NCBI RefSeq assembly: GCF_024808665.1
Contig: NZ_JANUBZ010000005.1
Location: 62,001-126,000, forward strand
Length of the DNA stretch: 64,000 bases
Source of the DNA: Mucilaginibacter empetricola
Lineage (GTDB): Bacteria > Bacteroidota > Bacteroidia > Sphingobacteriales > Sphingobacteriaceae
Direction of reading: 5' to 3'
Shown here one piece after another: positions 1 through 64,000 of the stretch (position 1 is the stretch's first letter; each line of letters opens with the position of its first letter). Under the pieces are notes generated by a model, which was not told the DNA's origin, did not search any database, and saw nothing but the letters and a program-made list of their open reading frames with translations. Both the position numbers and the translations under genes were made by a program.

Positions 1-1883
1 CCAGCACGCTTAATTACATCAGCTTATATTATCTCAATAAAAGTGCAACCGTTAACGGCACCACCTACAACGGAATTTATACAGGCGGCTCAGGTGGCAC
101 CGCAGGGGGCTTCAATACAACCACCGTTAACCCTATTTTATATTTTTATAATGAAATTTTAAAAACCAGCAATACGGCATTTACATCCGGAAAAAATGTT
201 GGTATTTCTGCAATTAACAATGGCTCAGGTGTACCTTTACCTACTACGGTGAATATGGTGAGTTCAGCCAAAACAATGAGTGCCGTCTCTTATACTGCGC
301 CAAGTAATTTACCCATACCGGTAGGAAACGGGTTTATAGACTACTTTGTAGGCCCCAACACACTCTCCAGCCCATCGGGTGCAATTAGTTCAGCAACTAT
401 AACTAATATAGGCTTTATTAATCAGCAAAATGTTACCGTTTATTTATGGTACACGCCAAACAATGGTACCGCCACCGGCACTAGCGGACAATTATCTTTC
501 ACAACGCCGACACCAGCTTTAGGGCCTGCCGATAAATTCCAGGGTTTTAATATGGTGGGTAATCCTTATCCAAGTACATTGAGTTTGTCGCAGTTGTTTA
601 GTGATAATAACGGAATTGATAATGTTTATGTGCTGAGCGATAATAAATCATCGGGCTCGGGGTATAATGTATACACGGCAACGGGTAATTCATCGCCATC
701 GCCTGCATATGTAGCAAGCGGCCAGGGCTTTTTGGTGCATGCAAAAAGCGGTGGCCAAACGCTTACATTTCAGGAAACAGAAAAAGCAGCCACTCAACAG
801 TTAACGGGATCATCCTTATTATTGGGTACACCTAAACAAACCGACCAACAACTGAGTGGTTTATATGTGAAGATGACACAGGACAGCATCAATTATGACT
901 ACTGTGGCATTTATTTCAGAAGTGATTGGGTATCGACCTTTAAAGTCGGAGATGCTATTGATTTGGATGGGTTATCGCCAAAAGTTTATATGTCGAGCTT
1001 CAGCTCTGATGGTGTACGAACAGCGGTAAATCATCAACCCGATTATACAAAAGGTATCAATGTGAAGCTTTATGCCGATGCTACCAGCGATGGTTTGTAT
1101 TCCTTAAGCGTTGAGGGTATTCGTAATATAGACACATTGTATAATATCTTTTTGATAGATCATTACAAAAATGATTCGCTGGATATGCGCCGTTATAGCT
1201 CCTATGCGTTTAATATTTACAAGAGCGATACTTCATCATCCGGTGGTTCACGCTTTGAACTATCTATTCACCCACGTCAATTACAGCCGTACAAACTATT
1301 GAATTTTGCTGCTCAAAAAGCAGTTGAAAGCGTGCAGCTAGATTGGAAAACACAAAATGAAGCTAATTATACCGGCTTTGTACTGCAAAAGTTTGATGGA
1401 GCCCAATATAACCAATTGAACAGCCAGCAAAGCAATGGAAGTGGGGCGTATACTTTTACCGACCGTATCCCCGTATTAGGCAATAATACCTATCGCTTAC
1501 AGCAAACGGGTTTAACAGGTAGTATAACTTATTCGTCGCCGGTAACTATAATGTTTAATCAGTCAACAACAGCCACTACGGCTCTTAGTGTATATCCTAA
1601 TCCGGTAAAAGACATGATTAATTTAACAATTAATCAAAATAGCGTAAATGTAAATACTGCCAATGGTTCAATTCTTATAAATCCATTAGCCCCATCTACC
1701 GGGTCGGTTTCGTATAGCGTGAAGGTAATGACCATTATGGGAACAGTAATTGTTGCAGACAATTCGGCAGGGGTAGAATGGCATCAAAATGCTGTTGCTC
1801 TGGCACCTGGATCATATATTATACAGGTTATTAATAATAAGGATAAAAGCCTGGTAGGGAAGAGCATATTTGTTAAAATATAA
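1..1883 (+). CDS. Type IX-secreted surface protein, C-terminal part (5' end outside window)
   Basis: The reading frame is open from position 3 to the stop at 1881-1883 with no start in the first 240 bases, and its first codons (STLNYISLYYLNK) match the interior of the two paralogs downstream, so this is the last 626 residues of a longer protein. What is visible is the conserved core shared by all three copies, a fibronectin-like stretch (WKTQNEANYTGFVLQK) and a C-terminal type A sorting domain of the type IX secretion system (VYPNPVKD near the start, PGSYIIQV and a lysine-rich end). By family knowledge such tails direct export through the outer membrane and anchoring at the surface. Ligand and role are unknown; adhesin-like is an inference from composition. 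Confidence 0.85.
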   Translation, partial: STLNYISLYYLNKSATVNGTTYNGIYTGGSGGTAGGFNTTTVNPILYFYNEILKTSNTAFTSGKNVGISAINNGSGVPLPTTVNMVSSAKTMSAVSYTAPSNLPIPVGNGFIDYFVGPNTLSSPSGAISSATITNIGFINQQNVTVYLWYTPNNGTATGTSGQLSFTTPTPALGPADKFQGFNMVGNPYPSTLSLSQLFSDNNGIDNVYVLSDNKSSGSGYNVYTATGNSSPSPAYVASGQGFLVHAKSGGQTLTFQETEKAATQQLTGSSLLLGTPKQTDQQLSGLYVKMTQDSINYDYCGIYFRSDWVSTFKVGDAIDLDGLSPKVYMSSFSSDGVRTAVNHQPDYTKGINVKLYADATSDGLYSLSVEGIRNIDTLYNIFLIDHYKNDSLDMRRYSSYAFNIYKSDTSSSGGSRFELSIHPRQLQPYKLLNFAAQKAVESVQLDWKTQNEANYTGFVLQKFDGAQYNQLNSQQSNGSGAYTFTDRIPVLGNNTYRLQQTGLTGSITYSSPVTIMFNQSTTATTALSVYPNPVKDMINLTINQNSVNVNTANGSILINPLAPSTGSVSYSVKVMTIMGTVIVADNSAGVEWHQNAVALAPGSYIIQVINNKDKSLVGKSIFVKI

Positions 1884-1942
1884 ATAAATACGTCATTTCT
1901 GACCTAAAAAAAGAACAGGATTAATTTCGATATCTCCAATGT

Positions 1943-1981
1943 AAAAGAGGTTGACATTCTATCAAAATGTCAACCTCTTTT
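1943..1981. terminator. Strong hairpin terminator after first surface-protein gene
   Basis: A perfect 16-base-pair stem (arms 1943-1958 and 1966-1981, AAAAGAGGTTGACATT and its complement) encloses a 7-base loop. The arm ends are A-rich on the left and T-rich on the right, so it can work as an intrinsic terminator in either direction. It lies 60 bases after the stop codon and separates this gene from the next paralog. Confidence 0.85.
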
Positions 1982-2426
1982 TGTTATTACGGCCAGTCTT
2001 TTATCACGTTACGGTAAAACATAAATGAACAAAAGCTGAAGGATTTTTGCCGCCGCCGCCTCTTTTCATGGCATAAACCGGCATTTTGGAAAATAAGTAA
2101 AATGTAGTTTTAGTTAAATTAATAGCAATCGGGCTCAATTGCCCAGAGGGTTTAGTTAACCATAGAGATATTATTAACTTTATGATAATAATTATTAATT
2201 ATTGTTTTATGTTGGTATTTTAAGGAATATGGTCTTATTATTTCCACTATTTTGGCTAATTTTACGATTGGTGAAATGGCCGAATTCGATGTTTTGTAAA
2301 ATAAACAAAACTATAATGGGCAATTATCCGTAAATAAGGCAATTTTATAATGAATCAATTGAAAAATTGATAATTATTTGTAAAGTTAATTTAAAAGCCC
2401 TAAATATTAATATTAACTATTGTGTT
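1982..2426. other. Non-coding spacer and leader of second surface-protein gene
   Basis: This AT-rich stretch has no convincing ORF. A box close to the Bacteroidota -7 consensus (CTATTTTGG) lies near 2247-2256. The last 35 bases resemble the leader of the paralog at 6120: both have a CTAA...TTAAT...ACTATTG run directly before GTGAAAATA. This supports a shared leader and GTG start for the two genes. Confidence 0.45.
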
Positions 2427-5400
2427 GTGAAAATACATTTATTTTTTTGTTCTATAATATTTATTTTTCTATTGGGTTTTGGTGGTGTTGCTACTGCCGC
2501 AAACACCTATACATGGGCCGGTGGTACTTCTTCTACATGGAACACGCCGACAAATTGGTTGTTAAATGGCGCCAACCAAACAGCCTCGGGTTCTTACCCT
2601 GGCCAATCAGGCACTACAGATGTCGCCAACTTCAATGTTTCTAACGTAACTGCTACATTGCCTTCATCCATTAATATTACCATTGCATCGCTTAATACAA
2701 CCATAAATACCAGTGGAAGTGCGGGAGTTAGCGGAATTACAGTAAGTGTAAGCTCTGGAAGTACAATAAATGTTACCGGTGGTGTGTCTATGTATCAACC
2801 AAGCAGCGCGGCAGTTTGTCTTACTTTAGCAGGCGCCGGAACAACAAAAATAGCCGGAACAATAACAGCAGGCTATCAGGCGTCCATGACTATAGCCTCT
2901 GGCGCCAATGTTTATTTTAACGCTGTTACTTTAAACTATACTAATAATCAGGGAGCATTAACCAATAACGGAACACTTAGTATTTTATCAGGGTCTACTT
3001 TTAATTTTGGCTATGCATCATATATGGTTAATACAGGTACAGTTAACTCAAAAGGGGTAACGTTTAACCTTCAGGCTGGTAGTACAAATGCGTTTAGCAA
3101 TTCAGGTACGGTTAGAGACCATGGTTCAACGTTCAGTATTATGGGCCAGACTGTAAATATGCTTAACTCCGGATCAGCAGCTTCATTTTATGGCAGCGGT
3201 ACAACAATAACTGATGCTTCGAACGGAAGTAATACTTTTACCTTAACTAATTCCAGTTCTGCCCAACTTACGCTCGATTCGGCAGCGGTTATAACCTTAA
3301 ATCAACAAACTGACGCCATAAAAAACACTGCTACTTTTTCAACAGCATTGGTAAATACCGGATGTACAATTAATCTGGGTGGGCAAAGTGCCACCTTTTC
3401 AAATACCAGTATCGTTAATCTAGGGCCTGGTACTGTTGTTAATCCGTCTGGTACCACCGTTACCGTATCAAATTCAAGTGGGGGTACGTTTACCTTAATG
3501 TCCGGCGCTGCAGGCTCGGCCGCAATTGGTGTTTTAAGTTCAACAGCATCAGTGTCGGGTGTATACAATGTGCAACGTTATATAACAGGCACCAGTTCAA
3601 ATTTTAGTAGCTACCGTTTGTTATCATCGCCGGTAAACTGTACCAAAGCTACATCTGCAACCAGTAGCAGCTCGCTGAATTACATCAGCTTATATTATCT
3701 GAATAAAAATGCAACCGCAAACGGCACTACCTATAACGGCATTTTTACCGGAGGGCCGGGCGGTACAGCAGGTGGCTTTAGTGTAGCCACCACCAATCCT
3801 ATTCTATATTTTTATAACGAAACATTAAAAACCAGTAATGCGTCCTTTACATCCGGAAAGAACGTTGGTATTTCTGCCATTAACAACGGTTCGGGTACAC
3901 CTATGCCTACTACGGTGAACATGGTAAGTACTGCAAAGCCGGTTAATGGGACTACTTATACTACGCCAAGCAATTTACCCATACCCGTGGGGAACGGTTT
4001 TATAGATTATTTTGTAGGCCCGAATACGATATCCAGCCCTGCGGGGCCAATCAGCTCGGCAACAATTACCAACATTGGTTATATTAACCAGCAAAATGTT
4101 CCTGTTTATTTATGGTATACGCCATCCAATGGTAACACCACCGGCACTGCGGGGCAATTGTCTTATACAACACCTTCGGCACCGGCTACTCCAGTAGACA
4201 CCTATCGTGGTCTTAATATGTTGGGGAATCCTTATCCAAGTACGCTGAATCTGGCACAGGTATTTACTGATAACACTGGCGTCGACAATATTTATGTACT
4301 AAGTGATAATACCTCAAGCAGTACGGGCTATAACGTTTACACAGCTACCGGAAATTCATCACCGTCACCAGCCTATATAGTTAGCGGTCAAGGCTTTTTG
4401 GCTCATGCCACAAGCGGTGGACAAACCTTTACGTTTCAGGAAGGTGAAAAGGCACCGACGCAACAATTAACAGGTTCTTCATTATTGTTAGGTATTCCCA
4501 AACAAACAGACCAACCACTAACCGGCTTATATATGAAGATGGTGCAGGATAGTACAACCTATCAATACTGTGGTATTTATTTCAGGAGTGATTGGGCATC
4601 AACCTTTAAAACAGGCGATGCTATAACGTTAAATGGTGCGTCCCCAAAAGTTTATATGTCAAGCTACACTTCGGACGGTGTTCAGACAGCGGTAAACCAC
4701 CAGCCCGATTATACAGCAGGCATCAATGTAAAACTATATGCCAACGCCACAACGGATGGTATCTATCATTTAAATATTGAGGGTATCCGTAACATAGACA
4801 CGCTGTATGATATTTTCCTGATAGATCATTATAAAAAAGACTCGCTCGATATGCGCCGTTACGGATCATATGCCTTTAATGTTTATAAAAGTGATACCTC
4901 GTCATTTGGCGGCTCACGTTTTGAACTGTCAATCCACCCACGTCCGTTGCCGGCTTATGTGTTGTTGAACTTTGCAGCGCAAAAGGCAAGCAGCGCAGTG
5001 CAATTAACATGGAAAACAGAAAATGAAGCCAACTACACCGGCTTTGTATTGCAAAAGCTTGATGGTACTCAATATAATCAATTAAACAGCCAGCAGAGCA
5101 ATAGCAGCGGTTCATATTCATTTACTGATCATAATCCTGTAACTGGCAGTAATACCTATCGTTTACAGCAATCGGGTATAACCGGTAGCATAACTTATTC
5201 ATCGCCTGTTACCATAGATTATGGTCGCTCGGGAGCAGATGGCGCCATCAGCGTATATCCAAATCCGGTAAAGGATGTGGTTAATTTGATAATTAATCAA
5301 AATAGCACCAGTGCGGGTTCAACAAGCGGTACAATTACTATCAATTCATCGGCTCCTTCAACTGGATCTGTTTCTTATGGTATCAAAATAATGAATATAT

Positions 5401-5546
5401 CGGGTGCAGTAGTAATGTCAGCCACTTGTACCGATTCAGAATGGCATCAAAGTGCAGTTTCATTTGTGCCAGGAACCTATATTATTCAGGTTGTTAATAA
5501 CAAAGACAATAGCGTTGTAGGGAAAAGCCTGTTTGTGAAAATATAG
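2427..5546 (+). CDS. Type IX-secreted surface protein, paralog 2
   Basis: The start is set at GTG 2427 because the sequence from there (VKIHLFFCSIIFIF) lines up with the GTG start of the next paralog and opens a clean signal peptide ending near VATA-ANTYTW; a TTG 60 bases upstream is possible but less likely. The protein is 1039 residues: signal peptide, a WN..NW motif region (TYTWAGG, STWNTPTNW), about 330 residues of Ser/Thr/Asn/Gly-rich beta-type sequence with weak repeats, a core of about 640 residues beginning near YNVQRYITGTSSN, and a type A type IX sorting tail (SVYPNPVKD, GTYIIQV). The core is nearly the same as in the neighbouring copies while the N-terminal part is not. A role in adhesion or cover of the cell surface is likely; the ligand is unknown. 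Confidence 0.85.
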   Translation: MKIHLFFCSIIFIFLLGFGGVATAANTYTWAGGTSSTWNTPTNWLLNGANQTASGSYPGQSGTTDVANFNVSNVTATLPSSINITIASLNTTINTSGSAGVSGITVSVSSGSTINVTGGVSMYQPSSAAVCLTLAGAGTTKIAGTITAGYQASMTIASGANVYFNAVTLNYTNNQGALTNNGTLSILSGSTFNFGYASYMVNTGTVNSKGVTFNLQAGSTNAFSNSGTVRDHGSTFSIMGQTVNMLNSGSAASFYGSGTTITDASNGSNTFTLTNSSSAQLTLDSAAVITLNQQTDAIKNTATFSTALVNTGCTINLGGQSATFSNTSIVNLGPGTVVNPSGTTVTVSNSSGGTFTLMSGAAGSAAIGVLSSTASVSGVYNVQRYITGTSSNFSSYRLLSSPVNCTKATSATSSSSLNYISLYYLNKNATANGTTYNGIFTGGPGGTAGGFSVATTNPILYFYNETLKTSNASFTSGKNVGISAINNGSGTPMPTTVNMVSTAKPVNGTTYTTPSNLPIPVGNGFIDYFVGPNTISSPAGPISSATITNIGYINQQNVPVYLWYTPSNGNTTGTAGQLSYTTPSAPATPVDTYRGLNMLGNPYPSTLNLAQVFTDNTGVDNIYVLSDNTSSSTGYNVYTATGNSSPSPAYIVSGQGFLAHATSGGQTFTFQEGEKAPTQQLTGSSLLLGIPKQTDQPLTGLYMKMVQDSTTYQYCGIYFRSDWASTFKTGDAITLNGASPKVYMSSYTSDGVQTAVNHQPDYTAGINVKLYANATTDGIYHLNIEGIRNIDTLYDIFLIDHYKKDSLDMRRYGSYAFNVYKSDTSSFGGSRFELSIHPRPLPAYVLLNFAAQKASSAVQLTWKTENEANYTGFVLQKLDGTQYNQLNSQQSNSSGSYSFTDHNPVTGSNTYRLQQSGITGSITYSSPVTIDYGRSGADGAISVYPNPVKDVVNLIINQNSTSAGSTSGTITINSSAPSTGSVSYGIKIMNISGAVVMSATCTDSEWHQSAVSFVPGTYIIQVVNNKDNSVVGKSLFVKI

Positions 5547-6119
5547 AGATAACCAATATTTTCACAAATATTAAAATAACTGTAATATCTATTCCGCTTT
5601 GTCAGGGGCGAGGGCATTTTGCATTGCAAAAATTCTTGCCGCTTGTATATTTATCGATGGGGTATACACCGTAAAAGTTTATTGCACTTTTTTTTAATGA
5701 TGCCAATATTCCCCAAAATACTGCGATTTGGCTGTTGACGATCACCAACCCCTGTTTTATTATTTTAATAACAGGAGCTAATAATCCAGTATTTTCAAAT
5801 TATAATTAATATTCCGCACCTGCCGGGCAATTTTCAGATCATTAAATTAACCATTGATATATATTTAACTATGTATTAAAATGATATTTATAACTCAATT
5901 TAACTGGTATTCTATTTGATAAGTGGTTATTATTTAATTATTTTAGCTATTTTTGTTGAAGATAAGGTAGTTAAGTTTAATTATTTATAATTAAAAGGCA
6001 ACCATATGTTGTTTTTTATCGTAAGTACGTAACATAGCTTATAGTTCAAATGAACTTGTAACTTATTGAAAATGTTATTTTTATATACTCCCTAATCATT
6101 AATGCTAAACTATTGAATC
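5547..6119. other. 573-base AT-rich spacer before third surface-protein gene
   Basis: No gene is seen. A full match to the Bacteroidota -7 box, TATTTTTG, lies at 5948-5955; a TTTG at 5915-5918 is 29 bases upstream, longer than the usual spacer, so the promoter call is weak. The surrounding bases resemble those around 2230-2256 upstream of the previous paralog, which suggests the upstream region was duplicated with the gene. Confidence 0.35.
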
Positions 6120-9100
6120 GTGAAAATATATTTACGCTTTTGTTTTATAATATTTGCCCTGATATTTAGTATTGAAAATGCTGCGGTGGCGGCAAATACT
6201 TATACATGGAACGGCAGTGCAAGTTCTACATGGAATACAGCTACTAACTGGCTGTTCAACGGTGCCACCCAAACAGCTTTAGGATCATATCCCGGTCAGC
6301 TCGTCAATACCGATATTGTAAGTTTTGTTAACACTTCTGCTGTAAGTGTGAGTGTGGCGGCATTGCCACAGGGCTCAATCGCCACGCTCACCCTTGCAAA
6401 TAATTCGCCGGTGACGTTAACATTGGCCTCCGGCATGACATTGGGTATTACCACCACTGTTACGTTGGGCACCTCGTCAACCCTTAGCCTGTTAGGCCCG
6501 GGTGATGTTGTTGGAACCAGTGCCATATCATTAAATACAGGGGCAAAACTTACCTCGAATGCAACGGCGTCATTAACCGCAGCATCAATAACATTAAGTG
6601 GTAATAATACCCTTACTTTAGTAGGGCAGCTTACCTTGAGCGGTTTATTGCAAGCGTCATCTCCCGGTTCAGTTATGTCGTCTACTATAGAAACTGATGC
6701 TGCCGGGAATACAATAGGTTTATTTCAAGCGCACTCGTCATCTAACGTAACCTGGAATGGCAGTGGTACCACAACCTGTGCCGGACTGGCAGAAATTTAT
6801 ACGCAAAGCAGTTCAGCTAATACTTTTACTGTTGGTGCGGGTAATACTATAACATTTAGCGCAAATTTAAGTATTGATGCATCTAACCCATATTCAGCTC
6901 TTTTTGTAAATAAGGGTACCATTTCTGTAGGTGGTACAGTATCTACCAGCGATCCAGGATCTGTAATTACCGCCATTACCAATAGCAGCGGCGGATCGAT
7001 GACTTTTAGTGGAGCTGTTGGTTTGGCAAATCATATTGTTTTTAATAACAATTCGGGTGCTAGTGTAACTTTTACTGGTGCTTCGTCGCAGCTAAATGTG
7101 TCAGGCAGTCCGTCGGCCTATTTGAGTGCTGGCAGCACAAGTTTTACATCGTCAACAGTTGCGTTATCTGGTAATCCTTGTAATATCAAATTTACCGGCG
7201 CAACAAATGCTACTTCAACTTTGTTTAATGTAAGCGGCTCAAATGATAAAATTCTGAATGATGTAGGAGGGAACTTAACACTTATTGCATGCACTATCAA
7301 AATGACATCGAACCCGGATACGTTAATTAATAATGGAAACTATATAGCTACTTCCACCCCGGTTACTATGTCTGGCCAAAATGGGATTTTTAGCAACAGT
7401 TCAACAGGTACTATACAAATGTCAGTTTGCCCATTTACTTTAAGCGGCGGAACATGCCAGTTTAATAATTCAGGTAGTGTTCAGGCAAGTGGGAACTCCA
7501 ATTTTGTGTTAAACGGAAATTCGGGCTCTACCATTAATAACAATGCAGGCAGCATCCAAATTTCAGGGTCTACTATTACGCTGGGTATAAACACAGCTAA
7601 CCTTAACAACTCGGCAATCTTTACAGCTACAAACTGTACGTTCAACACGCAAGTAGGCGGCTCTGGTGGTGTTTTTACCAACAATAGCGGCGGCACATTT
7701 ACAACTAATTCATGTGGTTTTACATTGAGCGCGCAGGGTGCATCTATAGCTAATTCTGGCACATTTACGGCCAATACAACTACATTTGATTTAAATTCCA
7801 GTCAAAGCCCCGGCGCTAATATTATCAATTCAAACACAGGGACATTTAATGTGGGTGTAACCGGCACAGCTTGTACTATTACTCTTGAAAATGGTGGGCA
7901 AAATACCGTAGCAAATGCTGATAATTTTACATGGGGAACCCAGACTATACTTTATATGACGAGCGCTAATGCGTCCGTAACAAATAAGAGCGGGACGTTT
8001 ACTTTAATGTCCGACAATACGGGTTCTGCTACAGTTGGGCCGGTAACTTCCGGGGCTGTTTTAAATGGCGTGTTTAATGTACAGCGTTATATAACAGGCA
8101 CTAATTCAAATTATAGCAGCTACCGTTTATTGTCATCGCCGGTAAACTGTACCAAAGCAGCGTCGGCAACCAGCAGCAGTACACTAAATTATATCAGCCT
8201 ATATTATCTGAATAAAAGCGCAACCGCCAACGGCACCACCTATAATGGGATTTTTACAGGTGGCCCGGGCGGTACAGCTGGGGGATTTACTGTACCTACC
8301 ACCAATCCTATTCTATATTTTTATAACGAAGCATTAAAAACCAGCAATACGGCATTTACGTCCGGAAAAAATGTTGGTATTTCTGCCATTAACAGTGGTG
8401 GCGGTACACCTGTACCTACCACGGTGAACATGGTAAGTACCGCAAAACCGGTTAATGGGGCTAGTTATACTACACCAAGTAATTTACCCATACCGGTAGG
8501 GAATGGTTTTATAGATTATTTTGTCGGCCCGAATACGATATCCAACGCGGCTGGTCCGATTAGCTCCGCAACAATTACTAACATAGGTTTTATTAACCAG
8601 CAAAATGTTACTGTTTATTTATGGTATACACCCAATAATGGAACAGCTGCGGGTACAAGCGGGCAATTGTCTTTTACAACGCCTACAAGTGGCGCTGCAG
8701 ATACCTACCAGGGTTTTAATATGTTAGGAAATCCTTATCCAAGTACGCTGAACCTGGCGCAGATATTTACTGATAATGGCAGTGCTATTGATAATATTTA
8801 CGTATTAAGCGATAATACCTCAAGCAGTACGGGCTATAACGTTTACACCGCTACTGGAAATTCATCACCGTCACCAGCCTATATAGTTAGCGGTCAGGGG
8901 TTTTTGGTGCATGCCAAAAGTGGCGGCCAAACATTTACGTTTCAGGAAGGTGAAAAGGCGCCAACGCAACAGCCAACAGGCTCTTCATTATTATTAGGTA
9001 TCCCTAAACAAACAGATCAGCCGTTAACAGGCTTGTATATGAAGATGGTGCAGGATAGTGCAACTTATCATTACTGTGGTATTTATTTCAGGAGTGACTG

Positions 9101-9998
9101 GGTATCAACCTTTAAAACGGGCGATGCTAAAGAATTAGATGGAGCTTCTCCAAAAGTTTATATGTCAAGCTATACCTCAGACGGTGTTCAGACGGCAGTA
9201 AATCACCAGCCCGATTATACAGCGGGCATCAATGTGAAACTATATGCCAACGCCACAACCGACGGTATTTATCATTTAAATATTGAAGGTATTCGTAATA
9301 TAGACACCTTATATGATATCTTTCTGATAGACCATTATAAAAATGATTCATTGGATATGCGCCGTTACGGGTCATATGCATTTAATATTTATAAAAGCGA
9401 TACTTCTTCTTTTGGAGGCTCACGTTTCGAACTATCAATCCACCCACGCCCGTTGCCGGCTTATGCGCTGTTGAACTTTGCCGCACAAAAGGCAAGCAGT
9501 GCTGTACAATTGACATGGAAAACAGAAAATGAAGCTAATTATACCGGCTTTGTATTGCAAAAACTTAATGGTACCCAATATAGCCAGTTAAATAGTCAGC
9601 AGAGCAATAGCAGCGGTTCATATTCATTTACCGATCATAATCCTGTAACGGGCAATAATACCTATCGTTTACAGCAATCGGGTATAACCGGTAGTATAAC
9701 TTATTCATCGCCAATTACCATAATTTATAGTCCGTCAACAGGTAATGGCTCTCTTAGCGTATACCCAAATCCAGCAAAAGAATTAATTAGTATAAATTTA
9801 TCTACAACTTCTTCTGTTACGTCTTCGTATAAGGCTAATATTTACAATTCGTCAGGGAAACTAATGACACAGACATCTGTTACCGGGGCCAGTTGGACCG
9901 AGGATGTAACACAATATTCACCAGGTACTTATATTATACAGATAAAAGATAATAATGGAAATCTGATAGGAAATTCTAAATTTGTAAAAACTAATTAA
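6120..9998 (+). CDS. Type IX-secreted surface protein, paralog 3
   Basis: The protein of 1292 residues starts at GTG 6120 with a signal peptide (MKIYLRFCFIIFALIF, cleavage likely before ANTYTWNG). The TYTW...STWN..NW motif follows, then roughly 610 residues of Ser/Thr/Asn/Gly-rich beta sequence, longer than in paralog 2 and largely unrelated to it. The conserved core begins near FNVQRYITGTNSN. The C-terminal sorting tail (SVYPNPAKE, GTYIIQIKDNNGN) is of the common short form, lacking the extra segment that the first two copies carry. The gene thus looks mosaic: variable front, near-identical middle, different tail. Export through the type IX system is well supported; the target bound by the front part is unknown. 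Confidence 0.87.
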   Translation: MKIYLRFCFIIFALIFSIENAAVAANTYTWNGSASSTWNTATNWLFNGATQTALGSYPGQLVNTDIVSFVNTSAVSVSVAALPQGSIATLTLANNSPVTLTLASGMTLGITTTVTLGTSSTLSLLGPGDVVGTSAISLNTGAKLTSNATASLTAASITLSGNNTLTLVGQLTLSGLLQASSPGSVMSSTIETDAAGNTIGLFQAHSSSNVTWNGSGTTTCAGLAEIYTQSSSANTFTVGAGNTITFSANLSIDASNPYSALFVNKGTISVGGTVSTSDPGSVITAITNSSGGSMTFSGAVGLANHIVFNNNSGASVTFTGASSQLNVSGSPSAYLSAGSTSFTSSTVALSGNPCNIKFTGATNATSTLFNVSGSNDKILNDVGGNLTLIACTIKMTSNPDTLINNGNYIATSTPVTMSGQNGIFSNSSTGTIQMSVCPFTLSGGTCQFNNSGSVQASGNSNFVLNGNSGSTINNNAGSIQISGSTITLGINTANLNNSAIFTATNCTFNTQVGGSGGVFTNNSGGTFTTNSCGFTLSAQGASIANSGTFTANTTTFDLNSSQSPGANIINSNTGTFNVGVTGTACTITLENGGQNTVANADNFTWGTQTILYMTSANASVTNKSGTFTLMSDNTGSATVGPVTSGAVLNGVFNVQRYITGTNSNYSSYRLLSSPVNCTKAASATSSSTLNYISLYYLNKSATANGTTYNGIFTGGPGGTAGGFTVPTTNPILYFYNEALKTSNTAFTSGKNVGISAINSGGGTPVPTTVNMVSTAKPVNGASYTTPSNLPIPVGNGFIDYFVGPNTISNAAGPISSATITNIGFINQQNVTVYLWYTPNNGTAAGTSGQLSFTTPTSGAADTYQGFNMLGNPYPSTLNLAQIFTDNGSAIDNIYVLSDNTSSSTGYNVYTATGNSSPSPAYIVSGQGFLVHAKSGGQTFTFQEGEKAPTQQPTGSSLLLGIPKQTDQPLTGLYMKMVQDSATYHYCGIYFRSDWVSTFKTGDAKELDGASPKVYMSSYTSDGVQTAVNHQPDYTAGINVKLYANATTDGIYHLNIEGIRNIDTLYDIFLIDHYKNDSLDMRRYGSYAFNIYKSDTSSFGGSRFELSIHPRPLPAYALLNFAAQKASSAVQLTWKTENEANYTGFVLQKLNGTQYSQLNSQQSNSSGSYSFTDHNPVTGNNTYRLQQSGITGSITYSSPITIIYSPSTGNGSLSVYPNPAKELISINLSTTSSVTSSYKANIYNSSGKLMTQTSVTGASWTEDVTQYSPGTYIIQIKDNNGNLIGNSKFVKTN

Positions 9999-10009
9999 TT
10001 ATAATAAAA

Positions 10010-10273
10010 ATGGATAAAAGCAGAGTAATTTGGTTGAATTCTTTTAAAAAAGTAGTTTCTGTTATCGCTTTATCAGGCGGCTTGCTTTTATTTCCATTGC
10101 TATCCATGGCTCAGAATAGTAATCTTCCCTGTGAAGGTCCTGATCCATTTAGTAATACCTGCCCTCTTGATACATGGGTATGGGTACTTGCAGCTATTGC
10201 AATTGTATTTGCAGTATTTCAATTAAACCGCAAACAAAAATCCCCCCTGCGTAATACAGAAGGGATCCAATAA
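10010..10273 (+). CDS. Small exported membrane protein with sorting-signal-like C-terminus
   Basis: The 87-residue protein starts 11 bases after the preceding surface-protein stop and is probably cotranscribed with it. It has a signal peptide (basic start, ALSGGLLLFPLLSMAQ), a short Cys-containing linker (LPCEGPDPFSNTCPLD) and one transmembrane helix (TWVWVLAAIAIVFAVF) followed by a basic tail (QLNRKQK). The order PLD motif, helix, basic tail resembles the tripartite C-terminal signals recognised by exosortase-like enzymes; small Bacteroidota proteins of this kind have been called PID-CTERM proteins, from memory. Whether the helix is cleaved is unknown. It may be an accessory to the upstream surface protein. 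Confidence 0.65.
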   Translation: MDKSRVIWLNSFKKVVSVIALSGGLLLFPLLSMAQNSNLPCEGPDPFSNTCPLDTWVWVLAAIAIVFAVFQLNRKQKSPLRNTEGIQ

Positions 10274-10294
10274 TCTTAATTTTATTTAGTAACG

Positions 10295-10327
10295 GGTGCT
10301 TCTATTTATATAGAAGCACTTGTTTTA
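10295..10327. terminator. Shared hairpin terminator overlapping the convergent stop codon
   Basis: A 10-base-pair stem (10296-10305 and 10310-10319, GTGCTTCTAT and its complement) is followed by TTGTTTTAT on the + strand. It ends transcription of the small membrane protein gene, and because it reaches past 10306 it also contains the last codons and stop of the convergent lipoprotein gene on the other strand. Confidence 0.7.
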
Positions 10328-10980
10328 TAATATGCTCTTGATGGCTCAACTTGTAATTGATTAAGTATTCCATTTACAACTTTCGGCAAATCGTCAATAT
10401 CTTTCTGTGGGTCTTTGTGTACTTCGCCAACACCAAAACCTCTCCAAACTATTTTACGTGTGTGGGTGTCTATAAGGTCAATTATTAGCGTACCTTCTCT
10501 GTAATGTTCCTTTTCAGCATAGGTTATACCTCCGTAATAGGCAAATGGAGCACCATAATAGTTATAGTAGGGTCTGTAATATCCACCCCAGCCCCCGCCG
10601 TAACCCCATCCTCCACCAAAGCCCCAACCCCAGCCAGGGTAGCCACCATAATACGGGCTATAATAATTGGTACGTGTACCGCGGCCAACAATTGCCGTAT
10701 AGTTTATCACCAGATCCGGATTTTTCTGGCTTAATTGTAATCCTTTTGCTACCAATTCAGTTGTAGCTGCATCCTTTATTTTGGCATCAGCCGCGCTTCC
10801 AGCCATTTTTTTATCGTCCTTATTTCCCTGTGGCATCCATGCAAAAGAATGATAGCCGCTCATATTGGTTTTGTTTATGGCAGCGGTGTAATAATTGTAG
10901 CTGGTACATGCAGAAAGGCCCGAAATCATCAGGGCGGTTATTGCTAAATAGATTGACCTTTTCATATGGTTAGTTTTCAT
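10306..10980 (-). CDS. DUF4136 family lipoprotein
   Basis: The start chosen is ATG 10980 because an AAGGA lies about 9 bases upstream; an ATG 18 bases further upstream and one 15 bases downstream are alternatives. The 224-residue protein has a lipoprotein signal (LSAC, lipidated Cys at residue 25), the DUF4136 pattern (YHSFAWMPQG, DPDLVINYT-like strand, and GTLIIDLID...IVWRG) and, in the middle, a long Gly/Tyr/Trp-rich insert of about 45 residues. Members of the family sit in the periplasm or at the outer membrane and their role is not known. The gene is transcribed alone and ends against a convergent terminator. Confidence 0.85.
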   Translation of the reverse strand: MKTNHMKRSIYLAITALMISGLSACTSYNYYTAAINKTNMSGYHSFAWMPQGNKDDKKMAGSAADAKIKDAATTELVAKGLQLSQKNPDLVINYTAIVGRGTRTNYYSPYYGGYPGWGWGFGGGWGYGGGWGGYYRPYYNYYGAPFAYYGGITYAEKEHYREGTLIIDLIDTHTRKIVWRGFGVGEVHKDPQKDIDDLPKVVNGILNQLQVEPSRAYYKTSASI

Positions 10981-11065
10981 TTGTATAATCCTTGTCATTA
11001 GACTCTTAAAAGTAAAAAGGTTTAATTACTAAATGTAATATTTAAAAATTAAAAAATCATGTCGG

Positions 11066-12715
11066 TTACGATAAATACTTGCCTACTATTGGCATACGCC
11101 TGCCCATTCCGAATGCTTTTGGTGATACGCGTAAAATAGGTGGGGTTTGATATCTTTTATGCTCCGCAAGGTTAATAAGCCTTATCACACGTCGCACTGT
11201 TTTTTCGTCATAGCCCATTTTTATTATGGTTGCTGATGATGAACGGCCCTCCACGTATTCGGCAATTATTTTGTCGAGTATGTCGTATTCCGGTAATGAG
11301 TCTGTATCTTTTTGATTTGGTCTTAATTCGGCAGATGGCGGTTTTACAATTGAGTTTTCAGGGATAATTTCTTTGTCGCGGTTAATATATCGCGCCAGCT
11401 CGAAAACCTGTGTTTTATAAACATCGCCTATTACAGAAATACCACCGCACATATCGCCATATAATGTTCCGTAGCCCACGGCAGCTTCACTTTTATTAGA
11501 TGTATTAAGCAAAATGTAACCAAATTTATTACACATGGCCATTAAGACTACAGCCCGGCTGCGCGATTGTAAATTTTCTTCGGCAATGTTAAAGGGCAGG
11601 CCTTTAAATTGCGGACTTAACGTTGCTTCAAAAGCATCAGTAATATCTTTTATGGCAATAGTCTCGTGCATACAGCCCAGGTTTTTTACCAGGTCTTCGG
11701 CATCTTTAATAGAGTGGTCACTTGAAAAGCGGGAAGGAAGCAATACAGCCATTACATTTTGGGCGCCCAATGCTTCGGCAGCCAGTGCACATACCACGGC
11801 CGAATCTATACCGCCTGATAAACCAAGAATGGCCTGCTTAAAGCCTGATTTATAAAAATAATCGCGAATGCCAAGTATAATAGCCTGGTGAATTTTAGCA
11901 ATATCACTTAGCCTTTCATTTTTTAGTGTTGTTGGATGCTGGAAAGTAATATTGGAATTATCATCCAACTCGTAATAAGCAACACTTTCCTCAAAATAAG
12001 GCATTTCATCAATCAACTCGCCTTTGTTATCAAATATCAACGATCCACCGTCAAATATCAGCTCGGTTTGAGCGCCTATATTATTAAGGTAAAGCAAAGG
12101 AAGCTTATAACGTTTGGCATTATCGCTCAAAATTTCAGTTCTGTCTTCATCACGGTTATAGGAAAAAGGCGAAGCCGCAATGTTAATCATCAGATCGGGC
12201 CGTTGCTCTATTAATATGTCCATTGGCCGGGTTATGTACAAGGGATTTTCAATAGTGTTCCATAAGTCCTCGCAAATAGTTAATGCAATGCGATGACCTT
12301 TAAAATCAATGCAGCTAAATTCTGTTGATGGCTCAAAATAACGGTACTCATCAAAAATATCATAATTAGGCAGCAGCGCTTTATGAGCAACGGCCTTTAC
12401 TTTCACATTTTCAATAAAATAGGCTGAGTTGAACAATTCTTTACCCTCGTTTTTATCATTAGGAGTAGGCAAGCCTATTATACAGGCAATATCAGTACAC
12501 TCGGCTGCTATTTTTTGTGCCGATGATTCGCATAGGTCTATAAATTCATCAAACTCTAAAAAATCACGCGATGGATAGCCGCATACACATAGCTCGGCAA
12601 AAACCACCAAATCGGCGCCATTTTTACGTGCAATTTTAATATGATCAATTATTTTAGCAGTGTTTGATTCAAAATTCCCAATATGATAGTTAAGCTGTGC
12701 TAACGCGATCTTCAT
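11066..12715 (-). CDS. nadE: Glutamine-dependent NAD+ synthetase
   Basis: The enzyme makes NAD+ from nicotinic acid adenine dinucleotide and ATP, using ammonia from glutamine, in the cytoplasm. The N-terminal nitrilase-type domain has the Glu-Lys-Cys triad (E41 in VVFAEL, K112 in HKALLP, C148 in LTICEDLW). The C-terminal synthetase domain has the ATP pyrophosphatase loop LSGGIDS near residues 299-305 and conserved NTSNKSE. The length of 549 residues is normal for the two-domain form. It is divergent from gldB, an arrangement I recall from other Bacteroidota. Confidence 0.95.
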   Translation of the reverse strand: MKIALAQLNYHIGNFESNTAKIIDHIKIARKNGADLVVFAELCVCGYPSRDFLEFDEFIDLCESSAQKIAAECTDIACIIGLPTPNDKNEGKELFNSAYFIENVKVKAVAHKALLPNYDIFDEYRYFEPSTEFSCIDFKGHRIALTICEDLWNTIENPLYITRPMDILIEQRPDLMINIAASPFSYNRDEDRTEILSDNAKRYKLPLLYLNNIGAQTELIFDGGSLIFDNKGELIDEMPYFEESVAYYELDDNSNITFQHPTTLKNERLSDIAKIHQAIILGIRDYFYKSGFKQAILGLSGGIDSAVVCALAAEALGAQNVMAVLLPSRFSSDHSIKDAEDLVKNLGCMHETIAIKDITDAFEATLSPQFKGLPFNIAEENLQSRSRAVVLMAMCNKFGYILLNTSNKSEAAVGYGTLYGDMCGGISVIGDVYKTQVFELARYINRDKEIIPENSIVKPPSAELRPNQKDTDSLPEYDILDKIIAEYVEGRSSSATIIKMGYDEKTVRRVIRLINLAEHKRYQTPPILRVSPKAFGMGRRMPIVGKYLS

Positions 12716-12795
12716 TATAGTTATAAATTTTTGTTCAGATTCCTAAACTAACGGTTGAAATGCTAAGTTTAGGGTGTTTAACTCAAATAAAAAAT

Positions 12796-12803
12796 TAATT
12801 TTG
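12796..12803 (+). promoter_or_regulatory. Candidate -7 promoter box of gldB
   Basis: TAATTTTG matches the Bacteroidota -7 consensus TAnnTTTG and lies 16 bases before the gldB ATG in the 104-base divergent spacer with nadE. No clear TTTG -33 box is at the usual distance (a TTTA lies near 12768), so this is only a candidate. Confidence 0.4.
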
Positions 12804-12819
12804 CCCAAAGCGTTGAAAA

Positions 12820-13860
12820 ATGATCATTTTGAACAAAACCAAACAAATTTATTTATTTTTTTTAATCAGCTTGCTACTTGCCGCCTGCGGGCATAGTAAA
12901 AAGGTTGATGTTAGTAATATCCCTGTTGATGTAAAAATTGAACGCTTTGATAAAGAATTTGATTCGCTAAGAACCGGGCCAATGGCGCCACGGGCTGCAT
13001 ATCTGCAAAAAAAATATGGTGCGTTTTACCAGGATTATGTTGCCCTGTTAATACAGGATCAGGATATTAGTACCAAAGATACTGCATACTTTAATCTGTT
13101 ACGTCAGGTTTTTGCCACATCTGCTTATAATGATCTTAAACACGATGTTGATTCGGTTTACCCAAACATTGAAAAACCACAGGCCGACTTAACCGACGCC
13201 TTCAGGCATATCAAATATTATTTCCCGGATAAAAAATTGCCTAAAGTTTATGCTTTCTTTTCGGGCTTCGAAGCACAAACCACCGTTGGCGATAGCTATG
13301 TAGGAATAGGGCTTGATTTATTTTTGGGCGAGAACTCCAGGTTTTATCCGGCACTTACAAAAAACTTCCCTCACTATTTATCACGCAACTTTAACGCATT
13401 AAATATAACCCCGCGTGTTATCGAGGGTATGGCCCGCGAAGATATGTTTCCGGAGGGCGACAGCAGTAAAACGCTGCTTTCAAAAATGATTTATAACGGA
13501 AAGATTATGTATTATATGGATCAGATAATGCCTGATTTGAACGATACTACAAAAATAGGTTACACCGGCGCGCAGTTGAAATGGTGCCAGCAGTTTGAAT
13601 CAAGCATATGGGCATATTTTTTAAATGAGAACCTGCTTTATGAAACCGATTATTTGAAATTACAGAAGTACTTAACCGAAGCGCCTTTTACCCCCGGTTT
13701 AGGCGAAAAAAATGAATCAGCACCGAAACTTGCTGTTTGGACGGGATGGCAAATTGTGCGCAAATACATGGAAAAACATCCGGAAGTTACTCTGCCACAG
13801 TTAATGGCATCAACAGATGCACAAAAGATTTTAAATGAAGCCAATTACAAACCGAAATAA
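12820..13860 (+). CDS. gldB: Gliding motility lipoprotein GldB
   Basis: The 346-residue protein begins with a lipoprotein signal (FFLISLLLAAC, lipidated Cys 23) and then the GldB-type segment VDVKIERFDKEFDSL; further features are FRHIKYYFPDKKLPKVY and a C-terminal half rich in conserved aromatic residues. In Flavobacterium johnsoniae GldB is a lipoprotein required for gliding and linked to type IX secretion. Its partner gldC, usually next to it, is not found directly downstream here: a terminator follows. Motility itself cannot be inferred, since many non-gliding members keep gldB. Confidence 0.87.
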   Translation: MIILNKTKQIYLFFLISLLLAACGHSKKVDVSNIPVDVKIERFDKEFDSLRTGPMAPRAAYLQKKYGAFYQDYVALLIQDQDISTKDTAYFNLLRQVFATSAYNDLKHDVDSVYPNIEKPQADLTDAFRHIKYYFPDKKLPKVYAFFSGFEAQTTVGDSYVGIGLDLFLGENSRFYPALTKNFPHYLSRNFNALNITPRVIEGMAREDMFPEGDSSKTLLSKMIYNGKIMYYMDQIMPDLNDTTKIGYTGAQLKWCQQFESSIWAYFLNENLLYETDYLKLQKYLTEAPFTPGLGEKNESAPKLAVWTGWQIVRKYMEKHPEVTLPQLMASTDAQKILNEANYKPK

Positions 13861-13883
13861 AAGGCTAAAATGTTGATTCAATA

Positions 13884-13919
13884 AAAAAGAGCATCCTGTT
13901 TTACAGTGATGCTCTTTTT
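13884..13919. terminator. Bidirectional terminator between gldB and a small membrane protein gene
   Basis: A 12-base-pair stem (13884-13895 and 13908-13919, AAAAAGAGCATC and its complement) with a 12-base loop that can itself pair (CTGT with ACAG). A-rich and T-rich ends make it usable from both of the converging genes. Confidence 0.8.
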
Positions 13920-13938
13920 ATATCTTTTAATTTGATCT

Positions 13939-14124
13939 TTATTTCAGGATAGCGAATACAGCTTTGAGCGCTATACCTACACCAATAATCAATAAAATAT
14001 TAGCTACTATGGTGCTGTAATGAAAATCAGCAAAGCGAATGTATACACCGGTTAATCCTATAATAATAGCTACTACTATTAATAAGTAATGGCTTTCTGA
14101 ATTGGCATTCTCTGTTGATTCCAT
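13939..14124 (-). CDS. Small two-helix membrane protein, function unknown
   Basis: The 61-residue protein has a short polar N-terminus, a helix (YLLIVVAIIIGLTGVYIRF), a loop and a second helix (VANILLIIGVGIALKAVF). It ends just after the shared terminator and faces gldB. The composition and the clean two-helix layout argue for a real gene; similar short proteins are common in Sphingobacteriaceae. No function can be assigned. Confidence 0.65.
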   Translation of the reverse strand: MESTENANSESHYLLIVVAIIIGLTGVYIRFADFHYSTIVANILLIIGVGIALKAVFAILK

Positions 14125-14297
14125 TTGTTTTTTTATTGTTTTGTTTTAATGTGCAGCAAAAATATAAATGTTTAGGGAAAAACCGACATTATTGCGCGTT
14201 TTTTACTTGAACGTATTGATTAATTAATTGTTATGTTCAATAATCAATAAAATCAAAACCCTTAAGAATAATAGGTGACTATACGCTTGTGCTGTAA

Positions 14298-15185
14298 TTA
14301 ACTTTTGACCATGGCTGCAGTTTTTTTGTTTTTATAATATCTTATAAACAGCCATATAATTAATCCAATCGGAACGATGATCCAAAGGTTTGCCAGAAAT
14401 ACAAATACATCTACAAATACATTCCAACCATTCTCAATTGACATACCTAATCGTTTGCCGAATGACATATTGTAGGCCGAAAGATTATTGTTAGCTACAA
14501 GCTCCTTGTTGATGATATTATTCTCGTAAAAACTAAGGGTTACAACACTGTTCTTAACTGAATCATCGATTTTGCGGTTGCCAATCTGTTGATCTACCAT
14601 ATTGTTTTTAAACGCCAGCATATTGTCCGGACTTTTTGGATCGGCGCTATCACCTTTTTTTTGCTGATTCACCAGGTCGTTCTGGTTTTTGAGTTTTAGC
14701 CGGGTGGCTAAATAGTCCAATGATTTATCGGTGATGTCCATTTTGCTTTTATCGATATAAATACCCATCCGCGTTACTTGCGATACAAAGGTTTCCAAAT
14801 TTCCAGGCGGAATTTTCACCGTCATCTCACCGGTAATGTTTAGTACGGTTACTTTCATTAACGAGTCGTTGCTTTTTTGAATGTTGGTACTGTCACTTGT
14901 TGTTGAATGTATATAATTATGTATAACCGTTCCGTTAAGGCTTGTTGTTAAATCGGCAATACGTTCGCTGGTTTGCTGTACATTTTTTACTTTAAACCGT
15001 ATATCGGCAGTTTTTACCAGTTTAGCTGCGTTTTGAATAGTGTCACTTTTGGTGTTTAGCACTTTTTCTTTCGTAACAGATGCTGGTGCAGATACTGAGT
15101 CTGCAGATTCACTTGATGTTTTGCCCTTGCATGCCCATAGCAATCCCAGGCCCGCTATTAGCGGAATTAAAAATTTTGTTCTCAT
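14298..15185 (-). CDS. DUF4349 family lipoprotein
   Basis: The 295-residue protein has a lipoprotein signal (GLGLLWAC, Cys 19), a Ser-rich linker, the DUF4349 domain beginning at AKLVKTADIRFKVKNVQQ and running through a coiled-coil-like middle (YLATRLKLKNQNDLV), and a C-terminal membrane helix (FVFLANLWIIVPIGLIIWLFIRYY) with a basic tail. The family is predicted to be a periplasm-facing membrane protein; its role is not established. Lipid anchor and C-terminal helix together would tie both ends to membranes. Confidence 0.85.
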   Translation of the reverse strand: MRTKFLIPLIAGLGLLWACKGKTSSESADSVSAPASVTKEKVLNTKSDTIQNAAKLVKTADIRFKVKNVQQTSERIADLTTSLNGTVIHNYIHSTTSDSTNIQKSNDSLMKVTVLNITGEMTVKIPPGNLETFVSQVTRMGIYIDKSKMDITDKSLDYLATRLKLKNQNDLVNQQKKGDSADPKSPDNMLAFKNNMVDQQIGNRKIDDSVKNSVVTLSFYENNIINKELVANNNLSAYNMSFGKRLGMSIENGWNVFVDVFVFLANLWIIVPIGLIIWLFIRYYKNKKTAAMVKS

Positions 15186-15678
15186 GATATTTCTGTTTGG
15201 AGGTTTTGTTATTGATACCCGATAAGGCTAAAAGGTAACCCATGAGCTTCCTGGCGGTCAAAATGTTAGCCAATACACCAGAAGAGGGGAGGTGAATCAG
15301 CCCAATAGACTGGTTAAAATTTCTTTTTTGGAAAGTTAGGAAAGAGAAGATAATAAACGGCCGGTAACAATCAATTGCATCATCTTGTTTTTTGCGATTA
15401 TCGTTGGATATTGCATCATCATGCTTTTAACTAACTTTTTGACATTGTTTGTTTTATGATTTTGTAAAGCATCCAACGATAAATAGCTGTTAAAAAATCA
15501 AATTTTTAAGCGGGGAATAACTTATTTAGAACAATTATAAATTATATATTAGTGTCATTTATTTGTAAGTGATACTGTAATAAATTATACTTTTGTGACT
15601 GAAAATTTCGGATAAAACAAGCATTTCTTCGTGAATATCAATCTTTAACAATAAAATTATTTAGTATAAATACACTTT
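15186..15678. other. Divergent 493-base control region upstream of actA
   Basis: No gene is seen. It carries an 11-base direct repeat ATTGCATCATC at 15374-15384 and 15410-15420, a 12-base inverted repeat TTATCGTTGGAT at 15398-15409 with its complement at 15471-15482, and a promoter-like pair further down. The repeats lie 80 to 220 bases upstream of the promoter boxes and may be regulator sites for the respiratory operon. Confidence 0.45.
15562..15595 (+). promoter_or_regulatory. Candidate promoter of the act operon
   Basis: TTTG at 15562-15565 and TACTTTTG at 15588-15595 match the Bacteroidota -33 and -7 elements (TTTG and TAnnTTTG) with a 22-base spacer, near the upper end of the normal range. 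The 5' leader before actA would be about 75 bases. Confidence 0.55.
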
Positions 15679-16941
15679 ATGAGGAGTTTCTCATTGATTT
15701 TTAAACAATTCTCAAGGTCGGTTTTACTGATTGCCGGTTTTGCTTTTCTGGGATTCTCAGCTTATGCGCAGGGAGATGCCGCAAAGGGTGAGGCCCTTTT
15801 TAAAGCCAAATGTACAACGTGTCACAAGATAGAGTCGAGACTTATCGGACCGGCATTGGGCCCAACAGTTACAGAAGAAACTGACGACAAATGGTTAACG
15901 CATTGGGTTGAGAACAACCAGGCTTTAATTGCCGCTAAAGATCCAAAAGCGCTTAAAATTTACAACGAGTACAACCAGTCGGGTATGACCGTATTCGGTG
16001 AATTAACCGATGGTGACGTAGCTAATATCTTAGCTTACGTTCGTACCACCTGGAAAACTATTCAGGCTACTCCTAAAGTTGCTGCAGGCGGCGCCCAGGC
16101 GGCTGATAGCGGTCCGAGTGACTTGGTTATCTACGCATTAATAGGCGTTATTATTCTTGCCATTATCATCATACTGGTATTGAATAAGGTAATTGCCACC
16201 CTTGAGCGCTTATTATCAAAAAACAAAGATCTTGTTTTTGAAGATGAAGCAGTTGAAGCAGTTACGGTTGACCGTTTAGCAGGCATCAAGAAATTAGCCA
16301 AAAACAAGAAGTTTGTTTTCTTTACATTGCTTTGTGGTACAGTAGCACTATGCAGCTGGGGATGGGTTACCATGTGGAACACTAACGTTCACCAGGGTTA
16401 CCAACCGGTACAGCCGATTAAATTCCCGCATGATTTGCATGCCGGCGCAATGAAAATTGATTGCCAGTATTGCCACTCAGGTGCATACAAATCAAAAAAT
16501 GCATCAATCCCATCGTTAAACGTGTGTATGAACTGCCACAAGGTTGTTAAAACTGAGTCACCAGAGATACACAAGATATATGATGCTTTGGGATATGATC
16601 CGCAAACACAAAAATATGACAGCACAAAAGCAAGGCCTATTCAATGGGTTCGTATCCATAACCTGCCTGACTTTGCATATTTCAATCACTCACAACACGT
16701 AAAAGTTGCTGGCTTAAAATGCCAAACTTGTCACGGTCCTGTTCAAACCATGAAAGAGGTTTATCAGTACAGCCCGCTAACCATGAAATGGTGTATTCAA
16801 TGTCACAAGCGTACCGATGTTAACACAAAAGGTAATGCTTACTATGAAAACATGATAGCAGTGCATGACCTTATTAAACAAGGTAAACCGGTTACCGAAG
16901 CAGCAATGGGTGGTATTGAGTGCGGTAAGTGCCATTATTAA
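15679..16941 (+). CDS. actA: Alternative complex III multiheme cytochrome c subunit ActA
   Basis: ActA passes electrons within alternative complex III, which oxidises menaquinol and reduces a periplasmic cytochrome or the oxidase. The 420-residue protein has a signal helix (residues 14-31), a class I cytochrome c domain with CTTCH at 45-49, a membrane helix at about 149-171, a second at about 211-232, and then five CxxCH sites at 262-266, 283-287, 348-352, 372-376 and 415-419. The last five are the pentaheme ActA core; the N-terminal heme domain is an extra module joined by the first helix. It is the first gene of actABCDEF, with actB 40 bases downstream. Confidence 0.93.
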   Translation: MRSFSLIFKQFSRSVLLIAGFAFLGFSAYAQGDAAKGEALFKAKCTTCHKIESRLIGPALGPTVTEETDDKWLTHWVENNQALIAAKDPKALKIYNEYNQSGMTVFGELTDGDVANILAYVRTTWKTIQATPKVAAGGAQAADSGPSDLVIYALIGVIILAIIIILVLNKVIATLERLLSKNKDLVFEDEAVEAVTVDRLAGIKKLAKNKKFVFFTLLCGTVALCSWGWVTMWNTNVHQGYQPVQPIKFPHDLHAGAMKIDCQYCHSGAYKSKNASIPSLNVCMNCHKVVKTESPEIHKIYDALGYDPQTQKYDSTKARPIQWVRIHNLPDFAYFNHSQHVKVAGLKCQTCHGPVQTMKEVYQYSPLTMKWCIQCHKRTDVNTKGNAYYENMIAVHDLIKQGKPVTEAAMGGIECGKCHY

Positions 16942-16981
16942 TAATTGATTAAAACGTAGCATTACAGTTTATTTAGCTTAA

Positions 16982-19900
16982 ATGGATAGCAATAAAAAAT
17001 ACTGGAAAGGTTTAGAAGAGCTGAACAAAACCCCCGAATTTGTTGAATTAAACAAAAACGAATTTGCGGAGCCTATTCCTATTGAAGATGTTTTAACCGG
17101 TGGTGGCCTTGGGGGTAGAACACCTCGCCGCGACTTTTTGAAGGCACTTGGCTTTGGCGTTGGTGCTGTAACACTGGCAGCTTGTCAAAAAGTGCCTGTA
17201 CATAAATCAATACCTTACTTAATAAAACCTGAGGATGTTGTTCCGGGTGTACCAAATTACTATACTTCAACTTATGAAGGCAATGCTATTTTGGTTAAAA
17301 CCCGCGAAGGTCGTCCTATTAAAATAGAAGGTAATCCAAATGACCTTTTATCAAAAGGTGGTGTTAGTGCACAAGCTCAGGCATCGGTACTTGACTTATA
17401 CGATGTTAATCGCTTAAAAAACCCATTGAAAGATGGAGCTGATTTAAGTTGGAACGGTGTTGATGATTTTGTTAAAGCTGAACTTGCTGCTATCAAAGCA
17501 TCAGGAAAAGCTATCCGTATTATTTCTTCAACTATCAGCAGCCCGTCAACATTAGCTGTTATTGCTGATTTTGTTGCACAGTTCCCTACTACAAAATATA
17601 TTAACTATGATGCGGTATCATATACCGGTATTATACAGGCCAATCAAAATAGTTTTGGTAAAGCAGTATTGCCGCACTACAACTTTGATAAAGCCGACGT
17701 AATAGTAAGTTTTGCTGCTGATTTTTTGGGTACATGGATTTCTCCAGAAGAATTCACCAGACAATACGTGCAAAACCGTAACAGCAAATCGCTGCAAAGC
17801 AAAAAAATGTCTCGCCACATTCAGTTTGAAACCGGAATGAGCCTGACAGGTAGCAACGCTGACGTACGCATACCTATCAAACCTTCGGAAGAAGGACCTG
17901 CTCTTATCGCATTATACAATGCAATTTCGGGTACAACTTTGCCAGGTACAAAAAAATTAAGCAATACAAATGCTGAAAAAGCAATTGCTATAGTTTCAAA
18001 AGAATTAACTGCTGCGAAAGGTAAAGCCTTAGTGGTTGCAGGTTCAAATGATGTAGCTACCCAGGTATTGGTAAATGCTATCAACTCTCTGTTAGGAAGT
18101 TATGGTACTACTATCGATCTGGATAATCCATCGCACCAATACGCAGGTAACGACGCTGAGTTTGTTGAGTTTGTAAACGAAATGAACAGAGGTGAAGTAG
18201 GTGCGGTATTCTTCCTGAACGCTAACCCTGTTTATGATTACTTCAAAACGCAGGATGTTGTTAACGGATTAAAGAAAACTCGTTTAAAAGTTTCTTTCGC
18301 TAATTTCAGTGATGAAACTGGTTCATTGTGTAACGTTATTGCTCCGGCCAGCTATTACCTGGAATCATGGGGTGACAATAATGCTTTAGAAGGATATTAT
18401 ACCATACAACAACCGGCAATTAATCCGGTTTATGATACCCGCGAAGCGGAACATAGCTTCCTGGTATGGTCTGATAATGCTACTAAAGATTACTATTCTT
18501 ACGTAAAAAATAACTGGGATAAAAACCTGTTAGCTAAAGGCGGTTTAAGCGGCCAAAGCGGATGGGAATCATTATTGCAAGCCGGCTTGATAAAAGTTGC
18601 TGATAAACCAGCAGGTTCATACACTTTTAGCCGCGATTTAAATGCAGTAGCCCAAACTATACTAGATCATAGCAATGCATTAACAACTGACGGTGGTAAA
18701 TTTGAAGTTCAGCTTTACCAATCAGTAGCACTGCGCGATGGTAAAAGAGCTAATAACCCGTGGTTACAGGAATTGCCTGACCCGGTTTCAAAAGTAACCT
18801 GGGATAACTACGCTGCCATGTCGCCAAGCGATATGAAGAAATTAGGTTACCAGGAAGGTGATGTTGTTAAAGTTGATGCTAACGGTTATTCAATAGGCTT
18901 ACCTATTCTGGCACAACCTGGTCAAACTCAAGGTACTATTTCAGTAGCTGTTGGTTACGGACGTACTAAAGTTGGTCCTGTAGGTATCAACGTAGGTAAA
19001 AATGCATTCCCTTTCTTTAGCCTGCGTAACGGAACATTCCAAACCAGTGCTGTAGCAGTATTAACTTCAACCGGCGAAAATTCACCGTTGGCCCAAACAC
19101 AAACGCACCATTCAATTGAAGGTCGTAACAGTATTATAAAAGAAGCAACCTTTACTGAATATCTAAAAAATCCTGCTGCCGGCAGCGGTAAAGAAGGTGG
19201 CGATCACAAAGATTATAACGAGAACAACTTGTTCTGGCAAAAATACGATCACCCTCAGTACAACTGGGTGATGGCTATCGACTTAAATGCTTGTACAGGT
19301 TGCGGCGCTTGCGTTGTTGCTTGTAATGCAGAAAATAACGTTCCGGTTGTAGGTAAAGACGAAGTTAGACGTCGTCGTGAAATGCACTGGATCCGTATTG
19401 ACCGTTACTATAGCTTTAATGACAACGGCGAAGGAGGTGTTACCAAGGAAACTGAAATAGCAAAACTGGAAGACCTTGATCACGTTAAGGTTGTTTACCA
19501 GCCAATGCTTTGTCAGCATTGCGAACATGCACCTTGCGAAACTGTTTGTCCGGTATTGGCAACGGTTCACTCAAGCGAAGGTTTAAACCACATGGCTTAC
19601 AATCGTTGCGTAGGTACACGTTATTGCGCTAACAACTGTCCATACAAAGTACGTCGTTTCAACTGGTTTAACTACTGGAACGATTCACGCTTTGATAATT
19701 ACCTGAATAACGAACATACTCAATTAGTATTGAACCCAGATGTTACTACACGTTTCCGTGGGGTAATGGAAAAATGCTCAATGTGTATTCAACGTATCCA
19801 GGCTGGTAAATTGAAAGCTAAAATAGAAAAACGCTCTTTAAAAGATGGCGATATAAAAATGGCTTGTCAGCAAACTTGTTCGGCAAATGCTATAGTGTTC

Positions 19901-20041
19901 GGTAACAGCAATGATCCTGATTCTGAAGTATCAAAAGCACTAAGAAGCGAAAGAACTTATTATGTTCTGGAAGAATTGAATGTGCAACCAGGTGTTGGTT
20001 ACCAAACAAAAATTAGAAATATATCTGAATTAGAGGCTTAA
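16982..20041 (+). CDS. actB: Alternative complex III iron-sulfur/molybdopterin-like subunit ActB
   Basis: The protein of 1019 residues starts with a twin-arginine signal (RRDFLK at 49-54, then GFGVGAVTLAAC), so it is exported folded. A large domain related to molybdopterin oxidoreductases follows (PVHKSIPYLIKPEDVVPGVPN-type opening); in this family it carries no molybdenum cofactor. The C-terminal ferredoxin-like domain from about residue 765 has four cluster-binding Cys groups (CTGCGACVVAC, CQHCEHAPCETVC, CVGTRYCANNCPY, CSMCIQRIQ and ACQQTC), enough for three 4Fe-4S and one 3Fe-4S cluster. This is the usual fused ActB1-ActB2 form. Confidence 0.94.
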   Translation: MDSNKKYWKGLEELNKTPEFVELNKNEFAEPIPIEDVLTGGGLGGRTPRRDFLKALGFGVGAVTLAACQKVPVHKSIPYLIKPEDVVPGVPNYYTSTYEGNAILVKTREGRPIKIEGNPNDLLSKGGVSAQAQASVLDLYDVNRLKNPLKDGADLSWNGVDDFVKAELAAIKASGKAIRIISSTISSPSTLAVIADFVAQFPTTKYINYDAVSYTGIIQANQNSFGKAVLPHYNFDKADVIVSFAADFLGTWISPEEFTRQYVQNRNSKSLQSKKMSRHIQFETGMSLTGSNADVRIPIKPSEEGPALIALYNAISGTTLPGTKKLSNTNAEKAIAIVSKELTAAKGKALVVAGSNDVATQVLVNAINSLLGSYGTTIDLDNPSHQYAGNDAEFVEFVNEMNRGEVGAVFFLNANPVYDYFKTQDVVNGLKKTRLKVSFANFSDETGSLCNVIAPASYYLESWGDNNALEGYYTIQQPAINPVYDTREAEHSFLVWSDNATKDYYSYVKNNWDKNLLAKGGLSGQSGWESLLQAGLIKVADKPAGSYTFSRDLNAVAQTILDHSNALTTDGGKFEVQLYQSVALRDGKRANNPWLQELPDPVSKVTWDNYAAMSPSDMKKLGYQEGDVVKVDANGYSIGLPILAQPGQTQGTISVAVGYGRTKVGPVGINVGKNAFPFFSLRNGTFQTSAVAVLTSTGENSPLAQTQTHHSIEGRNSIIKEATFTEYLKNPAAGSGKEGGDHKDYNENNLFWQKYDHPQYNWVMAIDLNACTGCGACVVACNAENNVPVVGKDEVRRRREMHWIRIDRYYSFNDNGEGGVTKETEIAKLEDLDHVKVVYQPMLCQHCEHAPCETVCPVLATVHSSEGLNHMAYNRCVGTRYCANNCPYKVRRFNWFNYWNDSRFDNYLNNEHTQLVLNPDVTTRFRGVMEKCSMCIQRIQAGKLKAKIEKRSLKDGDIKMACQQTCSANAIVFGNSNDPDSEVSKALRSERTYYVLEELNVQPGVGYQTKIRNISELEA

Positions 20042-20070
20042 TTAATTACAAGAGAGATTATAAAAGAAAT

Positions 20071-21543
20071 ATGGCATCTCATAGTGAATCAATAATAAGA
20101 GAACCGTTAATTACGGGTAAAGACATCACGTATGCAAAAATTACGAATGATGTATTACGTCCCGTAGAAAATATGCCCGGAAAGGCGTGGTGGATAGGTT
20201 TTACTGTAGCTTCGTTAGGCGCTTGCTTGTGGGTTTTTGCAGTAAGTTATACTTTCTGGTACGGTATCGGATCGTGGGGATTAAATAAAACAGTAGGTTG
20301 GGCATGGGATATCACCGGCTTCGTATGGTGGGTAGGTATCGGTCACGCCGGAACGCTGATCTCAGCTATCTTGTTGTTATTCCGTCAAAACTGGCGTAAC
20401 TCTATCAACAGGTCCGCTGAGGCGATGACAATCTTTGCGGTAATTTGCGCGGCTACTTATGTAGTATCACACATGGGCCGCCCATGGATGGCTTATTGGC
20501 CGCTTCCACTTCCAAATCAATTCGGTTCGTTATGGGTTAACTTTAACTCGCCGCTTGTTTGGGACGTATTCGCGATATCAACTTACTTCTCGGTATCATT
20601 AGTATTCTGGTACACAGGTTTATTGCCAGATTTGGCTACCATCCGTGACCGTGCAACTGGTATCCGTCGTAAAATATATTCTGTTTTATCATTTGGCTGG
20701 ACTGGTTCAGTTAAAACATGGCAGCGTTTTGAAACCGTTTGTTTGATTTTAGCAGGTATCTCAACACCACTTGTATTATCAGTACACACCATTGTATCAA
20801 TGGACTTTGCTACATCTCTTGAACCGGGATGGCATACTACTATATTCCCTCCATACTTCGTTGCGGGAGCTATCTTCTCAGGGTTTGCCATGGTGCAAAC
20901 GCTATTGCTGATAACCCGTAAGGTTTTAGGATTGGAAAACTACATTACCATGTTCCACATCGAATCGATGAATAAAATCATCCTTTTAACCGGATCAATT
21001 GTAGGTGTGGCTTATTTAACAGAATTCTTTATCGCTTACTACTCAGGTGGCGAATACGAACAATATACGTTCTTAAACAGGTTTATCGGTCCTTACTGGT
21101 GGGCAGGTTGTATGATGTACGGCTGTAACGTATTGATGACCCAGTTAATGTGGTTCAAAAAAATCAGAACAAACATCCCTGCTTCATGGGTACTATCAAT
21201 TGTAGTAAACATCGGTATGTGGTTTGAGCGTTTCGTAATTATCGTTGTATCATTACACCGCGATTATTTAACTTCAAGCTGGGCGATGTTTTACCCAACC
21301 TGGGTTGACGTTAGTATCTTTATCGGATCAATAGGTTTATTCTTTACAATGTTCCTGTTGTTTATCCGTGTATTACCTTCAATAGCGATGGCCGAAGTGA
21401 AATTGATCTTAAAGAGCTCAAGCGAGCAGGCTAAGAAAAAACTTATTGAGCACGGTCACCTTGATCAGGAACAGGTAGAGTTTTATAAAGAATCATTAAC
21501 CAAGTTTGACAGCGTTGAGATTGCTGATTACCAAAAAGCATAA
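20071..21543 (+). CDS. actC: Alternative complex III membrane subunit ActC (NrfD-like)
   Basis: The 490-residue integral membrane protein of the NrfD/PsrC family has about ten helices and bears the quinol site of the complex together with ActF. The start MASHSESIIREPLITG and the segment WWVGIGHAGTLISAILLLFRQNWR are typical of ActC, as is the conserved SHMGRPW loop and the long cytoplasmic C-terminus (SSEQAKKKLIEHGHL). It lies 29 bases after actB and 2 bases before actD. Confidence 0.94.
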   Translation: MASHSESIIREPLITGKDITYAKITNDVLRPVENMPGKAWWIGFTVASLGACLWVFAVSYTFWYGIGSWGLNKTVGWAWDITGFVWWVGIGHAGTLISAILLLFRQNWRNSINRSAEAMTIFAVICAATYVVSHMGRPWMAYWPLPLPNQFGSLWVNFNSPLVWDVFAISTYFSVSLVFWYTGLLPDLATIRDRATGIRRKIYSVLSFGWTGSVKTWQRFETVCLILAGISTPLVLSVHTIVSMDFATSLEPGWHTTIFPPYFVAGAIFSGFAMVQTLLLITRKVLGLENYITMFHIESMNKIILLTGSIVGVAYLTEFFIAYYSGGEYEQYTFLNRFIGPYWWAGCMMYGCNVLMTQLMWFKKIRTNIPASWVLSIVVNIGMWFERFVIIVVSLHRDYLTSSWAMFYPTWVDVSIFIGSIGLFFTMFLLFIRVLPSIAMAEVKLILKSSSEQAKKKLIEHGHLDQEQVEFYKESLTKFDSVEIADYQKA

Positions 21544-21545
21544 AA

Positions 21546-22082
21546 ATGAGCAGCACCAAATATATTTTAGGTCTTTTTGAAGATCCCGATGAATTGATGC
21601 ACGGGATTGATACACTGCAAAAAAACAGTGTTCCTATTTACGATGTGTATACCCCAATGCCTATACATGGTATTGAGCGGAAATTGGGAATAAAGGATTC
21701 ACGCCTTGGTTATGCAGCCTTTATGTTTGGCTGTTTAGGTGGAACAACCATATTCAGTATGGCATATTATATGCTGGTACAGGATTGGCCTATGAACATA
21801 GGTGGTAAGCCAGCCTTCGCTATTCCTGACTTTATTCCAATTACTTTTGAATGGACAGTATTATTTACTGCATTTGGTATGGTGGCTACTTTCTTTTACG
21901 CAACACACCTTTTCCCGGGCCGTACGCCGAGGGTAATGGATTACAGAGCTACTGACGACAGGTTTGTTATAGCTATTGATGCTAAAGGAAATATTCCTCA
22001 CGATGATATCACTAATTTATTAAAACAAGCGGGAGCTGTAGAAGTAAAGCATAACGATAGAAAATATGTTAGCTATGAATAA
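21546..22082 (+). CDS. actD: Alternative complex III subunit ActD (DUF3341)
   Basis: The 178-residue protein matches DUF3341: an N-terminal soluble part (ILGLFEDPDELMHGI, YDVYTPMPIHGIE), two membrane helices (FGCLGGTTIFSMAYYML and WTVLFTAFGMVATFFYATHL) and a short C-terminal domain (TDDRFVIAID). ActD holds ActC in place in known structures. Its stop overlaps the start of actE, which suggests translational coupling. Confidence 0.93.
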   Translation: MSSTKYILGLFEDPDELMHGIDTLQKNSVPIYDVYTPMPIHGIERKLGIKDSRLGYAAFMFGCLGGTTIFSMAYYMLVQDWPMNIGGKPAFAIPDFIPITFEWTVLFTAFGMVATFFYATHLFPGRTPRVMDYRATDDRFVIAIDAKGNIPHDDITNLLKQAGAVEVKHNDRKYVSYE

Positions 22083-22650
22083 AATAAAAATATTGGGCAC
22101 AACGGTTATCGTTATCGCTGCAACGATCATTATTTCGTCGTGCAAGGATAAAAGAAGCACCGGTTGGGAATACGCTCCCAATATGTATGAGCATATTGCA
22201 TACGATCCGGATCAGAAAAATGATAATTTTAAGGATGGTAAAACTGCTCAGGTTCCACCTGCAGGTACTATCCCGGTAGGTTTTGTGAAATTTGATTATC
22301 CAAATACTAAAGATGGATATGAGTTGGCTGGTACTACTGTAAAAAGCCCGCTTCCGCAAACACAAGCCAACTATACCGACGGAAAGTTGTTATTTGCACA
22401 CTTTTGCTCACCATGCCACGGTCTCAACGGCCAGGGCGATGGCTTAGTTGTACAACATGGTTTCCCTGCCCCTCCATCATATTCAAAAGGGCAGTCATCA
22501 CGCGGTGGTGCGATGAAAGATCTTACGGACGGTAAAATTTATCATACTATTACTTATGGTGTAAACGCAATGGGTTCATATGCTTCACAGCTTGAACCAA
22601 CCGAGCGCTGGAAAGTAATTATGTACGTTCACCATTTACAAACTTTATAA
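22075..22650 (+). CDS. actE: Alternative complex III monoheme cytochrome c lipoprotein ActE
   Basis: The start is taken at ATG 22075 because it opens directly with a lipoprotein signal (MNKIKILGTT...IIISSC, lipidated Cys 23) and overlaps the actD stop by 8 bases; an ATG 9 bases upstream is the alternative. The 191-residue protein has one heme site, CSPCH at 111-115, in a class I cytochrome c fold (LFAHFCSPCHGLNGQGDG), and a Met ligand is likely in the AMGSYASQL segment. It is anchored on the periplasmic side and hands electrons onward. Confidence 0.93.
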   Translation: MNKIKILGTTVIVIAATIIISSCKDKRSTGWEYAPNMYEHIAYDPDQKNDNFKDGKTAQVPPAGTIPVGFVKFDYPNTKDGYELAGTTVKSPLPQTQANYTDGKLLFAHFCSPCHGLNGQGDGLVVQHGFPAPPSYSKGQSSRGGAMKDLTDGKIYHTITYGVNAMGSYASQLEPTERWKVIMYVHHLQTL

Positions 22651-22662
22651 GCTAATTTTTTG

Positions 22663-23931
22663 ATGAAGACTTCTCATAGTTTCGACGGGCAATTTGAATT
22701 TCAAGGCAAGGCCAAAACCTGGAGCCTGGTAATGATCGCTATTGGCGTAATTGGGATATTAGGTGGCTTTTTTACAGGCAATGCTGAACGCACGTTTGCC
22801 AATCTGTTATTAAACGGATATTATTTTACCTGCGTTTGTATTTGCGGTATATTCTTTTGCGCGGTGCAATATGTAGCGCAGGCGGGTTGGTCGGCATCTA
22901 TCCTCCGTATCCCACAAGCTTTTGCAAAAACATTGCCAATTGCAGCCGTTGTATTATTAGTAATTATAAGCGCTGGCTTATTCTTTACACATGCCGGTCC
23001 CAATGAAGAAGGTAAACAAACTATTTTACCTTATTTATATAAAGGTTGGGCACTTAAAGGTGTTACTACCCCAGGTGATCCAAATTACAACGCAGTTATT
23101 GCCGGTAAATCCGGTTATTTAAATATCCCTTTCTTCTTTATAAGATTATTGATTTATTTAGGTAGCTATAGCTTGATAGGCCGTATGCTGGTTAAATATT
23201 CTACTAACGAAGATGAGTTAGGCGGTATGTTTAACTACAATAAAAGCTTTAACGCTTCGGTGTTGTTCTTATTAATATTTGGTTTCACCGTTCCATTATT
23301 TGCTTTTGATACCATCATGTCATTAGAAGCTCATTGGTTCTCAACCATGTTTGGCTGGTACAATTTCGCTGCACTTTGGGTTAGCGGGTTATCGGTTATT
23401 ACTTTAACTATTATTATTCTGCGTGAAAATGGTTACCTGGAATGGGTTACTGAAGATCACCTGCATAACTTAGGTCAGTTAATGTTTGGTTTCTCTGTAT
23501 TCTGGACTTACTTGTGGTTTGCTCAATTCCTGCTTACCTGGTATGCTAACTTACCTGAAGAAGCAGCTTATTTCTACAAAAGATGGGAGCCTCAGTTTAA
23601 ACCATGGTTCTGGTTAAATATTATAATTAACTTCCTTACTCCACTATTGGTGTTAATGTCTCGCGATTCAAAACGTATGGTGAAAGTATTGAAAGTAGCT
23701 TGTATTATTTTGATTTGCGGTCACTGGTTAGATTATTTCCAAATGATTATGCCAGGTGCAGTTGGCCCTCAGGCTGCATGGTACAACGAAATAGGATTGA
23801 TTGAGATAAGTGCATTCATCGGATTTGTTGGCTTGTTTACCTTTACTATGCTTACTTCGTTAAGCAAGTTCAAGGCGCTTGCACCTAAGAAACACCCGTT
23901 GCTTGAAGAAAGCCTTCATCATCACATATAA
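22663..23931 (+). CDS. actF: Alternative complex III membrane subunit ActF
   Basis: The 422-residue membrane protein has about ten helices and is a diverged relative of ActC. The start is ATG 22663, 12 bases after actE; a TTG just before it is in frame but less likely. The segments AQAGWSASILRIPQAF and FDTIMSLEAHWFSTMFGWYNFA are typical of ActF. It lacks the quinol site of ActC in known complexes and contributes to the membrane scaffold. It is the last act gene; coxB follows after 47 bases. Confidence 0.92.
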   Translation: MKTSHSFDGQFEFQGKAKTWSLVMIAIGVIGILGGFFTGNAERTFANLLLNGYYFTCVCICGIFFCAVQYVAQAGWSASILRIPQAFAKTLPIAAVVLLVIISAGLFFTHAGPNEEGKQTILPYLYKGWALKGVTTPGDPNYNAVIAGKSGYLNIPFFFIRLLIYLGSYSLIGRMLVKYSTNEDELGGMFNYNKSFNASVLFLLIFGFTVPLFAFDTIMSLEAHWFSTMFGWYNFAALWVSGLSVITLTIIILRENGYLEWVTEDHLHNLGQLMFGFSVFWTYLWFAQFLLTWYANLPEEAAYFYKRWEPQFKPWFWLNIIINFLTPLLVLMSRDSKRMVKVLKVACIILICGHWLDYFQMIMPGAVGPQAAWYNEIGLIEISAFIGFVGLFTFTMLTSLSKFKALAPKKHPLLEESLHHHI

Positions 23932-23978
23932 TAATTGTTATTTTTGCACTAAATAAGGAATACCAAACAAACATTAAA

Positions 23979-25169
23979 ATGGGATTCAAAAGATTAATAA
24001 ATTCTAAAAAAATAGTAATGCTTTTATCAATGTTTTTGCTTTTGGGCACTAACATGTTAATGGCACAGGATGCTGCAACAGGTACTGTAGCAACTGATTC
24101 TGATAAAAGCGCTATGTGGTTAGGTGTAGGATACTACGCACTACTTTTGCTGGTGGCCGCTGTTAGCTTAGTTATTCTTGGAAAAATATTGAGGGTTTAT
24201 GACCTTAGCCAAAAAATCCAGGGTAAAAAAGGGATCAATTGGAACAATATAATGGGTTTTGTCTGCATCATCTTTTTGATTGCAGGTATATATGGCGCAA
24301 CCTGGTCATTAACCGTTCAAGGCAGTATGTCATTGCCGGAGTCGGCTTCAGCACATGGGGTTGATACGGATAATATGTTTACTGTAACCAGTATCCTGAC
24401 GTTGATTGTATTTTTCCTTACCCAATCTTTGTTATTTGGTTTCGCTTTCTTCTATCGCGGATCAGACAAACGTAAAGCACATTATTTGCCACATAATAAT
24501 ACTATTGAAAAAATCTGGACTATTATCCCAGCGGCTGTATTAACCGTTTTGGTTGTATTTGGATTCTTTACATGGCAGAAAATTGAAAACAGCACCGAGG
24601 TTAAAGGTGATATCAATATAGATGTAACCGGTCACCAGTTTGCCTGGGAATTACGTTACCCTGGTAAAGATGGTAAATTAGGTGCTTTGGATTATAAATT
24701 AACTACTGGTGATAACAAGTTAGGAATTGATTTTAAAGATCCTCGTAGTTTAGATGATTTGCAGGCTGATACATTGGTAATCCCTGTTAATAAATCAATC
24801 AGGTTAAACATACACGCACAGGACGTAATCCATAGTGTTTATATGCCACACTTCCGCTTACAACAAAATGCGGTACCAGGTTTGCCTACCTTCTTTAAAT
24901 TTATACCAACCATAACCACTGCAGAAATGCGTGTTAGAACTGATAACCCCAAATTTGAATATTTGCTTTATTGCAATAAAATATGCGGAGGAAGTCACTA
25001 CAACATGCAAAAAGTTGTTCGTGTAGTAACAGCTGAAGAGTATCAGGATTGGATTGCGAAACAAAAACCATATTTAACTGACAAGTTAAGGACGGAATTA
25101 AAATTAGCAGCAGATAAGTCAACCTCAGCTCCTCAGGCGGCAACAAACAGGTTAGCGTTAAACAATTAA
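23979..25169 (+). CDS. coxB: Cytochrome c oxidase subunit II (CuA)
   Basis: Subunit II of an aa3/caa3-type oxidase receives electrons through its CuA centre. The 396-residue protein has an N-terminal signal-like helix (MLLSMFLLLGTNMLMAQ), two further helices before residue 200, and a C-terminal cupredoxin domain. The CuA ligands are all there: the upstream His in DVIHSVYMPHFRLQ and the C-x3-C-x3-H-x2-M motif CNKICGGSHYNM, with HQFAWELRYPG as the conserved entry strand. There is no fused cytochrome c domain, which fits direct transfer from the complex III cytochromes. Confidence 0.94.
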   Translation: MGFKRLINSKKIVMLLSMFLLLGTNMLMAQDAATGTVATDSDKSAMWLGVGYYALLLLVAAVSLVILGKILRVYDLSQKIQGKKGINWNNIMGFVCIIFLIAGIYGATWSLTVQGSMSLPESASAHGVDTDNMFTVTSILTLIVFFLTQSLLFGFAFFYRGSDKRKAHYLPHNNTIEKIWTIIPAAVLTVLVVFGFFTWQKIENSTEVKGDINIDVTGHQFAWELRYPGKDGKLGALDYKLTTGDNKLGIDFKDPRSLDDLQADTLVIPVNKSIRLNIHAQDVIHSVYMPHFRLQQNAVPGLPTFFKFIPTITTAEMRVRTDNPKFEYLLYCNKICGGSHYNMQKVVRVVTAEEYQDWIAKQKPYLTDKLRTELKLAADKSTSAPQAATNRLALNN

Positions 25170-25185
25170 TATAAGATTAGCGATT

Positions 25186-27072
25186 ATGTCAACATTAGCA
25201 GTTCACGATCACGGCATTGTACATCACGAAGAAGGTCACGAACACCATCATAAACAAACTTTTCTGAATACTTACGTATTTAGCCAGGATCACAAAATGA
25301 TTGCCAAACAATTCCTGATAACAGGTATTACCATGGCATTCATCGGGATGTGTTTATCCCTACTATTCAGAATCCAGCTGGCTTATCCTGATAAAGCATT
25401 TCCTTTATTGGAAACTTTATTAGGTCGCTTTGCACCAGGCGGAAGATTGAGTCCTGACTTTTATATGTCATTAGTTACTATACACGGTACCATCATGGTA
25501 TTCTTTGTATTAACTGCTGGCTTGAGCGGAACTTTTGCGAACTTATTAATCCCACTTCAAATAGGTGCCCGCGATATGGCATCACCGTTTGTTAACATGC
25601 TTTCCTACTGGTTCTTTTTAATGGCCAGTTTGGTTATGGTGAGTTCATTCTTAGTTCAAAAAGGCCCTGCGAGCGGTGGCTGGACTATTTACCCGCCATT
25701 ATCGGCCCTGCCGAAAGCAATGCCGGGTTCAGGCGAGGGTATGACGCTTTGGTTAATCAGTATGGTATTGTTTATTGCTTCATCATTGATGGGTGGTATC
25801 AACTATATCAGTACGATATTAAACATGCGTACAAAAGGTATGGATCTTTGGAAAATGCCTTTAACTATATGGGCTTTGTTCCTTACTGCAGTATTAGGTG
25901 TATTAGCATTCCCGGTTTTAGTTGCCGGTGTTGTGTTGCTGATATTTGACCGCAGCTTTGGTACAAGTTTCTATTTATCAGATATCGTATTAAATGGACA
26001 GGTTCAACCTTTTGAAGGTGGTAGCCCAATATTATTCCAGCATTTATTCTGGTTCCTTGGTCACCCCGAGGTATACATTATCATTATGCCTGCAATGGGT
26101 CTGTCATCAGAAATCTTAGCTGTAAACTCACGTAAACCTATCTTTGGTTATCACGCAATGGTTTACTCATTAATAGGTATATCGGTATTGTCATTCATCG
26201 TTTGGGGACACCACATGTTTGTAACCGGTATGAATCCGTTCCTTGGTGGCGTGTTCATGATTACAACATTGATTATTGCGGTACCCTCAGCGGTAAAAAC
26301 ATTTAACTGGCTGGCCACCTTATGGCGTGGAAATATCCGCTTTACACCAGGTATGCTTTTCGCTATAGGTATGGTTTCATTCTTTATCTCTGGTGGTTTA
26401 ACAGGTATTTTCCTTGGTAACGCCGCTTTAGATATCAACTTACACGATACTTACTTTGTGGTAGCTCACTTCCACCTTGTAATGGGATCGGCTGCAATAT
26501 TTGGTATGTTGGCCGGTGTTTATCACTGGTTCCCTAAAATGTTTCGCCGTATGATGGATGAGCGTTTAGGTTACCTGCACTTCTGGATTACATTTATCGG
26601 TGCTTACCTGGTGTTTTTCCCAATGCACTTTATGGGTCTTGATGGCGTTCCACGTCGTTACTATGCCTTCACCGAATTTGAATCAATGAAACATTGGTTA
26701 ACAGTAAACGTGTTTATCACCTGGGCGGCTATTATGTCAGGTGTTGCACAGGTTGTATTCATCGCCAACTTTATATATTCAATATTCTTTGGTAAAAAAG
26801 CAACTCAAAATCCTTGGAATGCTAATACTTTAGAGTGGACTACACCTGTTGAGCATTTACATGGCAACTGGCCTGGTGAAATACCAACCGTTTACCGTTG
26901 GCCATATGATTACAGCAAACCAGGACATGAAGAGGATTTTATCCCTCAAACTGTTCCTTATTCACAAACAATGTCTTCTAACTCGGTACATGATTTTGAA
27001 GACAACCCTGCAGGTTTGGAAGAATATACCAAATGGGCAGTTGCAAACAAAGTTAACGAACAAGTAAAATAA
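25186..27072 (+). CDS. coxA: Cytochrome c oxidase subunit I (heme a-a3/CuB)
   Basis: The catalytic subunit reduces oxygen to water and pumps protons. The 628-residue protein has 12 or more helices with the expected motifs: HGTIMVFFVL, the active-site GHPEVY with its cross-linked His-Tyr pair, GHHMFVTGM with two CuB His, and HDTYFVVAHFHLV with the heme ligands. The Glu in GHPEVY assigns it to the A1 type of heme-copper oxidases. The N-terminus is His-rich (HDHGIVHHEEGHEHHHK), as often seen in Bacteroidota. A strong terminator follows, so it probably ends the first respiratory transcript. Confidence 0.95.
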   Translation: MSTLAVHDHGIVHHEEGHEHHHKQTFLNTYVFSQDHKMIAKQFLITGITMAFIGMCLSLLFRIQLAYPDKAFPLLETLLGRFAPGGRLSPDFYMSLVTIHGTIMVFFVLTAGLSGTFANLLIPLQIGARDMASPFVNMLSYWFFLMASLVMVSSFLVQKGPASGGWTIYPPLSALPKAMPGSGEGMTLWLISMVLFIASSLMGGINYISTILNMRTKGMDLWKMPLTIWALFLTAVLGVLAFPVLVAGVVLLIFDRSFGTSFYLSDIVLNGQVQPFEGGSPILFQHLFWFLGHPEVYIIIMPAMGLSSEILAVNSRKPIFGYHAMVYSLIGISVLSFIVWGHHMFVTGMNPFLGGVFMITTLIIAVPSAVKTFNWLATLWRGNIRFTPGMLFAIGMVSFFISGGLTGIFLGNAALDINLHDTYFVVAHFHLVMGSAAIFGMLAGVYHWFPKMFRRMMDERLGYLHFWITFIGAYLVFFPMHFMGLDGVPRRYYAFTEFESMKHWLTVNVFITWAAIMSGVAQVVFIANFIYSIFFGKKATQNPWNANTLEWTTPVEHLHGNWPGEIPTVYRWPYDYSKPGHEEDFIPQTVPYSQTMSSNSVHDFEDNPAGLEEYTKWAVANKVNEQVK

Positions 27073-27088
27073 GTTGTTTTATAAAAAT

Positions 27089-27143
27089 AGTCCTGAGTCT
27101 TAAATCGAAGTTTCTTTTATCCTTTGATTTAAGATTCGGGACT
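27089..27143 (+). terminator. Long hairpin terminator after coxA
   Basis: A fully paired 22-base-pair stem with three G-U pairs (arms 27089-27110 and 27122-27143) encloses an 11-base loop and is followed by TTCTCTT. It splits the respiratory genes into an act-cox unit and a ctaA-to-DUF983 unit. Confidence 0.8.
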
Positions 27144-27249
27144 TTCTCTTAAATATTTATTCCTGAGCGCACAGTTAAAAGCCTGATCAGCATCCGACTT
27201 GGAACGCCATACTTAGGACTAAAGGCCGGCTTTTTACGCTAACAACTAA

Positions 27250-28311
27250 ATGAGCACATCCGCAGAAAAAAATAGGTTCCTTAAATTTAATCTGATTACA
27301 ATAATTCTGCTTTTCGGTGTAATACTGGCAGGTGGCATTGTTCGTAGCACAGGTTCAGGAATGGGATGCCCGGATTGGCCTAAGTGTTTTGGAAGGTATA
27401 TTCCACCTACAAACAGTACCGAATTGCCAGCCGACTACAAACAAAAATATGTAGCCGGACGAGTTGTTAAAAATCAACGCTTTGCAAAAACATTAGATGC
27501 TTTAGGCTATAATGAATTAGCTCGTAAGATTCGTGAAGACAGATCAATATTAGTACCCGAAGAGTTTAACGCTGGGAAAACCTGGACCGAATATTTAAAC
27601 AGGCTCATTGGCGAAATTACAGGTGTATTTATGGTGATAGTAGCTATCTTCTCCTTTACTTATCGTAAAGAGAATAAGCTGATCCCTTTTTTAAGCATCA
27701 TAAATTTATTATTGATTGTTTTCCAGGCTTGGTTAGGTTCAATCGTAGTCTCCACCAATTTGGTTGCGTGGATTGTAACGGTGCATATGATTTTGGCGCT
27801 GGCAATTTTAGCTTTAAGTATAGCCACTTATCATATGGCCAGGGCGGGAGGGAAGCATGTATTAAATGTAAGTCCGATAACACATGTAGTTACTTTACTT
27901 ACTTTAATTATATCGTGCTTGCAGATAGTTTTCGGAACAGAAGTAAGGGAAAAGATTGATGCGGTAGCAGGCCACTTGCAGGGAGGCTATCGGGAAGATT
28001 GGATTAATTATGCAGGTGCAATATTTATGCAGCATAGGGATATTGCTATTATTGTGCTTATTGCTAACGTGGTTTTATATGCCTTAATACGTAATGGTTT
28101 TAGCAGGCACGGTATACAACAGCAGCTAATGAGTTTTACTTTTTTAATGATCATGCTACAAATTGTTACAGGAATACTGCTTTCATATTGGGCATTACCG
28201 CCTTTTGCGCAGGCATCACACATATTACTGGCGAGCCTTATATTTGGCGCGCAATTTTACCTGATGTTGAATTTATACACATCTGTTAGCGCACAGGGAG
28301 GGAAAAGATGA
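27250..28311 (+). CDS. ctaA: Heme A synthase (COX15/CtaA)
   Basis: The enzyme oxidises the methyl group of heme O to give heme A for the oxidase, in the cytoplasmic membrane. The 353-residue protein has eight helices in two related four-helix halves, the conserved start GGIVRSTGSGMGCPDWPKC with two Cys of the first outer loop, NRLIGEITG, the His ligands in TVHMILALAI, MQHRDIAI and SHILLASLI. Its stop overlaps the start of ctaB by four bases (ATGA). Confidence 0.92.
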   Translation: MSTSAEKNRFLKFNLITIILLFGVILAGGIVRSTGSGMGCPDWPKCFGRYIPPTNSTELPADYKQKYVAGRVVKNQRFAKTLDALGYNELARKIREDRSILVPEEFNAGKTWTEYLNRLIGEITGVFMVIVAIFSFTYRKENKLIPFLSIINLLLIVFQAWLGSIVVSTNLVAWIVTVHMILALAILALSIATYHMARAGGKHVLNVSPITHVVTLLTLIISCLQIVFGTEVREKIDAVAGHLQGGYREDWINYAGAIFMQHRDIAIIVLIANVVLYALIRNGFSRHGIQQQLMSFTFLMIMLQIVTGILLSYWALPPFAQASHILLASLIFGAQFYLMLNLYTSVSAQGGKR

Positions 28312-29165
28312 AGTGGAGTGATTTTTCTAAATTAATAAAGCTGCGGTTGACATTTTTAGTAGTGTTTTCGGCTTCCATTTCGTTTTTAATAGGCAGCAAA
28401 GTTAATGGCCATATTGATTGGACTAATTGGGGTAAACTGATAATTGGCGGCTTTTTAGTAACTGCCGCGGCCAATTGCTTTAATGAAATTATCGAAAAGG
28501 ATCTTGATAAATTGATGAAACGTACCATGGATCGCCCTATACCTGCCGGACGAATGACTACTGGTCAGGCGCTGGTGATGGGTGTGTTTATGGGTATACT
28601 GGGTACTTATTTATTAGGCCAATTGAACTTAACAACAGGCTATCTGTCGGTATTTTCAATTTTGTTATATGCTTTTGCTTATACGCCGTTGAAACGTAAA
28701 TCGCCAATTGCGGTATTTGTAGGTGCAATACCAGGGGCTTTACCGCCGCTTATTGGCTATGTAGCTGCTCATGAAAAAATTGACGCTATTGCGCTGATTT
28801 TATTCGGGATACAATTTATTTGGCAGTTTGTGCATTTTTGGGCAATTGCCTGGGTTTTGGATGATGATTACAAGCTGGCAGGTTTCAGATTGCTACCATC
28901 GGGAAAAAGAGATTTAACAAGTGCTGTGGTTACCTTTATATTTGCCATAATATTAGTGCCGGTTAGCATATTACCTACCTGGTATAATTTCGGCGGTTAT
29001 TATGTAGGCGCAGTGTCATTAATATGCAGTTTGTTGTTTTTGTACCTGGCTTTTATACTTTTACGTACACAGCAAATTAGCGCAGCAAAGAAATTAATGT
29101 ACGGCTCATTTATTTATTTGCCGGTAGTACAGTTAATGTTTTTATTTGATTTTATAGGAAAGTGA
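28308..29165 (+). CDS. ctaB: Heme O synthase (protoheme IX farnesyltransferase)
   Basis: This membrane prenyltransferase of the UbiA superfamily adds a farnesyl group to heme B to make heme O, the substrate of CtaA. The 285-residue protein keeps the catalytic motif around NCFNEIIEKDLDKLMKRTMDRPIPAG and the second conserved loop YTPLKRKSPIAVFVGAIPGALPPLIGY. The overlap with ctaA suggests translational coupling. Confidence 0.93.
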   Translation: MKWSDFSKLIKLRLTFLVVFSASISFLIGSKVNGHIDWTNWGKLIIGGFLVTAAANCFNEIIEKDLDKLMKRTMDRPIPAGRMTTGQALVMGVFMGILGTYLLGQLNLTTGYLSVFSILLYAFAYTPLKRKSPIAVFVGAIPGALPPLIGYVAAHEKIDAIALILFGIQFIWQFVHFWAIAWVLDDDYKLAGFRLLPSGKRDLTSAVVTFIFAIILVPVSILPTWYNFGGYYVGAVSLICSLLFLYLAFILLRTQQISAAKKLMYGSFIYLPVVQLMFLFDFIGK

Positions 29166-29166
29166 A

Positions 29167-29748
29167 ATGATGGCGCAGATACAACAAGAAGATAAAATTA
29201 ACCTGGGTGCAAAGAAATTTGGCATGTGGATATTCATACTCACATCATGCATGCTTTTTGCAGCGCTTACCAGTGGTTTTATAGTTTATAACGGTGGCCA
29301 CGGACATGGCCTTGATGTGATTTTACCGCAGGCATTTAAATATAGCACTGCTGTTATTATATTGAGCAGCGTTACATTGTTTATGGCCTCAAGGGCTGCA
29401 AAAGGATTGCAGTTTGCTAAACAGCGCCTTTATTTGTGGCTTACTTTTTTTTTAGGAATAGCTTTTTTTGCAATACAGATATATGCATGGTATGTATTAA
29501 CCTACAAAATGCAGGTTTATTTTGTGAATCCTAATGCTTCACGGTCGTTTATCTATGTGTTCAGCGGAATGCATTTGGCGCACGTGCTGGCAGCATTACT
29601 GGTATTATTAAGTACCATTAGGAGTTCATATAAAAATATACCGCAAGTTAAGAATCTGTTCAAGATGGAGATAACATCTATTTTTTGGCATTTTCTCGAT
29701 ATTGTATGGATTTATCTGTATGTTTTTTTACTTTTGAACCAATATTAA
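29167..29748 (+). CDS. Heme-copper oxidase subunit III, short paralog
   Basis: The 193-residue protein has five helices and the subunit III signature regions KFGMWIFILTSCMLFAALTSGF, HLAHVLAALLVLL and FWHFLDIVWIYLYVFLL. It lies 1 base after ctaB and 19 bases before a second subunit III gene. Two subunit III-like genes in a row are common in Bacteroidota cox clusters. Which one enters the mature oxidase, or whether both do, cannot be told from sequence. Confidence 0.88.
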   Translation: MMAQIQQEDKINLGAKKFGMWIFILTSCMLFAALTSGFIVYNGGHGHGLDVILPQAFKYSTAVIILSSVTLFMASRAAKGLQFAKQRLYLWLTFFLGIAFFAIQIYAWYVLTYKMQVYFVNPNASRSFIYVFSGMHLAHVLAALLVLLSTIRSSYKNIPQVKNLFKMEITSIFWHFLDIVWIYLYVFLLLNQY

Positions 29749-29767
29749 AACAATTATCTAAGTACAA

Positions 29768-30493
29768 ATGAGTACAACAGTAGCACAACCAGTTGATGAG
29801 GTAAAATCAACGCCATGGTCTGGAGGCAGATCGCCTTTTGAAGTTGAGTACGGTAAAATGATGATGTGGTTTTTCCTCCTTTCGGATGCGTTTACCTTTT
29901 CGTCATTATTGATTTCTTATGGCGCTTTACGTTTTAGCGCACCGGTTTGGCCTGCACCATCATTGGTGTTCCAATCTTTTCCAGGTCTTATTGAACATGG
30001 CGCACCATTAGTATTTGTGGGTTTGATGACTTTTATCCTCATCATGAGTTCGGTAACTATGGTATTGGCTGTTGAAGCCGGTCACCGTAATTCAAAAAAG
30101 GAAGTGGTTTGGTGGATGATTGCTACCGTTGTCGGCGGTTTAATGTTCTTGAGCTGCCAGGCTTTGGAATGGAATCACTTACATAGCGAAGGTTTTTGGT
30201 GGGGACATATCCCTAACAAAGAAACCATGCAGGAGTTTTTCAAAGGCGGAGTGCCGCTTTCCCAACAGGCAATGAGCTCTCACCAGTTTGCTAACTTGTT
30301 TTTTACTATTACAGGTTTCCACGGTTTCCACGTATTCTCGGGTGTTATTATTAATATCATTATAACCGTTAACGTTTTATTAGGAACTTACGAAAGACGC
30401 GGCAGCTACCTGATGGTTGAAAAAGTGGGCCTTTATTGGCACTTTGTAGATTTGGTGTGGGTGTTTGTATTTACTTTCTTTTACTTAGTTTGA
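29768..30493 (+). CDS. coxC: Cytochrome c oxidase subunit III
   Basis: The 241-residue membrane protein carries the subunit III features: MMMWFFLLSDAFTFSSLLISYG, the Glu-containing helix near AVEAGHR and the C-terminal WHFVDLVWVFVFTFFYLV, with TGFHGFHVFSG in between. Subunit III stabilises subunit I and the proton uptake path. It is longer than its neighbour because of a loop with SEGFWWGHIPNKE. It is followed by subunit IV after 20 bases. Confidence 0.92.
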   Translation: MSTTVAQPVDEVKSTPWSGGRSPFEVEYGKMMMWFFLLSDAFTFSSLLISYGALRFSAPVWPAPSLVFQSFPGLIEHGAPLVFVGLMTFILIMSSVTMVLAVEAGHRNSKKEVVWWMIATVVGGLMFLSCQALEWNHLHSEGFWWGHIPNKETMQEFFKGGVPLSQQAMSSHQFANLFFTITGFHGFHVFSGVIINIIITVNVLLGTYERRGSYLMVEKVGLYWHFVDLVWVFVFTFFYLV

Positions 30494-30513
30494 TAATTTA
30501 ATCATATTTATAT

Positions 30514-30858
30514 ATGTCAGCAGAAACTACAGATGTTCACGCCGAGCACGGCGAACATGAAACAATGACCAAGGGCAGAATATGGAAAGTGTTTTTCATA
30601 TTATTATTAATCACCTGTGTTGAGTTTTTTATAGCACTGGTTGTAGCGCCTAAATTTGGTATATCATCAACTATCGTAAATCCAATTTATATTGTATTAA
30701 CGCTATTAAAGGCATATTTTATTGTTGCATTTTTCATGCACCTGAAATTTGAAAAAGTGGGCTTGGCTCTTGCCATAATTGTTCCTATTCTTTTTATAAT
30801 CGGTTTAATACTGGTACTTACAAATGAGAGCCATTATTGGATTGATTTAAGGGGGTAA
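30514..30858 (+). CDS. Cytochrome c oxidase subunit IV-like protein
   Basis: The 114-residue protein has a His/Glu-rich polar start and three helices (VFFILLLITCVEFFIALVV, IYIVLTLLKAYFIVAFFMHL, IIVPILFIIGLILVL), the layout of bacterial COX4/CyoD-like subunits; the FFMHLKFE loop is typical. It is a small stabilising subunit of the oxidase. Its stop TAA overlaps by one base the ATG of the Sco-like gene. Confidence 0.88.
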   Translation: MSAETTDVHAEHGEHETMTKGRIWKVFFILLLITCVEFFIALVVAPKFGISSTIVNPIYIVLTLLKAYFIVAFFMHLKFEKVGLALAIIVPILFIIGLILVLTNESHYWIDLRG

Positions 30859-31559
30859 TGAAGAAAGCAAGTCTATCAAAAAAAATTGTGATCCTGGTAC
30901 TCGTCTTATTGGTACCAGGATTTTTATATTATTTACTTACCGTTGAAGGTAAGAACCGATATAAGCCACTGTCTATCTTCGGCCCAAAACAATTGGCCAA
31001 AACCTATCACCAGGTAAAAGGCAAGAACATTCCCGATACCATTTATCATACGCTTTCTGATTTCAATCTCACCGATCAGAACGGTAAGCCAGTATCATTA
31101 AAAGCCTTTGATAACAAAATATTTGTTGTCGACTTTTTTTATACACATGGCCCTGATATTTGCACCATCATTAATCGTAACATTAGCCTGCTGGATTCTA
31201 ACTACGCTAAAAACAAAATGATTCACTTTGTTTCAATAACGGTTGATCCTGCAAGAGATTCTGTTTCAGTGTTAAAAAAATACGCTGACGGCCTTAAACC
31301 AAAGCCAGTAAAATGGGCATTTTTAACCGGCGACACCAGCACCATTTACAATTTAGCCCGGAAAGGATTCTTAGTAAACGCGCTGCAAACCGGTACTAAT
31401 GATTTTGTTTATAGCGATAAGCTGATACTAATAGACGAAGACAAGCGAATAAGAGGCTACTATACAGGTGCATCTACAGAAGAGTTGAACAGGCTTAATG
31501 ATGAAATTAAAGTACTGGTATCAGAAGAGTTGAGGAAAAACGATAAACCTCTTTATTAA
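30858..31559 (+). CDS. Sco1/SenC-like protein lacking the copper ligands
   Basis: The thioredoxin-like fold of Sco proteins is clear in this 233-residue membrane-anchored protein: N-terminal helix (IVILVLVLLVPGFLYYLL), FNLTDQNGKPVSLKAF, FVVDFFYTHGPDIC, SITVDPARDSVSVLKKYA and SDKLILIDEDKRIRGYYTG. True Sco proteins bind copper with CxxxC and a His in the F.HS segment and deliver it to CuA. Here the first Cys is Gly 98, the second is kept (Cys 102), and the His is Tyr 185. It is probably not a classical copper donor; a redox, scaffold or altered metal role is possible. Confidence 0.88.
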   Translation: MKKASLSKKIVILVLVLLVPGFLYYLLTVEGKNRYKPLSIFGPKQLAKTYHQVKGKNIPDTIYHTLSDFNLTDQNGKPVSLKAFDNKIFVVDFFYTHGPDICTIINRNISLLDSNYAKNKMIHFVSITVDPARDSVSVLKKYADGLKPKPVKWAFLTGDTSTIYNLARKGFLVNALQTGTNDFVYSDKLILIDEDKRIRGYYTGASTEELNRLNDEIKVLVSEELRKNDKPLY

Positions 31560-31594
31560 ATACTGAGGAAGAAAGCATATTCAAGAAATTAATC

Positions 31595-32170
31595 ATGACC
31601 GATAAATTTATATTCCGTTTTGTTGCAGCGATTTCCATTTTTGTGTTTGCAGTAGTATTGATTCTTAACCGGAAGATATTACCTACACCCGATGTAGCAC
31701 CGGCTTTTACGCCGTTTTTACCTAAGCTGAACGCTATACTTAATGGCACATGTAGTGTGTTACTATTGCTGTCGTTATATTTTATAAAAAAAGGAAACAT
31801 AGCTGTTCATAAACGTATCAACATAGCTGCATTTTGTTTATCGTCACTGTTTCTGGTTTCTTATATCCTGTTTCATTACTTAATGAAAAAAGAGACCATG
31901 TTTGGGGACTTTAATGGCGACGGACATTTATCGGATGCCGAAAAGGTTGCAGTAGGTAGTACACGTTATGTTTACTATTTTATATTGATTACTCACATTA
32001 TTCTGGCTGCTGGCGTACTTCCGCTTATTCTGTTAAGCTTTTATCGCGGGCTGCAAATGCAGGTAGCAAAACATAAGAAATTAGTAAGATGGACGTTCCC
32101 AATATGGTTATATGTTACCGTAACCGGAGTAATAGTTTATTTGATGATATCTCCATATTATCATTTTTAA
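31595..32170 (+). CDS. DUF420 membrane protein with an EF-hand-like loop
   Basis: This 191-residue protein of the DUF420 family, found in cytochrome oxidase clusters and possibly involved in their assembly, has five helices and the conserved His in FLVSYILFHYLM and YYFILITHIILAAGV. Between these two helices lies GDFNGDGHLSDAEK, whose residues 105-116 are a complete calcium-binding EF-hand loop (D, N, D, G, L, S, E at positions 1, 3, 5, 6, 8, 9, 12). Many DUF420 proteins have only a short Gly-rich loop there. It starts 35 bases after the Sco-like gene. Confidence 0.88.
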   Translation: MTDKFIFRFVAAISIFVFAVVLILNRKILPTPDVAPAFTPFLPKLNAILNGTCSVLLLLSLYFIKKGNIAVHKRINIAAFCLSSLFLVSYILFHYLMKKETMFGDFNGDGHLSDAEKVAVGSTRYVYYFILITHIILAAGVLPLILLSFYRGLQMQVAKHKKLVRWTFPIWLYVTVTGVIVYLMISPYYHF

Positions 32171-32243
32171 GTAAGTGTTTCGGTATGCACAATACTATTA
32201 ACGGGTGCTAATTGCATGCTAGTTTTTTAATAACTAATTTTGA

Positions 32244-32525
32244 ATGATGAAAACAGCTTTAAGAACAGCAATAATATTATTTGTATTTAGCTTAATGCTA
32301 ATCAGCGTAAAGCCTGTTCATGCGCAATGTTCTCAATGCGCCGCACAGGTTGAAACGAGTTCAAAAAATGGCAGCTCGGCTGCAAATGGTTTAAACAAGG
32401 GTATTTTGTTTTTGCTGGCTGCTCCTTATCTGGCCGTAACTGCCGTAGGTTTGATTTGGTATAAAAAATATCGCCGTAAAAATGTGAATATTGATATGCC
32501 TGCAAAAAAGCTCAACTTAAACTAA
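32244..32525 (+). CDS. Small exported membrane protein with CxxC, oxidase-cluster associated
   Basis: The 93-residue protein has a signal peptide (FVFSLMLISVKPVHAQ), a mature start with CSQC, a short polar stretch, one membrane helix (GILFLLAAPYLAVTAVGLIWY) and a basic tail. The start may be the first or the second of two adjacent ATG codons. I recall similar proteins at this position in Bacteroidota cox clusters, but no function is known to me; the CSQC pair could bind metal or be redox active. Confidence 0.7.
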   Translation: MMKTALRTAIILFVFSLMLISVKPVHAQCSQCAAQVETSSKNGSSAANGLNKGILFLLAAPYLAVTAVGLIWYKKYRRKNVNIDMPAKKLNLN

Positions 32526-32560
32526 CTTCGAAACGGGTTAAACCGATTTCCCCCAATACT

Positions 32561-32953
32561 ATGTCGCGAACACCAAAAGGCCGGGCAATGTTGCATACCA
32601 AATGCCCGCGTTGCCGAAGAGGGGATATGTTTAGTGGGGGCATTTACAATTTCGGCTCAAATAAAGTTTTGGATTGCTGCCCATATTGCAATCTTCATTT
32701 TGAAATAGAACCTGGTTATTTTTATGCTGCCATGTACATAAGCTACGCTCTAAACGTAGCCGAAGCCATTGGTTTAGCATTACTTACCTTTTTGTTGACG
32801 CATAATGCGGATTCGCCCTGGCTTTATACCGGCGTAATATTAATGGGTTGTGTTTTGCTTGCACCTATAAATTTCAGATATTCCCGCGTTTTACTTTTAT
32901 ATTGGCTGTCGCCCAAAATACATTATCAGCCTCATTTAGATACCGATGATTGA
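32561..32953 (+). CDS. DUF983 membrane protein
   Basis: The 130-residue protein has two CxxC pairs (CPRC at the start and CPYC after 25 residues), likely a zinc ribbon, followed by FEIEPGYFYAAMYISYALN and two to three helices, which is the DUF983 pattern. Such proteins are often found near oxidase genes; the role is unknown. The last 8 bases overlap the next gene, so the two are probably translated together. Confidence 0.85.
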   Translation: MSRTPKGRAMLHTKCPRCRRGDMFSGGIYNFGSNKVLDCCPYCNLHFEIEPGYFYAAMYISYALNVAEAIGLALLTFLLTHNADSPWLYTGVILMGCVLLAPINFRYSRVLLLYWLSPKIHYQPHLDTDD

Positions 32954-33608
32954 ACGCCATACCTTTGATTTCTTAAAAGAACTTATAGAAAACAATAACC
33001 GCGAATGGTTCCAGGAGAATAAGGAACGTTATGAAGCCGCGCGCGAAAATGTTATAGCTTTTGCCGGCGATTGGCTGTCGCTCATGAAAAAGATTGATCC
33101 GGGGATCAATGAAAATCTGGATGCAAAAAAATGCGTAATGCGTATTTATCGCGACATCAGATTCAGCAAAAATAAAACTCCCTATAAAAATAATTTTGGT
33201 GTAAGTATACCTGCAAAGGGTACAAGAACAGGAGGTGCCGAGTATTTTTTGCATATTGCTCCCGGAAATTCGTTTATAGCAGGTGGTTACTGGATGCCCG
33301 AAGCGGCTCATCTGAAAGCCATCAGGCAGGAAATTGATTATAATGCCGACGAATTAAAAAAGATTGTTGACGCTCCGGATTTTATTAAGTTATTTGGCCA
33401 ATTCAGAAGCCAGGAGCAATTAAAGAGTGTGCCCCGTGAATATAGTGCCGATAACGAAAATATAGAGCTACTGAAGCTAAAAAGCTTTGTTGCTTTTCAT
33501 CAAATGAAGGATGAAGAATTGTTTGAAAAAGATGTGGCTAATAAAATAGCAGCGGCATGCAGTAAGATATATCCGCTTAACGTTTTTATAAATAATGCCC
33601 TGGTTTAA
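32946..33608 (+). CDS. DUF2461 family protein
   Basis: The 220-residue soluble protein matches the DUF2461 (TIGR02453) pattern: FDFLKELIENNNREWFQENKERYE at the start, RIYRDIRFSKNKTPYKNNFG, YFLHIAPGNSFIAGGYWMPEA. The function is not known. It overlaps the DUF983 gene but is probably not part of the respiratory machinery. Confidence 0.88.
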   Translation: MIERHTFDFLKELIENNNREWFQENKERYEAARENVIAFAGDWLSLMKKIDPGINENLDAKKCVMRIYRDIRFSKNKTPYKNNFGVSIPAKGTRTGGAEYFLHIAPGNSFIAGGYWMPEAAHLKAIRQEIDYNADELKKIVDAPDFIKLFGQFRSQEQLKSVPREYSADNENIELLKLKSFVAFHQMKDEELFEKDVANKIAAACSKIYPLNVFINNALV

Positions 33609-33612
33609 ATTA

Positions 33613-33620
33613 TAGTTTTG
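33613..33620 (+). promoter_or_regulatory. Candidate -7 box of OmpA-family lipoprotein gene
   Basis: TAGTTTTG matches TAnnTTTG and ends only 7 bases before the ATG, so a transcript from it would be leaderless or nearly so. The -33 region is only T-rich (near 33583-33587). Confidence 0.35.
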
Positions 33621-33627
33621 TAGAATC

Positions 33628-34476
33628 ATGAAAATTAAATATTGTTTATCAGCCGTTTTTGTTTGTTTAGTATTGCATTCGTGCGTGGTGATGTCGCCAA
33701 AAAAATATAAGGCGTTAGTTGCCGAACGCGATTCTCTTTCAAACCGCTCAAATGCATTGGCCGATACGATAGTCAGGTTACGTGCCGATACCGCACGCCT
33801 GCATCATGAGCTAAAAGACTTACAGGATACCTATAATGCATTAAATGCTAACTATAATGCACTAAATGATAAATACAGCTCTTTGAGCAATAATTTCACT
33901 GCAAGCTCATCAAAAGTGAGCTCTTTATCGAGCGATTTGAAGAAACGTGAAGCACGTTTAAAGGAAGTAGAAGATGCCCTGCATAAACGTGATGAAGCTA
34001 CCAATGCTTTAAAAGACAAATTGCAGCAAGCCTTACTTGGTTTCCAGCAAAGCGGGCTGTCTGTTGATATCAGGAATGGTAAGGTTTATGTTTCGTTGGC
34101 TGATAAATTACTTTTCCCATCGGGAAGTATTGTTATTGACGCAAAAGGAAAACAAGCATTGGAGCAATTAGCCATCGTACTTAACAAGGAAACAGAGATT
34201 AATATAGCCGTTGAAGGCCATACTGATGATAAAAAGGTAATTAACCTTGGCCAGATAAAAGATAATTGGGATTTAAGCGTACTGCGTGCAACTTCTGTTT
34301 GCAGATACCTTACAGAAGTAGAGAAAATTGATCCTCACAGATTGACTGCTACCGGCAAGAGCGAGTTTCAACCTATTGATTCCGCAAATACTACAGAAGC
34401 AAGAACGAGAAACCGTCGTATTGAAATTGTACTCAGCCCTAAATTGGATGAGCTATACAATCTGATTAAGCAGTAA
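33628..34476 (+). CDS. OmpA-family lipoprotein with coiled-coil linker
   Basis: The 282-residue protein has a lipoprotein signal (VFVCLVLHSC, Cys 19), a coiled-coil segment of about 110 residues with repeated NALNANYNALNDKYSSL-type heptads, and a C-terminal OmpA domain that binds peptidoglycan (NIAVEGHTDD, LSVLRATSVCRYL, RLTATGKSEFQPIDSANT and RTRNRRIEIVLSPK). It probably links the outer membrane to the cell wall. It ends at a strong terminator shared with rfbC. Confidence 0.9.
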   Translation: MKIKYCLSAVFVCLVLHSCVVMSPKKYKALVAERDSLSNRSNALADTIVRLRADTARLHHELKDLQDTYNALNANYNALNDKYSSLSNNFTASSSKVSSLSSDLKKREARLKEVEDALHKRDEATNALKDKLQQALLGFQQSGLSVDIRNGKVYVSLADKLLFPSGSIVIDAKGKQALEQLAIVLNKETEINIAVEGHTDDKKVINLGQIKDNWDLSVLRATSVCRYLTEVEKIDPHRLTATGKSEFQPIDSANTTEARTRNRRIEIVLSPKLDELYNLIKQ

Positions 34477-34486
34477 GGAAATATTG

Positions 34487-34553
34487 TCTGAATCAGAATT
34501 TTCAGAATACTTGAATTCTGTTAATTATAAAATCCTGAAAATTCTGATTCAGA
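34487..34553. terminator. Perfect 19-base inverted repeat between convergent genes
   Basis: Arms 34487-34505 and 34535-34553 (TCTGAATCAGAATTTTCAG and its complement) are perfectly paired around a 29-base loop, and the flanking AAATAT/ATATTT can extend the stem. It lies between the stops of the OmpA-family gene and rfbC and can serve both. Confidence 0.75.
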
Positions 34554-34556
34554 TAT

Positions 34557-35105
34557 TTAAAACGGACTTACAAAACCCTTAAATGCTGGTAATATTTCGT
34601 CTTTAGGCGAAAGCAATATTTCGGTTTTATCGAGTTTCCAGTCTATACCCAGGTCAGCATCATTCCAAAGCACGCCTATTTCTGAATTTTTGTCGTAAAA
34701 GTTATTTACTTTATAGGTAAATATGGTATTGTCCTCAAGGGTGGCAAAGCCATGTAAAAAGCCGGCCGGAATCCAAAACAATGTCTTGTTTTCGCCGCTT
34801 AGTTCAACAGACACATGTTTGCCATAAGTAGGAGAGTTCTTGCGGATATCAATCGCTACATCCAAAACGCGACCACTGATTACACGCACCAATTTACCTT
34901 GTGCAAAAGGATCGGCTTGTCCATGGAGACCACGCACCGCACCTTTGTGCGAAAAAGATTGATTGTCCTGCACAAAATCTACATCAATACCGGCCTCAAT
35001 AAATTTGGTTTTGTTATAGCTTTCGTAAAAATAGCCTCTGTCATCATTAAAAATGCGGGGCTCAATAATCAAAAGCCCTTCTATTTCGGTTTTGCTGATC
35101 TTCAT
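34557..35105 (-). CDS. rfbC: dTDP-4-dehydrorhamnose 3,5-epimerase
   Basis: The enzyme of dTDP-L-rhamnose synthesis acts in the cytoplasm and supplies rhamnose for surface polysaccharides. The 182-residue cupin protein has DDRGYFYESYNKTKF, the catalytic His 61 in VRGLHGQ and His 118 in PAGFLHGFATLED, with GKLVRVISGRVLDVAIDIR as the core strands. The usual RGLHYQ is RGLHGQ here, a change next to but not at the catalytic His. The other rml genes are not in the window; the downstream partner in transcription is the upstream DUF4286 gene 3 bases away. Confidence 0.92.
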   Translation of the reverse strand: MKISKTEIEGLLIIEPRIFNDDRGYFYESYNKTKFIEAGIDVDFVQDNQSFSHKGAVRGLHGQADPFAQGKLVRVISGRVLDVAIDIRKNSPTYGKHVSVELSGENKTLFWIPAGFLHGFATLEDNTIFTYKVNNFYDKNSEIGVLWNDADLGIDWKLDKTEILLSPKDEILPAFKGFVSPF

Positions 35106-35108
35106 ATT

Positions 35109-35411
35109 TTAGTCAACTGTTTTCATTAGGGTATTAAAAATTACAAACTGGTTTTCAAATTGCTGGTTGTGAATAGCCTGCAACTGGTGAAAATGTTTGT
35201 TATAGAAATGGTTAAAGTTTTCAATATTATCAGCATAATATTGAACGCAATAGGTTACACCTTCGTTGGGCGAATCAATTACGGTTAAAATTTTGTAGGA
35301 TTGAAAATATCCCGTAGCCATTACAGCCGGGATATGTACTTCTTTTACCCACTTAAGCCAGTTTTCGTGGACAGCTTCATCCACAATCACAGTATCGTTA
35401 AATATGATCAT
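35109..35411 (-). CDS. DUF4286 family protein
   Basis: The 100-residue protein shows the DUF4286 pattern: MIIFNDTVIVDEAVHENWLKWV, HIPAVMATGYFQSYKIL, GVTYCVQYYADNIENFNHFY and a C-terminal FVIFNTLMK. It probably adopts a ferredoxin-like (dimeric barrel) fold; the role is unknown. It ends 3 bases before the rfbC start and is likely cotranscribed with it. Confidence 0.85.
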   Translation of the reverse strand: MIIFNDTVIVDEAVHENWLKWVKEVHIPAVMATGYFQSYKILTVIDSPNEGVTYCVQYYADNIENFNHFYNKHFHQLQAIHNQQFENQFVIFNTLMKTVD

Positions 35412-35430
35412 CGGGTCAAAAATAGTAAAT

Positions 35431-35571
35431 TAGTTGATTAGGTGGGTGGTTGATTGAGAGAGTGGTTGATTGAGTTGCCTAAGTTTGATTAATTAATGAA
35501 AGTTTAACTAAACTACTCACTCAATTAACCTAATCAACTAAGTCAACCTAATCAACCCAATCAACCACCTC
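35431..35571. repeat. Intergenic repeat of TTGATTAGG/TTGATTGAG units in both orientations
   Basis: The left half (about 35431-35490) contains at least four units of the type TTGATTAGG or TTGATTGAG. The right half (about 35520-35571) contains the complementary units (CCTAATCAA, CCAATCAACC). The halves can pair into a long imperfect hairpin, for instance GGTGGTTGATT with AATCAACCACC. It lies between the starts of the DUF4286 gene and the end of the TPR gene, both on the - strand, and may act as terminator or be a mobile-type repeat. Confidence 0.6.
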
Positions 35572-37382
35572 TAAGAAGAAACATCATTTTTATCGCCCCG
35601 CAATATTCTGAAACGTTTGCGGGCTTCGTTTATCCACAGGCTGCCGGCATAATCAGTTATAATTTTTTGATAATAAGCTTTTGCCTGTTCTTTGTCGGCC
35701 AGTTGATTTTCATAGATATCACCCAGCATAAAAACAGCATCATCGGCCCACAGGCTAAAGCTATGTTCATCCGCAATTTTTTTAAGCAAAATAACAGCAC
35801 CTGCGTAATCTTTTTGCTGTATGAGTAAACGGGCTTTGGCCATTAAAATATCATCAGCAAGCGAATTACCGGGGAATTTGGCGTCAATACTATCCAACGT
35901 CTTAACAGCTTTCTCGGGCATCTCGGCAAAAATCTGCAGATCGGCCCGCGCATACATCTTCAGGGCCGCGCCCGAAGTATCATCCTTAATATTGTCGGAA
36001 ATAAGGAGCGATAAGTTTAAAGCATCATTGGCTATCAGCTGCGTGGTGGCTGCTTTCAGCACATCCAGTTGCCCTTTGGCCCAGGTAAAATCACCGGTAT
36101 AGTAGGCTAGTTTGGCATTGCGGTATTTGGCATCCTGCCCAACAGAACTATTAGGATAGTCTTTTTCAACCTGGCTGTACAATAAGGTAGCATCCCAGGG
36201 TTGGTTATTTAAAAGCAAAACATCGCCCAAATCAAGTTTGCAATTTGCCAGTAAGATTGATTTTATGCCGGGAATATTCAATGTTTCTTCCAGTAACTTT
36301 TGGGCATCATTTAGTTTGTGCAATTTAAAAGTTTGCAGATTTGCCAGCTTTTGCATGGCAAAGGCCGTATTGCTGTTTTTGCCAAACTCGTTCAGTAAAT
36401 CGTTATAATCTTTTTCAAGGCTCAGCAGGTCCTCATTGGTATATTTTCCTGATGTTATCCTAAGATTTTTGGTATTGATCAGTTCAATTTTTGCCGGTAT
36501 ATACAAATCATGGTCTTTGCCTTTGCTAACCAGGTATTCATATCCACGTATAGCGGCATCATAAGCTTCGTTTGAGATAAGCGTACGGCATAGTTCAAAA
36601 ATGCCGTTACCATCGTCATTTTGCCGCCTGCTAAGGGCTAACGCCTGGTTCATGGCCTGGTCAAATTCTTTTTGCTGCAAAAACTGCCAGGTGAGCAGCT
36701 CCACATAAAGTGACTGTTGCGGGTCTTTTTGTATCCGTTTCAGCAGCTCAATTTTAAGAATATCGTAATCCGCACCACCTTCATAAATGGTTGAAAAGGC
36801 ATTCTCTGCCTGGTTAATAAAAGAAGGGTTTGATGGTAAAAAGTTCAGATACTCTTCTGTAAGCGCCACCTTATCCCTCTTGTAACGGTAAAGATTTATC
36901 AGCTCGTACGAAAAAAGGTTGTCGTTATGCAACAGTTTGCGTCCTTGCTGAAATATTTTTATAGCGTAGTCAATATTGGTATTCTGATAAAACTGTGCTG
37001 CCAGCATGGCTATTTCATTCTGATCGGGCGGCAGATTTTTAAGTAACTCATCGTAAAGCACATTGGCTTTGTCCATATCGCCCTGTTGAATGTAAGCTGT
37101 TCCCAGTATGATCACATATTGATGATCTTCGGGATGTTTATGGATCATTTTTTTGGCTATGCTGATGGCATCGTCAAATTTCTTGGCACTTAACAGGCTA
37201 CTAAAATATGGACTAAAATAATCTTCATTGTTCTGTTTATACAGTTTTTGATAAATGTCTAACGCTTTTTGCTGCTCGCCGTTGGCGGCAAATTGCTTGG
37301 CTAATTGCAAATCGGTATTCTGAGCAAAAAGCTTTGAACAGCAAACAGATGCAATAAAAAAAATCATCAAAAACCGCTTCAT
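35571..37382 (-). CDS. Periplasmic tetratricopeptide-repeat protein
   Basis: The start is taken at ATG 37382, just downstream of a promoter box; a TTG three codons upstream is in frame. The 603-residue protein has a signal peptide (FLMIFFIASVCCSKLFAQ) and is made up of helical TPR repeats throughout (AKQFAANGEQQKALDIYQKLY, GTAYIQQGDMDKANVLYDELL, LAYYTGDFTWAKGQLDVLK and AVFMLGDIYENQLADKEQAKAYYQKII). Such proteins serve as interaction scaffolds; the partner is unknown. It is the only gene of its transcript by spacing, divergent from the S9-like gene. Confidence 0.85.
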   Translation of the reverse strand: MKRFLMIFFIASVCCSKLFAQNTDLQLAKQFAANGEQQKALDIYQKLYKQNNEDYFSPYFSSLLSAKKFDDAISIAKKMIHKHPEDHQYVIILGTAYIQQGDMDKANVLYDELLKNLPPDQNEIAMLAAQFYQNTNIDYAIKIFQQGRKLLHNDNLFSYELINLYRYKRDKVALTEEYLNFLPSNPSFINQAENAFSTIYEGGADYDILKIELLKRIQKDPQQSLYVELLTWQFLQQKEFDQAMNQALALSRRQNDDGNGIFELCRTLISNEAYDAAIRGYEYLVSKGKDHDLYIPAKIELINTKNLRITSGKYTNEDLLSLEKDYNDLLNEFGKNSNTAFAMQKLANLQTFKLHKLNDAQKLLEETLNIPGIKSILLANCKLDLGDVLLLNNQPWDATLLYSQVEKDYPNSSVGQDAKYRNAKLAYYTGDFTWAKGQLDVLKAATTQLIANDALNLSLLISDNIKDDTSGAALKMYARADLQIFAEMPEKAVKTLDSIDAKFPGNSLADDILMAKARLLIQQKDYAGAVILLKKIADEHSFSLWADDAVFMLGDIYENQLADKEQAKAYYQKIITDYAGSLWINEARKRFRILRGDKNDVSS

Positions 37383-37388
37383 CTTGCT

Positions 37389-37416
37389 CAAAAATAGGTA
37401 AATTAAACTTAAACAA
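37389..37416 (-). promoter_or_regulatory. Promoter of the TPR gene
   Basis: On the - strand TTG (37416-37414) and TATTTTTG (37396-37389) fit the Bacteroidota -33/-7 elements with a 17-base spacer. The -7 box ends 6 bases before the ATG at 37382, so the transcript is predicted to have almost no leader. Confidence 0.5.
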
Positions 37417-37532
37417 CTGCCAGTGTGAAATCATTATTTAACGCTGATAGCGGGTAAAATTGTAGTGACACTTTGAATAGATTAAGTTTATTGTATAACT
37501 TAACCTGATTAATAAACCATAGGCATAGACCA

Positions 37533-39434
37533 ATGTTAAAGCATTTAAGACTATTATTATTTGTACACGTAATAATTACTTTATGCGCTTGTAATTACAA
37601 CAAGGCGAGGCAGATCCCTATTATTGATTTTTTTAAAACTGCAGAAAAAAGTACATTCAGGATATCGCCTGATGGTAAATATATTTCGTACTTAAAGCCA
37701 TATAAAGACAAGCAGAACCTCTTTATCCAGTCGTTGGTTGATGGATCTGAGCGGATGGCCACCTCTTTTACCGACTATTCTATCAGGGGAGATTACTTTT
37801 GGACCTTTAATAATAAGATAGTTTTTAGCCAGGATATTATTGCCAATGACGAGCAAAAACTTTTTACGCTGGATATTGCCGACTTAAAAGTTCACAACCT
37901 TTTGGCACTCGAAAAGGTAAGGATAACATTACTTAACCGCGACAGGGTTAATCCTGATATCATCACCATCAGGATGAATAAGCGCGATCCCGCAAATTTT
38001 GATGTTTACCGATTAAATATCAAAACAGGAGAGTTAACCCCTTACCTCATTAATCCGGGCAATATCACTGATTGGTATCCGGATGTTGATGGAAAAATAA
38101 GACTCATTGCGTCATCAGACGGTGTTGACAAGACCATATTATACCGGCCCAATGATAATGAGCCTTTTAAACCTATTATACAGAATAATTTTAAAACGTC
38201 AGTAACCCCAATTGCCTTTACTGGCGAAAAGAGCTATTTCTACGCACTCTCCAATGTTAATAGGGATAAAACAGCATTGGTAGAAATTAATGCGCAGGAT
38301 GGCAAAGAGCGTAGAGTGATTTTTGCCTGCAAAAATGCAGATATTAAGGATTACGATTACTCCAAAAATAAACGCCAGATAGAGTTGCTTGCATGGCAGG
38401 CCGCCAAACCTCAAAGACATTTTTTGAGTGCCGATGTGAAAAAGATATATGATAAGCTCTCAAACGACTTAAAAGGGAACGAAATTAATATTGTTGACCG
38501 GGACAGCGCCGAGAATAAGTTTATCATTTTTAGTTACACCGACCGGAATCCTGGTTCATTTTATCTTTATGAGACAAAAACTGATAAGCTTACCAAGTTA
38601 GGCGATATTAACTCAAGCCTTAAGCCTGATGAGTTGTGCGAAATGAAGCCCGTATCATTTAAAGCCAGCGATGGTATGATTATAAACGGATACCTCACTT
38701 TGCCGCTTGGAACTAAAAAAACTAATCTACCCCTGATAGTAATGCCGCACGATGGTATTTTTGGTCAGAGTTTTTGGTGGGGGTATAACCAGGAAGTGCA
38801 ATTCTTAGCCAATAGGGGCTACGCGGTATTCCAGGTTAACTACCGTGGTTCAACCGGGTATGGTAAAGATTTTTATAGTGCCGGATTTAAGGAAGTTGGT
38901 GGTAAAGTACAACAGGATATTACCGATGGTGTGCATTGGCTAATTAATACTAAAGTAGCCAACCCTAAAAAGATAGCTATTTTTGGAGCTGGGTTTGGTG
39001 GATTTTCTGCCTTATACGGCGTGTCATTTCAGCCGCAGCTATATAATTGTGCAATTGTTCAGCACGGCTTAATTAACTTTTTTACTTATATTAAGGATGC
39101 TCCGCCGTTTTACAAACCAAAAGTAAAAATGATGTATGAAATGGTTGGCGACCCTGAAACAGATGCCGCCGGCCTCAGAGCTATATCCCCGGTATTTCAT
39201 ACCGATAAAATAAGGGCGCCACTGCTTATTTTCCAGGGCGCGAAGGATGACAGGGCCAACATCAGCGAGCTTAACCAGTTTGTGCGCGAGCTGCAACGGC
39301 AAAATGGCAATGAAAATGTAAAGTATTTTCTGAAACCTAATGAACGTACCGTTTTTAGAAGCGAGAGCAATAAAATGCAGATGTACACCGAGATAGAAAA
39401 GTTTTTGGAGCATAATATGCGGGATAATCAATAG
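37533..39434 (+). CDS. S9 prolyl-oligopeptidase-like lipoprotein without catalytic Ser and His
   Basis: The 633-residue protein has a lipoprotein-like signal (VHVIITLCAC, Cys 20), an N-terminal beta-propeller-like half beginning with TFRISPDGKYISYLKPYKDK, and a C-terminal alpha/beta-hydrolase half with the S9 landmarks EVQFLANRGYAVFQVNYRGS and TGYGKDF. The nucleophile motif GxSxGG is GAGFGG at 485-490, so Ser is replaced by Gly 487. The Asp in QGAKDDRAN (Asp 572) is kept, but the His of the usual NEGHGF is Thr 606 in NERTVF. It is probably a pseudoenzyme on the periplasmic face. The sensor kinase gene starts 7 bases later, so it may be a ligand-binding partner of that kinase. Confidence 0.87.
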   Translation: MLKHLRLLLFVHVIITLCACNYNKARQIPIIDFFKTAEKSTFRISPDGKYISYLKPYKDKQNLFIQSLVDGSERMATSFTDYSIRGDYFWTFNNKIVFSQDIIANDEQKLFTLDIADLKVHNLLALEKVRITLLNRDRVNPDIITIRMNKRDPANFDVYRLNIKTGELTPYLINPGNITDWYPDVDGKIRLIASSDGVDKTILYRPNDNEPFKPIIQNNFKTSVTPIAFTGEKSYFYALSNVNRDKTALVEINAQDGKERRVIFACKNADIKDYDYSKNKRQIELLAWQAAKPQRHFLSADVKKIYDKLSNDLKGNEINIVDRDSAENKFIIFSYTDRNPGSFYLYETKTDKLTKLGDINSSLKPDELCEMKPVSFKASDGMIINGYLTLPLGTKKTNLPLIVMPHDGIFGQSFWWGYNQEVQFLANRGYAVFQVNYRGSTGYGKDFYSAGFKEVGGKVQQDITDGVHWLINTKVANPKKIAIFGAGFGGFSALYGVSFQPQLYNCAIVQHGLINFFTYIKDAPPFYKPKVKMMYEMVGDPETDAAGLRAISPVFHTDKIRAPLLIFQGAKDDRANISELNQFVRELQRQNGNENVKYFLKPNERTVFRSESNKMQMYTEIEKFLEHNMRDNQ

Positions 39435-39441
39435 GCCCGTT

Positions 39442-41082
39442 ATGAAAACCGATAAACATCTCTACCGGAAGAATTTTTCTTTGATCATCGTTTTTTTGGT
39501 GCTCATTTCGGTAACTTTTGTTATTGCGCTTTTTGTATCCTATAACTTAAATGCCAAGTATGTTGAAAATGAGTTTGCATCGAAAAAGATAGATGTGCTG
39601 GAGCAAACTATTAAACCGTATAATGATCTTTTTCAAAGCAAAATACCCGAAATAACTTCGTACCAGGGCTTTCTTGATTCGGCATCAGCATCAAGATATG
39701 CCGACGTGGTTTTTACCGACTACCCGTTTGTTAAAATTATTCTTTTTTACGATGCCCGCATAGGGAATCAACGGAAAAGTGCGGTCAATATTAATAACCT
39801 GGGCATTTCGGTAAAGGCATTGTATCGTTTTTTACCCAAAGACGGCGAAGTGTCCGGTTTAAGAATATTAAACTCAGACGAGGTTGATTTTAAGCAGATG
39901 GCACTTAAGCTGAGCCGTTATATTGCTTTTTCAGATACCACTAGAAGTTCAACCCAGGATGAGATTTACAGAACATTTTATGACGTTAAACCGGGAAAAA
40001 TAAGCTATTCAAACATCCTGCGACGGGAAGATGTTAAAACGTTTCGTGAGATGGAAAAACAGGGTAATCCGTCATCATTTTATAAACAAAACATGATGAC
40101 GTTTTTACTCGATCCCTACTTACTAATGGTAAAAAACATACACAAAGAACTTTATCAATCGGTAAGCATACAGCCGGTGGTATATGACCCGCTGGATAAT
40201 CAAAATGGCGATTTGGTTACCGAGGTATCATTACCAGGTGCATTTTCTGATTATAAGTTATTTTTCCGCTCGGCCAGGGGCTATTTAACCGCCGAAATTA
40301 ATAAGCGTTTTGCACCGATAGGGGCATTGGTATTACTGATATATTGCTTTTTAGTACTTATTGGCTGGCTCATTTATCGTAATTTAGATGTTAACCTGAA
40401 GATGTTTAAGTTGCAGTACGACTTTATAAACAACTTTACCCATGAATTTAAAACGCCGGTAAGCGTGATAAAAATTGCAGGTTCAAACCTGAGCGGAGAT
40501 AGTGAGCTGAGCGAAAGGCAGCGTAAGCAATATGGCCGTATTTTAAACGAAGAAGCCGATAAGCTGAATGAACTGATGAATAAGCTTTTATCATTTACTC
40601 AGCTCGAAAATAAATCGATCCATATAAAAAGAGAAGCAATTGATGTTAAAGAGTTTGCAAACAGGTATATTGAAACATTTAAAATAAAATATCCGGATTT
40701 TAAAATCGTTTTAAAAATCAATGATGTTAAAACTTTTTATACAGACCCAGTGCTTTTAGGAAGTGTTTTTCAGAACCTGATTGAAAATGCCTATAAATAT
40801 TCGCATCCCAATAAAAAAGAGCTTGCTATAAATATTGGGCACGAAAAACGTAATATTATATTTTCATTTGCCGATAAGGGCATAGGTATACAAAAAGGCG
40901 AACTAAGTAATATTTTTAAGAAGTTTTACAGGATTGAAAATAAATATAACCAGAACGGAAGCGTGGGTTTGGGTTTGGCTTTTTGTAAAGAACTGGTTAA
41001 TTTTATGGACGGAGAAATTATTGTTAACAGTAAGGTGAATGAAGGGTCGGAGTTTATAGTTACCTTACCTTACGAAAATTAA
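39442..41082 (+). CDS. Membrane sensor histidine kinase
   Basis: The 546-residue protein has two membrane helices (residues about 13-33 and 290-312) around a periplasmic domain of some 255 residues with no family I recognise. The HisKA domain has the phosphorylated His 334 in NNFTHEFKTPVSV, and the ATPase domain shows the N box NLIENAYKYSH, G1 ADKGIGI and G2 GLGLAFCKEL. It sits between an S9-like lipoprotein gene and a response regulator gene, with gaps of 7 and 4 bases, so the three form one operon. The signal is unknown. Confidence 0.92.
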   Translation: MKTDKHLYRKNFSLIIVFLVLISVTFVIALFVSYNLNAKYVENEFASKKIDVLEQTIKPYNDLFQSKIPEITSYQGFLDSASASRYADVVFTDYPFVKIILFYDARIGNQRKSAVNINNLGISVKALYRFLPKDGEVSGLRILNSDEVDFKQMALKLSRYIAFSDTTRSSTQDEIYRTFYDVKPGKISYSNILRREDVKTFREMEKQGNPSSFYKQNMMTFLLDPYLLMVKNIHKELYQSVSIQPVVYDPLDNQNGDLVTEVSLPGAFSDYKLFFRSARGYLTAEINKRFAPIGALVLLIYCFLVLIGWLIYRNLDVNLKMFKLQYDFINNFTHEFKTPVSVIKIAGSNLSGDSELSERQRKQYGRILNEEADKLNELMNKLLSFTQLENKSIHIKREAIDVKEFANRYIETFKIKYPDFKIVLKINDVKTFYTDPVLLGSVFQNLIENAYKYSHPNKKELAINIGHEKRNIIFSFADKGIGIQKGELSNIFKKFYRIENKYNQNGSVGLGLAFCKELVNFMDGEIIVNSKVNEGSEFIVTLPYEN

Positions 41083-41086
41083 AAGG

Positions 41087-41779
41087 ATGAATAAAGAAAT
41101 TAAGATTGCGCTGGTTGAAGATGATGAAAACCTGCGTTTCCTGGTTGCCGAACGTTTGGAATCAGAAGGTTACAAGGTTTTAGAAGCCAGCAACGGCGAC
41201 GATGCGGAAGCTATTATTTTAAAGGAACAGCCTGAAATTGTTTTGTTAGATTGGATGCTGCCGGGTAAACAGGGATCTGAAGTTTGTACCAATATTCGTA
41301 ATAAAGGGTTTGATAACCTGGTTATTATGATGACGGCCAAAGGCCAGGATGTTGACAAAATTGAGGCTTATAACTTTGGTGTATCCGATTATATCATCAA
41401 ACCATTTAATATGGATGTTTTGGTGGCCATGATTGATAACAAGATAAAGTTTGTTTTAAACAGCGAAAAAACAGAATCGTACCGTTTTGCCAATATGGAG
41501 CATCAGCCAAATACTCATTTGCTGATTAAGGATGGTCGTAAAATTGAGCTTACCATATTAGAAAATCGCATATTGCTTTATTTCCTGAAAAATAAAAACA
41601 AAGTAATTAACCGCGAGGAACTGATGATGGAGGTTTGGGGTTATAATGCTGACGTAAATACCCGCACGTTGGATATGCATATTGTTAGGCTTCGTAAAAA
41701 GATAGAATCAAATCCCGATTCTCCTCAGTATTTACAAACAGTTAGGGGGATAGGGTATAAGTTTGTTTATCAGGGATAA
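41087..41779 (+). CDS. OmpR-family response regulator
   Basis: The 230-residue protein has a receiver domain (EDDEN at 11-15, phosphorylated Asp 55 in IVLLDWMLPG, Thr in MMTAKG, Lys 105 in DYIIKPF) and a winged-helix DNA-binding domain (NREELMMEVWGYNADVNTRTLDMHIVRLRKK, QTVRGIGYKF). It is the partner of the kinase directly upstream. The targets are unknown. Confidence 0.94.
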   Translation: MNKEIKIALVEDDENLRFLVAERLESEGYKVLEASNGDDAEAIILKEQPEIVLLDWMLPGKQGSEVCTNIRNKGFDNLVIMMTAKGQDVDKIEAYNFGVSDYIIKPFNMDVLVAMIDNKIKFVLNSEKTESYRFANMEHQPNTHLLIKDGRKIELTILENRILLYFLKNKNKVINREELMMEVWGYNADVNTRTLDMHIVRLRKKIESNPDSPQYLQTVRGIGYKFVYQG

Positions 41780-41790
41780 GATTCTTAGGC

Positions 41791-42186
41791 CTAAGTAAGC
41801 TTAAAGTCTTTTTTAAAATCGATCAATGTAACAACCGATGTGTTGTGGTATTTGTCTATGTTTAAAAGCAGTTTATCGCCTGTAATAAAAAAATGGGCAT
41901 TGGTTATTTTGCATAGTGCAAAAAGATAATTGTCTTTTTCATCGGCAACTACAGATTCAATAGCGGGCAACTTGTAGTTGACGGTTATTGATTGATGGAA
42001 TTTGATGAATTTTTCAGGGAAATATTTGCTGAATTTAGGCCTCGATAATGCAATTATCAATTCGTTGATCATTTCTTCGCAGCTTGCTATCGTAATCTTT
42101 TTGTTGTTATATAGCGGTGTAAAAAAATCAAGCTGTTTATTAATCGCCAGCGAAATCCAAATGTTAGTATCAAATACAACAACCAT
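41791..42186 (-). CDS. PIN-domain toxin of a type II toxin-antitoxin pair
   Basis: The 131-residue protein has the PIN-fold acidic residues: Asp 6 in VFDTNIW, Glu 42 in MINELI, Asp 82/85 in ADEKDNYLFAL and Asp 104 in FFITGDK. PIN toxins cleave RNA in the presence of magnesium or manganese. Its ATG overlaps the stop of the upstream small gene by one base (TAATG), the usual antitoxin-toxin order. It belongs to the PIN group with a start of the form VFDTNxW. Confidence 0.85.
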   Translation of the reverse strand: MVVVFDTNIWISLAINKQLDFFTPLYNNKKITIASCEEMINELIIALSRPKFSKYFPEKFIKFHQSITVNYKLPAIESVVADEKDNYLFALCKITNAHFFITGDKLLLNIDKYHNTSVVTLIDFKKDFKLT

Positions 42187-42380
42187 TAAGATTTCGATCT
42201 AACAGCACGTATTTCAGCCACTATTTCATCCATACCTGGTTTATCTCCGTCGTTAACCATATTATTGAGTTCGGTAGATAAATCGAATGAATTGGGTTCA
42301 ATAACTACTCCCAATTCCTTAAGTAAAGACTTTACTAATTTTGATTTCTTATCCGGAACCTGTATCATCAACCTTTCCAT
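42186..42380 (-). CDS. Antitoxin partner of the PIN toxin
   Basis: The 64-residue protein begins with a short beta-strand and basic segment (MERLMIQVPDKKSKLVKSLLKELG) and ends with an acidic-to-basic helix (MDEIVAEIRAVRSKS), a layout seen in antitoxins that pair with PIN proteins. I do not recognise the DNA-binding family with certainty. The one-base overlap with the toxin gene is the main support. Confidence 0.75.
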   Translation of the reverse strand: MERLMIQVPDKKSKLVKSLLKELGVVIEPNSFDLSTELNNMVNDGDKPGMDEIVAEIRAVRSKS

Positions 42381-42402
42381 ACCCCAATATAATAAAATGC
42401 AG

Positions 42403-43041
42403 CTATATTTTTGTTAATGCTAATTCCTTCTTATAAACCTCTGCAACTATAAAATCGCCATAAAAGGTGTTTTTACTTACTGATTGATAATGATGTTTTT
42501 TATATTGACTATCAATATCAGGCAGGCTGCTTGCCTCAATATTGCACAGTATCTTAAAAAACAGAAACATCGACCTTAATAAAACCCGCTGCCACCATTT
42601 GCCAGTAAGCTGAAAATCGGTATTAAGCCACATACCTCCCAGTTTTAAGGATTGATGAAGATGCTCAAATACTTTTTCCAGCGTTTGTTCCTGAAAATTA
42701 TCAAACAAAAAAGGCGTAATGATCACATCGTATACAGGCTCCAAAAGCACTTCTTCAACGGCCTGGTTAATAAAGCTAACTTGATTTTTAGCTGTTTGTC
42801 TTTTTTTTGAGAGAGCCATCATAGCTGGCGCCACCTCAACATAAGTAATAGTTAATCCAGCGGGATGTATGACGCTAATTTCCTCCAATATCCATCCCGT
42901 GCCACCACCAACTATTAAGATATTGGTATCTGTAGGAATATAGCGCAATAAATAAACCTGCGCTTTGATCAAAGCTTTGCCATATACCAGGCGCGAAAGC
43001 CTATCATAAAACCAGGCAGAATTATTATAGTTGGCAGCCAT
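42403..43041 (-). CDS. Class I SAM-dependent methyltransferase
   Basis: The start is taken at ATG 43041; a TTG two codons upstream is possible. The 212-residue protein has motif I ILIVGGGTGWILEEI, the acidic residue after strand 2 (YVEVAPAMM), and the post-motif VYDVIITPFLFDNF, followed by FEHLHQSLKLGGMWLNTDFQ. The opening ANYNNSAWFYDRLSRLVYG resembles ubiquinone/menaquinone-type methyltransferases. The substrate cannot be named. It lies 23 bases upstream of the antitoxin gene. Confidence 0.85.
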   Translation of the reverse strand: MAANYNNSAWFYDRLSRLVYGKALIKAQVYLLRYIPTDTNILIVGGGTGWILEEISVIHPAGLTITYVEVAPAMMALSKKRQTAKNQVSFINQAVEEVLLEPVYDVIITPFLFDNFQEQTLEKVFEHLHQSLKLGGMWLNTDFQLTGKWWQRVLLRSMFLFFKILCNIEASSLPDIDSQYKKHHYQSVSKNTFYGDFIVAEVYKKELALTKI

Positions 43042-43103
43042 ATGCAACTTTTAACTTGCTCAACAAATTCATATATTTAGTGAACTATCCTTAACGAGCA
43101 ATT

Positions 43104-44948
43104 ATGAAAGCATTCTGTATCAAAATCACTCTTATTGTTTTTATTTTAACCGTAACCCAAAAATCATTTGCACAAACTGCAAGTACCGATGCCAGGTATA
43201 ACCGACAGGAGGTAATGATAACGATGCGCGATGGTATTAAACTGCATACCGTTATTTTTACGCCAAAAAGCCAAACAGGGAAGCTGCCCTTTTTAATGGA
43301 ACGTACTCCATATGGCGTAAGTAATGAACCAAGTCCCGAAAAGCAAACTTACATTAAAGATATGGCTGACGACGGTTATATCTTCGTTTTTCAGGATATC
43401 CGTGGCCGTTACCTCTCCGAGGGTAAATATGCCATGATGCGTTTTAGTCGCGATAAAAATGATCCCAAGGCTATTGATGAAAGCAGCGATACCAATGATA
43501 CCATTGATTGGCTTTTAAAGAACATTCCTGATAACAATGGCAAAGTAGGTATGTTCGGCATATCATACGATGGGTGGACAGCTATTATTGCTGCCAGTGA
43601 CCCGCATCCGGCCTTAAAGGCAGTATCCGAACAGGCCACACCGTCAGACATGTTTATGAATGATGACCTGCACCATAATGGAGCCTTCCGTTTAAGCTAT
43701 GCTTTTGAGTATGCCTTTATGGAAGAGATATCAAAAACAGATTCGCTTTATCAGTTTGATAATTATGATACCTATAACTGGTATTTGAAACTGGGGCCGC
43801 TATCAAACATTAATAAAAAATATATACACGGAAAGCTGCCCAGTTGGAATGATTTTACCATTCATCCTAACTACGACGCTTACTGGAAGAAGGAGGCCCT
43901 GACTTCACGGCTTGATTCACCCAAGCTGGCTATACAGCACGTTAGCGGTTATTGGGATGAAGAAGATATGGTAGGGCCACAGGATGCTTACCAGGCACTG
44001 GAAAAGCAGGATAGACACAATCAGAATTTTATAGTTATTGGCCCCTGGATACACGGGGGCTGGGCCGGCGGTGATGGAAAAACCCTGAATAATTTAAAGT
44101 TTGACGGACAGGCTACAGCAGCTTATTTCCGTAAGGAGATACAGGCCAAGTGGTTTGCCTGGTATTTAAAAGGTGAAGGCGATGGCAAATTTGCTGAAGC
44201 TATATCATTTCAAACAGGATCAAACCAGTGGAAAAATTACACCGCGTGGCCGCCAAAAGAAGCGGTTACGAAAAATATTTACCTGCATGCCAATGGTAAG
44301 CTATCATTTGATAAGCCTTCGGTTACCGAGGCAAAACCAGCCGATAGTTATGTGTCTGATCCTGCTAAACCTGTGCCATACCGGGCGCGGCCGATAGAGG
44401 AAACCTATGGAGCAGGGTCAAAATGGTATTACTGGCTGGCCGATGATCAGCGTTTTGCCGACAGCAGGCCAGACGTTTTAAGCTGGCAAACAGATACCCT
44501 GACCGAGGACGTTACCGTAACAGGCAACGTGCTGGCAAAGTTATATGCCGCCACTACAGGCACCGATGCTGATTGGGTAGTTAAGCTGATTGACGTTTAT
44601 CCGCAGCAATATAAAAAGGAGCCTAAAATGGCGGGGTATGAGCTGATGATATCTTCGGATGTTTTTAGGGGACGGTTTAGAGCTAGCTTTACCAACCCGG
44701 CGCCAATTGTGCCCAACAAGGTTGAAGAATATACTATTAATCTGCATGCCGCCGATCATGTGTTTAAAAAAGGCCATCGTATAATGGTACAGGTACAAAG
44801 CAGTTGGTTCCCGATTATTGATCGTAACCCGCAGAAATATATTCCTAATATTTTTGATGCAAAGGAAAGTGACTACCAGAGCGCAACGCAAAAAATATAT
44901 CACTCTGCTAATTTTGCCAGTAGTATAGTATTGCCGGTAGTGCAGTAA
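43104..44948 (+). CDS. CocE/NonD family hydrolase (peptidase S15-like)
   Basis: The 614-residue exported protein has a signal peptide (IVFILTVTQKSFAQ), an alpha/beta-hydrolase domain with the nucleophile motif GISYDG (Ser 154), an acidic residue in the SGYWDEEDM segment and the catalytic His in IGPWIHGGW, and a C-terminal jelly-roll domain (DWVVKLIDVYPQ, HRIMVQVQSSWFPIIDRNPQ) typical of cocaine esterase and X-Pro dipeptidyl peptidase relatives. It probably hydrolyses esters, amides or small peptides in the periplasm; the substrate is unknown. Confidence 0.9.
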   Translation: MKAFCIKITLIVFILTVTQKSFAQTASTDARYNRQEVMITMRDGIKLHTVIFTPKSQTGKLPFLMERTPYGVSNEPSPEKQTYIKDMADDGYIFVFQDIRGRYLSEGKYAMMRFSRDKNDPKAIDESSDTNDTIDWLLKNIPDNNGKVGMFGISYDGWTAIIAASDPHPALKAVSEQATPSDMFMNDDLHHNGAFRLSYAFEYAFMEEISKTDSLYQFDNYDTYNWYLKLGPLSNINKKYIHGKLPSWNDFTIHPNYDAYWKKEALTSRLDSPKLAIQHVSGYWDEEDMVGPQDAYQALEKQDRHNQNFIVIGPWIHGGWAGGDGKTLNNLKFDGQATAAYFRKEIQAKWFAWYLKGEGDGKFAEAISFQTGSNQWKNYTAWPPKEAVTKNIYLHANGKLSFDKPSVTEAKPADSYVSDPAKPVPYRARPIEETYGAGSKWYYWLADDQRFADSRPDVLSWQTDTLTEDVTVTGNVLAKLYAATTGTDADWVVKLIDVYPQQYKKEPKMAGYELMISSDVFRGRFRASFTNPAPIVPNKVEEYTINLHAADHVFKKGHRIMVQVQSSWFPIIDRNPQKYIPNIFDAKESDYQSATQKIYHSANFASSIVLPVVQ

Positions 44949-44956
44949 GCTAGATG

Positions 44957-44998
44957 TTTATCCCGGATGGACGAGGCGTATTGCCTGTTCGGGATAAA
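44957..44998. terminator. Hairpin terminator after CocE-type hydrolase gene
   Basis: The stem TTTATCCCG (44957-44965) pairs with CGGGATAAA (44990-44998) around a loop of 24 bases that has further weak pairing. It lies 9 bases after the stop and before the convergent UbiA-like gene. Confidence 0.6.
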
Positions 44999-45018
44999 TA
45001 TAAACTGATAATATTTTC

Positions 45019-45906
45019 TTAAAAGTAAACACTTAGCCATCCAACCAAAACGAGTGCTACATATTGCAATATGAGTACCCCATCCATATAGAAAAAATAA
45101 TAATACTCATTCTTTTCCCACTTTGATTTAAAGATGAGCCAGCCGGTAAGTACGGTTGTGATAAACAGCGCCCAAAAATTGGCATTAAAGCCGTTGTTTC
45201 TGAAAAGTAATAGTAACACCAGGTATCCTGCTAATAATAGCTGACAAAACAGGTAGGCGTTCTTTTCGCCCCATACAACGGGTAACGTTTTGAGACCCGA
45301 CTGACGATCTTCAAATAAATCGCGAATGTCAAACGGTATGGTTAATGCAGCTATAAACAAAAAGCGTTTACCTATCAACAAGGTAGTATCACGCATAGAA
45401 ATATCTGTTAAATGATGTGCATGTGCTTCTAAGATGGGCAACAGTACTGTACTCATAGTCCATACCAGGGTTATAAGAAACTGTTTTAAACCGGGGATGT
45501 TACGTAAGCCAAATTTCTGATCGCCAATGGTGAACAGCGGGATGCTGTAGAAAAAAGAAATGATTGCGAGGAATACCAGCAGTATTCTCGACTCCATCGA
45601 CACCAAAAAAAATAACGGAATTAACGACAGCAACGATACAATGGTAAAGGTTACCATTAACCTGTAATGGCCAAAAAACCAACGCACACGCTTGTAAGGC
45701 GATTGCTCAGGATGTTGCGGTTTTGTAAGTAATATGCTGAAATTATAAATGCCCAGCGTTGAGGTAAACAGCAACCAGTTTACATGGTATGATGATTTTG
45801 CGCCAATTAAATAAAAAGTTACCAAGCCTTGCGAAACGGCACACAAGGCCATAAAAATGTTACTAAAAAGAAGGAAATCTAAAATTGGCTGTATTGTTTT
45901 TTTCAT
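45019..45906 (-). CDS. UbiA-like integral membrane protein, first Asp motif absent
   Basis: The 295-residue protein has about eight helices and the second Asp-rich motif of UbiA prenyltransferases (PFDIRDLFEDRQSGLKTLPV). The first motif, usually N/D-x-x-x-D-x-x-x-D in the loop after helix 2, is absent: that loop reads STLGIYNFSILLTKPQHPEQ. It may use another substrate or have lost prenyl transfer. It is 33 bases downstream of the metallophosphoesterase gene and likely cotranscribed. Confidence 0.75.
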   Translation of the reverse strand: MKKTIQPILDFLLFSNIFMALCAVSQGLVTFYLIGAKSSYHVNWLLFTSTLGIYNFSILLTKPQHPEQSPYKRVRWFFGHYRLMVTFTIVSLLSLIPLFFLVSMESRILLVFLAIISFFYSIPLFTIGDQKFGLRNIPGLKQFLITLVWTMSTVLLPILEAHAHHLTDISMRDTTLLIGKRFLFIAALTIPFDIRDLFEDRQSGLKTLPVVWGEKNAYLFCQLLLAGYLVLLLLFRNNGFNANFWALFITTVLTGWLIFKSKWEKNEYYYFFYMDGVLILQYVALVLVGWLSVYF

Positions 45907-45939
45907 TTTTATATGAAGCAGCAGCCTTAGCCCCGCTGA

Positions 45940-47211
45940 TTATGCGTTAAGGGAATTTGGCGCAGGTCCGGCTTTTAATGTAAATATCGTAATCTCCGGC
46001 AATATTCCAACCCTACCAGGTATACCTAAAAAACCATAACCAACATTTACATATAATTGCTGCTGATTTTGATGATAAAGGCCGGCCCATTCCTTATAAA
46101 CATATTCAATAGGGCTCCACTGAAAATGCGCTGTTTGAACGCCAAATTGCATGCCGTGCGTATGCCCGGCAAACATCATGTCTATCTGCGGGTACTCAGG
46201 CAAAACCTGAGCTCTCCAATGTGATGGATCGTGCGATAGCAGCAGTTTAACCGGTAAATCATCAGTGTTTTTTACCGTTAAATCCATTTTGCCATATTTG
46301 GGGAATCTGCTCATTTCGGCCCAGTTTTCGCAACCCAGTATGCCAATTTCTTCGCCATTGATCTTTAAACGGCGGTTTTCATTGCGTAACAGGTCCCAGC
46401 CCATTTGTTTATGGAGTTTAATCAGCGTTTTGTGATCATCAATTTTATCTTTTTCGGTGGGCCAGTTCCAGTAGTCACCATAATCATGATTCCCAAGGCT
46501 CGAGAAAACACCCAACGGAGCCTTTACTTTACTGAAAATATCCACATAGTCTCTCATTTCATAGCTATACTGGTTAATCAGGTCGCCAGTAAAAAAAATG
46601 AGGTCGTTTTTTTCTTTTAGCAGCATCTCTACACCGCCAAGCACTGCCTTCCTGTTAAAGAAGCTTCCTGAATGTATGTCTGATATTTGTCCTAACTGAA
46701 TACCATCAAACGCTTTAGGCAGGTTAGGTAGGTAAATAGTATGGCGTTTAATATGATAATCATAAAGATTGCTCTTCATGCTAACTTTTAAACCCACCAG
46801 CGGGATAGCGCCTGCAAGCAAACCTGCTTTTACCAGGAATTCGGATCGAGGGATGGTATTGATGTGAGCTGGGGACGACGATGATTTCGTTTTAAACCTG
46901 TTTTTGGTGATAATAGCCAGTCGCCTTAAATCATCAACCAACAAAATTAAAACAAAACATAGCTTAAACAAAAGCACTATAAAAAACAACATTACCAGCC
47001 CCAGCCTTATCATGTTGTCCATTTTTACATAAACGGCCAGTAGCAGTACACCCAATAATAAAGCAGCCACTGCAAAATGAATTACAGGAAAGTATTTGTA
47101 ATGAAAAAGTTTCCACTTTTTGGGTGTCCCGCGGAGTCCGTTTAGTACATAAACATCTATTAATAGCAGTACTGCTATTAATAGAATAATATTAAGGGGA
47201 TTACCCTGCAT
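45940..47211 (-). CDS. Membrane-anchored metallophosphoesterase
   Basis: The 423-residue protein has an N-terminal membrane region with several helices (NIILLIAVLLLIDVYVL; VIHFAVAALLLGVLLLAVYV; LGLVMLFFIVLLFKLCF) and a calcineurin-type phosphatase domain with all metal motifs: DIHSG, GDLIN, GNHDY, LLSHDP and AGHTHGMQFG. It resembles the YkuE type of phosphodiesterase. A periplasmic lipid or nucleotide substrate is possible; none can be named. Confidence 0.9.
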   Translation of the reverse strand: MQGNPLNIILLIAVLLLIDVYVLNGLRGTPKKWKLFHYKYFPVIHFAVAALLLGVLLLAVYVKMDNMIRLGLVMLFFIVLLFKLCFVLILLVDDLRRLAIITKNRFKTKSSSSPAHINTIPRSEFLVKAGLLAGAIPLVGLKVSMKSNLYDYHIKRHTIYLPNLPKAFDGIQLGQISDIHSGSFFNRKAVLGGVEMLLKEKNDLIFFTGDLINQYSYEMRDYVDIFSKVKAPLGVFSSLGNHDYGDYWNWPTEKDKIDDHKTLIKLHKQMGWDLLRNENRRLKINGEEIGILGCENWAEMSRFPKYGKMDLTVKNTDDLPVKLLLSHDPSHWRAQVLPEYPQIDMMFAGHTHGMQFGVQTAHFQWSPIEYVYKEWAGLYHQNQQQLYVNVGYGFLGIPGRVGILPEITIFTLKAGPAPNSLNA

Positions 47212-47234
47212 AGCGTTAAAAATAAAAGGCGAAT

Positions 47235-48743
47235 TTAATAACGATCGTCATCTAAATCCAAATCATCTTCATCGGGTTGCAGATTAAACAAACTGTTAAA
47301 CATATCCGAGAAAGCAAAACCATTATCTAAAAAACCTTTGCTCAACTGGCTGAACTCTGATAAACCGTGCAGTACAAACTCCATCAATAGCAGCTCTTGG
47401 TTTTCGGTTAAACGGGGATGGAATTTTTTAACCAGCGCTTTTAAGCCGGTTACTGAATTTAACGCTTTTTTATATTCTTGTTGGGGTAGTTCGTCAATTA
47501 CAGATAGGGCATTACCATCGCCAAACCAATTAATAATTTCGGCATAAGGGTTAGCGCCTTTTGTTTTTTTAGCTTTCTCCGGATCGGGAAAAAATTGTAG
47601 TAAGAGTGTTTTTATGGCTTTGCCGATAAGGATATTGGCAACCTTACCTGGACCCTCCAACTCACCTTCATAAACCAGCTCAATTTTGCCGGTAATGGCG
47701 GGAATCACCCCTAAAAAATCGGAGATACGTACGAAAGTGTTTTTTTCTTTGTTGATGAGCATACGGCGCTCGGCATTGCTCACCAGGTTTTCAAAAGCCG
47801 ATATTGTTAAACGGGCCGATACACCTGATTTTTTATCAATATATTCCGAATTACGGGCCTCAAAGGCAATTTGTTCTACCAGATCTTTCACCAAACCATC
47901 AACCTCAATAGCATCACGCTGTTCGGGAGCAAGTGTAGCCTCTTGCTGGGTTATCTGGCGTGATATTTCGACAGTACGCGGGTAGTGCGTTAATATCTGA
48001 CTCTCAATACGATCTTTTAATGGCGTAACGATGGAACCGCGATTAGTATAATCTTCGGGGTTGGCGGTAAATACAAATTGCAGATCGAGCGGTAAACGAA
48101 GCTTAAAGCCACGTATCTGTATGTCACGCTCCTGCAGAATATTGAATAACGATACCTGTATGCGCGCCTGTAAATCGGGCAGCTCATTAATAACAAAAAT
48201 GCCGCGGTGAGCCCGTGGTATTAAACCGAAGTGTATAACACGCTCATCAGAATAGTTAAGTTTCATGGTGGCGGCCTTAATAGGGTCAACATCGCCAATT
48301 AAATCGGCAACGGTAACATCGGGTGTAGCCAGTTTTTCGGTATAACGGTCAGCGCGGTGTACCCAGGCAATAGGGGTGTTGTCGCCGTGTTCCAGTATAG
48401 CGTTGTGGCCATACCAGGAAATAGGTGCAAGCGGATCATCATATAATTCAGAACCGTCAATATAAGGCATGTACTCATCCAGCAGGTTAACCAACAAACG
48501 TGCAATACGTGTTTTGGCCTGCCCGCGTAAGCCCAATAATAATATGTTGTGGCGTGATAGGATGGCGGTTTGCAGATCAGGAATTACCGTGTCTTCAAAA
48601 CCAACAATCCCTTCAAAACCACCCTCGCCTTTTTGCAACTGCGCAATCAGGTTTTCACGTAATTCATCCTTAACCGAGCGGCTTTTATAAGCCGTTTTCT
48701 TTAACTCGCCCAGTGTTTTTATATTTAATAGCTTATTACTCAT
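47235..48743 (-). CDS. AAA+ ATPase, magnesium-chelatase/MoxR-like
   Basis: The 502-residue protein has Walker A GLRGQAKT (71-78) and a region like the chelatase I subunit (GLIPRAHRGIFVINELPDL, QVSLFNILQERDIQIRGF, FTANPEDYTNRGSIVTPLKDRI). In Walker B the usual Asp is Asn 186 (FVINE), which I believe is general in this subfamily. Its partner is the VWA gene directly upstream, and the pair resembles MoxR-VWA chaperone systems that remodel or load metals into target proteins. The target is unknown. Confidence 0.85.
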   Translation of the reverse strand: MSNKLLNIKTLGELKKTAYKSRSVKDELRENLIAQLQKGEGGFEGIVGFEDTVIPDLQTAILSRHNILLLGLRGQAKTRIARLLVNLLDEYMPYIDGSELYDDPLAPISWYGHNAILEHGDNTPIAWVHRADRYTEKLATPDVTVADLIGDVDPIKAATMKLNYSDERVIHFGLIPRAHRGIFVINELPDLQARIQVSLFNILQERDIQIRGFKLRLPLDLQFVFTANPEDYTNRGSIVTPLKDRIESQILTHYPRTVEISRQITQQEATLAPEQRDAIEVDGLVKDLVEQIAFEARNSEYIDKKSGVSARLTISAFENLVSNAERRMLINKEKNTFVRISDFLGVIPAITGKIELVYEGELEGPGKVANILIGKAIKTLLLQFFPDPEKAKKTKGANPYAEIINWFGDGNALSVIDELPQQEYKKALNSVTGLKALVKKFHPRLTENQELLLMEFVLHGLSEFSQLSKGFLDNGFAFSDMFNSLFNLQPDEDDLDLDDDRY

Positions 48744-48779
48744 TTAGTCATTAATCATTAAAATAATTAGTCATTTTTT

Positions 48780-48844
48780 CTGAACCGGAATTTATAGAAT
48801 TCATGTATTAACAGAATTCCATAATTCAATAAATTCGAGTTCAG
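48780..48844. other. Imperfect inverted repeat between VWA and AAA+ genes
   Basis: CTGAAC..GAATTTA..GAATT (48780-48801) pairs imperfectly with its complement ending at 48844. In the direction of the two genes it is followed by an A-rich, not U-rich, run, so it looks more like an intercistronic stem affecting stability or relative expression than a terminator. Confidence 0.4.
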
Positions 48845-48855
48845 ACGTCTGCACG

Positions 48856-49953
48856 TTATCTAACCGTTTTTCTTCTGTTACGGATGTAGTCCTCAAAAAT
48901 GTATTCGCCAAGGCCGTTTAGTGAGCTGTAAAAAGCTTTGCCGCCGTTGGTTTCTGTAAATTTACGCACAAATTGCTGCAGGTAAGGGTCCTTTGCTATC
49001 ATAAATGTGGTGATAGGAATTTTAAGCCTTTTACATTGCGCCGCCATATTGAGCGTTTTGTTCACCACTTTTCTATCAAGTCCGATGCTGTTTTTATAAT
49101 ACTTGGTGCCTTCCTTTAAGCAGGTAGGTTTACCATCGGTAATCATAAATATTTGCTTGTTGTGGGTTTTACGCCTGCGCAACAAATCAGTGGCTAATTC
49201 TAACCCAGCATAGGTATTGGTATGGTAGGGGCCAACCTGCAGATATGGTAAATCTTTTAGAGTGATGGGCCACGCATCGTTACCAAATACTACAATATCC
49301 AAAGTGTCCTTAGGATACTTGGTTTTAATCAACTCGGCCAGTGCCATGGCAACCTTTTTGGCTGGCGTTATCCTGTCTTCGCCATAAAGGATCATGGAGT
49401 GCGAAATATCAATCATCAGCACGGTACTGGTGAGGGTTTTGTAATCCATTTCCTCCACTTCCAGATCGCGCTCGGTCATCATAAAATCGCCAATGCCATG
49501 GTTTACCTGCGCGTTGTGGATAGACTGCGTCATGTTGATCTGGTCCAAACTATCACCAAACTCAAACTCGCGGCGTTCAGCATTTTTTTCATCGCCTTGT
49601 CCTGATTGCGGTGAACGGTGATTGCCTTTGCCTGATTTTTTGAGCTTGCCAAATATTTCTTCCAGTGCAGATTCGCGGATGCTTTGCTCCGTTTTTGCTG
49701 TTATCCTGATCTCGCCATTTTCATTCTCTTCGCTCAGGTAGCCTTTCTGCTTCAGGTCGTCGATGAAATTACCCATGCCATACTCGTCATTGGTAATGTT
49801 GTATTGCTTGTCTAGCTCATTCATCCAGGCCAAAGCTTCGCCTGCATCGCCGGCTGTGTAGTTCAGCAATTCTAAAAATAACTTTAATAGTTCCTCAAAT
49901 CCACCTTTGGGGATTTCATTGGGTTTAAACTTCGAAAACTCAAAACCGCGCAT
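48856..49953 (-). CDS. VWA-domain protein, partner of the AAA+ ATPase
   Basis: The 365-residue protein has a mostly helical N-terminal half (residues 1-170) and a von Willebrand A domain with a complete metal-ion-dependent adhesion site: DISHS (182-186), the Thr in GPYHTNTYAGL, and ITDGKP. The spacing to the AAA+ gene is 112 bases, with a hairpin in between. In chelatase-like systems the VWA protein acts as adaptor for the ATPase. Confidence 0.87.
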   Translation of the reverse strand: MRGFEFSKFKPNEIPKGGFEELLKLFLELLNYTAGDAGEALAWMNELDKQYNITNDEYGMGNFIDDLKQKGYLSEENENGEIRITAKTEQSIRESALEEIFGKLKKSGKGNHRSPQSGQGDEKNAERREFEFGDSLDQINMTQSIHNAQVNHGIGDFMMTERDLEVEEMDYKTLTSTVLMIDISHSMILYGEDRITPAKKVAMALAELIKTKYPKDTLDIVVFGNDAWPITLKDLPYLQVGPYHTNTYAGLELATDLLRRRKTHNKQIFMITDGKPTCLKEGTKYYKNSIGLDRKVVNKTLNMAAQCKRLKIPITTFMIAKDPYLQQFVRKFTETNGGKAFYSSLNGLGEYIFEDYIRNRRKTVR

Positions 49954-50044
49954 ATTTTACCCTTTCTGACATAAAATAACGGATTATTTCTGTTAAAAGT
50001 TTCGCTTTGGGGGTATTAAACAGAATTGTTATGAAAAGATGACA

Positions 50045-50121
50045 AAGCGCAGTTTGCAGTGGGCGGTTTGCAGTATTTAGTTTTGCAGTGTGCCTACTGA
50101 TAACTGCCTACTGCTCACTGG
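50045..50121. repeat. Intergenic repeat of GTTTGCAGT units in both orientations
   Basis: Three units of the form GTTTGCAGT or TTTTGCAGT lie at about 50050-50089, and three in the opposite orientation (ACTGATAACTGCC, ACTGCTCACTGGC) at about 50097-50121. The halves can pair into a hairpin. It lies between the PfkB kinase gene end and the VWA gene start. The build resembles the repeat at 35431-35571 but with a different unit. Confidence 0.55.
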
Positions 50122-50126
50122 CAATT

Positions 50127-51002
50127 TTACTGCCTTTTCATAAAATTGATTTCGCTCTCCTCATAAACCGGGTTAGCACCACGCTTGCCGGCAACAAAGG
50201 CCCCAATGCGGCAGGCTTGTTCTAGTATGGCAGGCATGGGTTTGTTGGCTAATAAGCCGTTTACAAAGGTGGCTAAAAAGGCATCGCCGGCGCCTACGGT
50301 GTCAACCACTTTTACCGGGCAGCCGGGGTGTTCGTAAAAGGCGTAGTCGTGCCAGGCCATGGCGCCATTTTCGCCGCGGGTTACGCAAATGGTTTTTGGG
50401 TGATATTTCTTTTGAAATTCAACAATGTTTTCTTTCAAATTATGGGTATTACCGCCAATCAGCAAGGCTGCTTCATCTTCATTCATCTTTACCACATCGG
50501 CGCCGGCAACCAGTGTTTCAATGGTAGATAGTGTGTAATGTGGCGGGCGTAGATTTACATCAAACACTTTTAAAGCAGTAGTTTCATTGAGCAGGTTAAG
50601 CAGCGTATCGCGCGTGGTAGCTTCACGACAAGCCAAACTGCCATAAACAATGGCCGGGGCATTAATGGCTGCTTCATTAAGTGTTTCGGTGGTTTGAATA
50701 TTATCCCACGATACGGGCTGAGGAATAATATAGGTAGCTTGCCCCAGTGCATCCAGTTGTACGGTAACCTCGCAGGTGGGCAGTTTATTGTCCCGCTGAA
50801 TGAGGTTGCTGTACAGGCCTCCATCCTTTAAAAACTGAATTAACCCTTGCCCGGATTCGTCATTGCCAACGCTGCTGGCGAAAAGTACATCAGCACCTTG
50901 TTGCGCCAAATGGCGGGCAACGTTCATAGGGGCACCACCGGCTACTTTTTCATCGCCAAAGGTATCCCACAAAATTTCACCAAAACAGAGTATGTTGTTC
51001 AT
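50127..51002 (-). CDS. PfkB-family sugar kinase (fructokinase-like)
   Basis: The 291-residue protein has the PfkB N-terminal signature (VAGGAPMNVARHLAQQG) and the C-terminal catalytic motif DTVGAGDAF, with the catalytic Asp. The opening LCFGEILWDTFGDEK is typical of fructokinases. It phosphorylates a sugar with ATP in the cytoplasm; fructose is the most likely substrate but is not proven. It is divergent from a small exported protein. Confidence 0.9.
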   Translation of the reverse strand: MNNILCFGEILWDTFGDEKVAGGAPMNVARHLAQQGADVLFASSVGNDESGQGLIQFLKDGGLYSNLIQRDNKLPTCEVTVQLDALGQATYIIPQPVSWDNIQTTETLNEAAINAPAIVYGSLACREATTRDTLLNLLNETTALKVFDVNLRPPHYTLSTIETLVAGADVVKMNEDEAALLIGGNTHNLKENIVEFQKKYHPKTICVTRGENGAMAWHDYAFYEHPGCPVKVVDTVGAGDAFLATFVNGLLANKPMPAILEQACRIGAFVAGKRGANPVYEESEINFMKRQ

Positions 51003-51023
51003 GATTTTAATTTAATTTCTTCT

Positions 51024-51052
51024 ATAGCGATGGGTTTTAAACCCATCGCTAT
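51024..51052. repeat. Perfect palindrome in divergent spacer
   Basis: A 29-base near-perfect palindrome has two 14-base arms (51024-51037 and 51039-51052, ATAGCGATGGGTTT and its complement) around a single base. It lies between the divergent starts of the sugar kinase and the SnoaL-like protein and may be an operator or a repeat of the REP type. Confidence 0.6.
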
Positions 51053-51098
51053 GAAAAGGCTAATAACCAAAGCTAAAAGCTTTTTTGTAAATTGCGTT

Positions 51099-51518
51099 AT
51101 GAAGAAAACTATTCTGTTTTTAATATTGGTGCTCACCTGCGGTGGTCTTTATGCACAAGACAGGCTAGCCATTTTAAAAGTATTGAATACCCAGCAAACC
51201 GCCTGGAACAACGGCGATATTGATGGTTATATGCAAGGCTACTGGAAATCAGATTCGCTGGTTTTTGTTGGTAGCAGCGCACCGGTGCATGGCTGGCAAA
51301 ATACGCTCGATCGTTATAAAAAACATTACCCCGATAAGGCGGCCATGGGCCAGCTTACCTTCACTATTTTAAAGGTTGATGTGTTGGATAGCACCAATGC
51401 GTTTGTGCTGGGTGGCTGGAACCTTAAACGTGAAAAAGATGCTCCCGGCGGATATTTTACCCTATGGTTTAAAAAGATAGACGGTGAGTGGGTGATTGTT
51501 TGTGATCACACGAGTTAG
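51099..51518 (+). CDS. Exported SnoaL-like (DUF4440) protein
   Basis: The ATG at 51099 is chosen because it opens with a signal peptide (MKKTILFLILVLTCGGLYAQ); the frame is open further upstream but that part overlaps the divergent kinase gene and the palindrome. The mature protein of about 119 residues has the NTF2-like pattern of DUF4440: LKVLNTQQTAWNNGDIDGYMQGYW, VHGWQNTLDRYKKHYP, AFVLGGWNLKRE and YFTLWFKKIDGEWVIVCDH. The function is unknown; a small-molecule-binding or isomerase-like role is typical of the fold. Confidence 0.82.
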   Translation: MKKTILFLILVLTCGGLYAQDRLAILKVLNTQQTAWNNGDIDGYMQGYWKSDSLVFVGSSAPVHGWQNTLDRYKKHYPDKAAMGQLTFTILKVDVLDSTNAFVLGGWNLKREKDAPGGYFTLWFKKIDGEWVIVCDHTS

Positions 51519-51544
51519 ATTTGAAGCTTTTGTTTTACAAGAAT

Positions 51545-51583
51545 TATCCGGCTACTCAAACGGGTCACTTTAATAGCCGGATA
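51545..51583. terminator. Hairpin between convergent genes
   Basis: TATCCGGCTA (51545-51554) pairs perfectly with its complement at 51574-51583 around a 19-base loop, between the SnoaL-like gene and the convergent cupin gene. The following bases are not T-rich. Confidence 0.5.
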
Positions 51584-51637
51584 GTCCAATGATAGCATGA
51601 CTGTTGACTTAAAACTTTAAACCCAAGACTCCCCAAC

Positions 51638-52519
51638 TTAATAAGGTTTCCCAGCCGCTAGTTCCCTGTTGGCCCATTTAACAGCAAGCTTTTCGCGGAA
51701 GTGGGCGTAGTTGGCTTTAAATGTCATTTTAAGTACACTGTCTAATCCGCCTTTAACGGCCAGATTGTATACGCTAGCAGCTTTGCGGCTAATAGATGCA
51801 TCCCAGGCGCGCAAGCTCAGGGAATATCCACCTTCCACGTATTTCATCCAATGCCAGTAGCCGGTAGGCATAAACAGGGTATCGCCATGCTCTAAAAATA
51901 CTTCAATACCTTCTACACCATCAAGTGCCGGGAATTTTTTAATGTCGGGATTCAATACATCATAATCTTCCAGGGCATAGGTTGCGTTTGGTATACAGTA
52001 TAAACGACGTTTCCATTTGTTTTCGAACAGTATCACATGCTTTTTTCCCCCAAAGTGGGTATGAAAAATATGTGGCAAATCGATATCGTAATGTAAAAAG
52101 GTAACCGAGTTTGATCCGCCGAAAAACATTGATGGCATACTTTCTAAAAAGCCACCCATCAGTTCTTTAGGGAATGCAATATCATCCAGTAATTGCGGCG
52201 CCTGTTTGAATATATTGAAGAAAAATATCCTCAACTCCGTAGGCTGCGACATTATCAGGTCGATATAATCATCAAAAGGCATTTCGGCAGCCGATGAGTT
52301 GATCGGCTTGGAAGGATCGGCCTTAGAGTTATCGTATAATGGCACAACTTTGCTGCCAACAACTTTTTTTAAATACTCAGGTGTCCATTTTTCGCGGGCA
52401 GCCCAGTTATTGGTAAGTCCCTTTATAATTAACGGACGGCGTGGGTCTAAGTAATTCTTTTTAAAATCTTCAGGGCTGATGTTCTCAACAGTGTCGATCG
52501 GGCTCAGTATAAAGCTCAT
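51638..52519 (-). CDS. JmjC-like cupin protein
   Basis: The start is ATG 52519; an upstream in-frame TTG would add six residues. The 293-residue protein is of the cupin_8 type, with the iron-binding His 143 and Asp 145 in FLHYDIDL and the third ligand His in PTGYWHWMKYVEGG. The N-terminal LDPRRPLIIKGLTNNWAA is typical. Members are 2-oxoglutarate and iron-dependent oxygenases, often protein hydroxylases; the substrate is unknown. Confidence 0.88.
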   Translation of the reverse strand: MSFILSPIDTVENISPEDFKKNYLDPRRPLIIKGLTNNWAAREKWTPEYLKKVVGSKVVPLYDNSKADPSKPINSSAAEMPFDDYIDLIMSQPTELRIFFFNIFKQAPQLLDDIAFPKELMGGFLESMPSMFFGGSNSVTFLHYDIDLPHIFHTHFGGKKHVILFENKWKRRLYCIPNATYALEDYDVLNPDIKKFPALDGVEGIEVFLEHGDTLFMPTGYWHWMKYVEGGYSLSLRAWDASISRKAASVYNLAVKGGLDSVLKMTFKANYAHFREKLAVKWANRELAAGKPY

Positions 52520-52627
52520 ATTTGTATTATATCCCAAATTAACATAAGTAAAAAAGAACTTATACGTAGGGGAATGACAAAATAACGAAATAAAATAACG
52601 AAGCGTATTAACAAAATGTTAAATACG

Positions 52628-53173
52628 TTAAATTAAACTAAAGAATGTCCTTTTTTTACGTTTTACAGACCTGTTGACAAGATGAACAGTTTGGTTATCG
52701 AACTGGATATGGCTGATGCTTTCAAAGTCAATTCCAGTTGCTTCGGTATCATTGAAACAAGGCTGATTAGGAGGGTATATGTAAACTAAGCTCGATGTGG
52801 TTTTCAATACACAGGCGTCGGCCTTTTTGGTGTTTTCGTACTGAACGGTAACTTTTAGTTGCTGATTTCTTATGCTTTCAAAAATGGTTTCCCAGTTGTT
52901 TAAATCAATAGGATAATTGCTGCCAACGCGCTCGGCGGCGCCATCCCAAACCATTATTTTGTGATAATACCGGTTCCATTTATTGAAACGCACTTTTTTG
53001 ATCTTACTGATGGGGAAAATATTGAATGTTGAAAGTTTAAACCGGTTGGTTTCCTGTAATAAAGCGAAATTATCCGAATAGCCTACAATATAACCCTGGT
53101 TGATTTCGCCGGTTTCCCGGATGAATTTTGCGTGTAACTGATTATCGTAATGATATTTAATTCTTTTAACCAT
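52628..53173 (-). CDS. Unrecognised soluble protein
   Basis: I do not recognise this 181-residue protein. It has no signal peptide or membrane helix, is basic with many aromatic residues, and begins with beta-rich sequence (VKRIKYHYDNQLHAKFIRETGEINQGYIVGYSDNFALLQE) and a C-terminal basic run (VNRSVKRKKRTFF). The N-terminal strands could form a small barrel of the SH3 or Sm type, which is an inference. The coding quality and isolated position between two genes on the same strand support a real gene. Confidence 0.65.
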   Translation of the reverse strand: MVKRIKYHYDNQLHAKFIRETGEINQGYIVGYSDNFALLQETNRFKLSTFNIFPISKIKKVRFNKWNRYYHKIMVWDGAAERVGSNYPIDLNNWETIFESIRNQQLKVTVQYENTKKADACVLKTTSSLVYIYPPNQPCFNDTEATGIDFESISHIQFDNQTVHLVNRSVKRKKRTFFSLI

Positions 53174-53488
53174 AGTAATTAGGGACTACTTACTAAAGGT
53201 ATAATAAATTTAACAAGTAGTATAATTGTACGGATTATTAGCCGGTGGGGTTACCATCGGTAGGGGCCTTATTGCTACGTTTAATAGCCAGTCCCTCTTT
53301 CCAGCCCATATAGCGCGATTTAAAGTTCTTCTCCATCACATCATCAAATTTTGTGGGGTATGTACAAAAAAAGTCCTCCAATTATCGGAGGACTTTTCAT
53401 CATAAACCCAAAACACATTATCAATCTTAAACAACAACTTTTGTTACTAAACTGCCATCTCTTTAAGATTAAACTGTCAGATTCAACC
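53174..53488. other. 315-base spacer with a terminator and a doubtful small ORF
   Basis: Apart from the terminator at 53369-53397 the only thing seen is a 32-codon ORF on the - strand (53336 to 53238; MEKNFKSRYMGWKEGLAIKR at its start) whose frame is open further upstream through the hairpin. It could be a small protein or the remnant of the 3' end of a lost gene. There is no other structure. Confidence 0.35.
53369..53397. terminator. Terminator after the fasciclin gene
   Basis: A perfect 11-base-pair stem AAAAGTCCTCC (53369-53379) and its complement (53387-53397) with a 7-base loop. On the - strand it is followed by TTTTTGTAC, giving a typical intrinsic terminator for the fasciclin gene, which ends 90 bases upstream. 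Confidence 0.8.
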
Positions 53489-54037
53489 TTAGTTGGGCAT
53501 TAATACGGCATTTACCACATGTATAACACCATTGCTTTGAAATACATCAGAAATGGTTATCCATGCTTTTCCGCCTTTTTCATCAACCAAATATAGTTTG
53601 CTGCCTTTTGCCATAACGGTTAGGGTACCGCCCTCAACAGTTTTTAATTCAGCTTTGCCATTGCCAGCTTTAACCTGAGCCCACAAGTCAGCGGCGCTTA
53701 AGCGACCTGCTACTACATGGTAAGTTAAAATTTTGGTTAAAGTAGCTTTGTTTTCGGGTTTTACCAGGTTATCGACAGTACCGGCAGGTAATTTGTCAAA
53801 TGCCTCATTAGTTGGTGCAAATACGGTGAATGGTCCTGCTGATTCTAAAGTTTCTACGAGACCTGCTGCTTTAACTGCGGCAACTAATGTGGTGTGGTCC
53901 TTTGAATTTACTGCATTTTCAACAATGTTTTTAGTTGGATACATTTCTGCACCGCCAACCATTTTAGTTTGTGCATTTGCTTTTGGCGCAATTGCAATAG
54001 CTGCTAATGCAAAGGCCACGATAAATAATTTTCTCAT
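53489..54037 (-). CDS. Exported fasciclin-domain protein
   Basis: The 182-residue protein has a signal peptide ([19 protein letters not shown]) and one fasciclin (FAS1) domain with both conserved boxes: [18 protein letters not shown] and the C-terminal [15 protein letters not shown], plus [10 protein letters not shown] between them. FAS1 proteins are secreted or surface proteins linked to adhesion; the partner is unknown. The upstream leader can form a hairpin. Confidence 0.92.
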
Positions 54038-54064
54038 AAGTAATTTTTTGATGTTTAGTGGAGA

Positions 54065-54102
54065 TACGGGCAGCCACCGTTAACGGATTTTTTTTGCCCG
54101 TA
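54065..54102 (-). promoter_or_regulatory. Hairpin in the leader of the fasciclin gene
   Basis: TACGGGCA (54065-54072) pairs with TGCCCGTA (54095-54102), 28 bases before the ATG on the - strand, with a T-run inside the loop. It is next to a short palindrome (GTACGATAGTAC). It may be part of a promoter or leader control; no known riboswitch is recognised. Confidence 0.3.
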
Positions 54103-54151
54103 CTATCGTACTCCCAGCGGTTGTAGGGAAGCTAAATGAACCCGAAAAACA

Positions 54152-55273
54152 TCAAAAAAACAGTTCAGAGGCAATATGGTCGGCATATAATTTGCCGGTT
54201 TGAGTGAGGTAAATGGTTTGCTCTTTTTGCTCAATCCATTCGTTTTGGAAGTAGCGTTCTGCCGATTTGGTTAGTTGCGATGATGCAGCTGCCGCAATAG
54301 TATTCAATTTATTTAAATCAAGACCCCACATGGTACGCAGTGAAGTCATGATATATTCATTGAGTCTGTCGGCTTCTGATAACACTTCTGTTTCGGCAGG
54401 AATCGTGCCTTTTTCTAACGACTGGATATATTTAGCATTATTGGCGATATTCCATTGCCGCGTTTCGCCATTAAATGAATGGGCCGAGGGGCCTATCCCC
54501 AGGTATTTAACGCCTTTCCAATAATTGGAATTATGCCTGGAGTAATGCCCTGGCTTACAAAAGTTTGATATTTCATAATGCTCAAAACCTTGTTGCTGCA
54601 TGGCATCCATCAGTATTAAAAACTGAGCTGCACTTTGTTGATCGTCCATTGTAGGCTGTTTTTTATTTTTAATGAACGACGCCAATGCTGTGCGTGGCTC
54701 CACTGTCATGGAGTAGGAGGATACGTGTGGGATGTTTAATGAAAAAACTTTTTCGAGGTTTTGTTTCCATTTACGGTCACTTAGTAGCGGGTAGCCATAA
54801 ATCAAATCAACTGTAATATTTTCAATCCCCATATCCTGAGCCCTCTTTACTGATGATTCGGCTTCATTGGCCTGATGTACCCGGTTCATCCACTTTAAAT
54901 CGTCATCAAAAAATGATTGGATGCCGATGCTTAAACGATTAATGTCTGTTTTAACAAGAGCGTTTAATTTCTCTTTGTTCAAATCGTCAGGGTTGGCCTC
55001 TAAAGTGATCTCGGCATTGGAAGATATGGCGTGCAGGCCGGTTATGGTGTCCAGTAAGAGGTTTATTTCATCAGCATTTAATACAGATGGGGTACCGCCG
55101 CCAAAGTAAATAGTCTCAATGGTTTCGCCGTCCAGATAACCTTTTTGCAACTGAATTTCCTTTACAAGCGCCTGTAAAAGTTCGTCTTTATATTTCAATG
55201 AAGTACTGAAATGGAAATCGCAATAATAACATGCCTGTTTGCAAAATGGAATATGGATATAAATACCTGCCAT
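54152..55273 (-). CDS. hemW: Radical SAM heme chaperone HemW
   Basis: The 373-residue protein has the radical SAM cluster motif CKQACYYC (Cys 11, 15, 18) in a start typical of HemW (YIHIPFCKQACYYCDFHFS), ETIYFGGGTPSVL, EITLEANPDDL, RLSIGIQSFFDDDLKWMNR and the C-terminal HemW-type domain (YLGIGPSAHSF). HemW was formerly annotated as oxygen-independent coproporphyrinogen oxidase; it inserts heme into target proteins. The Cys spacing CxxxCxxC lacks the extra Cys that true HemN has in the motif. Confidence 0.9.
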   Translation of the reverse strand: MAGIYIHIPFCKQACYYCDFHFSTSLKYKDELLQALVKEIQLQKGYLDGETIETIYFGGGTPSVLNADEINLLLDTITGLHAISSNAEITLEANPDDLNKEKLNALVKTDINRLSIGIQSFFDDDLKWMNRVHQANEAESSVKRAQDMGIENITVDLIYGYPLLSDRKWKQNLEKVFSLNIPHVSSYSMTVEPRTALASFIKNKKQPTMDDQQSAAQFLILMDAMQQQGFEHYEISNFCKPGHYSRHNSNYWKGVKYLGIGPSAHSFNGETRQWNIANNAKYIQSLEKGTIPAETEVLSEADRLNEYIMTSLRTMWGLDLNKLNTIAAAASSQLTKSAERYFQNEWIEQKEQTIYLTQTGKLYADHIASELFF

Positions 55274-55328
55274 TGGGGATTAATAAAATGCTAAGTTAAA
55301 CCACGCTTGTTAGAGGCGGTCATTATTT

Positions 55329-56363
55329 TTACTTAATTAATTTATAATCCTGAGTAGCTGTGCTGCCGTCGGTAATCCATTGACAAACATATCCGTGTTC
55401 ATCCCAGGAAATAACCCTGACTAATATCTCCGATGATGGAAATTTATCATTATTTTTAGTTGCTTGTTCGTCAATTAAACCGAAAGTATCCGGAAAAACA
55501 TTATCCCATGCCAGGAATCGCCTTAAATCTACATTTCCTTTATTGTCGGTATAATCCATTGAAATTTTATTCCTTGTAAATGTTGTTGGGTCTCCATTGG
55601 TAGAGGCAAATTGTCCGATCTTAATGTATTCCGGCAAAAAAACTTTATCGGAATATGGACAGTTAAACCATGTGTTAGAAATATCCTCATTTAAATGAAC
55701 ACCGAGTAGGGTCAATATTTGTATATCATCAGAATTAGCAAAACCGTTTCCAACTTTGGAGTCGAAAAGAACACCATCTTTGAAAATGTAATCCATCATA
55801 ATTGATCTGTTGCCACTGGGGTACATCACCATTATTAACCTGAAATTCTTTTTATCAAAAAAGTTTTTAGTTGTATAACCATTGGGTGCCCTCGCGGTCA
55901 CCACAAAGCAGTCAGCGTTTTCAAATTTGTGGTCAGGCAATCGAGTTAACGCATACTTAAGCTTTTTGTAGGCGTATGGAATTTGACCATATGTTTTAAG
56001 TTTTACTTCTTCTTTCGATGATATGTCGGTTATCTGAATTACCGAGTTTCCGTCAATCCTGCTAATTTTTTCTCCATTAAAAAAAGTAGTCTGCGGAGTG
56101 TTAGTTTTCGATAAAATACACTGAATATATTTTTCTCCGGTTTTAAATTTATCATCTGCTATACATCTTGACTGATCTGGTTGGGTAACCAGGTAAGTAG
56201 TTTGGACCGTGTTTATTTTTGAGATCCGAGCTTCACCACCACAAAAAGCTATTGAAGAATCTATAATTTGATTTGCGGTTAATTTGTCCTGGCTTTGTGC
56301 GAACAAAAGTGTTGGAAGAAAATAAATTAACGTTATGATAAATCGCCCTGCCGTTTGCATCAT
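55329..56363 (-). CDS. Exported protein of unknown function, outer-membrane lipoprotein-sorting-like start
   Basis: The 344-residue protein has a signal peptide (FIITLIYFLPTLLFAQ) and an opening (LTANQIIDSSIAFCGGEARISKINTVQTTYLV) that resembles exported Bacteroidota proteins with a LolA-like fold. The remainder is beta-rich with several Asp/Asn turns. No catalytic motif is seen. The gene is single, with a long spacer upstream. Confidence 0.7.
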   Translation of the reverse strand: MMQTAGRFIITLIYFLPTLLFAQSQDKLTANQIIDSSIAFCGGEARISKINTVQTTYLVTQPDQSRCIADDKFKTGEKYIQCILSKTNTPQTTFFNGEKISRIDGNSVIQITDISSKEEVKLKTYGQIPYAYKKLKYALTRLPDHKFENADCFVVTARAPNGYTTKNFFDKKNFRLIMVMYPSGNRSIMMDYIFKDGVLFDSKVGNGFANSDDIQILTLLGVHLNEDISNTWFNCPYSDKVFLPEYIKIGQFASTNGDPTTFTRNKISMDYTDNKGNVDLRRFLAWDNVFPDTFGLIDEQATKNNDKFPSSEILVRVISWDEHGYVCQWITDGSTATQDYKLIK

Positions 56364-56845
56364 GTATAAATTTTATAACTCTCAAATGTACGTAATAGAT
56401 CCGTCCTCAAAAAAAACACAAAAGGCTTTTCAATGTATTAAACTTACTGGTTTAAATATTTGATTTACGGTGGAGAGTATTGGAGTCGAAAAGATGCGTG
56501 TTGCATGCCCTACAGCCAAAGGTTTTTAGTTGATATTTTCTTCGGCGTTGTTGCTTATTTGTTGCTCGTCGATTGTAAGTATTTGTAAATCATTGCAATA
56601 TTCTATTCCTGCCATGTGGCAAAGGTAAGCGCAATTGCGGGTTTCTTATTATTCATCAATATAAAACCATTGGAATAATACCGTTTGTAATCTAGCCAAT
56701 ACATAATTTCTTATGTTTCATTTTTAAAACTGCAACCATTAGCGCGTACCGCAAACGTTTTTTTCTTTTTTAAACACCTTTACTTTGTACAGGTTCATTT
56801 TTTGGCCACAGCTATCGCTCACCTCCATACTGTAGTAATAATCAA
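56364..56845. other. 482-base spacer with decayed tRNA-like tail and small ORFs
   Basis: On the - strand positions 56490-56469 read TTCGACTCC...ACTCTCCACC, like the T-loop, acceptor strand and CC end of a tRNA, but the T-stem does not pair. Just upstream on the same strand a 29-codon ORF with ATG at 56615 and stop at 56526 (MAGIEYCNDLQILTIDEQQI at its start) is seen. Neither is convincing as a functional gene. The right part is promoter region for the DUF481 gene. Confidence 0.35.
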
Positions 56846-57892
56846 ATGCTGCCAAAATATATTGTTAAAAGTGTTGTTCTTGTTTTGCTGTTTACGTTTA
56901 TAGCAGGTCGTGGTTATGCACAAAAGCTACGGGATACATTATTTTTTAGCAATGGAGAGGTGTTGGTGGGCGAATTAAAGCAAATGGTGGAAGGCCGCGT
57001 AAGCTTTGATTCTGATGGAATGAGTCTGCTAACCATTAAGGCTTACAAGCTAAAGGGTATGCATACCACTATAAGCACATTGCGCATACAAACTACAGAT
57101 CGGCAATGGTTATATGGCAAACTGGAATCGGCCAATAGCCAGGATTCCATTTATTTTAATGATGGCACACAACGCAAAAAATTAGCCTGGAACCAAATTA
57201 GTTCCATTACCCCTTTCAGAAAACGCTTTTTTGATCAGCTTAGTGGCAAGGTATCGGTAGGTTTTAGTTTTTCGCATTCGTCATCAATAGGGCAGGTTAA
57301 CTTAAATGGTAATGTAAGCTATGTTACCAAGTGGCTGCAAACCGAACTTACTGTAAGCGAGTTAGGCAGTATCGACTCATCGGGTTTTACAAGAGACCAG
57401 GAAACCATTCAGCTTGCGTCTTTTCATTATATTGGAAATACCACATGGCTTGTAGCAGGTTTAGTGAGTTATCAGCGCAATCAAGAACTGTCGCTCGATC
57501 ATCGATACCAGGCATCAATAGCCGGAGGAAATAAGATCATATCTGAAACCTATTTAGATCTGCTGGTACTATCGGGTCTGTCAACCAATCAGGAGCAGAG
57601 TGTTGATGGATTATCTTCGGGCTTACTTGTTGAAATACCGCTAATTGTAAGACTTGACTATTTTAAGTTTCAGCACCCCGATTTACAGATTAGTATGTCA
57701 AATGCGGCGTATATAAGTTTGTCACAGGCGGGGAGATACCGATATGACGGGAGTATCGATTTCTCGTGGGAGCTGGTTAAAGATTTTTATTATACCATTA
57801 ACCTGACAAGCGATTATGACAGTAAACCGGCTGATACCGGATCGGCAAAGGTAGATTACGGTATAGTAATGGGGATATCCTATAAGTTTTGA
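56846..57892 (+). CDS. DUF481 outer-membrane beta-barrel protein
   Basis: The 348-residue protein has a signal peptide (VVLVLLFTFIAGRGYAQ), a short N-terminal domain with SNGEVLVGELKQMVEG and a second repeat of the same kind (YGKLESANSQDSIYFNDGTQ), and a C-terminal DUF481 barrel (GKVSVGFSFSHSSSIGQVNLNGN to the aromatic end MGISYKF). The terminal Phe is typical of outer-membrane barrels. The role is unknown. Confidence 0.85.
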   Translation: MLPKYIVKSVVLVLLFTFIAGRGYAQKLRDTLFFSNGEVLVGELKQMVEGRVSFDSDGMSLLTIKAYKLKGMHTTISTLRIQTTDRQWLYGKLESANSQDSIYFNDGTQRKKLAWNQISSITPFRKRFFDQLSGKVSVGFSFSHSSSIGQVNLNGNVSYVTKWLQTELTVSELGSIDSSGFTRDQETIQLASFHYIGNTTWLVAGLVSYQRNQELSLDHRYQASIAGGNKIISETYLDLLVLSGLSTNQEQSVDGLSSGLLVEIPLIVRLDYFKFQHPDLQISMSNAAYISLSQAGRYRYDGSIDFSWELVKDFYYTINLTSDYDSKPADTGSAKVDYGIVMGISYKF

Positions 57893-57899
57893 GATAGGC

Positions 57900-58283
57900 T
57901 TATTTAGTAAACCCATTATATGGCTGGTTTCTCAGCATGGCCCACGTTCTGTCGTACGATACCAGGTAATGGATAATTACCACCGCGGTCATTATGATAG
58001 ACAGATTTTTATATCCCGAATAATATAATCCATAGGCTGCCAAACCAAATAAAAGCCATTCCAGTAGCAGTCTTACTATTCCCGGCGTTTCAACTGGTGC
58101 CGGTTTAGGATCATTGGGTATGCGGAATACTCCCCATAAAGTTGCTGCAATTACGGGCATCAAAATGGCCAAAACATATTTTACCCAGATATTGCTTATA
58201 TGTAAGCCCCAGCATACCAATGAAATAAGCATAACTATTTCTAACAAAAACCGTAAACCCAGATTTAGCGGACTCGTATTCAT
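57900..58283 (-). CDS. YrdB-like DUF2568 membrane protein
   Basis: ATG 58283 is chosen since it opens the recognisable part (NLGLRFLLEIVMLISLVCWGLH); the frame is open upstream but would overlap the divergent gene at 58399. The 127-residue protein has four helices and the YrdB signatures LRFLLE, LWGVFRIPNDP and RLLLEWLLFGLAAYGLYY. The role is unknown. Confidence 0.8.
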   Translation of the reverse strand: MNTSPLNLGLRFLLEIVMLISLVCWGLHISNIWVKYVLAILMPVIAATLWGVFRIPNDPKPAPVETPGIVRLLLEWLLFGLAAYGLYYSGYKNLSIIMTAVVIIHYLVSYDRTWAMLRNQPYNGFTK

Positions 58284-58398
58284 ATTAATTGTATTTAAAC
58301 CCGGCAGCCAATTTAATACTAAATTAACGATGACGCTATAAAACAACCAATTATTAAGGTAATTTTGCCACAAATTAAATAAGGCTGCATCCCTGGTA

Positions 58399-59415
58399 AT
58401 GCGTTTAACTATTTTTTGCTTTTTGCTGACTTTTGTAGGATATACTGCTTGCTTTGCACAGCAGGATTCCGCTGTGGCGAGGCATCCTGATTCGGCTAAA
58501 ACAAAACGAAAAGATTCGGCTACAGATAAACAAGCCAATGGTTTAGCATCGGTCCAAACCCCTTTAATTGATTCATTATTCCGCGATTCGGTAAAGAAAG
58601 CGAGCCAACAACAATTTCGTGCCGATTCCATAGCGTTGATTTACCTCGGAATTGATTCGAACCGTAAAAGCGTTTTTGTTAACGAGACTTTCAGGACTAA
58701 TTTATTGTATGGCGAACGTTTGTCATCAGAACACTTAAAACAAAAAAACATTTTAAATGCCGGCGCGCCCCGTAAAGTACGCGATTCGTGGGTTATAACG
58801 GCTATCATAGGTTTATTGATATTTACTGCGTTATTAAATCTTTTTTTCGGAAAAGATATCGCCAGCGTTATACAGTCATTTTATAATAAACAAGCGTTTT
58901 CTCAGCTCGATTTTGGCGGCGGATTGATTAATTCCTGGGCCTTTATCGGTTTGTTTATATTATTCAGTATGGCGTTTGGGCTGGTTTTGTTCCAGGTGGC
59001 CGACTATAATAATGTTTACTATGAGCTAAGCGATGTGCAGCTTTTCTTTGCACTTTCGGTAGTAGTTGGTTTACTTTTTTTAATTAAATTTCTGATACTC
59101 AAGTTTTTAGGTTTTGTTTTTGGTGTAAACCAGGTGGTGAGTCAATATATTACCATATTAAACCTAACCTATTTTAATATAGCCTTTGTATTGCTGGCGG
59201 TGGCAGCTTGTTTTAGCTTACTGGCCAGCAGATTTATACCCTTATTAATAAATTTTACCATTGTAATAGTAGCAATAATTTTTGTTTGGCAGTATATAAG
59301 AAACAGCGTAAACATTATTTCAAATTTTCGATTTCATAAGTTTTATTTATTTATCTATCTTTGTGCCCTCGAAATTTGCCCTATTTTAATATTGATTAAG
59401 TCACTTAATATATAA
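58399..59415 (+). CDS. DUF4271 membrane protein
   Basis: The 338-residue protein has a signal-like start (LTIFCFLLTFVGYTACFAQQ), a Ser/Lys-rich periplasmic linker, and six or seven helices with the DUF4271 features (LLFIKFLILKFLGFVFG-type region, and the end FHKFYLFIYLCALEICPILILIK). In many Bacteroidota this gene precedes the hemD-like gene, as here, where it lies 19 bases upstream of the chosen start. Its function is not known. Confidence 0.85.
   Translation: MRLTIFCFLLTFVGYTACFAQQDSAVARHPDSAKTKRKDSATDKQANGLASVQTPLIDSLFRDSVKKASQQQFRADSIALIYLGIDSNRKSVFVNETFRTNLLYGERLSSEHLKQKNILNAGAPRKVRDSWVITAIIGLLIFTALLNLFFGKDIASVIQSFYNKQAFSQLDFGGGLINSWAFIGLFILFSMAFGLVLFQVADYNNVYYELSDVQLFFALSVVVGLLFLIKFLILKFLGFVFGVNQVVSQYITILNLTYFNIAFVLLAVAACFSLLASRFIPLLINFTIVIVAIIFVWQYIRNSVNIISNFRFHKFYLFIYLCALEICPILILIKSLNI
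59356..59363 (+). promoter_or_regulatory. Candidate -7 box for the hemD-like gene
   Basis: TATCTTTG matches TAnnTTTG and lies within the end of the DUF4271 coding region, 71 bases before the chosen start of hemD. It may give the hemD-like gene its own promoter. The -33 element is not clear. Confidence 0.35.
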
Positions 59416-59434
59416 CTTTTAGGAGTTGCACACA

Positions 59435-60199
59435 TTGAATTTGGAAGAGAGAAAGAAAAGGGTTAAAAGTATTTTGGTTACTTTGCCTAAGCCTGAGAAT
59501 GATAAAAATCCATATGCTGAGCTTGCAAAAAAGCTCAACCTGAAAATTGATTTTCGATCATTTATTCATGTTGAGGGTGTGCCTGCCAAGGATTTTCGCA
59601 AAGAAAAGATCAATCTTGTTGATTTTAGTGCAGTAATTTTTACCAGTCGTAATTCGGCTGATCATTTTTTCAGGATTTGTGAGGAGATGCGTTTTGAAGT
59701 TCCGGTAGAAATGAAATATTTCTGCCTTTCAGAAACCATTGCCCTGTATCTGCAAAAGTATATTCAGTATCGTAAAAGAAAGATATTTTTTGGTAAGCAA
59801 ACTGCTTCCGATCTGGCCGAAGTATTAAAGAAACATTCGGGCGAGAAATTTCTTTATCCATGCTCAGATGTGGCTGCAGAAGAAACCCAAAAATTCCTTT
59901 TAGAGAATGGTTATAACTTTACTCCTGCTGTGCTTTTCCGTACCGTTTGCAGTGACCTTTCGGACCTTGCCGAAGTATTTTACGACGTAATTGCGTTCTT
60001 CAGCCCCTCCAGTATTCAATCTTTGTACAAAAACTTCCCCGATTTTAAGCAAAATAATACCCGCATTGCCGCCTTTGGGGCTACTACGCACAAGGCTGTA
60101 TTAGAGGCTGGGTTAATTTTGGATATCCCCGCACCAACACCCGCAGCACCGTCAATGACTATGGCCATTGATCAGTATTGTAAGCTGGTAAACAAATAA
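59435..60199 (+). CDS. hemD: Uroporphyrinogen-III synthase-like protein
   Basis: The start TTG 59435 is preferred because AGGAG lies at 59421-59425, nine bases before it; a TTG at 59426 is adjacent to the same site and too close. The 254-residue protein has the HemD two-domain pattern: SILVTLPKPENDKNPYAELAKKL, AVIFTSRNSADHFFRI, FLYPCSDVAAEETQKFL, VIAFFSPSSIQSLYKNFP and RIAAFGATTHKAVLEAG. HemD closes hydroxymethylbilane to uroporphyrinogen III in heme synthesis. The sequence is divergent from proteobacterial HemD, as usual in this phylum. Confidence 0.87.
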   Translation: MNLEERKKRVKSILVTLPKPENDKNPYAELAKKLNLKIDFRSFIHVEGVPAKDFRKEKINLVDFSAVIFTSRNSADHFFRICEEMRFEVPVEMKYFCLSETIALYLQKYIQYRKRKIFFGKQTASDLAEVLKKHSGEKFLYPCSDVAAEETQKFLLENGYNFTPAVLFRTVCSDLSDLAEVFYDVIAFFSPSSIQSLYKNFPDFKQNNTRIAAFGATTHKAVLEAGLILDIPAPTPAAPSMTMAIDQYCKLVNK

Positions 60200-60610
60200 T
60201 AATTGCTTTAAAGCTACGTTCTGTATTTACGGACAATAATAGCATCACTTATGCTAATTGGTTGATTGTGATGTTTTTATTGGGGTCCAAAACCTTTATT
60301 TATGGCAATTAATAAGCCAGATTGCTTTTCTGAATGAAAATTATTCCTGATTTATTTTATTCTTTTCGCAACTATTGTTTCACGATTAGCGTAATAATGC
60401 AAAGATTTTAGCATCATTGTAAGTGCTTGTTTTAATCCAGATTATTATTTATTAGTTTATGGTTTAGGTTTAAAAACCTCAAAAGACGAACGGAAACGAC
60501 TAATAAAAATAGTTTTTTGTGGTTTAATGTATCAAATTTAATATATTCGGGGGTCTATTTATACCCTATATATAATAGTAAAAGACATCTAACTGATTTT
60601 TGATTAAAAA
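60200..60610. other. 411-base spacer with the gldK promoter region
   Basis: No gene is seen. A short inverted repeat TAGCAT/ATGCTA after the hemD stop (near 60239-60256) may be a weak terminator. Near the end, TTTG at 60516-60519 and TATATTCG at 60542-60549 resemble the -33/-7 elements (one mismatch in the latter) with a 22-base spacer, the same distance as in front of actA. Confidence 0.35.
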
Positions 60611-61927
60611 ATGAAACAGATATACTTTTTAGTAGCAATTTTAGCTTGTGGAATATTAAGCAGCTGCAGTAAAGGCGGCGACAGAGGTGAGTTAACCGGC
60701 GTGCCGCAACGCTCATTCAGAGCCGAAGTACCTTTTGGCATGGTTTATATTCCGGGTGGTTCATTCCTGATGGGTCAAACCGACCAGGATATTACTTTCT
60801 CGCAGATAGCCCAAACCAAACAGGTAACAGTGCCTCCATTTTTTATGGATCAAACAGCAATTACCAACAGCCAGTACAGGCAATTTGTAAATTGGGTACG
60901 TGATTCAATTGCCATCACCAACTTTTTAGGCGATGAAAAATATTACCTGAAACCAGCTAAAGGCGAATCAAACCCAAGTGGAAAGAAATATATTAACTGG
61001 GCTTACGTTAAAAAGTATCCTGTAATGAGCCCTAAAAAAGGAAATGGTTCTGCTGGTGCATCACAAAAATTGCAAGGTATGTACTATCAGGGCGATGACC
61101 GTGTATTTGATCGTAATGAGTTAGATGTGCGCCTGTTAAAATATAATTATGCCTTAATGGTTTACCGCAACGCGGCTAACTATAAAGATGATAAAACAAA
61201 AAAACGTTCAGATTTCATTTTACGTGATACTGTGCCGGTTTACCCTGATACCTTAGTTTGGTTAAGCGATTTTTCATACGCTGCCAATGAGCCGATGGTT
61301 GAAGGTTATTTTTCACATCCTGCTTACCGTAATTATCCGGTAGTAGGTGTTACCTGGCGCCAGGCACGTGCCTTTACCGTATGGCGCTCACGTTATAACG
61401 ATGCTTATAAAGATTCAAGGCATCTTCCACACCGTTTACCTTATGCATTGCCCACCGAAGCTGAGTTTGAATATGCTGCACGTGGTGGCAGGATAGGTAC
61501 TGATTACCCCTGGGGTGGTCCTTACATTAAAAATGCAAAAGGTTGCTTGCTTGCAAACTTTAAACCCGGAAGAGGTAACTATACCGATGACGGTGCTGCA
61601 TATACAGTTAACGTAAAATCATATTTCCCTAACGACTACGGCTTATACAACATGGCAGGTAACGTTGCAGAATGGACTTCATCAGCATTTGATGAATCAG
61701 CTTCAACATTTGTACATGATTTAGCTCCAACCTTTGATTATGAGGCTAAACCAAGTGATCCGCCAGTATTGAAACGTAAAGTGGTTAGAGGTGGTTCATG
61801 GAAAGACGTTGGGTTCTTCCTGCAAAATTCATCACGTACTTACGAATATCAGGATACTGCAAAATCATACATCGGTTTCCGTTGCGTAACAAATTATCTT
61901 GGTCGCGACATTAAAGACAAACGATAA
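60611..61927 (+). CDS. gldK: Type IX secretion lipoprotein GldK
   Basis: The 438-residue lipoprotein (lipidated Cys 19 in ACGILSSC) belongs to the formylglycine-generating-enzyme-like fold: FGMVYIPGGSFLMGQTD, HRLPYALPTEAEFEYAARGGR, YPWGGPY, LYNMAGNVAEWTSSAF and VRGGSWKDVGFF with the terminal YIGFRCV. GldK forms a ring with GldN under the outer membrane in the type IX translocon and works with the GldLM motor. It is the first gene of gldKLM(N). Confidence 0.95.
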   Translation: MKQIYFLVAILACGILSSCSKGGDRGELTGVPQRSFRAEVPFGMVYIPGGSFLMGQTDQDITFSQIAQTKQVTVPPFFMDQTAITNSQYRQFVNWVRDSIAITNFLGDEKYYLKPAKGESNPSGKKYINWAYVKKYPVMSPKKGNGSAGASQKLQGMYYQGDDRVFDRNELDVRLLKYNYALMVYRNAANYKDDKTKKRSDFILRDTVPVYPDTLVWLSDFSYAANEPMVEGYFSHPAYRNYPVVGVTWRQARAFTVWRSRYNDAYKDSRHLPHRLPYALPTEAEFEYAARGGRIGTDYPWGGPYIKNAKGCLLANFKPGRGNYTDDGAAYTVNVKSYFPNDYGLYNMAGNVAEWTSSAFDESASTFVHDLAPTFDYEAKPSDPPVLKRKVVRGGSWKDVGFFLQNSSRTYEYQDTAKSYIGFRCVTNYLGRDIKDKR

Positions 61928-62007
61928 ATAAAAGTAAATCAACTCTACTAAATAATAAACAAACCCTTTTTAAATTAAATTAATAAATCACCCTTTTTAA
62001 AATTACT

Positions 62008-62814
62008 ATGGCTGGGAAGAAACAACCTTACGGAATTAATAATATTGTATCATGGGGCGCTACAGTGGTTATTGTCGGCCTGATGTTTAAGATCCTACAT
62101 TGGCCGGGAGCAACCTACTTTATTGCAGGCGGTTTAACAACAGAAGCACTATTGTTCTTTTTGTTAGGATTCCAACGTGAAGAGAAAGAAATTGACTGGA
62201 GAAGAGCTTACCCGGAACTGGACGAAGATTTTGACGGCGAATTGCCAAAATCATCAGCAAAGAAAGTTGGCGGTGGGGATAATTTCTCAAATACTGCTGC
62301 ACTAGATGCGATGCTTGCTGAGGCAAAAATTGGTCCTGAATTAATTGGAAGCCTTGCAAACGGCCTTAGAACATTTGGCGATAAAGTAAACTCAATTTCA
62401 AGAGTTACTGATGCAGGCGATGCAACCATAGCATTCACTAATAAAGTAAAACAGGCAAGCGCAAGCTATGATAACCTGAGCAATGCTTTTGAAAAAGCAT
62501 CAGCAAATTTATCAGAACTGGCCAACACCAATATTGATTCAAAATCATATCATGAGCAGATCAGTAAAATGGCTAAAAACTTAACATCTTTAAATGCGGT
62601 GTATGAATTAGAATTACAAGATTCAAGCAACCACTTAAAATCGATGAACAAGTTTTACCAGGATATGGCAGTTACGCTTCAAAACTTTAACGACTCGGCA
62701 AACGACTCGAAAATATTTAAAGATGAGGTTAACCGTTTAGCCAAGAGTCTGTCAACATTGAACTCAATATATGGTAACATGCTTTCAGCAATGAATCAAC
62801 CACGTGTTAGTTAA
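62008..62814 (+). CDS. gldL: Type IX secretion motor protein GldL
   Basis: The 268-residue cytoplasmic membrane protein has two helices at the N-terminus (NNIVSWGATVVIVGLMFKILHWPGATYFIAGGLTTEALLFFLLGF), including the conserved FKILHWPG turn, and a long cytoplasmic helical tail (KVKQASASYDNLSNAFEKAS). GldL and GldM make a proton-driven motor that powers type IX secretion and gliding. It is followed by gldM after 41 bases. Confidence 0.95.
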   Translation: MAGKKQPYGINNIVSWGATVVIVGLMFKILHWPGATYFIAGGLTTEALLFFLLGFQREEKEIDWRRAYPELDEDFDGELPKSSAKKVGGGDNFSNTAALDAMLAEAKIGPELIGSLANGLRTFGDKVNSISRVTDAGDATIAFTNKVKQASASYDNLSNAFEKASANLSELANTNIDSKSYHEQISKMAKNLTSLNAVYELELQDSSNHLKSMNKFYQDMAVTLQNFNDSANDSKIFKDEVNRLAKSLSTLNSIYGNMLSAMNQPRVS

Positions 62815-62855
62815 TTAACTTAAGTTTTGATTATTAATTAAAAACAGAAAAACAC

Positions 62856-64000
62856 ATGGCTGGAGGTAAGCAAAGCCCAAGACAACGAATGATGGGCATC
62901 CTATACCTGGTACTATTGGGCTTAGTAGCCCTGAGTGTACCGGATAGTTTGATGGATGCTTTCAAAAATATAAGGATCAGTTTGGACAACTCTACTGCTA
63001 ACGTAGATAAAGGCCTCCAGACTTCGATCGCAAACTTTGAAGCTACAAAGCTTAAGGAACAAAAGGAAAGAGCACAACCTATTTATAATAGTGCTAAAAA
63101 TGCAAGTCAAATTGCCAACGATCTTAACGACTACGTTAAGAAATTGAAAGATGAATTGGTTGAAAAGGGCGGCGGCATTAATCCAACTACTGGCGACGTT
63201 GATAAAAGAGAAAATCTTGATGCATCAGCTGAAGTAATGATCAATGACAAGAAAGGCGAGCAATTGCGCGAAAAGATTGAGAGTACTAAATCGCAACTGT
63301 TAGACTTGTTAAAACCAAACGAAAAAGCCGGTATTAATTTTTCACTTAGTGCTGATGCTCCTCATATAACTACAGGTCCTCAAAAAACCTGGGAAGAAGC
63401 ATATTTTGGTGATGGTATTCCATTGGGTGCAGCTTTAACTACGCTGGCTAAAATTCAAACCGATACTAAAAATGCGGAAAACGAAGTTGTTAAGAAGATA
63501 TTGGGCAGAATAGATGTTGCACAAGTTACTCTCGATCAGTTTGTTGGTGTAGCAGTTGCTCCCACAAGCTATGTATTACAGGGGCAACCATACACTGCAG
63601 ATATATTTTTGACCGCTTATGATTCAAAATCGAATCCTAATATCGTGATTAATGGTTCTTCTATTGCAGTTAGTGAAGGTAAAGGAAAATATACTGTAAA
63701 TACTTCAAAAGAAGGTGTATTCACCTATTCTGGTACGATTACAGTGAAAGGCCCTGAGGGTAACAAGGAATATAAACTTCCTACTCAAACATACCAGGTT
63801 GCAAAACCATCGGCAGTAGTATCGCCTGATAAAATGAACGTTTTGTATATTGGTGTACCGAATCCGGTTTCGGTTTCTGCTCCGGGTGTTGCCAAAAGCG
63901 ATATCAGGGTAAGTATGAGTGGTGGTAGCATTGAAGGTAAAGACGGTAAATACACTGTTAACGTTAAAACACTTGGTGAAGCAACAATCAATGTATCTGG
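62856..64000 (+). CDS. gldM: Type IX secretion motor protein GldM, 3' end outside window
   Basis: The frame starts at ATG 62856 and is open to the window edge, giving the first 381 residues. The start MAGGKQSPRQRMMGILYLVLLGLVALSVPDS is the typical GldM N-terminus: short basic cytoplasmic part and one membrane helix. The periplasmic part begins with a helical domain (SLDNSTANVDKGLQTSIANF, LRDELVEKG-like coil) and continues with beta domains (VAPTSYVLQGQPYTADIFLTAYD). It spans the periplasm to reach the GldK/GldN ring. Confidence 0.94.
   Translation, partial: MAGGKQSPRQRMMGILYLVLLGLVALSVPDSLMDAFKNIRISLDNSTANVDKGLQTSIANFEATKLKEQKERAQPIYNSAKNASQIANDLNDYVKKLKDELVEKGGGINPTTGDVDKRENLDASAEVMINDKKGEQLREKIESTKSQLLDLLKPNEKAGINFSLSADAPHITTGPQKTWEEAYFGDGIPLGAALTTLAKIQTDTKNAENEVVKKILGRIDVAQVTLDQFVGVAVAPTSYVLQGQPYTADIFLTAYDSKSNPNIVINGSSIAVSEGKGKYTVNTSKEGVFTYSGTITVKGPEGNKEYKLPTQTYQVAKPSAVVSPDKMNVLYIGVPNPVSVSAPGVAKSDIRVSMSGGSIEGKDGKYTVNVKTLGEATINVS

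Follow-up and report, generated by a model that had tools for sequence, protein, structure and literature searches.

The window, the whole 64,000-nucleotide stretch of Mucilaginibacter empetricola DNA analyzed here, carries the genes for a lipoprotein, a sensor kinase, and a response regulator on one strand. They follow each other in this order, 7 and then 4 bases apart, and the ORF coordinates confirm the operon as it had been described. The features of the locus are listed below.

35109..35411, − strand: DUF4286 protein (PF14114), adjoining the TPR gene (41 of 63 regions)
35571..37391, − strand: TPR protein, divergent, conserved neighbor
37453..37470, + strand: conserved 18-bp element GGTAAAATTGTAGTGACA, candidate regulatory site upstream of the operon (genus conservation)
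37533..39434, + strand: S9-fold lipoprotein of 633 residues (β-propeller plus α/β hydrolase) with degenerate triad Gly487/Asp572/Thr606 and lipobox Cys20 (ORF, Pfam, AlphaFold, Foldseek, column counts)
38991..38993, + strand: codon GGG, Gly487 at the nucleophile position (direct reading and column counts)
39348..39350, + strand: codon ACC, Thr606 at the catalytic His position (direct reading and column counts)
39442..41082, + strand: sensor histidine kinase of 546 residues with a double-CACHE-like periplasmic domain (residues about 29-290), HisKA, and HATPase_c
41087..41779, + strand: OmpR/PhoB-type response regulator of 230 residues (Pfam Response_reg and Trans_reg_C)

The TPR gene is divergent in 47 of the 63 lipoprotein–kinase regions, and the TPR match is absent in 16. 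The regulator directly follows the kinase in 40/40 long regions. The 18-bp element is nearly invariant among 17 aligned loci of the window's genus. All 48 genus rows (47 distinct) match it within 4 mismatches, and for 93 of 100 shuffled sequences the figure was 7-9. In the window's genome the element is a single copy at up to 2 mismatches, the exact one. It does not serve as a route to a regulon, as its 4 genome matches at up to 3 mismatches are fewer than the 12 that the reversed control yields.

Residues 416-630 of the lipoprotein match Pfam PF00326 Peptidase_S9 (E 6.7e-39, 134 bits against a cut-off of 22.6), whereas the best NCBIfam match, Dpp5, is far under its cut-off (82.8 of 900 bits). 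The AlphaFold model (pLDDT 90.9) presents an N-terminal β-propeller and a C-terminal α/β hydrolase, and Foldseek aligns it with S9 enzymes over the full length (best 5l8s, E 7.9e-41, TM-score 0.80 by query). In the window's copy, residue 487 in GAGFGG is Gly (GGG), residue 606 in NERTVF is Thr (ACC), and residue 572 is Asp. The residues, the codons, Pfam, and AlphaFold thus bear out the proposal that the S9 fold is kept while Ser and His are replaced and Asp alone is left. The Ser-Asp-His catalytic triad of peptidase family S9 is absent, and the combination of a replaced nucleophile Ser and a retained S9 fold is that of DPP6/DPP10-type proteins. Judged from its sequence, the lipoprotein is an S9 homolog by descent and fold and is not an active S9 peptidase. 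A lipid anchor is predicted from the lipobox; the Cys20 column is Cys in 136 of 137 kinase-linked family copies versus 5 of 21 outside, a count made on sequence only.

The lipoprotein gene precedes the kinase gene in the same order and on the same strand, with a median gap of 8 nt, in 139/139 fetched family loci, so the expectation that it always lies next to the same kinase family holds. These loci include 3 duplicates and 7 located through the kinase. Each of the 137 distinct family copies examined adjoins the kinase gene, and in none of 136 distinct fetched loci is the lipoprotein gene, the first in the operon, separated from it. The kinase sensor half is present in 196 of 201 genomes of the host's family and in 8 of 345 genomes of a phylum sample, all 8 in the host's family. 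The lipoprotein is likewise missing from the 5 family genomes that lack the kinase; four are only 71-83% complete and one is complete. Five genomes of genus g11 retain kinase and regulator without the lipoprotein, with the neighbors in place, so the kinase can do without the lipoprotein. A search for kinase motifs near relatives recovered 22 of 23 known ones and can miss some; the kinase is in none of the 77 regions retrieved for relatives from elsewhere. Two candidates for the same system are rejected, the kinase downstream at L203 being an unrelated PAS/TPR kinase and the regulator upstream at L094 a LytTR regulator. Apparent lipoprotein–kinase fusions in six genomes (open frames of 1188-1216 aa) are also rejected, with an in-frame TAG between the genes in 6/6. 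In the single-contig genome G113 (L118) the lipoprotein gene is split into two overlapping frames, and in G123 (L117) the match covers residues 138-629 only.

The periplasmic domain of the kinase (residues about 29-290), which the preliminary description called unrecognized, resembles double-CACHE domains by fold; Pfam assigns HisKA and HATPase_c to the kinase. With an E limit of 1, 22 Pfam families are listed for 24 kinase N-terminal members, none of them a CACHE profile, and a PDB sequence search with the N-terminal part of the kinase returned no match. A double-CACHE-like domain could bind ligand by itself, which counts against an accessory role for the lipoprotein.

The active site varies among the kinase-linked copies. 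At least one triad residue is missing in 108 of 137 family copies, so the loss is not confined to one genome, and Ser is absent in 102 with the motif aligned without gaps. The Ser position holds Gly, Ser, Arg, Asn, or Glu, the His position 13 other residues, while Asp572 is retained in 135. Within the window's genus, 47/47 copies are without the full triad, and 36 carry Gly in place of the nucleophile Ser; this excludes a single-genome artifact. The triad is intact in 29 of 137 copies beside this kinase, contrary to the idea that loss is always found there; therefore, a copy paired with this kinase need not be dead, and these 29 copies may be enzymes. Relatives not beside this kinase keep the triad in 21/21 cases. 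In a second set (L168-L247), which overlaps the main set (L181/L062 and L210/L096, for example, are apparently the same contigs) and is not independent of it, the triad is intact in 56 of 57 copies away from the kinase versus 4 of 23 beside it. Nearly all triad losses are in copies linked to the kinase. The Olivibacter sitiensis copy (L188) is an example of an intact relative. Moreover, Trp527 is present in 0/29 triad-keeping kinase-linked copies versus 21/21 outside, Tyr488 in 0/29 versus 19/21, and further positions conserved outside are likewise lost, indicating that the surroundings of the active site are changed across the kinase-linked clade, triad-keeping copies included. Three distant paralogs in the window's own genome (L002-L004) were left out before alignment, L001, L005, and L029 were left out as duplicates, and L091b was excluded from the codon and outside-conservation counts. 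A1 took in 31 of the 137 family sequences, A2 the 23 named kinases plus the window, and A3 38 of 80 named loci plus the window.

Mapping the triad on a FastTree tree gives 12 parsimony changes or 16 loss-only events, with 11-14 and 13-16 over 40 bootstraps. A FastTree tree of kinase plus regulator, for which there is regulator sequence for 99 loci versus kinase sequence for 141, gives 13 changes. The window and L034 differ with dN/dS of 0.030 for the lipoprotein and 0.024 for the kinase, dS being near saturation, and six computable pairs of dead copies (13 tried, 6 saturated) give 0.03-0.08. The triad is lost about 11 to 16 separate times, and the rest of the protein is under purifying selection. 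Across 92 genomes, lipoprotein distances correlate with those of the sensor half once kinase core and regulator are accounted for (partial r 0.47, against a maximum of 0.23 in 500 permutations), and the partial correlation is 0.01 with the kinase core and 0.49 with the regulator. As the regulator correlation is as high, these distances do not point to the sensor half in particular.

Because the lipoprotein lies beside one kinase family-wide and its triad is lost many times, the data suggest that it works as part of a sensor rather than as an enzyme. The proposal of a pseudo-peptidase as kinase accessory gains support insofar as a peptidase fold is reused beside the kinase, and fails insofar as the protein is not always dead (29 of 137 copies intact). 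We consider it probable that the lipoprotein is a former S9 peptidase taken over as an extracytoplasmic accessory subunit of a family-specific double-CACHE-like sensor kinase. An S9 peptidase would have been recruited at the base of the host's family as an accessory of this kinase. As to kinase binding, ligand, and output, we infer that the lipid-anchored propeller/hydrolase body would dock on the kinase periplasmic domain, and that a ligand bound in its cavity, or its own placement in the envelope, would set kinase output. Catalysis would be unneeded for kinase control and lost whenever selection for it lapses.

A tentative variant, which we hold to be rather unlikely, makes the lipoprotein a receptor for peptides or envelope fragments, intact copies presenting and then destroying the signal and dead ones presenting it without resetting. 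If true, each triad loss would retune how long the kinase stays switched, and the family would form a natural series in which an enzyme became a receptor about a dozen times, always next to this one kinase. To the same limited degree, the lipoprotein might be an output or co-expressed partner that binds or scavenges periplasmic peptides and is co-regulated with the kinase. Operon position alone is no proof of contact, and the g11 genomes manage without the lipoprotein. However, its gene comes first and in the distinct fetched loci is not separated from the kinase gene, the regions retrieved for relatives from elsewhere carry no such kinase, and repeated catalytic loss with the body kept is more readily explained by a binding partner than by a degradative output.

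Catalysis without the classical triad, by another nucleophile or of another reaction, is improbable. Certain pseudoenzymes do catalyze other reactions, Asp572 is widely retained, and three glycines flanking the nucleophile elbow (Gly485, Gly489, and Gly490) show no variation across 85 aligned rows; nevertheless, the Ser and His positions vary, and more positions conserved outside are also lost. Decay of the gene, with triad losses as a first step to deletion, is highly improbable. The g11 genomes and the split and partial copies are what decay would leave, but no internal stop occurs among the family matches listed, dN/dS in the dead pairs is well below 1, and the mean distance of the lipoprotein (0.89) is close to that of the sensor half (1.00), though larger than those of the kinase core (0.49) and regulator (0.34). 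Finally, an ordinary active S9 peptidase with misread or misaligned residues, a reading that the intact family copies might encourage, does not survive the clear codons of the window's copy and runs against the gap-free alignment of the motif from which most copies have lost Ser.

With the accessory subunit as the preferred reading, the host's family amounts to a natural experiment with replicates: the triad was lost independently about 11-16 times, and intact sister copies accompany the same kinase. It bears on how an enzyme becomes a signaling subunit and on whether the binding role preceded catalytic loss. For a conserved two-component system, the analysis also supplies a sensor fold and a partner that can be tested. 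Sensor kinases with lipoprotein partners are already known, as are inactive S9 accessory subunits in animals. Among the open-access papers listed, we found none joining the two, which does not prove absence from print, and no study of this lipoprotein–kinase–regulator system.

In actinobacteria, another phylum, the lipoprotein gene of LpqB-MtrB adjoins a kinase/regulator pair and its product is said to modulate the kinase; LpqB is not known to be an S9 hydrolase. The lipoprotein is homologous in sequence and fold to bacterial S9 acylaminoacyl peptidases/carboxypeptidase (PDB 5l8s, 4hxg, 8wt1), but these are enzymes by their entry titles, whereas the window's copy is without Ser and His and lies beside a kinase. 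In LuxP-LuxQ, TorT-TorS, and XylFII-LytS, a periplasmic binding protein acts on the ligand-binding domain of the kinase (PMC6321045); the partners there are bilobal ligand-binding proteins with no peptidase fold. The closest analogs are QseG-QseE and DPP6/DPP10. QseG of E. coli binds the periplasmic domain of QseE and controls its activity (PMC6075780), and one operon holds lipoprotein, kinase, and regulator as here, although the order is qseE-qseG-qseF rather than lipoprotein first, and binding is demonstrated for QseG and putative for the window's lipoprotein. QseG is not known to derive from an S9 peptidase. DPP6 and DPP10 are inactive S9B proteins that serve as accessory subunits of the Kv4 channel; they share the propeller-hydrolase fold, and DPP10 also has Gly at the nucleophile position (PMC4350108). 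However, those proteins are animal, of subfamily S9B, and bound to a channel, whereas the proposed partner here is a bacterial kinase; DPP10 keeps His, while in kinase-linked lipoproteins both Ser and His are lost many times. Fly DPP10 is peptidase and channel subunit at once, a dual role that resembles the mix of intact and dead kinase-linked lipoproteins (PMC4873792).

The lipoprotein gene opens a three-gene operon, separated by 7 bases from the kinase gene, which is in turn separated by 4 bases from the regulator gene. The features of the region are as follows.

35109-37391, divergent to the operon: TPR gene and DUF4286 gene, kept across much of the bacterial family (most likely Sphingobacteriaceae)
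37453-37470, flanked by the TPR and lipoprotein genes: 18-bp element, near-invariant in the genus
37533-39434, + strand: lipoprotein, 633 aa (open reading frame; profile name Peptidase_S9)
39442-41082, + strand: histidine kinase, 546 aa (open reading frame), with a double-CACHE-like periplasmic domain (the sensor half)
41087-41779, + strand: OmpR/PhoB-type regulator, 230 aa (open reading frame)

The AlphaFold model of the lipoprotein (pLDDT 90.9; alignment of 39 rows) places an alpha/beta hydrolase after a propeller, and S9 enzyme structures match it along its full length. The catalytic positions are Gly487 (codon GGG), Asp572, and Thr606 (codon ACC). The residues given in the preliminary description are correct, and the feature is real and informative.

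Judged by sequence, the relatives of the lipoprotein elsewhere look like enzymes. Ser, Asp, and His are present in all 21 proteins of the outside-family set (30-43% identity), and this kinase is beside none of them in the 20 regions examined. Among 80 named loci, the triad is intact in 56 of 57 without this kinase versus 4 of 23 with it (Fisher p 1.4e-13, for rows that are not phylogenetically independent). The lone exception among the 57, an S9 relative in a Parachitinimonas record (L201:5929-7797) not beside this kinase, has Leu at the His position. Two intact relatives have other signaling genes as neighbors, a downstream PAS/TPR kinase unrelated to the window kinase (L203:7974-10715) and an upstream LytTR regulator (L094:82-858), which are possible separate ties of this peptidase group to signaling.

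The lipoprotein is matched in 191 of 201 family genomes (E up to 1e-40). A sample of the order, made up entirely of members of this family, yields it in 249 of 250 genomes (E 1e-60). In a phylum sample, 90 of 345 genomes carry a relative, 8 of the 90 being family members. The best named relatives of the window genome are Mucilaginibacter (67-69% identity); Pedobacter, Sphingobacterium, Arcticibacter, Olivibacter, and Pelobium are among the named loci bearing the kinase. These names make Sphingobacteriaceae the most likely identity of the family.

The preliminary description had expected the lipoprotein to be constantly dead beside the kinase. This expectation is wrong, in an instructive way: the triad survives in 29 of 137 distinct family copies, while Ser and His are gone in 91, Ser only in 9, His only in 6, and all three in 2. 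All 47 copies of the window genus are dead, genera g6 (4/4), g8 (2/2), and g15 (4/4) are intact throughout, and g18 (6/14 intact) and g21 (8/12) are mixed. On a protein tree built without the catalytic columns, the family forms one clade (support 1.0), and the triad state requires 12 parsimony changes or 16 loss-only events. At least 11 changes remain when weak branches are collapsed, 40 bootstraps give 11-14 changes or 13-16 loss-only events with the family as one clade in 40/40, and the kinase-plus-regulator tree gives 13 changes. Gly replaces Ser in 93 of the 102 family copies without Ser. Wherever the family has Ser (35 codons), it is encoded by AGY, a single step away from GGY; this can account for the parallel replacement without selection for Gly. 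The presence of Ser without His in 5 of 47 copies of the window genus looks like drift at a disused site.

Despite triad loss, the lipoprotein body is under purifying selection, with dN/dS of 0.03-0.08 in the six dead-copy pairs with usable dS (six further pairs are saturated). Between the window and L034, dN/dS is 0.030 for the lipoprotein and 0.024 for the kinase. The lipobox column holds Cys in 136 of 137 family copies versus 5 of 21 outside. In addition, 34 positions conserved at ≥90% outside (77 rows) fall below 50% in the family, many of them close to the active-site motifs along the sequence. Trp527 is found in 0 of 29 triad-keeping family members versus 21 of 21 outside, and Tyr488 in 0 of 29 versus 19 of 21; the triad-keeping members have Ser at 511 and Thr at 580 in 28 of 29 each. 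Several of these positions are thus altered in triad-keeping members too. The surroundings therefore most likely changed first, at about the time the gene became linked to the kinase, with the triad losses following. Others of the 34 are half-conserved in these members (e.g., Arg82, 17/29; Val575, 24/29), which may therefore retain some features of the substrate site.

Of 63 lipoprotein-kinase regions, 47 have the divergent TPR gene and 16 give no match for it; the DUF4286 gene adjoins it in 41. Neither gene has a match in the 77 fetched regions without this kinase. The 18-bp element occurs once in the window genome and is found within 4 mismatches in 48 of 48 rows (47 distinct) of the window genus. 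It is close in g3 (4/4) and g5 (4/4), and g2, g8, and g24 have a single matching locus apiece; at that threshold it is unrecognizable in the other genera (e.g., g14, 0/18; g21, 0/12). The element is a candidate control site, either for the operon itself or for the TPR gene. After the operon, at 41791-44948, lie a PIN-domain gene, a methyltransferase gene, and an S15 X-Pro-peptidase-like gene. Among 68 kinase regions, some short on that side, matches number 0 for PIN, 0 for S15, and 6 for the methyltransferase; the PIN and S15 genes therefore look like recent insertions.

Linkage to the kinase is fixed, the changes are clade-wide, triad loss is repeated, and selection is purifying. The simplest reading, by analogy, is that the lipoprotein is an accessory subunit of the kinase, and the signaling-accessory role guessed in the preliminary description is plausible. 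The lipoprotein would dock on the kinase, bind a ligand, and set kinase control, the direction of which is likewise conjectural. However, genus g11 (L108-L112; genomes of 1.7-2.0 Mb) retains the kinase and regulator without the lipoprotein gene, which speaks against an accessory subunit; the TPR neighbor is in place in 4 of these 5 loci. In the single-contig genome G113, the lipoprotein gene is broken into two overlapping frames (L118:1768-3689), either a sequencing error or a new break. Distance correlation cannot decide, since the partial r of the lipoprotein with the regulator (0.49) is as high as that with the sensor half (0.47).

As an accessory subunit, the lipoprotein would act as QseG acts on QseE (PMC6075780), and like DPP10 it would be an accessory protein built from a peptidase (PMC4350108). 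Fly DPP10 is both a peptidase and a channel subunit (PMC4873792), showing that accessory function can coexist with activity.
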